Below, piece by piece: positions 1 to 21,870 of a DNA stretch of 21,870 bases. The notes beneath the pieces are model-generated. The model did no database searches. It was not told the origin of the DNA and saw only the letters and a program-made list of their open reading frames with translations. The position numbers and the translations under genes were made by a program. The stretch is from the IMG/VR virus record IMGVR_UViG_3300032241_000928, positions 1 through 21,870 of that record. One strand, 5' to 3'. The stretch is from a virus. Numbering within the stretch: position 1 is the first letter of the stretch; the number at the start of each line of letters is the position of its first letter.

Positions 1-747
1 GTTCCTACGGTTTTCACCATGATTGCCCGGAACGGCGGTCAAGATGATTTGGATTTCGGGGAAGTTAGCGACTAAGAGTTCCACCATGCGGTCAATGAGA
101 TAGACAACCAAGTCCTTCTGCTGCCGGCGAGTGAGGACGGTCTGGTATGTTTGCATGTCGTAGTGACCATCACACCCCTCTACCAGATCGCCCATACCGG
201 CGATGTAGATGCGACTAGGGCCTCGACCGGCCTTACGGAGTTCCTTGACCCTTTCCACCACACGGTCTTGAGCGAGACAGATACGCTCGGTCATGGCTTC
301 GGGGCCGCCACCTTCGCCCTTACCTGTCTGCCAGTCGCTAAAGGTCACAACCAGCGCACGGTCAGTCGTGGTCACAAAGGACACAGACTTCAGAGGCTTG
401 CGCTTGAGCACCTTTTCCACCAACTTGTCAAAGTGGATACTCGGTTCGCCTTGAGTGCGCTTCCTGATTTGCGCCCTGTAGTAGCGCAGTCGTTTGATTT
501 CACCACCACCGACATTGGCGTCCCAACCACGAATGTTCACGGAGCCTTCGATGATTTCCGTAGTCTCGGGCGACAAGCCCCAGTCTTGGATCAGCACTTC
601 CCAGAATGCCGGATCAGGCTCTTCGGGGAGTGGCGGTGAGGTGATGTATCCCTCATTACCGTCCCATTGGAAGGTGGGTTCTGTCCCCTTCGGAATGGAG
701 TTCGTGTGTCGTTGCGGTAATGCGGCTGCGGCGTCACTGAGCGACAC
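1..747 (-). CDS. Metallophosphoesterase-like phage protein (3' end beyond window)
   Basis: The frame stays open from a GTG at 747 to the left edge (249 codons), so the C-terminus is missing. The GTG follows a G-rich Shine-Dalgarno-like run (AGGGGGG) and lies just inside the end of the preceding gene. Calcineurin-like phosphoesterase motifs appear in order: SDWQ (D138, with Gln140 where DxH is usual), GMGDLVEG (D187) and PGNHGE (N242, H243). These would bind a dinuclear metal centre that hydrolyses phosphoesters. Proteins with SDWQ...GNHGENR are familiar from phage genomes, though their substrate is not known to me. The N-terminal 130 residues are unassigned. Fold confidence is good; the substrate is unknown. 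The start codon (MSLSDAA) resembles the start of the neighbouring gene (MSLKDAE). Confidence 0.75.
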   Translation of the reverse strand, partial: MSLSDAAAALPQRHTNSIPKGTEPTFQWDGNEGYITSPPLPEEPDPAFWEVLIQDWGLSPETTEIIEGSVNIRGWDANVGGGEIKRLRYYRAQIRKRTQGEPSIHFDKLVEKVLKRKPLKSVSFVTTTDRALVVTFSDWQTGKGEGGGPEAMTERICLAQDRVVERVKELRKAGRGPSRIYIAGMGDLVEGCDGHYDMQTYQTVLTRRQQKDLVVYLIDRMVELLVANFPEIQIILTAVPGNHGENRRN

Positions 748-994
748 GGTAAACCCCCCTATGGGTTATTTCACTAGGACACGAACACTCTCCGTCAAGA
801 TGCAACTTGAGGGTCTTCCCGTTGAGGGAGAGACCAGCAGCCGTGCAAACCCGTGCAATCCAGTTCGACGGTCTCTTAGAGGTGATCCACTCATCAAAGG
901 TCACACGGTCATCGGCGTCAAGTTCGTCAATGAACTTGCCAATCTTGCAAGTCGTGTTCTTCGTCAAACGCTTCTCTGCGTCCTTGAGTGACAT
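734..994 (-). CDS. Small phage protein, function unknown (86 aa)
   Basis: ATG start at 994 and TGA stop at 734, overlapping the next gene by 14 bases. The protein is mixed charged with three cysteines (CK near residue 16, then CSC near residues 70-72) and has an acidic stretch (DELDADD) followed by a WITSKRPSNW segment that could be helical. I do not recognise a family. No clear Shine-Dalgarno sequence precedes the ATG. The upstream 38 bases contain a TTTCACTA copy of the dispersed motif that touches the start codon. Its place between the capsid region and the metallophosphoesterase suggests a phage accessory role. It is real by position, frame continuity and tight packing. Confidence 0.6.
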   Translation of the reverse strand: MSLKDAEKRLTKNTTCKIGKFIDELDADDRVTFDEWITSKRPSNWIARVCTAAGLSLNGKTLKLHLDGECSCPSEITHRGVYRVAQ

Positions 995-1032
995 AGTGAA
1001 ATAGTAGCACCCACTTTAGTAGCGGGCGTGTC

Positions 1033-1377
1033 CTACTCCGCAGTAGGCTTGACAGACCTCTTGGTGGCAGGCCTCTTCGCCGCCTGTGCCTTCTTGACCG
1101 CGTTCTTCCGAACGGGCTTCGGGGCAGGTATTTCCACCACATCGTCGGACACATCAGGTTCAGGCGAACTCGTAGTCTCAACGGGTTGCTGCGTGTTTGC
1201 GAGCATGATTTCAGCAGGGGTCAGAGCGACAACCCAACCGAGGCTCTCAACGTATTGGCGACCCTGCGCTGTCCAGTCGGCATCACTGACAAGATCACCT
1301 ACATAATGCACAAGGCCGTCCGAAGTAAACTCTCGGACGACCCTATGCGAAACTGTGGAACTGCTGGTGTTCTCCAT
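1033..1377 (-). CDS. Small protein with lysine/alanine-rich basic tail (114 aa)
   Basis: I start it at the ATG at 1377 (MENTSSSTVSHRV), preceded by GGGAGC, because the frame further upstream is low-complexity and overlaps the capsid gene. The N-terminal half (to about residue 60) contains a compact segment, HYVGDLVSDADWTAQGRQYV. An acidic linker (PEPDVSDDVVEIP) leads to a strongly basic C-terminal tail of about 28 residues rich in K, A, R and P, like histone H1-type tails. A nucleic-acid-binding or head-associated role is possible because it lies directly downstream of the major capsid gene, but no family was recognised. A TAGCAT box lies at 1385-1390, close to the start. Confidence 0.65.
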   Translation of the reverse strand: MENTSSSTVSHRVVREFTSDGLVHYVGDLVSDADWTAQGRQYVESLGWVVALTPAEIMLANTQQPVETTSSPEPDVSDDVVEIPAPKPVRKNAVKKAQAAKRPATKRSVKPTAE

Positions 1378-1417
1378 GCTCCCTATGCTAGCAGAGCAGG
1401 AGAACAGGAACTTCTGG

Positions 1418-2425
1418 TTAGATGATCTCCGACCAGAAGAAACCAAGGTCAGAAGCAACGACCTTGTTGTCAAAGGCGATTTCACCCTCAACTCGGTCGC
1501 TCTTCAACTCTTCCATGCGGAAGCGGCTGACACCGACGGTCGTACCGAGACCACCCGACACGCCAGTCCACATGAACGTGTACCCAGCGGAGGGGGTCAT
1601 CAGACCCGGGTTCGGTGCGGTGTAGCACAGAAGCGCACCGGAACCGACAGTGAAATCGTAGGACTGAGCGTTGCTGCCCTCGTTCCCCGAGTTCACCACT
1701 GCCTTCGCGACGAGAACGCGGTCCACACCGAACAACTGTGCGAGCAAGTCCTCGGTGACGATTGCACCGGCTTGGGTGTACTTGTAGCGTTCCACCAGAA
1801 GCGGGTGGTTCTTGAGGTTCTGGAAGACCTTGTAGCCGAGAACAAAGGTGTTCGGCTCGTAGCCCGTGTTCTGCAACACGGTAGCCTTCGCAGTCTCAAC
1901 GTCGGCAATCGGGTTCGACTTGTAGGAAGTCGGAGCCGTCTTGTAGTCCGACCACTTGTAGGTCTGACCGTCCGAGAGGGAACCGCCATCTGCAACGCCG
2001 GCGTAGTCACCTGCGGTCCAGATACCCGACTGGAAGTAGTCAGTCGCCCACTGAACCTCACGGCGCAGGAGAAGACGCTGGGTCACAAACTGCGTGGCCT
2101 CCATGTCAGGGTTGAGGGGGTTGTCGGCGTTCGCGCGGGTCTGGTCGCCAATGTCCTTGTGGAAGGCGTAGACGTCCGCGTTGTAGGTTTCCTCGCTGAG
2201 CCCGTAGCCGGAACCTGCGGAGGCAGTGCCGTCTGCACGACGCTGAGCCTCGTCGCGGAACCAGTCGTCCTTCGTGTACTTGAAGTACAGGTTGGACTTC
2301 TTATCCACGGGGATAACCGGGAACACCTTGTCGGCGATGAAGTTGGCAGTGTTCTGAATGTACGCTACTGAAATGTTGGTCAGAAGAGCGTCAATGTGAA
2401 CATTGTTGACGTTGGGTTGTGGCAT
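1418..2425 (-). CDS. Major capsid protein, probable HK97 fold (335 aa)
   Basis: This is the shell subunit of the head. ATG at 2425 has a good Shine-Dalgarno sequence (AAAGGACTAACAA). The N-terminus (LLTNISVAYIQNTANFIADKV, first residues omitted) followed by VFPVIPVDKKSNLYFKY is typical of phage major capsid proteins of this size (about 330 aa). A mid-region LRREVQWATDYF, a TVLQNTGYEPNTFVLG segment and a C-terminal strand region ending in FWSEII also fit. The order scaffold, decoration, capsid (2904-3719, 2443-2901, then this gene) is the standard head module order. There is no N-terminal delta domain, so a separate scaffold is expected and one is present upstream. Confidence 0.9.
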   Translation of the reverse strand: MPQPNVNNVHIDALLTNISVAYIQNTANFIADKVFPVIPVDKKSNLYFKYTKDDWFRDEAQRRADGTASAGSGYGLSEETYNADVYAFHKDIGDQTRANADNPLNPDMEATQFVTQRLLLRREVQWATDYFQSGIWTAGDYAGVADGGSLSDGQTYKWSDYKTAPTSYKSNPIADVETAKATVLQNTGYEPNTFVLGYKVFQNLKNHPLLVERYKYTQAGAIVTEDLLAQLFGVDRVLVAKAVVNSGNEGSNAQSYDFTVGSGALLCYTAPNPGLMTPSAGYTFMWTGVSGGLGTTVGVSRFRMEELKSDRVEGEIAFDNKVVASDLGFFWSEII

Positions 2426-2442
2426 TTGTTAGTCCTTTCCGA

Positions 2443-2901
2443 CTATGCTTTCGCGGCCTTGAAAGGCACGGTGCAGTTCACGAGCACTTCGATAATGTCA
2501 CCAGCAGCACCGCTACCGAGTGCAGTACCGACTGCCCATGCAGCGTCAGCGTCGTCCGAAGCGGCTCCAACGGCGTAGCCGTACTCGCCAGCACCGATCC
2601 GCTGACCGGCAGTGATGCCGTCGGTGTCACCGACAACAACCTTGCAGATACCTGCGATGGTGACTTCGGCCTCGGCGTTGCCAGAGGCGTAGTGCTTGGG
2701 TTGGTTCTGCAGGATACCGATTGGCTTAGACCAGTGGGTATTGCCGATTGCGTCCACCACAGGGGTAGAGGTCACGACGTCCGTGGTGATCTTCACGAAA
2801 CGGAAGAGGTGGTTGGTGCTCTCGTCCGTAGGGTTCCAGCACAGAGCATCGGTAGCGACGAAGGTCGCCTTGATGTTGTATGGGTTCTGCTCAACGGCCA
2901 T
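2443..2901 (-). CDS. Head decoration / capsid-stabilising protein (152 aa)
   Basis: A small beta-rich, Gly/Ala-rich protein encoded between scaffold and major capsid protein, the usual place for gpD/DUF2190-like decoration proteins. The central pattern GILQNQP...AEAEVTIAGICKVVVGDTDGI followed by TAGQRIGAGEYG resembles DUF2190-like proteins, where a short beta module repeats. The C-terminus (VGTALGSGAAGDIIEVLVNC) is shared with the protein at 17017-17547. It would bind capsomers from outside and stabilise the shell. ATG at 2901 lies two bases after the scaffold stop. Alternative: a head fibre or other head-associated protein. Confidence 0.75.
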   Translation of the reverse strand: MAVEQNPYNIKATFVATDALCWNPTDESTNHLFRFVKITTDVVTSTPVVDAIGNTHWSKPIGILQNQPKHYASGNAEAEVTIAGICKVVVGDTDGITAGQRIGAGEYGYAVGAASDDADAAWAVGTALGSGAAGDIIEVLVNCTVPFKAAKA

Positions 2902-2903
2902 GT

Positions 2904-3464
2904 CTAGCGTCCCTTCTCGGAGATGTACTCAAGGTAGAGTGCCGGGTTAGCCTCGGCAACCTTGGTGATCGCAACCGCGTACGAAGGAGCAGTGCCATCG
3001 GCCACAAGGGCGTTGGCAAGGCTTTCCATCTTGGCGAAGGCGGTGTCGGCCACGACAGAAGCGTCGGAACCAACCTCAGTGAAAACAGCGTTGGCCTCTG
3101 CGATAGCGTTCGCAGCGTCCAGAGCCTTGACAACCTCATTCGCGAGAATGGGGTCGGTGGCAGCCAAACGGCGGAGTGCAGGGCCCACAACCGTCGGGTC
3201 GGCGGTCAGGTGCGACCACTCAGCGGCCTTGATAACGGCGGCCTCATCGGCACGAGCGTCACGCTCGGCAAGGAAGGCACGCTCACTTTCAGCAGCCTTC
3301 TGAAGTGCCTCGGCAGCGGCGAACTCTGCTGCGGCAGCAGAAGCCTCGGCCTTTTCCAGCACCTCGCGGATCGCCGCAGGCATAGCCTTGCGAATGTCCG
3401 CCTCAGTGGCCGCCTCGGGGACGATGACAGCCGGAGCAGTCACCTCTTCCGGGGTCAGGTTCAT
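2904..3464 (-). CDS. Possible nested short scaffold isoform (186 aa)
   Basis: An in-frame internal ATG at 3464 (MNLTPEEVTAPAVIVPEA) is preceded at ideal distance by AAGGAGGAAACT, the best Shine-Dalgarno sequence I see in the window. The product would be just the acidic and helical scaffold part, without the conserved N-terminal segment. Nested scaffolds within a larger head-maturation gene are well known (lambda Nu3 in gene C). The codons AAG GAG GAA could simply encode Lys-Glu-Glu, so this is an inference. Confidence 0.45.
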   Translation of the reverse strand: MNLTPEEVTAPAVIVPEAATEADIRKAMPAAIREVLEKAEASAAAAEFAAAEALQKAAESERAFLAERDARADEAAVIKAAEWSHLTADPTVVGPALRRLAATDPILANEVVKALDAANAIAEANAVFTEVGSDASVVADTAFAKMESLANALVADGTAPSYAVAITKVAEANPALYLEYISEKGR

Positions 3465-3719
3465 AGTTTCCTCCTTGGAAACAGGAATGGGGAGTACAGC
3501 GTCGAGCGACTTCTCAGCCTCAACTGCGATTTCAGTAGGGGCCTCAACTTCTGCGACCTCGACTTCATCACCGTCAGTGCGGATTTCGTCAAGCACGTCC
3601 GTAAGGTCGGAAGCGGTGGCGGACTTCATAACTACCCAACCTTCGTGAAGGTGCGCCGGGTGATCAACACCCGAGGTCTCCTTGATACTCAGTTTGACTA
3701 GTTTGCGAGGCCGAGCCAC
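2904..3719 (-). CDS. Capsid scaffold / head maturation protein (271 aa, GTG start)
   Basis: I choose the GTG at 3719 because AGGAGA lies five bases upstream. A longer frame begins at a TTG (3797), but that TTG is the -35 box of a promoter. The N-terminal part contains KLVKLSIKETSGVDHPAHL, a segment common at the start of phage prohead proteases and scaffolds. The acidic middle (EVEVAEVEAPTEIAVEAE) leads into a long Ala/Glu/Arg helical, coiled-coil-like C-terminal half, as expected for scaffolding proteins. It lies directly upstream of the decoration and capsid genes. A very strong ribosome-binding site inside the gene (3465-3476) could start a shorter scaffold at 3464, as in lambda C/Nu3. It would be removed from the prohead during maturation. 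Confidence 0.75.
   Translation of the reverse strand: MARPRKLVKLSIKETSGVDHPAHLHEGWVVMKSATASDLTDVLDEIRTDGDEVEVAEVEAPTEIAVEAEKSLDAVLPIPVSKEETMNLTPEEVTAPAVIVPEAATEADIRKAMPAAIREVLEKAEASAAAAEFAAAEALQKAAESERAFLAERDARADEAAVIKAAEWSHLTADPTVVGPALRRLAATDPILANEVVKALDAANAIAEANAVFTEVGSDASVVADTAFAKMESLANALVADGTAPSYAVAITKVAEANPALYLEYISEKGR
3465..3476 (-). promoter_or_regulatory. Strong internal ribosome-binding site in scaffold gene
   Basis: Gene-strand AAGGAGGAAACT ends next to the ATG at 3464, with GGAGG five bases from the start codon. It is a longer match to the anti-Shine-Dalgarno sequence than the sites at the annotated gene starts nearby. Confidence 0.55.
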
Positions 3720-3738
3720 ATTGTCTCCTAACCACGGG

Positions 3739-3756
3739 TGCGTAGTGAAATACGCA
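3739..3756 (-). other. Hairpin in the 5' leader of the scaffold-capsid transcript
   Basis: TGCGTA and TACGCA form a perfect 6-bp stem around a 6-base loop. The stem-loop carries one copy of the dispersed motif (TAGTGAAATA at 3743-3752). It lies between the candidate promoter (3770-3797) and the GTG start at 3719. There is no U-run, so it is not an intrinsic terminator. Confidence 0.5.
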
Positions 3757-3769
3757 TCTCGATAAGACA

Positions 3770-3797
3770 ATGCTAAGGCAGTTTTTTCATTCGTCAA
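3770..3797 (-). promoter_or_regulatory. Candidate promoter for scaffold-decoration-capsid operon
   Basis: Gene strand: TTGACG (3792-3797), 16-base spacer, TAGCAT (3770-3775). The spacer end plus -10 box reads AAAACTGCCTTAGCAT, almost the same as the element at 19635-19650 before the protease gene. Predicted transcription start is about 3763, which leaves a leader of about 44 bases. Confidence 0.55.
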
Positions 3798-3839
3798 GTA
3801 ATACGACGAACTTACCTAGCCTCGGTGGTGGAAATCCCT

Positions 3840-4643
3840 TTAGAATACGGAGTATCGGTCGCTCTCGCAGATTTCGCGGAACGAACACCACTTGCACAGG
3901 ACAGAGGGCTTGGGCTCAAAGTAAGAGCGTTCATAACTGCGCTCAATCGCCGCCCACACACTCTTGACGCGCTGTTCAGCACCCTCAATGTCGGAGCGAG
4001 TGACCTTGCGCTCAATCGTGACCTTGCCCTTGACGTAGATCAAACTCATCACGCTCGGGGTTTCACCATAGACCTTCTCGCAAAGGTAGGCATAGACTTG
4101 ACACGCTTGGAGTGCCTTCGCCTGATACCTCTCTTGGGGAACCTTGCCGGTCTTGTAGTCACGGATAGCGAGAGAACCATCTGGAAGGCGGTCGAGGCGG
4201 TCAATGATCCCCCGAAGTCCCCAACCACCCATGTCGTAGTCCAACCGGATTTCAGTAGAAACGAGTTCTACGGTGGTCGGGTCTTCCATCAACCAGTAGT
4301 TGCGAATGAGTTTCGTAATCTCTGCCGCCATCTTGTCTCTGGCTGCATCATCAAACCCGAGTTCCACCATGATCTCTGGGGTCATGTATTGAGGGTAGAG
4401 GTCGCGGAAGTGACCCATCGCATTGTCAATCGTGCGATCAGCAGGGGTCGGTTGGTCACGGAAGAGTGCTTCCAGAATGGCATGGAAGATAGTGCCACGA
4501 TAGGCATCTATGCTCTTCTTCTCTGGCAACTTCTCAACACTGACGTATTGGTATTGCCGAGGACAAGTCGTGAACTGACTGACCCGACTTGGTGAAACTC
4601 CATCTGGCTTGTCGCCGAGAAACACAAGGTTGGAGTTCGTCAT
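3840..4643 (-). CDS. Cas4/RecB-like PD-(D/E)XK nuclease with Fe-S cluster motif (267 aa)
   Basis: The protein has the full RecB-family nuclease motif set: GTIFHAILEALF (H54), RGIIDRLD (D148), AIRDYKTGK (D162, K164) and a QACQVYAY helix (Gln motif). Four cysteines, C27 near the N-terminus and C250, C253 and C259 (CKWCSFREIC) at the end, match the 4Fe-4S cluster layout of Cas4 and AddB nucleases. It probably acts as a DNA exonuclease in phage recombination or replication, with DNA ends as substrate. No Cas1, Cas2 or CRISPR array is present, so a role in spacer acquisition has no support here. ATG start at 4643. It is the last gene of the operon beginning at 6427; the next gene to the left has its own promoter. 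Confidence 0.9.
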   Translation of the reverse strand: MTNSNLVFLGDKPDGVSPSRVSQFTTCPRQYQYVSVEKLPEKKSIDAYRGTIFHAILEALFRDQPTPADRTIDNAMGHFRDLYPQYMTPEIMVELGFDDAARDKMAAEITKLIRNYWLMEDPTTVELVSTEIRLDYDMGGWGLRGIIDRLDRLPDGSLAIRDYKTGKVPQERYQAKALQACQVYAYLCEKVYGETPSVMSLIYVKGKVTIERKVTRSDIEGAEQRVKSVWAAIERSYERSYFEPKPSVLCKWCSFREICESDRYSVF

Positions 4644-4670
4644 AGCGAGAACCCTACCATGCCGAGAGCC

Positions 4671-4922
4671 TCAAGTGGTGATCGGTGCAGCGTATTTCCG
4701 GAGCAAGGCGTTGAGTTCCTCTGCCAATGACTTCGCAGCGTCCATGTCCGTCACATAGATACTGAAATCTTGGATTGGAAGAATGATGTTGCTCAAGTTC
4801 TTGTAGCGTCGAATGACCCTGAGTTGGGTCTGACCCTTTTCACTAAACACTTCGTAGCGGTAGGGCTCGTCAGTCGCAGTCAGTTCCCCGAAATGCCCTT
4901 CTTCCCATACGAGGGGTTGCAT
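4671..4922 (-). CDS. Small phage protein, function unknown (83 aa)
   Basis: ATG at 4922 overlaps the upstream stop in a TGATG junction, a sign of translational coupling. The sequence (MQPLVWEEGHFGELTATDEP...) looks like a beta-rich N-terminal half with alternating hydrophobics (YRYEVFSEKGQTQLRVIRRY), followed by a C-terminal helix (AAKSLAEELNALLRKYA). I do not recognise a family. It lies between a coiled-coil protein and the Cas4-like nuclease, so it may belong to the same DNA-metabolism set. Confidence 0.65.
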   Translation of the reverse strand: MQPLVWEEGHFGELTATDEPYRYEVFSEKGQTQLRVIRRYKNLSNIILPIQDFSIYVTDMDAAKSLAEELNALLRKYAAPITT

Positions 4923-5158
4923 CAGATAGAACCTTCGGCATACTGCGTCAAGTGAGTGAGGGGTTCTACGCTGTCAAGGCGAGTGTTTGCCTTTTCCAGC
5001 AGACCCTTGAGAGTGTCGTTCTCGGCAGAGATACGCTCAAGGGTTTCGTTCTGATTGAGTGCGATGGTGATTAGCGCACGAACGTCCTCAATGTCGGCTT
5101 CATTCTGCGTGATCTCTCTTGAGATACGCTCTACAAGGTCTTGCAATCGCTTACTCAT
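4922..5158 (-). CDS. Small coiled-coil protein (78 aa)
   Basis: ATG at 5158 follows GGAAGG. Nearly the whole protein is predicted helical with heptad-like spacing (DLVERISREITQNEADIEDV, then LERISAENDTLKGLLEKANT), indicating a coiled coil. It ends by overlapping the next gene (TGATG). Function unknown. It resembles the other small coiled-coil protein of this operon (5625-5885) in character but not obviously in sequence. A TAGAAT -10-like box lies about 33 bases upstream of the start. Confidence 0.65.
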   Translation of the reverse strand: MSKRLQDLVERISREITQNEADIEDVRALITIALNQNETLERISAENDTLKGLLEKANTRLDSVEPLTHLTQYAEGSI

Positions 5159-5190
5159 CTCGCACCTTCCAGTCAGTATTTGCTAGGTGT

Positions 5191-5196
5191 ATTCTA
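5191..5196 (-). promoter_or_regulatory. Candidate -10 box (TAGAAT) in the 5159-5223 gap
   Basis: Gene-strand TAGAAT matches the -10 consensus at five of six bases. Only a poor -35 (CTGAAC at a short 15-base spacing) is present. It could give an internal promoter for the coiled-coil, unknown and nuclease genes downstream. Confidence 0.3.
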
Positions 5197-5223
5197 CCAC
5201 ACCCCCCGACAGTTCAGGCGGGT

Positions 5224-5625
5224 TTACTTGACTTCGCCCACCCAACGCAATAACCAAGTCGCAGGGTCATCGGTTTCACCTTCATACTCGACTTCGGTGC
5301 GCCTGCCACAAGCGACACATTGGATCGTGACCGTGCCATGCTCTTCATCACCATCTCCCGTGAGGCGATAGTCGTGGTCACACAGTTCTGGTGCGAACCC
5401 ATTGACGAGCCGCGCTTTGCGAGTAAACGGGTCACGGGTCAGGTATCCTTGCTCTTCCAAGAGGTCAATGATCCTCTGCACACTCGCAGAACTCTTGTAT
5501 CCGAGCGCACGCTGCATCTGACGGATCGAAGGTGGACTACCGAACTCTTTTGTGAAGGCGGCGATGAACCGCAGGATTTCAGTAGAAGAGACATGATACG
5601 GCTTCCAACCGACTTTCCGTGTCAT
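5224..5625 (-). CDS. LexA-type winged-helix DNA-binding protein with C-terminal zinc ribbon, no peptidase domain (133 aa)
   Basis: Start at ATG 5625 in a TGATG overlap with the upstream gene. Residues about 15-75 match the LexA N-terminal DNA-binding domain: EILRFIAAFTKEFGSPPSIR, the recognition-helix region YKSSASVQRIIDLLEEQGYL, and the wing TRDPFTRKARLV. The C-terminal LexA peptidase (Ser-Lys dyad) is absent. In its place is a short Cys/His segment (CDHDYRL...IQCVACGRRTEVEY), probably a zinc ribbon. It is therefore unlikely to self-cleave under SOS and would act as a constitutive or ligand-free transcription factor. It could regulate this phage's own promoters, but its target is unknown. 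Confidence 0.8.
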   Translation of the reverse strand: MTRKVGWKPYHVSSTEILRFIAAFTKEFGSPPSIRQMQRALGYKSSASVQRIIDLLEEQGYLTRDPFTRKARLVNGFAPELCDHDYRLTGDGDEEHGTVTIQCVACGRRTEVEYEGETDDPATWLLRWVGEVK

Positions 5626-5885
5626 CAACTTGTCGTTTCGTCTGCCTCTGCTAGCACTCGCTTCAGCAAGGCTTCTGGGTGTTCATTCGTGTAGGCAGAC
5701 AACCGACCTACCGTTTGGTAGAGGGCTGTGGACACGATTGCGAGTTGCCCCTTGAGGTCGTTCCGCGCCTCTTCGATACTGTCTTTTTCAGCAGAGAGGG
5801 CTTCGCAGTGGTGCATGAGGTTCGCATTGAGTTTGCATTGTTCCTCAAGTCGAGCGATGATCGGTGCTTCTTTTTTCCACCTCAT
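5625..5885 (-). CDS. Small coiled-coil protein (86 aa)
   Basis: Start at ATG 5885 (MRWKKEAPIIARLEEQ), which overlaps the upstream stop as ATGA. The longer open frame upstream is out-of-frame read-through of the preceding gene. The body is a long amphipathic helix with heptads (ARLEEQCKLNANLMHHCEAL, then KDSIEEARNDLKGQLAIVST), so it probably oligomerises. It ends coupled to the LexA-like gene. No family recognised. Confidence 0.65.
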   Translation of the reverse strand: MRWKKEAPIIARLEEQCKLNANLMHHCEALSAEKDSIEEARNDLKGQLAIVSTALYQTVGRLSAYTNEHPEALLKRVLAEADETTS

Positions 5886-6031
5886 CGGTACTTGTCCGGA
5901 ACCTTTCCGACGAAGGGAGTGCCGTTCTGTTCGATACCGAACTGGAACCGTGCTGAACAGTCTGTGCAGCACACCCACACCTTCCCACTCGCGAAGATCA
6001 TCTGCCAACCGAAATGCTTACAAGTGCTCAC
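5882..6031 (-). CDS. Small zinc-ribbon-like protein (49 aa, GTG start)
   Basis: Starts at GTG 6031 (MSTCKHFGWQMIFASGKVWV) and ends in an ATGA overlap with the next gene. A CKH near the N-terminus plus CCTDC at about residues 21-25 would form a small zinc-binding knuckle. The region before the GTG contains AGTGAAATCGTGAG, which is repeated (GTGAAATCGTGAG) at the start of the gene at 6230. The frame fits exactly between its two neighbours, which supports a real gene. Function unknown. Confidence 0.6.
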   Translation of the reverse strand: MSTCKHFGWQMIFASGKVWVCCTDCSARFQFGIEQNGTPFVGKVPDKYR

Positions 6032-6038
6032 GATTTCA

Positions 6039-6230
6039 CTATAGGTCGTTGAGAGTGGTCTGGCAAACAGGGACACCGCAGCGCACGGTTGGGTGTTTGA
6101 TGAGTTCCTCTGCGTGGATCGGCAAGAAGACGTCCTCTGGGTCGCGCTCGGCGGGGTTCGTGAGGTCAAACCTCTCAACACATGAGAGGCACAAGGGGAC
6201 TTCGTTGTTCGTGTAGCCAATCAGTCTCAC
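6039..6230 (-). CDS. Small cysteine-rich protein, probable zinc binder (63 aa, GTG start)
   Basis: GTG at 6230 overlaps the upstream TGA by four bases (GTGA). AGGTGA upstream serves as ribosome-binding site. Two cysteine pairs, CLSC (about residues 14-17) and CGVPVC (about 51-56), suggest a treble-clef or ribbon-type zinc site. Function unknown; it is one of two small Cys-rich proteins in tandem. Confidence 0.6.
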   Translation of the reverse strand: MRLIGYTNNEVPLCLSCVERFDLTNPAERDPEDVFLPIHAEELIKHPTVRCGVPVCQTTLNDL

Positions 6231-6427
6231 GATTTCACCTTCGGCCTCAAGTGGCTCGTGCGAAGAGTGACGAGTGATGGATCAACGCTTCGTGACCTGT
6301 AGATGTTGTTTCCACCAAGTATGCGAAGTCGGCCATCTTTCTCTACAGCGCGAAAGAAGAACTTGCCCTTCGCTTCTCCTTTGACCCATACCGGGTGGTC
6401 AGTTGGAACTTGTGTCCAGTCAGTCAT
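6227..6427 (-). CDS. Small phage protein, first gene of the nuclease operon (66 aa)
   Basis: ATG at 6427 follows AAGGAAAT. The sequence (MTDWTQVPTDHPVWVKGEAK) looks like a small beta-barrel-type protein with an alternating hydrophobic pattern (GKFFFRAVEKDGRLRILGG). No family recognised. It is the first gene after the structured leader 6428-6536 and begins a tightly coupled run that reaches the Cas4-like nuclease. Confidence 0.6.
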   Translation of the reverse strand: MTDWTQVPTDHPVWVKGEAKGKFFFRAVEKDGRLRILGGNNIYRSRSVDPSLVTLRTSHLRPKVKS

Positions 6428-6454
6428 TATTTCCTTGTGGTGAAAGAGGGGAGC

Positions 6455-6498
6455 GTCAGGGTGAGGTCGAGACGGCGAAGTGACTACCCCACCCTGAC
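6455..6498 (-). other. Long inverted repeat in 5' leader of the nuclease operon
   Basis: A perfect 9-bp arm pair (GTCAGGGTG / CACCCTGAC) is extended inward, after one mismatch, by three more pairs (GGT/ACC), around an 18-base loop. It lies about 28-71 bases before the ATG at 6427, in a 125-base gap. There is no U-run. An RNA regulatory stem-loop is more likely than a terminator. Confidence 0.55.
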
Positions 6499-6502
6499 TA
6501 TT

Positions 6503-6520
6503 CCTACCCTAGTGGATAGG
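6503..6520 (-). other. Second leader hairpin
   Basis: On the gene strand, CCTATCC and GGGTAGG pair (7 bp including one G-U) around the loop ACTA. It lies right after the predicted start of the transcript from the -10 box at 6531-6536. Confidence 0.4.
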
Positions 6521-6530
6521 AGTTCTGGTA

Positions 6531-6536
6531 AGTATA
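6531..6536 (-). promoter_or_regulatory. Candidate -10 box (TATACT)
   Basis: Gene-strand TATACT matches five of six consensus bases. No good -35 is seen at 16-18 bases. Actinobacterial promoters often rely on the -10 box. It would give a leader of about 97 bases containing both stem-loops. Confidence 0.4.
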
Positions 6537-6541
6537 CGTGT

Positions 6542-6558
6542 CGCTAAGTGGTTTAGCG
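6542..6558 (-). terminator. Hairpin at the stop codon of the secreted-protein gene
   Basis: CGCTAA and TTAGCG form a perfect 6-bp stem with a 5-base loop, overlapping the TAA stop (6553-6555). There is no T-run after it, so terminator function is uncertain; it may protect the mRNA 3' end. Confidence 0.35.
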
Positions 6559-6888
6559 GAACACATCTACAACACATACCAACGGTGCTGAACCGTTGTA
6601 GGTGGCATGGATCAAGATACTTTGCGGCAGGCTACGACCTTGAGGGTCAGTTCGCACGATGATTTCTTGTGTCTGCCGTATCTTCGTGGTGGAAACCCAC
6701 GTGTAGCCATTGGAGTAGCGATACCAACTCACAACCGTAGGAAGGTTGCAAGACCGGACGCCATCGTCCACGACAACGACGTTGCCCTTTGGCGGGTGGT
6801 TTCCACTAGTGCTTGTCGTAGCACCGCTACTCAAGGCATTTGCGCCGAGAATAGCGATGCTAGCGATGACCGTTGCGAGTTTCCGCAT
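6553..6888 (-). CDS. Small secreted protein with signal peptide (111 aa)
   Basis: Start at ATG 6888 in a TGATG overlap with the upstream membrane-protein gene. The N-terminus MRKLATVIASIAILGANALS is a classic Sec signal (basic n-region, hydrophobic h-region), with likely cleavage near SSGA/T. The mature part is beta-rich with two cysteines (RSCNLP and PLVCVVDVFR) that could form a disulfide. Coupling with the single-pass membrane protein suggests that the two act together at the host cell envelope, for instance in superinfection exclusion or lysis. That role is inference; no family was recognised. Confidence 0.65.
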   Translation of the reverse strand: MRKLATVIASIAILGANALSSGATTSTSGNHPPKGNVVVVDDGVRSCNLPTVVSWYRYSNGYTWVSTTKIRQTQEIIVRTDPQGRSLPQSILIHATYNGSAPLVCVVDVFR

Positions 6889-7493
6889 CAAGCGAGTGAA
6901 CTGTTGTCAGTGGTGATCTGGTTCGCCACCGTCGCTTCGTCGGCCTTGAAGGTCGTGCAGTCGTTCCCGAAGGTATTGAAGTCGGAACTGCTGTTGCTGC
7001 TCAAGGCAGTTTCACCATCGGCGGCAACCGTCTGCAAGTCATCGGAGAGGGTCTGAATGTCGGCGTTCAGCGTCGGGTCGGGCGAGTTCTCGTATCGGGC
7101 AATCTGCGCTGCGTCTTGTCCGAGCGAAGAGAAACCGTTAGAGGCGGCGGTCTGATCGCCGTTGCCGAGTGCCGTTGAGGTGCTGTTCCAATCGGCTTCG
7201 ACTTGGCTCCACACCGGCGAGAAACCGGCCTTCCACGACGAGTAGGACTGCGTGTTGCTGGTCGTGCCACCACCAGAGTTGGAGTTGGAGTTGCCGCCAC
7301 CGTTGTTGGAGTTTCCACCACCGGCAATCGCACCGATAATGGCGAGAATGACGATGACCGCAACGACGATGCCAACGATCTTGAGAGTGTGGTTCTGCTT
7401 CGGCGGTGCAGGGAACTGCGGCTCGCGAGGCGTTGAGATGTAGGTGAACGCTTCGTTGGTCGGTTCGTTCGGTGAGGGGTTCTGGTCAGTCAT
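6888..7493 (-). CDS. Single-pass membrane protein with extracellular helical domain (201 aa)
   Basis: ATG at 7493 follows AAGGAG. It has a Pro-rich cytoplasmic N-terminus (to about residue 36) and one transmembrane helix (LKIVGIVVAVIVILAIIGAI, about 37-58). A Gly/Asn/Ser linker (GGGNSNNGGGNSNSNSGGG) follows, then an extracellular domain of about 120 residues with helical character (FSPVWSQVEADWNSTSTAL, then IQTLSDDLQTVAADGETAL). This layout resembles actinobacterial membrane-anchored proteins and may be host-derived. It has its own candidate promoter at 7534-7563. In phages such genes often alter the host surface (superinfection exclusion), but that is inference here. Confidence 0.75.
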   Translation of the reverse strand: MTDQNPSPNEPTNEAFTYISTPREPQFPAPPKQNHTLKIVGIVVAVIVILAIIGAIAGGGNSNNGGGNSNSNSGGGTTSNTQSYSSWKAGFSPVWSQVEADWNSTSTALGNGDQTAASNGFSSLGQDAAQIARYENSPDPTLNADIQTLSDDLQTVAADGETALSSNSSSDFNTFGNDCTTFKADEATVANQITTDNSSLA

Positions 7494-7533
7494 CGACTGC
7501 TCCTTGTTCTGGCCCGAGGGCGTGAGGGGCGTA

Positions 7534-7563
7534 AGACTACCGCCCTACACGCGCACTCGTCAA
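7534..7563 (-). promoter_or_regulatory. Candidate promoter for the membrane-protein gene pair
   Basis: Gene strand: TTGACG (7558-7563), 18-base spacer, TAGTCT (7534-7539). An inverted repeat GGGCG-N9-CGCCC (7527-7545) covers the -10 box and the start site, a plausible operator position. The 93-base gap 7494-7586 holds nothing else. Confidence 0.5.
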
Positions 7564-7586
7564 ATCAAGTGGTGAACCCTGTCGGT

Positions 7587-7874
7587 TTAGTAGTCTTCGG
7601 GCAGAAGAACCGTAGTCACACTGCGGTCCCACTCCGTAATAATCCACACCTTGATCTCGCCAATCTGGTAGGCGGAGAGAAGGCGTCCACCGTGCTTGAC
7701 GGCATCGTCGTTCGCCTTCTTGTCTTCTGCGTCCACCGTTCCCCAATCGCCGGTGCTGTGCTTCAGCAAGAGGGCGGCAATCTCGCGAACGACTGCGCCA
7801 CTATCGCCCAACTCTTCGGTCAGGGTGTTCATCAGATTGCTCGTCGTGACGATGTTCCCGAGTGCAAGTTTCAT
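7587..7874 (-). CDS. Conserved small plasmid/phage protein (95 aa)
   Basis: I start at ATG 7874 (MKLALGNIVTTSNLMNTLTE), which has a strong GAAGGAGAC ribosome-binding site; the open frame upstream is untranslated leader. The body (STGDWGTVDAEDKKANDDAV, later VWIITEWDRSVTTVLLPEDY) closely matches a small protein very common on plasmids, integrative elements and phages, where the C-terminus reads TEADRSVTT-LLPEEY. Databases often misname it as a restriction-modification subunit. To my knowledge its function is not established. Its spread on mobile DNA suggests an establishment or anti-defence role, which is inference. Confidence 0.75.
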   Translation of the reverse strand: MKLALGNIVTTSNLMNTLTEELGDSGAVVREIAALLLKHSTGDWGTVDAEDKKANDDAVKHGGRLLSAYQIGEIKVWIITEWDRSVTTVLLPEDY

Positions 7875-7904
7875 TTCTGTCTCCTTCGTGGTCAGGTGCT
7901 TCAT

Positions 7905-7933
7905 GGAATAAGTATTGCGGACGGGTGTGACAA
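7905..7933 (-). promoter_or_regulatory. Weak candidate promoter before the 95-aa protein gene
   Basis: Gene strand: TTGTCA (7928-7933), 17-base spacer, TATTCC (7905-7910). The -35 is good (five of six), the -10 poor. It lies in the 61-base gap between 7936 and 7874. Confidence 0.3.
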
Positions 7934-7935
7934 CC

Positions 7936-8217
7936 TCAATCGTCAAGGCCTTGATAAGCATCTGCCCAATCGTGAAGGTCTGCTTCGGCCCATGCGGGGG
8001 AACCGTAAGTGAAGTGGTGATGACCATCGGCACAAGCCCATGAACCGAACTCGTCGGTGATGGTCAAGACTGAGCCACAAGCCTCAACCTCATAACGCGG
8101 GTTGCCATCGTAATCGTGACCGACAAAGCGTTCAACGATCCAACCGCAACCCGTAGCGTCAAAGTTCTCTCGTAGTTCAGCAAGGGCCTCTGGGGTAAGT
8201 GCTTCGATAAGTGCCAT
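7936..8217 (-). CDS. Small acidic Cys/His-containing protein (93 aa)
   Basis: ATG at 8217 follows AGAGGAAC and has its own promoter candidate (8256-8284). The sequence has an N-terminal helix (TPEALAELRENFDATGCG), then a beta-rich part with cysteines (GCGWIVE, EACGSV, WACADGHHHF) and a HHH cluster that could bind a metal. The C-terminus is Trp/Asp-rich (AEADLHDWADAYQGLDD). I do not recognise a family. It is one of the individually promoted cargo genes between the kinase-like pair and the membrane-protein pair. Confidence 0.65.
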   Translation of the reverse strand: MALIEALTPEALAELRENFDATGCGWIVERFVGHDYDGNPRYEVEACGSVLTITDEFGSWACADGHHHFTYGSPAWAEADLHDWADAYQGLDD

Positions 8218-8255
8218 GTTTCCGTTCCTCTCTCGTGGTCAGCAACTACACTTAC

Positions 8256-8284
8256 ACCCTACAGTAAGGCTGTGGCAAAGTCAA
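8256..8284 (-). promoter_or_regulatory. Candidate promoter for the 93-aa protein gene
   Basis: Gene strand: TTGACT (8279-8284), 17-base spacer, TAGGGT (8256-8261). It has the same -35 hexamer and spacing as the promoter before the Rpf-type gene (8944-8972). Predicted start is about 8249, giving a 31-base leader. Confidence 0.5.
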
Positions 8285-8291
8285 GTCACGA

Positions 8292-8744
8292 TCACCACGA
8301 ATGGCAACCATGTTGGTCAGGCACTCCGTATCCCGCGTTGATGCGCTTGGCAACGGCAACTTGTTGGACGGGGGTTGCGTCTGCGGCGTTGGCAGGAAAT
8401 CCCATTCCCCGACTGAAGTATCGCCAGTTGGAGTTGGTGATGCCGAGACCGCCCGAATAGAGCGAACCGCGCACCTTCCAGTTGCCACCCTCTTCGCACA
8501 TGGCGACACGGCTCCACTCACGGAGATCAGTCGAGGTCACTCCCCACGGCCAGCCAGAGGGCTTGTGGTGAACGACAGGGGCCGTATGCGCCACCGTAGT
8601 CGTGGTCACAGGATTGTGCTTCGGCGTGCCGTGTAGGGGCCCGTGGAAGTGAGGGACTGATGCACCGGCGGGTTGGAACACAATGGAACCAACTGAGAGG
8701 GTGAGAATGGCAGTAGTGGTGATGATGTTGGTACGGAGCCGCAT
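8292..8744 (-). CDS. Secreted Rpf-type lytic transglycosylase (150 aa)
   Basis: Start at ATG 8744 (AAAGGAG five bases upstream), two codons inside a longer GTG frame. The N-terminus RLRTNIITTTAILTLSVGSI is a Sec signal peptide. A His/Pro/Thr-rich linker follows (to about residue 65). The C-terminal 80 residues match the resuscitation-promoting-factor fold: WSRVAMCEEGGNW (catalytic Glu after the Cys), GSLYSGGLGITNSNW, QQVAVAKRINAG and a terminal GC that should pair in a disulfide with the first Cys. The enzyme cleaves peptidoglycan glycan strands outside the membrane. It may aid lysis or host-wall remodelling, or wake dormant hosts. It stands alone with its own promoter and leader. Confidence 0.85.
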   Translation of the reverse strand: MRLRTNIITTTAILTLSVGSIVFQPAGASVPHFHGPLHGTPKHNPVTTTTVAHTAPVVHHKPSGWPWGVTSTDLREWSRVAMCEEGGNWKVRGSLYSGGLGITNSNWRYFSRGMGFPANAADATPVQQVAVAKRINAGYGVPDQHGCHSW

Positions 8745-8763
8745 TGGCACTCCTTTAGGTCAA

Positions 8764-8784
8764 GTGTCGAGACTGTCTCGGCAC
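8764..8784. promoter_or_regulatory. 21-bp near-perfect palindrome, candidate operator before the Rpf-type gene
   Basis: GTGTCGAGAC-T-GTCTCGGCAC has arms of ten bases with a single mismatch around one central base. It lies 20 bases upstream of the ATG at 8744, just before the ribosome-binding site. The 1-base centre suits a dimeric protein's operator better than an RNA hairpin. No U-run follows. Confidence 0.55.
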
Positions 8785-8943
8785 AGGTTCTAGGTGGTGT
8801 TGTTGCGGGCAAACGCCGTGCGACATTCATACCTCAGTCCGGTTCCGGTGTGGAATACAACGGCCTTGCTTACTCAGCGTCAGGTGTGTCTGCGTTCTCT
8901 TGGCCCTTATGGGGTCATCGGCCTCCTACTAGTCAGTCCACAA

Positions 8944-8972
8944 ATCCTAGTGGCTGCGGACTACGAAGTCAA
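8944..8972 (-). promoter_or_regulatory. Promoter for the Rpf-type gene, with a leader of about 190 bases
   Basis: Gene strand: TTGACT (8967-8972), exactly 17 bases, TAGGAT (8944-8949); five of six and four of six consensus matches. It overlaps no gene (the kinase-like gene stops at 8974). The leader 8745-8937 carries AGGAGG followed by a four-codon ORF (ATG ACC CCA TAA, 8918-8907) and the palindrome 8764-8784. I see no other gene in the gap. Confidence 0.6.
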
Positions 8973-8973
8973 G

Positions 8974-9960
8974 TCAGGGGTGCGTGAGTGATCGGGCGAC
9001 GCGCACGACCTCATCTACAACGGCCTTCGCCATCGTCATTTCAGCAGGGCTGTGGTTCTCACCCATAACGTCCGTGAAGTGCGCCTCACGGCTCAACTCG
9101 TCTTGCGCCTTCGCCTTACCTTCTAGTGAAATCGCTTCAGAGCCTTGCACTTGCGCTGCGGCTTGACGGTAGAGGTCTGCCGCCTTGGAGTGGGCGTATC
9201 CTGCTGATTGCCACTTCTCAAGTCTCCGTAGGTTCATCGCTTCTGCCGCCTTGCCATCGGCATCGGCGATCAGGTCGGCGTTCTTGATGACTGCGACTTG
9301 GGACAAGGTGGTGAAGGCGTCGAGGAGCCAATCGAGGTTGCCGAGAAGGTTCTGATGCTTGTCTTCCATGCCAATCTCGGCAAAGACAAGGTAGAGGTCT
9401 TCTAACTTGGGGCGCAAGATCGTCAGGCTCTCTACTGAAATCCCGTTGTTCCACAGAGCCGCCATCGGCTCCGGCATCATCTTTCGTGGTCGGAAGTTGC
9501 AGAGGGCGTGGTCAATCCCCACAATCCTGTCGTGCGAACCGAACAAGAGGTTCTTGGCTCGACGGTCGGCGTTCGCCGTGAGGTGGTCAAATAACCGCAA
9601 AGAGACACCTTGCTGATTGTCAAGGAACCCGTCCTTGTCAAGTTGGTCGCCGTTCTTGCCTTCGATGTAGGGCATGATGACAGTCGTGCTGTTCAGCAAC
9701 CGACAGTCACGGATCGGGGCGTCCATGACTTCTCCGACGCGCGCTGCGAGGTATTCCTGCGCTGCAAGCAACTCAGCAGGATAGAGGCGTCCGGTCTTAT
9801 TGCCGTGCCAGTCTTTGAGGGACTTGACTATTCCACCAGAACCGTCTTGGAACTCAACGAAGACGAAGCCACTGTTCTGATTGCCCTCAAACGCCTCAAT
9901 CGGTTTCGCCGCTGCGATTGAGAAGTCCGTGAACTGCACGAAGTTGGGTCGGAACATCAT
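8974..9960 (-). CDS. HipA/PI3-4-kinase-like protein with helical tail (328 aa)
   Basis: ATG at 9960 (or 9957) directly follows the stop of the upstream gene. Residues about 28-155 form a kinase-like domain homologous to the C-terminal half of the neighbour (9961-11490). Matching pairs are FVEFQDGSGGIVKS, EYLAARVGEVMDAPIRDC, VIMPYIEGK and LFDHLTANADRRAKN...IVGIDH. The catalytic-type residues D132, N137 and D150 have the same spacing (D-x4-N-x12-D) as in the neighbour. The C-terminal half (about 220-328) is helical and similar in style to the TPR-like segments of the GNQ-motif proteins. It may phosphorylate or bind a phosphate ligand. Virion cargo or an effector is inference. Confidence 0.75.
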   Translation of the reverse strand: MMFRPNFVQFTDFSIAAAKPIEAFEGNQNSGFVFVEFQDGSGGIVKSLKDWHGNKTGRLYPAELLAAQEYLAARVGEVMDAPIRDCRLLNSTTVIMPYIEGKNGDQLDKDGFLDNQQGVSLRLFDHLTANADRRAKNLLFGSHDRIVGIDHALCNFRPRKMMPEPMAALWNNGISVESLTILRPKLEDLYLVFAEIGMEDKHQNLLGNLDWLLDAFTTLSQVAVIKNADLIADADGKAAEAMNLRRLEKWQSAGYAHSKAADLYRQAAAQVQGSEAISLEGKAKAQDELSREAHFTDVMGENHSPAEMTMAKAVVDEVVRVARSLTHP

Positions 9961-11490
9961 CTACTTCTTGCTGAAAACGTCATCGGGCCAACCTTGCTGC
10001 ATGGCATAGTTCATGGCTCCCGTGTTCCAACCGTCCATCATCAGATTGAAGTGGTCGGTCATACCGGCTGCTGCGAACTCCGGCTTGAGGGCTTGGAGTT
10101 GGTCGGTCATCGCCGAGATACCTTCCGGCGTGGCCTTGATTAGTGAAAAGTCTGGGTTCTCAGTGGCCTTGTAGTCACTTGTCTCCAACGCTGCACCGTG
10201 GTCAATGCCGACTTCTTTCCCGTCTGCCGAGGTGAACCCGTTTCCGGGGTTGCGGTCGTAGTTATCTACAACCTGATCAAAGAACTTGAGACTGTCAGAC
10301 GCGTCTGCGCCGGTTTCGTCAAAGGTCTTTCCCTCAACCAACGGGCTCATCACTTCGGTTTCACTACCGGGAACATGAACACAGTCACGGATCGGAGAAC
10401 CGAGTGCCTCACCGACACGGGCCGCCAATACTTCTCGATTGGCTAAATCTTTGCCATCACCAAACTCTTCCTGCATGTCCTTGGGTGGTGTGCAGTCTTT
10501 GATAACCGCCTTGGAGCCATCTTCTAGGGTGACAACCCGAATACCGCTATTGACCGCACCGTTTTCAGCACCCTTGAGCGGCCCATCGTCCTTAGCAATC
10601 TTGGTAGAGGTGAGTTTGACGAACTCATTCTTACCCGAGGTCGTAGCGGCATGACCGTCCGTCCACTGGTTGCCGTGGAAATCGTGTCCGGGGACGTCAC
10701 CCTTTTCCACCACGCGCCCAACGATGCTGCGAGCCCATGCGTAGCCTGCATCTCCACCCCACGCGTCCCACGCCACTCGACCATGTGAGGGATAGCCCTC
10801 TTCGTTCTTAGTGAAACCTTGCGCCTTCTTATCAACGGCGTGGCGGTCAAAGTACGCCTTCATGCGCTTGAGGGTGTCAATGGATACGGCGTGACCGTGT
10901 GCAAGGTCTGAAGCCCGTTTGCGACCTACTGGTGTGAACCCATCACCTGCTCGACCCTCTGCAAGCCATTGGAGAGCGCGCTGTGCCGCTGACTGCACTC
11001 CCTTCGGTGGAGTGTAGGTTTCTGCCTTCTCAACCGGCTTGGAGTAGGTTCCACCACGACGCTTGTATTCCTGCACCACCCAGCCGTTTGCGACTGCGGA
11101 GGGATACACATCGAACTTCTTCTTCGCCTCTCGCTTGACACGGTTGTAGAGGTCTTGATCGTCGGGTTCACCTTTGCGGTCAGAGATGACGCCGGTGTAG
11201 TCAGGTTGGTCTGCTTTCGTGACCTCTCCCGGAGCCTTTCCAGCAAGTTCGCCGGTAGCGTCAATGTGTCGGAGTTGGCAGAAGCCTTCTGGATTGTCAA
11301 GATACTTGCCGGCGATGGCGACGCACTGCTGAAAGTCCCCTTCTGAGCCCCAGTCAATCTGCCCACCTGCACCGTTGTTGTACCAGTCAATCAGTCCTTC
11401 GGCGTTGCCCGCCTTGTGGATTTCCACCTCTTGCAACTGACTGAGGCTGCACTCACCCTTGAGGATCAGTTGAATAGAATAGAAATCCAT
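9961..11490 (-). CDS. Modular phage protein: GNQ module plus C-terminal kinase-like domain (509 aa)
   Basis: Modules in order: an N-terminal domain (about 30-90, WYNNGAGGQIDWGSEGDF, later GFCQLRHIDATGE) common in actinophage head-region proteins; a DUF5872-like segment (about 97-150, LYNRVKREAKKKFDVYPSAV); a further phage-associated domain (about 165-255, RHAVDKKAQGFTKNEEGY, later WDAWGGDAGYAWA); the KGDVPGHDFHGNQWTDG motif (263-279); and a HipA/PI-kinase-like domain (about 314-435) with K327/K331, D412, N417 and D430. It is probably delivered with or assembled into the virion, with the kinase-like part acting on a host target, but that is inference. ATG at 11490 has only a weak ribosome-binding site. 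The downstream neighbour repeats the kinase-like domain. Confidence 0.75.
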   Translation of the reverse strand: MDFYSIQLILKGECSLSQLQEVEIHKAGNAEGLIDWYNNGAGGQIDWGSEGDFQQCVAIAGKYLDNPEGFCQLRHIDATGELAGKAPGEVTKADQPDYTGVISDRKGEPDDQDLYNRVKREAKKKFDVYPSAVANGWVVQEYKRRGGTYSKPVEKAETYTPPKGVQSAAQRALQWLAEGRAGDGFTPVGRKRASDLAHGHAVSIDTLKRMKAYFDRHAVDKKAQGFTKNEEGYPSHGRVAWDAWGGDAGYAWARSIVGRVVEKGDVPGHDFHGNQWTDGHAATTSGKNEFVKLTSTKIAKDDGPLKGAENGAVNSGIRVVTLEDGSKAVIKDCTPPKDMQEEFGDGKDLANREVLAARVGEALGSPIRDCVHVPGSETEVMSPLVEGKTFDETGADASDSLKFFDQVVDNYDRNPGNGFTSADGKEVGIDHGAALETSDYKATENPDFSLIKATPEGISAMTDQLQALKPEFAAAGMTDHFNLMMDGWNTGAMNYAMQQGWPDDVFSKK

Positions 11491-11496
11491 GATGAC

Positions 11497-11706
11497 CTAC
11501 CCTGCGGGGAGTGTGTAGTAGTGACCGTTTGACCAGTTCGTTGAGAGGAAGGCGAAGATTTTAGCGGGTTCAGTAAAGCCTCGACGCTTGACAGATGCGA
11601 TAAAGGTCTCACCTACTCCGGTTCCCTTGAGTTCCTTCCCGTCCCATGAGATCGTTCCTGCGATGGTGTTCTGGTCAGTGACGGTGTAGAAGTTGGCAGT
11701 TTGCAT
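11497..11706 (-). CDS. Small phage protein, function unknown (69 aa)
   Basis: ATG at 11706 and TAG stop six bases before the start of the next gene. The protein is beta-rich (FYTVTDQNTIAGTISWDGKE) with an aromatic C-terminus (STNWSNGHYYTLPAG). The segment WDGKELKGTGVGETFIASVK looks like a small enzyme-like or binding motif, but I do not recognise it. Its position immediately upstream of the modular kinase-like gene suggests co-expression. Confidence 0.55.
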   Translation of the reverse strand: MQTANFYTVTDQNTIAGTISWDGKELKGTGVGETFIASVKRRGFTEPAKIFAFLSTNWSNGHYYTLPAG

Positions 11707-11744
11707 ACTGCAAGGTTATCAGAATAGGGAGTAAATCACCAATC

Positions 11745-12161
11745 CTATTGGACGTAGTTCTTCGGGGCCATAGCGAAGATCGCAGTCCAATCTTGCTGTG
11801 GTTGAGAACTTACCGGCGGTGCAGGGAGTTTCTTTCTACCTGCGACCAATCGCCACCTGTTCGCTAGCGGTCGATTACAAGTGCCACAAGTGCGGTCTTG
11901 ACCCCCACTCGCAAACTGACCGTTGTAGGAACCGTCAGGGTTTCTACCAATCCACTGCTGCGGAACCTTGATCGTATTCTGATGACCTGAAGCGCAAGTG
12001 GTCGTAAACAGAGCGTTGTAAGGGTCAAAGTGGACAACGCCCCCTACAGAGTGCTGATTGCCACGAAAGACGTGACCGTGATAGTCACCCTTGATGAACT
12101 CTTCATAGACCCCATCTGGGCCTAACAGTCCTTCTCTAGTGAAATCGTTGCTTGAGGTCAT
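11745..12161 (-). CDS. GNQ-module protein with zinc-binding cysteines (138 aa)
   Basis: Start at ATG 12161, which overlaps the upstream stop (ATGA); the frame extends further upstream but that part is antisense-like. Residues about 22-36 hold the shared module KGDYHGHVFRGNQHSVGG. Further on, a CASGHQ and CGTCNRPL pair of cysteine clusters could bind zinc. The C-terminus is proline-rich. Function unknown, but the module links it to the other proteins of this region and suggests a common destination, perhaps the virion. Confidence 0.65.
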   Translation of the reverse strand: MTSSNDFTREGLLGPDGVYEEFIKGDYHGHVFRGNQHSVGGVVHFDPYNALFTTTCASGHQNTIKVPQQWIGRNPDGSYNGQFASGGQDRTCGTCNRPLANRWRLVAGRKKLPAPPVSSQPQQDWTAIFAMAPKNYVQ

Positions 12162-12415
12162 TGAGCGTCTTGTGAACCGTAGTCGGCGTTGAGCACTGCC
12201 CACGCCCCTTGATTGCGACGAGCGTCCTCAAGAGTGTCGGGGATCATCTCGACCGGATACTTGGAGAGGCGTGCTGATCGCCGCCGACCTATCTTACTTG
12301 GTTGGTATGCGACAGTCCGAGCCGGAGTAGCGAGTTGCTTGAGTAAGTTCTCGGTAAGGAAGTCCTCACCGGAAAGAGGCTTCCCACCATGACCATCACT
12401 AGCAGGCGTAGTCAT
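12158..12415 (-). CDS. Small basic phage protein, function unknown (85 aa)
   Basis: ATG at 12415 with AGAGGA nine bases upstream; it ends in an ATGA overlap with the next gene. The middle is basic (SKIGRRRSARLSKYP) and the C-terminus helical (DTLEDARRNQGAWAVLNADY). I do not recognise a family. A hairpin at 12433-12448 lies immediately upstream. Confidence 0.6.
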   Translation of the reverse strand: MTTPASDGHGGKPLSGEDFLTENLLKQLATPARTVAYQPSKIGRRRSARLSKYPVEMIPDTLEDARRNQGAWAVLNADYGSQDAQ

Positions 12416-12432
12416 AATGGGAAGTCCTCTGA

Positions 12433-12448
12433 CCTAGTGAAAACTAGG
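12433..12448. other. Hairpin with GAAA/TTTC loop across a stop codon
   Basis: CCTAGT and ACTAGG form a perfect 6-bp stem around GAAA. It contains the stop codon (TAG, 12444-12446) of the 467-aa gene and one copy of the dispersed motif (TAGTGAAA). There is no T-run, so a terminator is doubtful. Confidence 0.45.
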
Positions 12449-13847
12449 AGGCGGCAGCCTCAGCGAGAGCCTTTGACGGGCGCATGAAATCGTTGCGGAT
12501 ACTCGACGCCTGAGCGTAGTGGCTTCCAGCAGTGTCCTTTGATGCACCGCTACTTCCACGCTCGGCCTCGGCCTCGTGGGTCTTAGCAATGCCCATGTGC
12601 GCGCCCTGAGCCTGCGTGTAGTGCTTAGCGGCAGTAGCGTGGTCGCCAGCGGCACGGGCAGCGTGACCGGCGGCCATGTTCTTTTCAGCATTTGCGGCGT
12701 ACTGCTTGATCGTGGTCTTCCAACCGCGCATCATGCCCTTCTCACCCGTCTTCGGGTTCACAATGTTCGGGTGGAAACGCATACCGCCGGTGTGTTGGTT
12801 GCCGTAGAACGGGTGTCCGGGCTGTGCGCCGGAACCCGGGCCACCCTTCGTGAAGATGTAGTTCTGGTAAGCAGCCGACTTCTGGAAGTCACGGGTAAGC
12901 AGAGCCTCGGTAGTGAAACCGAACGCCTTGCTCATGTCGTACTCGCTATCGTCTTCCTCTGGGCCGACGTTCTCGCCGTACCACTGGTCAAACTGTGCAG
13001 GCGTGACCATGTTGTCTTCTCCACCGGCGCAGACGGGGCAACCAGAGCCGTTCCCCATGCAAGCAGGGCAAAGAATAAGAGCCATTGCCTTCTCCATCGT
13101 GTCCATTGTGTCCCCCTTTACTCCCCATGATGCGGGCAGTTGGTCTTCCGCGTTCAGGGCCTTTGCCTGAGCGATGATGTGTGCCTTGACCGCATCTGGG
13201 TTCTTGGCGCGTCCGTATGACGAGATAGCGTTCTTGAGGTCGGCAACCGTTGAGATCGGGTAAGAGCCATCTGGCATCGCCTTACCCTTTTCAGCAAGAG
13301 CCTGACGCTCCTTATCCGACACATCGCGCTTAGTGACGTTCTTGTATTGGGCGGCCCAACCCTTCGGCAGGAAGAAGGGGAGGTGAAGTCGCTCGGCAGC
13401 GGCAACTGCGGCGATCTTGTCATCGTCGGTCTTCGCAGCGGCAATCGCAGCCTTGAGGTCTGCGGCAGTGCTGATACCCGCCTTGGCGAGCGTGCGGAGT
13501 TGCTCACTCACGGTCTTAGCGAGGCTGTATTGTTCGGCGGTCTCGGAGGCGAGGATTTCAGCATCACGGAAGCCGGCAAGGGCATTGTTGTATGCAGCGC
13601 GAGCACTCTCCTTCATAAAGGAGTTGGTTGCGACGGCATCGGCGTAGGCAATCTGCGTCGTGCGGAGGATTTCAGTAGCCTTCTGCAACCGGAAGTTGGC
13701 CTCTTCGTTCTTCGCGCCGAGAGTGGCCTCGTTCTCAATGGCCTTGCTGACCTGAGTTGCGGCAATCTTGGCCGCAGCAATAGCGTCAGTCTCACTCTGG
13801 TTTCCACCAGCGATGTTCGTAGGCTGACTGTTAGGAACTTGGATCAT
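12444..13847 (-). CDS. Modular head-region protein with DnaJ-like zinc knuckle and GNQ module (467 aa)
   Basis: ATG at 13847 follows AAAGGAAA. Residues about 20-130 are a long Ala-rich helix or coiled coil. Two copies of a DLK-x-AI...LPxxW module follow (about 138-180 and 205-255). The second (MPDGSYPISTVADLKNAISS, ending LNAEDQLPASW) is a domain common in phage head proteins. Next come CPACMGNGSGCPVCAGG (about 255-275), a half DnaJ-type zinc finger, and the module KGGPGSGAQPGHPFYGNQ. Last is a TPR-like helical region (AGHAARAAGDHATAAKHYTQ). It is probably a capsid-associated or injected protein by its modules and location; this is inference. Confidence 0.7.
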   Translation of the reverse strand: MIQVPNSQPTNIAGGNQSETDAIAAAKIAATQVSKAIENEATLGAKNEEANFRLQKATEILRTTQIAYADAVATNSFMKESARAAYNNALAGFRDAEILASETAEQYSLAKTVSEQLRTLAKAGISTAADLKAAIAAAKTDDDKIAAVAAAERLHLPFFLPKGWAAQYKNVTKRDVSDKERQALAEKGKAMPDGSYPISTVADLKNAISSYGRAKNPDAVKAHIIAQAKALNAEDQLPASWGVKGDTMDTMEKAMALILCPACMGNGSGCPVCAGGEDNMVTPAQFDQWYGENVGPEEDDSEYDMSKAFGFTTEALLTRDFQKSAAYQNYIFTKGGPGSGAQPGHPFYGNQHTGGMRFHPNIVNPKTGEKGMMRGWKTTIKQYAANAEKNMAAGHAARAAGDHATAAKHYTQAQGAHMGIAKTHEAEAERGSSGASKDTAGSHYAQASSIRNDFMRPSKALAEAAAS

Positions 13848-13894
13848 CAGAAGTTTCCTTTCCGGATTACTAAATGCTACACCGTTATTGGTTT

Positions 13895-14299
13895 TTAGCG
13901 ATTACCATTAGCGAGTGCGACAGCCTCTCGCAGGTGTTCGTGTGCGGTCTTGTAGGCGTCCATCGCCATAATCGAGAGGGAACCGGCCTTGTCCGTGTCG
14001 CCGGTCTCGTAGGCGTCTGCTGATTGCTTGCGGTACATCTCGCCTTGGTCGGCAGCGTTCTCTGCGGCAACGACGAGGTCACTCAAGGAGAGGGTCGGGT
14101 TCGCCGGTGCAGCCTTTTCCACCATCAACCAACTCGGCATCTCATTATCGTCACTCCAACGGTAGGGCGAGACATTGGAGGCAACAACGTTATCCACACC
14201 ATCATCAAACCCATCGCTGTCTCCATCGGTGTATGCGTAGGGTGAGACAGGTGAGGTCACAACCTCATCTACTCCATCGTTCTGCCATTGTTGGTTCAT
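13895..14299 (-). CDS. Phage protein with duplicated N-terminal repeat and helical C-terminus (134 aa)
   Basis: ATG at 14299 with AAAGGG upstream. The N-terminal 50 residues hold a tandem repeat, DGVDEVVTSPVSPYAYTD and DGVDNVVASNVSPYRWSD, separated by an acidic DGDSDGFD. The C-terminal half (AAENAADQGEMYRKQSADAY, then AMDAYKTAHEHLREAVALAN) is a TPR-like helical segment similar in style to those in the large GNQ proteins. No family recognised. The 47-base gap downstream has a TAGCAT box (13874-13879) that may be a promoter for the 467-aa gene. Confidence 0.65.
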   Translation of the reverse strand: MNQQWQNDGVDEVVTSPVSPYAYTDGDSDGFDDGVDNVVASNVSPYRWSDDNEMPSWLMVEKAAPANPTLSLSDLVVAAENAADQGEMYRKQSADAYETGDTDKAGSLSIMAMDAYKTAHEHLREAVALANGNR

Positions 14300-14311
14300 G
14301 GTGTAATCCCT

Positions 14312-14749
14312 TTAGTCGTTGAGGGAGGCGGTCAGTTGCCAATCCCATTTGTCGTGCATCTCGATGCGCCCTGCAAGGAAGTTGGCGATGCCGTTCTTGC
14401 CCGTCTGGTTAGCGATCTGGAAGGCCTTGTTCAGACTTTCCAGCACACCAGCGTTGGTCACAATAAGGTCGGACACAAGCGTCTTGTGGTCGTATGAGGT
14501 AATCGGGCCATCACTCACCGATGCGACACTGTTCAGGTCGGACAGCCGGAATGGTGCGACTGCACCAATCTTGCGGAGGCTTTCACCAAGTCCGTCAAGG
14601 CTCTCCCACACGTCGTTGTAGATTTCCTCAAACTTTGCGTGATACTGAGGGAAGTCAGTACCGACAATGTTCCAGTGAAATCCGTGAACGCGATGGTACA
14701 TGACCGTAGCATCAGCGAGACAAGTCGCCAATGCCACAGTCAAGGCCAT
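14312..14749 (-). CDS. dps: Dps/ferritin-like DNA-protection protein (145 aa; 153 aa from the upstream ATG)
   Basis: I prefer the ATG at 14749, preceded by AAGGACGGCTCA; the ATG at 14773 lies six bases downstream of a stop and has no ribosome-binding site. Counting from 14773, the ferroxidase ligands are in place: H33 (HGFHWNIVG), H45 and E49 (YHAKFEEIYND), D60 and E64 (DGLGESLRKIG). These match the Dps pattern (H, H, D/E, D, E) at the correct spacing. Dps dodecamers oxidise Fe(II) with peroxide and bind or shield DNA. In a phage structural region it might protect phage or host DNA during infection or be packaged. There is no obvious DNA-binding N-terminal tail. Confidence 0.85.
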   Translation of the reverse strand: MALTVALATCLADATVMYHRVHGFHWNIVGTDFPQYHAKFEEIYNDVWESLDGLGESLRKIGAVAPFRLSDLNSVASVSDGPITSYDHKTLVSDLIVTNAGVLESLNKAFQIANQTGKNGIANFLAGRIEMHDKWDWQLTASLND

Positions 14750-14776
14750 TGAGCCGTCCTTAGCGATCAGCATGGA

Positions 14777-16231
14777 CTAGCGGTTAGCGAGTGCGGTGGA
14801 CTGGCTGGCCATTTCGCCACGACCAATCTGACCGAGCATACGCTCCGACTGACCGGCGGTGATTGCCGACTTGGAGGCAGCATCTTGAGCGTTCGCAGCG
14901 TCGTTCACATCACCCGTGCGAGAGGCAAGGCGAGCAAGTTGCGAAGCCTGCTGGTTCTCTTCGTAGGTTGAGTTAGCGTTCTGACCGAGCGAGTGTTGCG
15001 TGAGCCCACCGGGAGTTTGCAGTTGCTTTGCGGCTTGTGCGCCGTGGTAAGCAGCCTCGCGGAAGTGGTCTGCGGCTTGGTTGAACTTACCCATTCGCAT
15101 CAAGGTCTGGGCAGCGGAGTTGTGCGCCGTAGCGGCGGCAAGGTGCTCTTCGTGACCGAAGTGCGTCGTGCCCGCACGAACGTTGTGGTGATCGGCAGAG
15201 TGGATGGCGTTCGTGTAGCGGTTGCCACGGAACGGGTGGCCATCATGTTCGCCCGAACCCGGGCCGCCCTTCCAGAACTGAAGAACCCACTCTTCGGTAG
15301 CGTTGTCAATGTCAGTCACGGTTGCGTCCTTTACTAAGAGGCTTTCGCCTGCAATACTACTCTGGCTTTCGGATTTCACTACTCCCGACGCGGTGTCAAG
15401 TGCAGTTTGAGTGTGCGCCTTCTGCGAGAGAAGGAACGCCGGGTGGGTCAGTTTCCAACCCGTCTGGTTGAGATAACCGTTCTGCTTGGGGGCAGTATTG
15501 GTCATCACATCTGCGGCCATCTTGTGCGCGTCGGCAGCGGCCTCATGGTATCCAATAGCCCGCAAGGCACTCGGATACTGACTACTCAACATTCCAGCAA
15601 TCGCTAAGTGACCTTGAGCGATGTTGTTGTGTTCATCTGCGAGGTCGGGGAGTTCGGTATCAAGGGGAACCGATGCACCGGCCTCAAACTTCTCATCAAG
15701 GGCGCGAGAACGATCTGACAAGGAGGAAGCGGCATCTGCCAACTTTCCACCAACGACAAGGTTCTCGGGCAGATTTGCGTCAAGGTATTGCGAACCCATC
15801 TTCGCAACGGACTTACCGACGCTATTAGCGGCAGCGTCGTGGTAATCGGCGGCACCTTGGGCATACTTCCACTCGCGGTCGGCAGGCGTGGAGACGTTTC
15901 CACCACGCGGACCCGCTGCGATGTAAGTAGTCTTTCCGGTAAAGTGCGACTGCACATCACGGTAGGCTTCTGAGGCAGCGTTGTGGTCGCCACTGCGAGC
16001 GATCTGGTTTGCCTTTACAGCAGCAGCGGCAGCCGGACTGGTCTGCGCTTCAGTAGGGACTGCCTTCTGACCGAGGATCTTTGCGGTGGTAGGACTATTG
16101 CCCTTCATGCCACCTTTGACCCAGTTGGAGTGTGCGGTCTGATACTGGTTGCCACGAAACTCGTGTCCGGGCAAGTCGCCCTTCGCGAAGTCAAGCCATG
16201 CCGAGATTTCACTATCAAGGTTGTCTGTCAT
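14777..16231 (-). CDS. Large helical-repeat protein with two GNQ modules (484 aa)
   Basis: Start at ATG 16231 (TGATG overlap with the upstream gene); the frame extends 16 codons further but that part overlaps the neighbour. The first module is near the N-terminus (KGDLPGHEFRGNQYQ, about 17-31) and the second is in the middle (KGGPGSGEHDGHPFRGNRYT). Each is followed by TPR-like helical repeats (GDHNAASEAYRDVQSHF; AAATAHNSAAQTLMRMGKFN). The layout looks like a duplication of a module-plus-helices unit. Function unknown. It probably forms part of, or travels in, the virion, given its place downstream of portal and protease and the shared module. Confidence 0.7.
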   Translation of the reverse strand: MTDNLDSEISAWLDFAKGDLPGHEFRGNQYQTAHSNWVKGGMKGNSPTTAKILGQKAVPTEAQTSPAAAAAVKANQIARSGDHNAASEAYRDVQSHFTGKTTYIAAGPRGGNVSTPADREWKYAQGAADYHDAAANSVGKSVAKMGSQYLDANLPENLVVGGKLADAASSLSDRSRALDEKFEAGASVPLDTELPDLADEHNNIAQGHLAIAGMLSSQYPSALRAIGYHEAAADAHKMAADVMTNTAPKQNGYLNQTGWKLTHPAFLLSQKAHTQTALDTASGVVKSESQSSIAGESLLVKDATVTDIDNATEEWVLQFWKGGPGSGEHDGHPFRGNRYTNAIHSADHHNVRAGTTHFGHEEHLAAATAHNSAAQTLMRMGKFNQAADHFREAAYHGAQAAKQLQTPGGLTQHSLGQNANSTYEENQQASQLARLASRTGDVNDAANAQDAASKSAITAGQSERMLGQIGRGEMASQSTALANR

Positions 16232-17001
16232 CAAATCTCCATAATCCCGATGCGGACTGGTTGCTGGTCTTGCGCCCAACCACTCACGAACCCCGGTGCA
16301 GGCCAGATAGTTCCGGTGACTGCCGAGCCACCCGTAATCGTGTAGTGGGTCTCGTCAATGACTGAGGTGATCGCATACTCGCTACCGTTTGAGATGTAGT
16401 AAGACTGACCATCGCTGTCAAAGCGGTGGGGAATGTTTGATTCGATTGTCCAAGTGCCATTACCGTTGTCGTTCGCACTAATCGTAGTGAAAGCGAAGGC
16501 CCCGATAAGGAGTTCCGTGTCCGAGATGACTTGGTAGACCGGAGCAGACAAGTCCAACGCCTTACGTTGAGTTCCGTAAACACGAACCTCATTGGTGACT
16601 GGCGGGTTGTAGGTGTTCGCCGTGTCCTCAACCAACAACGGGATACCGTGTGGCTGGTAGGTCGTAAGATGCAAGAGGATCGTATTGAAGTCTCCGTTGT
16701 ATTCCACCACAGCGTTTGAGAGGGCAACAGGGTTGATGCCAGCCCTTGCAGAGATTTCGCCAAGGTAGAGGTTCGTGTAGAACGGAGTGTTCGGTGTGAC
16801 GTTGAACCCTTGATACTTCTCTGGGGAGCCACCTTGCAGTGAAATCCAGCAGAAGGAGTTGGGAGTGCCGTTCGTGATCCAAACCCCAAGTCGTGTGTCA
16901 CGGGCCGGAGTTAGCGTTGCTACACCAGCGACGTTGTGATTGGAGGCAGGATTGACTGCCGAGGCCGATTGGTATTCCTCTGTGACAACTTGCTGTGCCA
17001 T
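16231..17001 (-). CDS. Beta-rich phage protein, function unknown (256 aa)
   Basis: ATG at 17001 with AAGGAG about ten bases upstream, directly after the stop of the previous gene. The protein is rich in Thr, Asn, Ser and aromatic residues with few helices (LGVWITNGTPNSFCWISLQG, then GTWTIESNIPHRFDSDGQSY, then TSVIDETHYTITGGSAVTG). This is typical of beta-sandwich structural or fibre-like phage proteins, for example head decoration or head fibres. No family recognised. The end overlaps the next gene as TGATG. Confidence 0.65.
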   Translation of the reverse strand: MAQQVVTEEYQSASAVNPASNHNVAGVATLTPARDTRLGVWITNGTPNSFCWISLQGGSPEKYQGFNVTPNTPFYTNLYLGEISARAGINPVALSNAVVEYNGDFNTILLHLTTYQPHGIPLLVEDTANTYNPPVTNEVRVYGTQRKALDLSAPVYQVISDTELLIGAFAFTTISANDNGNGTWTIESNIPHRFDSDGQSYYISNGSEYAITSVIDETHYTITGGSAVTGTIWPAPGFVSGWAQDQQPVRIGIMEI

Positions 17002-17016
17002 TTTTTAGCAGTCTCC

Positions 17017-17547
17017 TTAGAGGCAGTTCACGGCTACGGGGATAATGTCGCCCACCTGACCGTATTGGAGGGCAACTCCAACATGGTTGAGGTTGTATTC
17101 ACCACTAATGTCGTAAGTAATGTAGCCAAGAACGTTGTAGTTGTCGCTATCAAAGGCAACCCGAACCTTGTCGCCGGCGTTGACGTACGTTCTACCACTG
17201 TTCGCCGTAGCGTTGGCCGTGTCAATCCCAATGATTGCCTTGCTGATGCCCACCGAGAGGACTTCTGCCTCTTCGACCTTGACAGTCGTGTAGGTGCGGA
17301 GAACGGCATCGTATTGCCAGTAGAGGCGTGGACTGTTCTGGCAGATACCGAGAGGTGAAGCGTCGCAGACACCCGGCGTTGGCCACACACCAACGGTTTG
17401 CGGGCCGGCGTACCCGTATGCTGAAACGACCAGATACTCAATCTTCGGGTCAATGACCGAACCCGTCCAGTCCCCGTATCCGGGTTCTGCGATGGGGAGA
17501 ACGGGTAGTGAAACCTTTACGCTATGGATTTGATTTTCGTAAGCCAT
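17017..17547 (-). CDS. Decoration-protein-like structural protein (176 aa)
   Basis: ATG at 17547 overlaps the upstream stop (TGATG). The protein is beta-rich with two cysteines in CDASPLGIC. The C-terminal stretch VGVALQYGQVGDIIPVAVNC aligns with VGTALGSGAAGDIIEVLVNC at the end of the decoration-like protein at 2443-2901. It is therefore likely a second capsid-surface or head protein, with an added N-terminal domain. It lies next to portal and protease, far from the capsid gene. Confidence 0.6.
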   Translation of the reverse strand: MAYENQIHSVKVSLPVLPIAEPGYGDWTGSVIDPKIEYLVVSAYGYAGPQTVGVWPTPGVCDASPLGICQNSPRLYWQYDAVLRTYTTVKVEEAEVLSVGISKAIIGIDTANATANSGRTYVNAGDKVRVAFDSDNYNVLGYITYDISGEYNLNHVGVALQYGQVGDIIPVAVNCL

Positions 17548-17774
17548 CAGTTCCCCTTAGCGAGTTGCGACTTCATGTAGTCATCAACGGTCTGACCGCC
17601 ATCTGCGAGGGTCTGTGCGATGCCCTTGATGCCATCTTCGGTGCGAGAGGTTGCCCAACCCTCAACTCCGAGTTGCTGAAGTGTCCACAGTCCACCGATG
17701 AGTGCGACCCGCCACTTGCGGTCAGAGGAAACCTCACCTCCGACTGGATGCGAGTTCCAGACGATCTCGGCCAT
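17547..17774 (-). CDS. Small phage protein, function unknown (75 aa)
   Basis: ATG at 17774 overlaps the protease stop by one base (TGATG), and the gene ends with the same kind of junction, so it is translationally coupled on both sides. Segments SDRKWRVALIGGLWTLQQLG and DGIKGIAQTLADGGQTVDDY suggest a beta turn then helices. No family recognised. Its position right after the protease suggests a head-assembly accessory. Confidence 0.65.
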   Translation of the reverse strand: MAEIVWNSHPVGGEVSSDRKWRVALIGGLWTLQQLGVEGWATSRTEDGIKGIAQTLADGGQTVDDYMKSQLAKGN

Positions 17775-19609
17775 CAGTTCTCTTCTCCGTAGTTGGTGAT
17801 AAAGGTGTCAGGTGTGGCTTCGTCGGTAGGGAGATCAACCTCAATCCCTGCGCCGGTTCCACCAATGCTGTAGCCCCTAATCTTGCCCTTCTTGACAAGT
17901 TCCCAAGCCCACGGTTCCCACTTGACGCCGAGGAAAGCAGTTCCGGCAGGGAAGGCGGTCTTCACGATTTCACCAGTATCGGCCTTGAGCATCGGAACTT
18001 CGATAGGGTGCGGCCAAGTCAAGAGTTCGACCCACTTGCCAGCGACAATCTCAACGTTGTGTTGGAGGCGAATGTCTCGATCACCATTCTCGACGTAGCC
18101 CCAGAGTGCCTTTTGGAGTTCTTCAGTATCCGTCCACTCGTTATGAGCGTCCATGCGGTTCGGAACATACCAAGGGCCGAGGGTGTAGCGGTTCTCAATG
18201 CTCTTCTGAACCGTTCCGGGGATTTCACTAGTCTTCGCCGCAACCAAGACTTCTGGCTCTTCTTGCTCAATGATCTCCATGTCCACCGGCTTCTCGTCCT
18301 CTTCCTTCCCCCAATCGGGGCTGTCCACATGGACGGAAGACACGAAGGGGCCGGACTTCTCGATTTCATCGGGAGTTGCTGAACGGCGGCTCTTGTAGTA
18401 GTTCTCGGCAGAGGCGGCTAACTCAACGCGCACCGGAACCATGTTGAACTTGCACCAGCCGTTCGGAGCGCAGGTGACTGCGACCCAATCGCATGATCCA
18501 CTGTCGGAACAAGCGATGCAGTTGGCGCAGGTTCCACCTGAGGTCTGGAAGGGGCTGTATGAGGTGTAGGCGGCATCAGTCGTAGGCATACGGCCCAAGT
18601 CATCAACCATTTCGTCAAGTGCCTTAGCGAGTTCTACTTGCCAAGGGTCAAGACCTTGCTTCCAATCATCGCCATACACGCTGCTGTCGCTTGAGGAAGA
18701 CGATGAAGAGGACGAACTGCTGCTTGAATCGTCTTCACTCGACGATGAGGAACTGCTACTCGACGAGGAACTCGACGATGAGGAAGAACTACTAGAGGAA
18801 CTGTCATCATCACTGCTACTTGAGGAACTGTCACTGCTGGAACTTGACGATGAACTGCTGCTCGACGAACTTGACGAAGACGAACTACTGCTACTTGAGG
18901 ACGAACTGTCATCATCGCTAGACGAGGAACTGCTGGAACTGCTTGACGATGAAGACGTGCTGGACGAAGATGAGGAACTCGCATCTTCAGTGTCTTCGCT
19001 TGAGGTGGAACTTGAGGGGCTACTTGACGAAGAGGAACTTGAGGAACTGTCCTCACCCTTTGCGTCTTCCACCGCTTGCAGGATCGCTGCGATGGTTGAG
19101 GGGTCAAGTTGGATTTGGCGCGCACCATCAGTGGTCGTATCATCAGGGGCGTTATAGCCGCCATTGAACGTAAACGGGAACCCGTAGGCCTTGTCGAGTG
19201 GCTGGCAAGTCTCTTGCTCAGTGGTGGAACCGCAGATAAGACAAGCGTTGGAACCACCGAGGTCGTTCTGGCTCTTCGTGAATGGGTGGGGAACTGAGGC
19301 AAGACCCTTTGCGATGTTGCGGGCGATCAGTCGCTTTTCAGCGTTCTGCGAGAGATGACCGTTGCCGAACACGCTCTTCGTCATGCGGTCCCAGATGGGG
19401 TTGTCATCACGGGTGTCGTTTGGTACGATCACCAGAGAGGCATCACTCCCCTCACCGTGCGAAACGGCGAGTAGGTCGGCAGTGACATACCCTTCCTTGA
19501 GAAGCGTGGCTGCACTCTCACGGATTTCCGCAGGGAGACTTTCCTTCGCAACGATTTCACTAAGAGAAGCGTCCGTAAGTGCGTCCAAGACGTTCATAAG
19601 TTCGGCCAT
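17774..19609 (-). CDS. XkdF-like prohead protease with long poly-serine insertion (611 aa)
   Basis: ATG at 19609 with AAGGAG. Residues 1-185 form an N-terminal domain with CLICGSTTEQETC (a possible zinc site). Residues about 188-309 are almost entirely Ser with Asp/Glu interruptions, written with all six Ser codons. A cysteine cluster follows (CANCIACSDSGSC, later CAPNGWC). The last ~190 residues match the XkdF-like phage serine protease domain (YTLGPWYVPNRMDAHNEWTD, then LQHNVEIVAGKWVELL, then FPAGTAFLGVKWEPWAWELV, then GKIRGYSIGGTG). Usual XkdF proteins are shorter and lack the Ser tract. It would process scaffold and capsid during prohead maturation. The portal upstream fits the usual order. 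Confidence 0.75.
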   Translation of the reverse strand: MAELMNVLDALTDASLSEIVAKESLPAEIRESAATLLKEGYVTADLLAVSHGEGSDASLVIVPNDTRDDNPIWDRMTKSVFGNGHLSQNAEKRLIARNIAKGLASVPHPFTKSQNDLGGSNACLICGSTTEQETCQPLDKAYGFPFTFNGGYNAPDDTTTDGARQIQLDPSTIAAILQAVEDAKGEDSSSSSSSSSSPSSSTSSEDTEDASSSSSSSTSSSSSSSSSSSSSDDDSSSSSSSSSSSSSSSSSSSSSSSSSDSSSSSSDDDSSSSSSSSSSSSSSSSSSSSSSEDDSSSSSSSSSSSSSDSSVYGDDWKQGLDPWQVELAKALDEMVDDLGRMPTTDAAYTSYSPFQTSGGTCANCIACSDSGSCDWVAVTCAPNGWCKFNMVPVRVELAASAENYYKSRRSATPDEIEKSGPFVSSVHVDSPDWGKEEDEKPVDMEIIEQEEPEVLVAAKTSEIPGTVQKSIENRYTLGPWYVPNRMDAHNEWTDTEELQKALWGYVENGDRDIRLQHNVEIVAGKWVELLTWPHPIEVPMLKADTGEIVKTAFPAGTAFLGVKWEPWAWELVKKGKIRGYSIGGTGAGIEVDLPTDEATPDTFITNYGEEN

Positions 19610-19634
19610 CGAGTTCTCCTTGACTTTACCGATT

Positions 19635-19662
19635 ATGCTACCGCAGTTTTGCGAAATCTCAG
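19635..19662 (-). promoter_or_regulatory. Candidate promoter for the protease gene
   Basis: Gene strand: CTGAGA (19657-19662), 16 bases, TAGCAT (19635-19640), giving AAAACTGCGGTAGCAT. This is nearly the same as the element before the scaffold gene (3770-3785). Predicted start is about 19628, 19 bases before the ATG at 19609. Confidence 0.45.
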
Positions 19663-19665
19663 AGG

Positions 19666-19779
19666 TCAGCGTGGTCGCGGCTGTGCGACAGGGACGCCGA
19701 GGGTCTTATTCCTCAAGATAGGGCGTGACTTTTTAGCAACACCGACAGGGTGGGGAACCTTCCGAATACGAACGGTCAC
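19666..19779 (-). CDS. Small basic ORF coupled to the portal gene (37 aa)
   Basis: A GTG overlaps the portal stop by four bases (GTGA) and opens a 37-codon frame ending at 19666. The product is strongly basic and proline-rich (TVRIRKVPHPVGVAKKSRP, later PVAQPRPR). It fills most of the otherwise empty 166-base gap between portal and protease. The coupling supports translation; there is no homology that I can recognise. A chance ORF is possible. Confidence 0.4.
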   Translation of the reverse strand: MTVRIRKVPHPVGVAKKSRPILRNKTLGVPVAQPRPR

Positions 19780-21413
19780 GATGTTGGCCCTTGATCATTG
19801 ACGAGTGGCCCGTTCATTCCGGTTGGCTTTGGCTTTCCACCTTTACCTTGCGGAGGAACTTGTCCGGTCTGTCCGGGATAGCCCGCACTCGTGATGTTCG
19901 CTTGTATTCCACTACCACCCGACTGATCGTTCAGGCCGCCTTGTGGGTTCTTCACACCCGTAGGCTTCGTGTTTCCTTGCGGACTAGCGACTGCGCCAGC
20001 GTGAGGTGAACTCGTCCCGACGAAACTCGGATTACCTTGCGTCATCACTTGTTCTGGTGCGACATACCCGTAGCGTTGGTTGTCAGCAGCACCTTGAGGC
20101 TCTGCTTGGAACGGTGGGAGACCCGCCAACTCACGAAGGTAGTCCTCAAGGTTGTTATCTGGTGTAATAAGTTGTGCAGAGGCAAGGTTCGCAATAAATC
20201 CGCCGAGTTCTAACAGGTCAATGGCATTGACTTGACCGTAGGTGAGGGTCGGGCAACGTGCTGTATCAAACCCGTTGAGTGCCATGAGGCGTGGAATAGC
20301 GTGGCTGTTGAAGACTTCGGCAATAAGCCTGATCCAACTTTCCACCGCAGCCATGAACAAGTCCACCTTGCTTGACCCGAGTGCGAACGAACCGACGCTC
20401 TCGTGTCCGAGCATGATAAAGTCAGCCAGACAAGTCATCGCAATCTGCTGGTTGTAGCGAGTGATGATCTGGTCGGTGTTGAACTGTCGCGCTCCACCAG
20501 AGTTCAGCAACTTGAAGTCCACTAGTTGCTTGCCGTTCTCATCAAACATCATCGGGAGAATGACGCCTTCGGTCTCGTTGCGCTTTACTCCACGAACAAT
20601 GGCTTCCATCGCTCGGAGTGCGCCTTTTTCAGCAGGAGTGGCATCTCTACCCATCCAGTCGGCGGGAACGTAGCCAACGGGAAGACCTGCGAGGTCGCGC
20701 TCAACACCGATTGCCTCAAACTCTTCGATACGCCGCTTGTAATACCAAGCCTTGAACGACGAGCGAAGGATTGACCGACCTTCGGGGTTTCCACGCGCAG
20801 AGGTGGTACGGAATAAGAGGCCCTTCTCAATGGGAATGACGTTCAAGCGACCCGTCGTGGGGTCACGCTGGATCATGGCTTTTATTCCACCACTCTCGTC
20901 AAACTGCCACTGCCACAGGCTGTCCTGCGAGCGCATGGCAATCTTGCGCCAGCCAATCTTGTTATCACTAAACTTTGACCGCATCGAGGGGTCTTTCTGA
21001 TCCGGCCCCTTACGCTGCTTATAGACAATCTCAAAGAACGACCAACCGTAGGTCAGGAACGACACGATGGCAATCATCAACTCGTGCCACGACGTGCTCA
21101 TGTCGTCCATGCACTCTTGCACGAAGATTGCAGCCTTATCGTCATCGTCAAGTGGTGTTTCACCTGTCGGGTCGGTGTACGGATCAACCCGCCAGTCCAC
21201 TTGGAGAATGACGCGCTCAATGGCGAAGAGGATCGCACCGATAATCGGGTCGTTCTCTGCCATGTCCCGATAGGCAGTAAGAGACTGTCGGCCTCGGAGT
21301 TGAGGTAGAACATCGTCAATGACGAAGCCACCCGTGCGCCACAGACCTGTAGCACCGAGTTCGCTAAAGTTATCTACTTGAGGGAGTACGTCCTCTGGAT
21401 TACTTTCGGGCAT
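19776..21413 (-). CDS. Portal protein, Mu gp29/DUF935-like (545 aa)
   Basis: Start at ATG 21413 (GGAG five bases upstream); a TTG further upstream in the frame is less likely. The portal ring forms the DNA entry channel at a capsid vertex. Support comes from LTAYRDMAENDPIIGAILFA, the ERVILQVDWRVDP segment, a C-terminal wing region (AIVSFLTYGWSFFEIVYKQR) and the central GVKRNETEGVILPMMFDENG. Length and motifs fit the DUF935 portal family. The last ~90 residues are Gly/Pro/Gln-rich and disordered. The gene overlaps the WhiB gene by 14 bases and precedes the protease, as in typical head modules. Confidence 0.85.
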   Translation of the reverse strand: MPESNPEDVLPQVDNFSELGATGLWRTGGFVIDDVLPQLRGRQSLTAYRDMAENDPIIGAILFAIERVILQVDWRVDPYTDPTGETPLDDDDKAAIFVQECMDDMSTSWHELMIAIVSFLTYGWSFFEIVYKQRKGPDQKDPSMRSKFSDNKIGWRKIAMRSQDSLWQWQFDESGGIKAMIQRDPTTGRLNVIPIEKGLLFRTTSARGNPEGRSILRSSFKAWYYKRRIEEFEAIGVERDLAGLPVGYVPADWMGRDATPAEKGALRAMEAIVRGVKRNETEGVILPMMFDENGKQLVDFKLLNSGGARQFNTDQIITRYNQQIAMTCLADFIMLGHESVGSFALGSSKVDLFMAAVESWIRLIAEVFNSHAIPRLMALNGFDTARCPTLTYGQVNAIDLLELGGFIANLASAQLITPDNNLEDYLRELAGLPPFQAEPQGAADNQRYGYVAPEQVMTQGNPSFVGTSSPHAGAVASPQGNTKPTGVKNPQGGLNDQSGGSGIQANITSAGYPGQTGQVPPQGKGGKPKPTGMNGPLVNDQGPTS

Positions 21414-21822
21414 CTCTACTCCGTGCGTCAATGGCTTGGCTAGCCTCTATAAGACTACTACCCGATTTCACTAGGGTAATAATGCGCCGCCTTTGACTGA
21501 GTGAGTGTCCACCCCAGATGCCGAACTCTTCCTGCAACCCTGCTTCTAGGCACTCATAGCGTACAGGGCATTGTAAGCACAGTTTCCTAGCCGGAACGAG
21601 GTGCTTGCCACCCGGCGTTTCAGCACGGTCAGGATACATCGTGTTCAGGTGCTTGGCTTCTGGCACGTCACGGCATAGGGCTTGTTTCGTCCATGCCGGC
21701 GGGATCATCGCCATCAGCAAGTCTCGACCGATCTTGATGAGGTCTATGTCCTCATAACGGGCTCTGAGTTGCCGTTCGTAATCGTCTTCGGGTGCTTCGG
21801 CCTCACTCGTCATCTTCGCCAC
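21400..21822 (-). CDS. WhiB-family Fe-S transcription factor (140 aa)
   Basis: The WhiB signature is complete: C50, then C82-x2-C85-x5-C91 (KLCLQCPVRYEC) to hold a 4Fe-4S cluster, followed by GIWGG (101-105) and a basic RRR tail that contacts sigma factor and DNA. The family is restricted to actinobacteria and their phages, so it sets the host range. Start is GTG 21822, or ATG 21813 with a GGTGG ahead of it. Phage WhiB proteins, such as WhiB of TM4, can repress host whiB genes and affect superinfection. Here the gene overlaps the portal gene, so it is expressed with the late head operon. Confidence 0.9.
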   Translation of the reverse strand: MAKMTSEAEAPEDDYERQLRARYEDIDLIKIGRDLLMAMIPPAWTKQALCRDVPEAKHLNTMYPDRAETPGGKHLVPARKLCLQCPVRYECLEAGLQEEFGIWGGHSLSQRRRIITLVKSGSSLIEASQAIDARSRDARK

Positions 21823-21870
21823 CGTAAACCGTGCAAAGTGCTAGAAACCGCAAAGCCTGAACCTCTGTGA

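Follow-up and report, generated by a model that had tools for sequence, protein, structure and literature searches.

The window, by which we mean the whole stretch of 21,870 nucleotides analysed (IMG/VR record IMGVR_UViG_3300032241_000928, positions 1 to 21,870), is an uncultivated phage fragment spanning portal to major capsid protein, with the following features:

19776..21431 (-), portal protein (phrog_113 / Portal_Mu), bounding the head-gene cluster upstream
17774..19609 (-), XkdF-type prohead protease (Peptidase_S78_2) with a Ser-rich linker; proposed processing enzyme
14777..16231 (-), two-unit helical putative cargo protein with two tags, a fusion of two one-tag units (homologue comparison, AlphaFold2)
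16184..16231 (-), its N-terminal leader helix MTDNLDSEISAWLDFA (AlphaFold2 helix 3-16), of the class DSEIxxWVxxAKGD
16183-16145 (-), tag copy 1 KGDLPGHEFRGNQ, AlphaFold2 disordered, residues 12-64
15272..15319 (-), inner leader helix VTDIDNATEEWVLQFW (AlphaFold2 helix 307-320), counterpart of the N-terminus in stand-alone homologues
15271-15218 (-), tag copy 2 KGGPGSGEHDGHPFRGNR, AlphaFold2 disordered, residues 286-337
12444..13847 (-), helical protein of 467 aa in which the tag precedes the C-terminal unit
12848-12795 (-), tag copy 3 KGGPGSGAQPGHPFYGNQ in that protein (sequence scan)
11745..12161 (-), small Cys-rich (zinc-like) one-tag putative cargo protein (homologue comparison)
12093..12161 (-), its N-terminal leader MTSSNDFTREGLLGPDGVYEEFI, missing in relatives where the unit is fused
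12092-12054 (-), tag copy 4 KGDYHGHVFRGNQ in the same protein (sequence scan)
9961..11490 (-), DUF5872 and phrog_2859 domain, tag and PI3/PI4K/RIO-like kinase domain (profile matches, AlphaFold2)
11455..11490 (-), its leader MDFYSIQLILKG, like MDFRxIxxILKGD leaders but with no GHxFxGNQ after it (sequence comparison)
10704-10666 (-), tag copy 5 KGDVPGHDFHGNQ, between the folded N-terminal domain and the kinase-like domain; pLDDT<50 at 260-287
1418..2425 (-), major capsid protein (phrog_1005), bounding the putative cargo interval downstream

A previous reading of the sequence alone had claimed that one module recurs five times in four neighbouring proteins, and every copy was indeed found, in frame, at the genes it had named. 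The tag consensus is V-x-K-G-D-x-x-G-H-x-F-H-G-N-Q, and F-A, which precedes copy 1, supplies the Phi-x of a Phi-x-K-G junction. GHxFxGN[QR] occurred in 0 of 2,000 shuffles of the window's module proteins, so that no copy is expected by chance, and the reversed DNA pattern gave 0 matches in 33 records, most of which hold 4-24 true copies. The copies are also similar in DNA, as had been claimed, but only as far as the protein sequence dictates: the invariant residues are encoded with background codon frequencies, which led to the rejection of a DNA-level repeat, and 262 different 24-nt cores are present among 278 copies. Since the codons vary freely, the module is a protein-level one.

The same reading described the carriers as otherwise unrelated, which applies to most of them, except that the helical unit following copy 2 and the one following the copy in 12444-13847 are weakly related, both matching L058:4864-5451 and L044:2186-4420. 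In 14777-16231, the inner TVTDIDNATEEWVLQFWKGG is equivalent to the N-terminus MTDNLDIVPEWVITLEKGG of stand-alone homologues, which it matches, this protein being a fusion of two one-tag units; its helical part had no PDB match with E < 0.1. Several full-length homologues of 12444-13847 carry the tag at the same place, and 11745-12161 corresponds to the C-terminal unit of a 791-aa protein in two related records (L017/L058). The window proteins comprise one or two such units, whereas relatives reach up to 8 tags and ~2,000 aa, with an ART and a kinase in one chain. The tag is found N-terminally on small proteins or as a spacer inside proteins of up to 2,096 aa, and AlphaFold2 places it in disordered linkers separating folded domains. 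The units, whose families include ADPrib_exo_Tox (3.9e-17), PI3/4K, HipA, DRAT and RelA_SpoT, have been exchanged, joined and separated precisely at the module, the leader being lost upon fusion, and 17 clusters of them occupy inner positions as well as the place after a first tag. Besides the inner tags, there are more than 90 N-terminal cases in which a leader of ~15-32 aa ends at the tag. These leaders are termed helical, from AlphaFold2, rather than amphipathic, since their hydrophobic moment (mean percentile 0.32) was not clearly above shuffles.

The residue before the invariant G is near-uniform across the tags of one phage but changes from phage to phage (K, L, A, R, D, E, N). With loci taken from a residue-agnostic scan, it was identical in 0.89 of same-locus pairs of the main tag versus 0.38 of pairs between loci (0/2000 shuffles). 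A second tag family, GGPGSGNFGHxGRPGxxGGS, behaves alike (0.87 versus 0.19; 0/2000 shuffles), and the residues upstream of its pre-G residue are unconserved. The window lineage has Phi-x-K|G, other records have L, A, R, D or N, and E is found in the second tag family of record L421. At inner tags, a hydrophobic residue stands two before K in 148/155 cases versus 25% for other K, and G follows K in 149/157 versus 7%; the junction is missing in a few C-terminal tags. The protease at 17774-19609 has a conserved Phi-x-K-(S/N/D) directly ahead of its catalytic domain, as do 13/13 module-phage proteases, but not that of Kovu. Such a phage-specific residue is as expected of a cleavage site matched to the phage's own protease, and its occurrence before G in both tag families is, on these sequence comparisons, a new observation. 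A link between the two families through a common residue within loci gave no signal (23/40 identical versus 0.65 expected), since nearly all residues are L or A. Additionally, the KAKR lineage has no KAKR in its MCP-like protein, so that the tags may differ in specificity from shell maturation.

Among 32 tag-bearing records, a PF14550 protease was found in 19, a phrog_113 portal in 18 and a phrog_1005 major capsid protein in 19, which are the kinds present in the window; PF05065 and PF04586, searched in 20 non-K records, gave 0 capsid matches and two weak protease matches. In the ten records holding both genes, 122/147 tags lie between prohead protease and major capsid protein versus ~60 expected by length, and some records have tag clusters away from head genes. 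Fusions occur in phages with other head genes: a portal tagged in its C-tail (L034), S78-type proteases whose catalytic domain is directly followed by tags (L024, L066, L353) and a MuF-tag-Alt-like ART protein (L353; phrog_802, 1.6e-11). In L121, a tag and domain are inserted within an XkdF protease linker. In Micromonospora phage pMLP1, a homologue of the cargo kinase stands behind Phage_min_cap2, a minor capsid protein (1.6e-75). Together with location and the pMLP1 fusion, the joining of the tag to portal, MuF and prohead protease makes its association with the phage head well supported, as the sequence-only reading had proposed without foreseeing the processing-like junction or the polyproteins.

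That reading also mentioned similar tags in head-region and MuF-type proteins of other actinophages. No convincing copy was found in isolated phages: tblastn with two consensus tags and the second tag family returned nothing or chance matches, actinophages included, although the BLAST low-complexity filter could hide Gly-rich tags; the spread of the tag far beyond actinophages had not been anticipated. The module is confined to viruses and widespread in IMG/VR, with 4-24 copies in many related records, whereas 50,697 phage records held chance matches only. It is likewise not widespread in non-phage cytosolic proteins: an exact scan of 84,980 prokaryote genomes for a cellular or prophage module gave five matches, all by chance (BioA transaminase HGHSFTGNQ, other frames). 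The second tag family was absent from 398 genomes of the phylum to which L117's organism (Saccharibacillus) belongs, the tag was absent from Kovu, so that some XkdF-protease phages are tagless, and no paper with GHEFHGNQ or GPGSGNFGH was found in the literature.

Taken as a whole, the tag has the appearance of a label by which host-targeting enzymes and other proteins would be carried into the virus head, and of a mark for the site at which the phage's own protease would release them. The reading that we favour, and hold to be reasonably probable from sequence comparison, is a T4-like one, in which a portable head-cargo tag combines targeting with processing by the phage's own prohead protease. 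Its first part would be the junction, Phi-x-K|G in the window lineage, cut by that protease; its second, a disordered docking element, G-D-x-x-G-H-x-F-(H/R)-G-N-Q-(Y/W), would retain the protein in the prohead by binding the core, shell, portal or protease. An N-terminal tag follows a short helical leader comparable to the capsid targeting sequence that gp21 removes from T4 internal proteins, whereas inside long proteins the tag separates putative cargo domains, so that cleavage of one packaged chain would yield several independent effectors, which would leave the head with the DNA at ejection. What we infer here is packaging, cleavage at the pre-G residue, the responsible protease, ejection and effector action on the host; the XkdF-type (S78_2) enzyme is proposed as the cutter on the basis of co-occurrence and of its own, similar Phi-x-K site. 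Against this model, the seven invariant residues downstream of the junction exceed the known needs of a prohead protease, and there are junction-less C-terminal tags, tag clusters off head genes and tagless XkdF-protease phages (Kovu).

The long conserved core in disordered linkers and the C-terminal copies lacking a junction would also suit an uncut docking tag, in which the whole module, pre-G residue included, anchors cargo by binding to a protein of the head (shell, scaffold, portal or protease), polyproteins staying intact or being cut elsewhere. Several copies per chain could then provide avidity, and the pre-G residue could track a phage-specific partner. However, the second tag family conserves nothing upstream of that residue, which is the pattern of a cut site, the inner tags lie between complete folded domains, and one unit may occur as a separate gene or within a long protein, and we regard uncut docking as unlikely. 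The exact swapping of units at a disordered module is equally what a passive hinge would give, that is, a flexible Gly-rich linker retained as a good spot for domain recombination, with neither targeting nor cleavage. Yet particular amino acids are constrained and the DNA is not, plain linkers do not maintain GHxFxGNQ in phages that are unrelated, or a residue ahead of it that is particular to each record, and one-tag proteins bear the tag N-terminally, with no second domain to join, which leaves this explanation improbable. Still less probable is a signal for ejection or translocation, acting at infection (portal and tail passage, new-host recognition) rather than in assembly: the cargo does resemble host-directed effectors and flexible spacers between small domains would ease the passage of long chains, but the tag is also carried by portal and prohead protease, both of the assembly stage, and the variation of the junction from phage to phage is more in keeping with a phage enzyme than with a host factor.

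Beyond targeting and processing at this locus, a previously undescribed general packaging-and-processing code of tailed phages can be envisaged, to which we give slightly less than even chances: interchangeable tags (GDxxGHxFxGNQ, GGPGSGNFGHxGRPGxxGGS) would mark every head-bound cargo unit, the pre-tag residue would act as a password for the phage's own prohead protease, and head proteome and protease specificity could be read from the genome. To our knowledge, head-carried proteins delivered at infection are known for few model phages only. Should the tag mark proteins for packaging and processing, the head cargo of many uncultivated phages could be listed straight from sequence, with effectors such as ADP-ribosyltransferases, kinases and alarmone synthetase-like domains among it, protease specificity could be predicted and checked phage by phage, and a short peptide would be available for loading chosen proteins into phage shells. 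Encapsulin cargo-loading peptides are likewise short and, at times present in several copies, direct unrelated enzymes into a shell of HK97 fold; they differ in being non-phage, uncleaved, usually C-terminal and of other sequence.

In T4, gp21 cleaves after L/I-X-E and processes the capsid targeting sequence of the internal proteins (IPI-III, Alt), whereas phiKZ cleavage follows S/A-X-E (PMC9026906). The tag resembles the T4 propeptides in being a short N-terminal element common to otherwise different proteins, with an ART (Alt in T4) among the cargo and a short Phi-x-(charged) motif before the cut, which is predicted here. As described, the T4 element is N-terminal, with Glu before the cut and no GHxFxGNQ core, inner repeats or polyproteins; the present tag may also be internal or C-terminal, its pre-cut residue varies by phage, and the window lineage has Phi-x-K|G instead of L/I-X-E. 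The ejection-protein propeptides of the giant phages phiKZ and SPN3US (PMC9026906, PMC10052503) share a large internal protein load and many head proteins that the prohead protease cuts at a short motif, but S/A-X-E has no conserved element behind it, and the portions of these accounts considered here describe no tag-delimited cargo island between protease and major capsid protein. MuF-linked polymorphic toxins (PMC5576092) and polyvalent proteins (PMC5512222) likewise place ART and RelA/SpoT effectors on strongly shuffled, head-associated multidomain proteins; these are built on a MuF, portal or peptidase domain, whereas here a tag of 13-18 residues serves many effectors as separate genes. 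Such a module was not found under motif, linker or cleavage in the MuF account, nor is one described in the part of the polyvalent protein account considered. The four window module proteins had no MuF domain match and thus no effector-MuF fusion, although L353 has MuF-tag-ART, and relatives do carry many effector domains per polypeptide, as polyvalent proteins do.

The five copies of the tag peptide (V-x-K-G-D-x-x-G-H-x-F-H-G-N-Q, core GHxFxGN[QR]) that a sequence-only reading had claimed in the window are all real and above chance expectation. The similarity of their DNA, also claimed, proved to be a by-product of the peptide and not a DNA-level feature: synonymous positions are free and, therefore, selection works on the tag peptide. 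The window, an IMG/VR virus record, is 21,870 bases long, and its minus strand carries, in order:

21400-21822, minus strand: WhiB-like regulator, adjoining the portal gene
minus strand: portal (phrog_113, Portal_Mu)
17774-19609, minus strand: XkdF-type prohead protease with a long serine linker (Peptidase_S78_2)
minus strand: two unknown genes
14777-16231, minus strand: protein with two tags
14312-14773, minus strand: Dps/ferritin-like protein without tag, within the cargo interval
13895-14299, minus strand: further gene
12444-13847, 11745-12161 and 9961-11490, minus strand: proteins with one tag each
8974-9960, minus strand: further kinase-like protein
downstream, minus strand: exonuclease, then major capsid protein (MCP; 1418-2425, phrog_1005)

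Given this gene order, all five copies lie between the prohead protease and the MCP. The inner leader of 14777-16231 corresponds to the N-terminus of homologues that stand alone, which marks this protein as two one-tag units fused. The WhiB-like gene beside the portal fits an actinobacterial host. The Dps/ferritin-like protein, kept in several relatives (56-81% identical), is perhaps a DNA-protecting head protein. Ahead of its catalytic domain, the protease carries a poly-serine/aspartate linker of >100 residues and Cys-rich stretches, conserved in relatives. Its S78_2 region is matched by phrog_14859 and phrog_1530, named RNA ligase and DNA methyltransferase, the latter also matching the S78_2 protease region of another locus (L413); these names were probably carried over from fusion partners.

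The DNA pattern for KGxxxGHxFxGNQ was found in 111 IMG/VR stretches, and the loci fetched with it yielded 180 non-redundant proteins with 278 modules; looser scans gave many more tag-bearing contigs. Wide occurrence in non-phage cytosolic proteins, raised as a counter-indication to a head tag, was not seen, since the 5 pattern matches in 84,980 prokaryote genomes were all due to chance. The strict core letters were partly imposed by the search patterns, which do not cover, and so did not impose, a hydrophobic residue at -7, an aromatic one at +8 and D at -3 (from the G of GH). In small Arg-rich proteins of three loci (L098, L153, L171), GHxFYGNQ(Y/H) follows a basic stretch without the K-G-D junction; these may be internal DNA-binding proteins, or the motif may have another use there.

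Among the 180 proteins, N-terminal tags are preceded by leaders of ~15-32 residues belonging to a few families (M-DFRxIxxILKGD, MSGFTTxELLYPLTKGD, DSEIxxWVxxAKGD, MTNPFSTxxLLKSxSNYPVAKGD and NLxPTWxxAxEILKGD). Tags also occur inside long proteins, up to eight in 1,985 aa, with a median spacing of 243 aa. In AlphaFold2 models, leaders are predicted as helices and the window tags as disordered stretches between folded domains (residues 260-287 of the 9961 protein; 12-64 and 286-337 of the 14777 protein). The domain following the tag in 9961-11490 is modelled as kinase-like, with Foldseek matches to RIO2, PI4K and VPS34 (E from 4e-6, with a low TM over the whole model).

Units are swapped at the tag. 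When proteins were cut at their tags, the segments formed 114 clusters, 17 of which are found at inner positions as well as after a first tag. The 11745 protein is a stand-alone gene in the window and in L079, L049 and L069, but in L017/L058 its homologue forms the final unit of a 791-aa protein, where homology starts just ahead of the tag and the leader is absent. The 9961 tag-plus-kinase unit stands alone as a small gene in L048, L105 and L107 but is carried as the final unit of long proteins in L059, L010 and L114.

The window-type protease, portal or MCP was present in most of 32 tag-bearing records. In the ten with both protease and MCP, ~18-28 kb apart, 122 of 147 tags fall between them, compared with ~60 expected by length. 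In Arthrobacter phage Kovu, with a portal 51% identical to the window's, the protease-MCP interval spans ~5 kb and contains no tag. In phages with other head genes, fusions place the tag on the portal (L034), on S78-type proteases (L024, L066, L353) and on a MuF protein that has an Alt-like ADP-ribosyltransferase at its end (L353); in Micromonospora phage pMLP1, Phage_min_cap2 is fused to a protein domain homologous to the window's kinase domain. Cargo domains across the set include ADP-ribosyltransferase exoenzymes, PI3/PI4K and HipA-like kinases, DRAT, RelA/SpoT and acetyltransferase.

In the window lineage, 148 of 155 inner tags have a hydrophobic residue two positions ahead of the junction K, compared with 25% for other lysines, and the residue after K is G in 149 of 157, compared with 7%. 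In other lineages K is replaced by a residue that most or all tags of a locus share: R in L227 (5/5), L in L274 (8/8), F in L262 (7/8) and A in L219 (3/3), a biased set that also contains loci picked by junction residue. In loci from a residue-agnostic scan, junction identity was 0.89 within and 0.38 between loci (0 of 2,000 shuffles). Window-lineage proteases carry Phi-x-K-(S/N/D) just ahead of the catalytic domain in 13 of 13 cases, a possible self-cleavage site.

A locus-specific junction residue is seen more cleanly in a second tag family, (x)GGPGSGNFGHxGRPGxxGGS. Its 205 copies in 103 IMG/VR loci (L357-L467), from a scan that left x free, are found on portals, minor head proteins, head maturation proteases and effector-like proteins. 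Within each locus x is nearly uniform (N, E, K, D, L/A, H or Q), with identity of 0.87 within and 0.19 between loci. The eight residues upstream are hardly conserved, which argues against whole segments having been copied recently. Some loci have L and A mixed. The junction residue is cleavage-site-like: it is constant in one phage, differs from phage to phage, directly precedes an invariant Gly element and has little conservation upstream of it, as would be expected of a site tuned to the protease of each phage. The leaders of L421 end in ILE|GG and LFE|GG, close to the L/I-X-E of T4.

Taken together, the cleavage-like junction, the association with head genes and the swapping of entire cargo units make T4-like targeting plus processing of head cargo the most likely reading, in which packaging, cutting and ejection are inferred. 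Since the tag is kept at some C-termini without the junction, docking and cutting may be separable. The T4 capsid targeting sequence and gp21 processing (PMC9026906) resemble the proposed function of this system, and the MuF toxins and polyvalent proteins (PMC5576092, PMC5512222) resemble its effectors. No known family was found to have the tag, to repeat it internally or to show a phage-specific residue at the junction, and none of the papers covered by a literature text search contains the tag peptide.

One MuF-ParB-ADP-ribosyltransferase protein, at L353:15027-18749, also carries other recurrent-looking linkers, KHLAGEHDQKDHGHS and KKHLGPGPHPSGTPQEVHG, which are perhaps further tag families.

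Follow-up and report, generated by a model that had tools for sequence, protein, structure and literature searches.

A long serine/acidic tract, probably a disordered spacer, precedes a HiPIP-like domain in an XkdF-type phage head protease

Why does a predicted phage head protease carry a tract of 120 residues, 101 of them serine? The gene (17774-19609, minus strand) lies in an IMG/VR fragment of 21,870 bases, referred to here as the window; absences from fragmentary contigs of this kind are soft. It encodes a multidomain XkdF-type head protease of 611 residues, identified from its open reading frame, a Pfam match and the portal gene adjoining it. The Peptidase_S78_2/XkdF domain (PF14550; E 1.4e-11, 44.9 bits against a curated cut-off of 24) occupies residues 471-589 (17843-18199, minus), confirming that the tract sits in an XkdF-like protease, as an earlier note on this DNA had proposed. 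For comparison, we picked 24 representatives from 37 anchored carriers of the tract; L028, in which the anchor pattern failed, was left out. The XkdF domain, which scored above the cut-off in the window protein, was matched in 24/24 representatives. It contains an invariant His in LQH and an invariant Ser in G[YF]S[IM]GG, and in the window domain we take H517 and S581 to be the predicted catalytic residues.

Portal and capsid genes are both present in the window, which places the protease gene in a head module. It lies downstream of, and adjoins, the gene for a Mu-type portal protein (19776-21431, minus; PF06074 E 5.7e-33, phrog_113). Beyond it come a Dps/ferritin-like gene (14312-14773), kinase-like genes and the major capsid protein gene (1418-2425, minus; phrog_1005 E 6e-95, PF03864). 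The gene upstream of the capsid gene (2904-3797, minus; phrog_13547, function not assigned) is possibly a scaffold gene, judging from its place and Ala/Glu-rich make-up, and the Dps/ferritin-like gene, being within the head module, possibly encodes a packaged DNA-protecting protein. From its family and place the XkdF domain is predicted to be a prohead protease; Pfam itself labels the Peptidase_S78_2 family putative. The PHROG labels 'RNA ligase' and 'DNA methyltransferase' for this protein were rejected, as those models match its XkdF end only. A search with a defence-system library gave weak matches only. The contigs used here are described only as environmental. The host is probably actinobacterial, because the window contains a WhiB gene (Pfam) and a transglycosylase-like gene (8292-8750, PF06737), which we take to be of the type found in Rpf proteins, and because XkdF relatives of the window protein occur in Arthrobacter phages. 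No relative of the domain that follows the tract was confirmed in bacterial genome contigs, and there is therefore no prophage or host link from that search.

The protein opens with an N-terminal domain (residues 1-66; 19412-19609, minus) predicted to fold as strand-helix-helix-strand-strand. Its model is confident over residues 11-60 (pLDDT 86-96) and found no fold match at E<=0.001 in the PDB or BFVD; the N-terminal part likewise had no match in phage records. Next, recognised in the alignments, is a first cysteine cluster, HPF...CxxCGS...C (residues 108-135, with CxxC...C at 123-135; 19205-19288, minus), possibly a metal site. The tract itself spans residues 188-307 (18689-19048, minus), in good agreement with the earlier estimate of about 18683-19048, and has 14 Asp/Glu and no Lys or Arg besides its serines. 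A helix and a four-cysteine domain follow (residues 311-394), then a variable acidic linker and the XkdF domain. The Ser-dominated stretch thus lies between separate domains, with the N-terminal module on one side and the four-cysteine, HiPIP-like domain on the other. The earlier description of the tract as lying between two cysteine clusters holds for the window protein but is not universal, because the first cluster is absent in 3/24 representatives (L017, L040 and L046).

The second cysteine cluster forms a domain at residues 345-394 (18428-18577, minus) with YTxxSP and GWC motifs. Its cysteines, C361, C364, C373 and C386, were invariant in 24/24 representatives, in the order CxxC-C-C with G[WY]C. 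Searched against the PDB up to E 10, the domain's own profile found only 1hpi (E 0.041), 3h31 (E 0.072) and PioC (E 0.34); 1hpi and 3h31 are both named HiPIP, and PioC is presumably one as well. The homologous domain of tractless relatives matched the HiPIP 3h31 with E 3.7e-5, and its 38 further matches had E values of 0.13 or more. An NCBIfam iron oxidase model, which we assume to be of HiPIP type, gave E 0.011, far below its cut-off. There was no Pfam HiPIP match in the 24 representatives, and a rival Pfam family, PSI (plexin repeat), matched 8/24 members weakly (best E 0.019). Foldseek with a poor model of the C-terminal flank (pLDDT 54) found nothing at E<=0.001. Two yeast QCR6 entries that came ahead of two HiPIPs with a longer C-terminal profile (E 0.3-0.65) were rejected, the match being on the acidic linker. 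The domain shares with HiPIPs the CxxC...C...G[WY]C and YT..SP pattern, but its second and third Cys stand closer together in sequence, it is fused inside a phage protease, and it belongs to a family whose own profile match is non-significant. Taken together, the second cluster looks like a HiPIP-like domain with a putative Fe-S cluster.

A HiPIP-like domain also ends the capsid maturation protease of Actinomycetia phage DSL-LC01 (OQ999401; 29.5% identity, E 3e-4), and a gene nearby is annotated as a high potential iron-sulfur protein. The best PDB matches of that domain, 3h31, PioC and 1isu, were weak (E 0.16-0.82) and were followed by RAD51. Unlike the window protein, the DSL-LC01 protease has a weak Peptidase_S78 match instead of XkdF, and no Ser tract. 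The phage is metagenome-assembled, according to the available part of its source (PMC10611076). It is conceivable, if rather improbable, that the head protease is an iron-sulphur protein in which assembly or redox change of a [4Fe-4S] cluster would gate the protease or mark completion of the prohead, the tract serving as a leash that gives reach. A search of open-licence papers found none that links HiPIP with a phage prohead.

We then asked how the tract is distributed among relatives. Scanning viral contigs for the XkdF domain gave 367 confirmed relatives, and the 80 best of these were carried forward. Of these best 80 of 367 loci, 50 had a Ser-rich tract, their longest Ser run being at least 5, and 30 had none, with runs of 3 at most. 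The tract was also absent in the actinophage isolates Waltz, ValentiniPuff, Kovu and Ottawa, in line with the earlier statement that usual XkdF proteins lack it. Three loci (L046, L047 and L049) had a mixed Ser/Asp/Glu linker with Ser runs of only 5-6. A separate scan with the post-tract domain found 57 loci, 57/57 having a linker of at least 20 Ser (35 distinct linkers, 39-126 residues); this count favours close relatives of carriers because the scan profile was built from tract carriers, and the 57 do not include five tractless relatives (L057, L058, L061, L067 and L071) whose domain is homologous. A sequencing or assembly artefact, raised in the earlier note, was rejected, because many separate contigs have linkers of this kind, and some contigs share an identical one.

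When 58 distinct XkdF domains were placed in a tree, one branch (support 93/95; present in 90% of 200 bootstrap trees) separated the 30 tract rows from all others, and no loss of the tract was seen among the sampled carriers. With this tree rooted at the midpoint only, the simplest reading is that the tract was gained once, in the ancestor of the lineage. In the five tractless relatives both the N-domain (hhalign E 1.9e-8) and the four-Cys domain (E 3.1e-16) have homologues, with no Ser tract between them. Some differ further: L058 and L067 have a TUDOR-type domain ahead of XkdF, and L067 and L071 have no CxxCG cluster. In Arthrobacter phage Waltz and Microbacterium phage ValentiniPuff, XkdF is instead joined to a 2'-5' RNA ligase-like domain. 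This fusion was seen in Waltz gp18 (L006, 7326-8444) and its relatives, related records naming the protein RNA ligase or aldolase, and the 'ligase' of Laroyevirus likewise combines XkdF with a 2'-5' RNA ligase-like domain.

Other variations were observed around the tract. Cys-rich inserts occur inside it in L038, L039, L113 and L121 (for example CSCC...CDCDCSCC in L038). A second open reading frame downstream of the protease has its own shorter poly-Ser/Asp run in L036 (8734-9846), L037 (8736-9851), L032 (8920-10035) and L024 (6982-8892). A DUF5872-like segment (YTPPKGVQ...WGGD) is present in a cargo-like protein of the window (9961-11490) and in the tractless XkdF proteins L058 and L067, where it was recognised by eye and Pfam made no call; this common segment suggests domain exchange between protease and cargo.

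Is the serine run held by selection on the protein, as the earlier note had argued? We defined core tracts as running from the first to the last SSS, ends that favour Ser. The 24 core tracts comprised 1491 residues: 1268 Ser (85%), 133 Asp/Glu, 72 residues one mutation from Ser and 18 others, with a single Lys and no Arg; whole linkers of the 24 representatives had 0-2 Lys+Arg each. One-step missense changes from the tract codons would yield Arg (19%), Thr (16%) and Cys (10%), and Asp/Glu in 0% of cases. Arg is thus the commonest one-step product and yet was never observed, whereas Asp/Glu form the largest non-Ser class, which argues that the composition is selected; as the rows are related, this comparison carries no formal test. 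The composition also persists in the 35 distinct linkers. Compared across relatives for length and codon make-up, as the earlier note had suggested, the tract was variable in length (linkers of 41-132 residues in the 24 representatives, CV 0.30) and kept its Ser/acidic composition. Exact length and order read as nearly free, and Ser with some Asp/Glu and a near-absence of basic residues reads as selected.

All six Ser codons are used, as had been claimed: a 100-residue stretch of the window tract has AGT 22, TCG 17, AGC 15, TCC 13, TCA 13 and TCT 8. Codon order follows a further rule. In 24 tracts pooled, the 133 Ser-Ser steps after AGC led to AGT 113 times, to AGC 20 times and to TCN never, because AGCT is absent from the DNA. 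The excess of AGT in the tracts (25%, against 12% elsewhere in the same genes) also follows from this absence. In the window, AGCT, AATT, ATAT and TTAA were observed 0 times against 55, 31, 21 and 15 expected. Across 51 tract loci, some overlapping or near-identical, AGCT was absent from 50 and occurred 7 times in L056; most tractless environmental loci also lack it, and the four Arthrobacter/Microbacterium isolates show no avoidance. Three whole contigs (109-121 kb) had no AGCT (471, 376 and 405 expected), no CATG (404, 201 and 474 expected) and 0, 0 and 2 GATC (447, 210 and 453 expected). One of these contigs also lacks CGCG and one lacks TTAA, and L064, L065, L070 and L085 have no AGCT, TCGA, GATC or GGCC. 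Absences of 4-base palindromes were seen across the window (1-21870), L002-L086 and L153-L171. Restriction avoidance is a general cause of missing short palindromes, and the missing palindromes here are probably extreme restriction-site avoidance.

How, then, does the tract change length? Tandem Repeats Finder reported no array at the tract. Adjacent identical codons were rarer than in shuffles (24 tracts, pooled z -4.6), and the earlier view that the run does not arise by simple repeat slippage stands for single codons. It does not extend to longer blocks. Repeated 12-mers exceeded simple codon shuffles in 14/24 tracts, including that of the window, and with a codon-pair control the excess remained for 12-, 15- and 18-mers in 9, 8 and 8 of the 24, the window tract showing none. 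Four close pairs had in-frame gaps of 3; 15; 12 and 4; and 1, 5 and 5 codons. In the alignable codons of five pairs there were 33 synonymous and 10 non-synonymous differences, the alignment within pure Ser runs being ambiguous, and all 6 TCN/AGY switches fell in one ambiguous pair (L034/L036). Equal-length close pairs had 1 synonymous difference (plus one N) and 3 non-synonymous differences in the tract, too few to judge selection. As judged from these comparisons of sequences, tract length changes through in-frame duplication or deletion of several codons, not through single-codon slippage.

On balance we favour the reading, anticipated in the earlier note as a flexible tether, that the tract is probably a long, hydrophilic, acidic and disordered spacer joining the N-terminal module to the HiPIP-like and XkdF protease module. 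Its disorder is suggested by composition, the structure models covering the flanks only. Such a spacer would have been gained once in the ancestor of an environmental phage lineage whose host is probably actinobacterial. It would separate the N-terminal module, that is, the N-domain and usually the CxxC cluster, from the HiPIP-like and protease module, so that a protease docked in the prohead via another part of the protein could reach sites spread over scaffold, capsid or cargo. Being acidic and nearly free of basic residues, it would avoid sticking to DNA or protein and provide both reach and solubility. Its length would drift by in-frame duplication and deletion of codon blocks, with codon choice constrained in addition by the lack of AGCT. 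In L023, L031 and L033 the next linker contains extra inserted domains with a GHxFxGNQ tag, a hint that long linkers are tolerated by the protein and perhaps put to use. Against the spacer reading, 85% Ser in the core tracts is stricter than plain flexibility requires, and the mixed linkers of L046, L047 and L049 also count against it.

Modification of the serines offers other explanations. Phage kinase-like proteins might modify the Ser/Asp tract, switching its charge or timing the protease in head assembly, and acidic residues among serines would suit an acid-directed kinase. The earlier note had counted two kinase-like proteins nearby; weak matches exist, but all are below cut-off (PI3_PI4_kinase E 0.009; TIGR03843 E 3.9e-5, for the gene at 8974-9960 on the minus strand, and 0.0015), and the 8974-9960 product has no PDB kinase match. 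Its relatives were present in 14/15 tract records, whereas none of 19 tractless records matched its first 210 residues and 4 matched its C-terminal part (about 212-309) weakly. This co-occurrence is confounded, because the tract and the gene mark the same lineage and common descent explains it equally well, and more simply. Most of the relatives, moreover, are part of long open frames of 529-2070 residues (one is cut at 200), which appear cargo-like. We therefore consider a phosphorylation platform unlikely, although the kinase-like gene is indeed common to the lineage. O-glycosylation of the linker is very improbable: Ser-rich linkers elsewhere can be glycosylated, but this is presumably an intracellular assembly protein, and Pfam found no glycosyltransferase among the 30 open reading frames of the window, itself a fragment, leaving the glycosylation site proposed in the earlier note without a candidate enzyme there.

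The acidity of the tract raises the further idea of a DNA mimic or repulsive filler that holds the protease and its fragments away from packaged DNA or aids their expulsion. A net charge of -18 in the window linker and the scarcity of basic residues in the cores agree with this, but the acidic share of the cores is about 9%, and those of L002, L005, L025 and L034 have no Asp/Glu, and we hold this role to be doubtful. That the tract is a DNA-level repeat expansion tolerated as junk would fit the repeats that exceed the codon-pair control. Junk, however, would hardly keep its position and composition in 35 distinct linkers without a loss among the sampled carriers, nor would the residues in it run counter to what one-step mutation yields, and this explanation has little to commend it.

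A tag, GHx[FW]xGN[QRH], often after KGD or KGGPGSG, was observed in four open reading frames of the window on the minus strand (10689, 12077, 12818, 15241 and 16168). It also occurs in L012, L031, L091 and L092, and in 24, 21 and 1 copies in the three whole contigs; among tract contigs of 9 kb or more, several of which are near-copies, 22/24 have it, against 0/17 tractless ones. The tag may mark head cargo proteins for the protease or for packaging. Polyvalent phage proteins offer a parallel for the cargo-like kinase genes (PMC5512222); the terms XkdF and GNQ are absent from the available text of that paper.

Polyserine linkers as such are already known, and were reportedly studied by Howard et al. 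in 2004. In the accessible part of one source, they separate the domains of bacterial carbohydrases, and long Ser linkers join carbohydrase modules in Saccharophagus and Cellvibrio, at 25-58 residues among the linkers listed (PMC2386152). The linkers of the window family are likewise long and placed between domains, but they belong to a phage head protease, reach 132 residues and are interspersed with Asp/Glu. Serine-rich linkers are thought to be more flexible than proline-rich ones, as stated in the portion available of PMC10598543. A search of open-licence papers for polyserine and phage capsid matched a review on frameshifting. With XkdF head proteases of the PF14550 family the window protein shares its C-terminal domain and the position of its gene beside the portal gene; in contrast to tractless XkdF proteins, it has an N-domain, a CxxC cluster, the tract and a HiPIP-like domain ahead of XkdF. 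It is the placement of a polyserine linker in a phage head protease that is new, as judged from the open-licence papers searched.

These results suggest that phage head proteases can include a HiPIP-like domain, and they reveal a lineage whose contigs of more than 100 kb lack several 4-base palindromes. This DNA-level rule can be read in the codons of the tract, where codon choice carries more than protein-level selection. The tract also provides a clear natural case of a low-complexity run that is apparently under selection at the protein level, with its composition kept and its length free.
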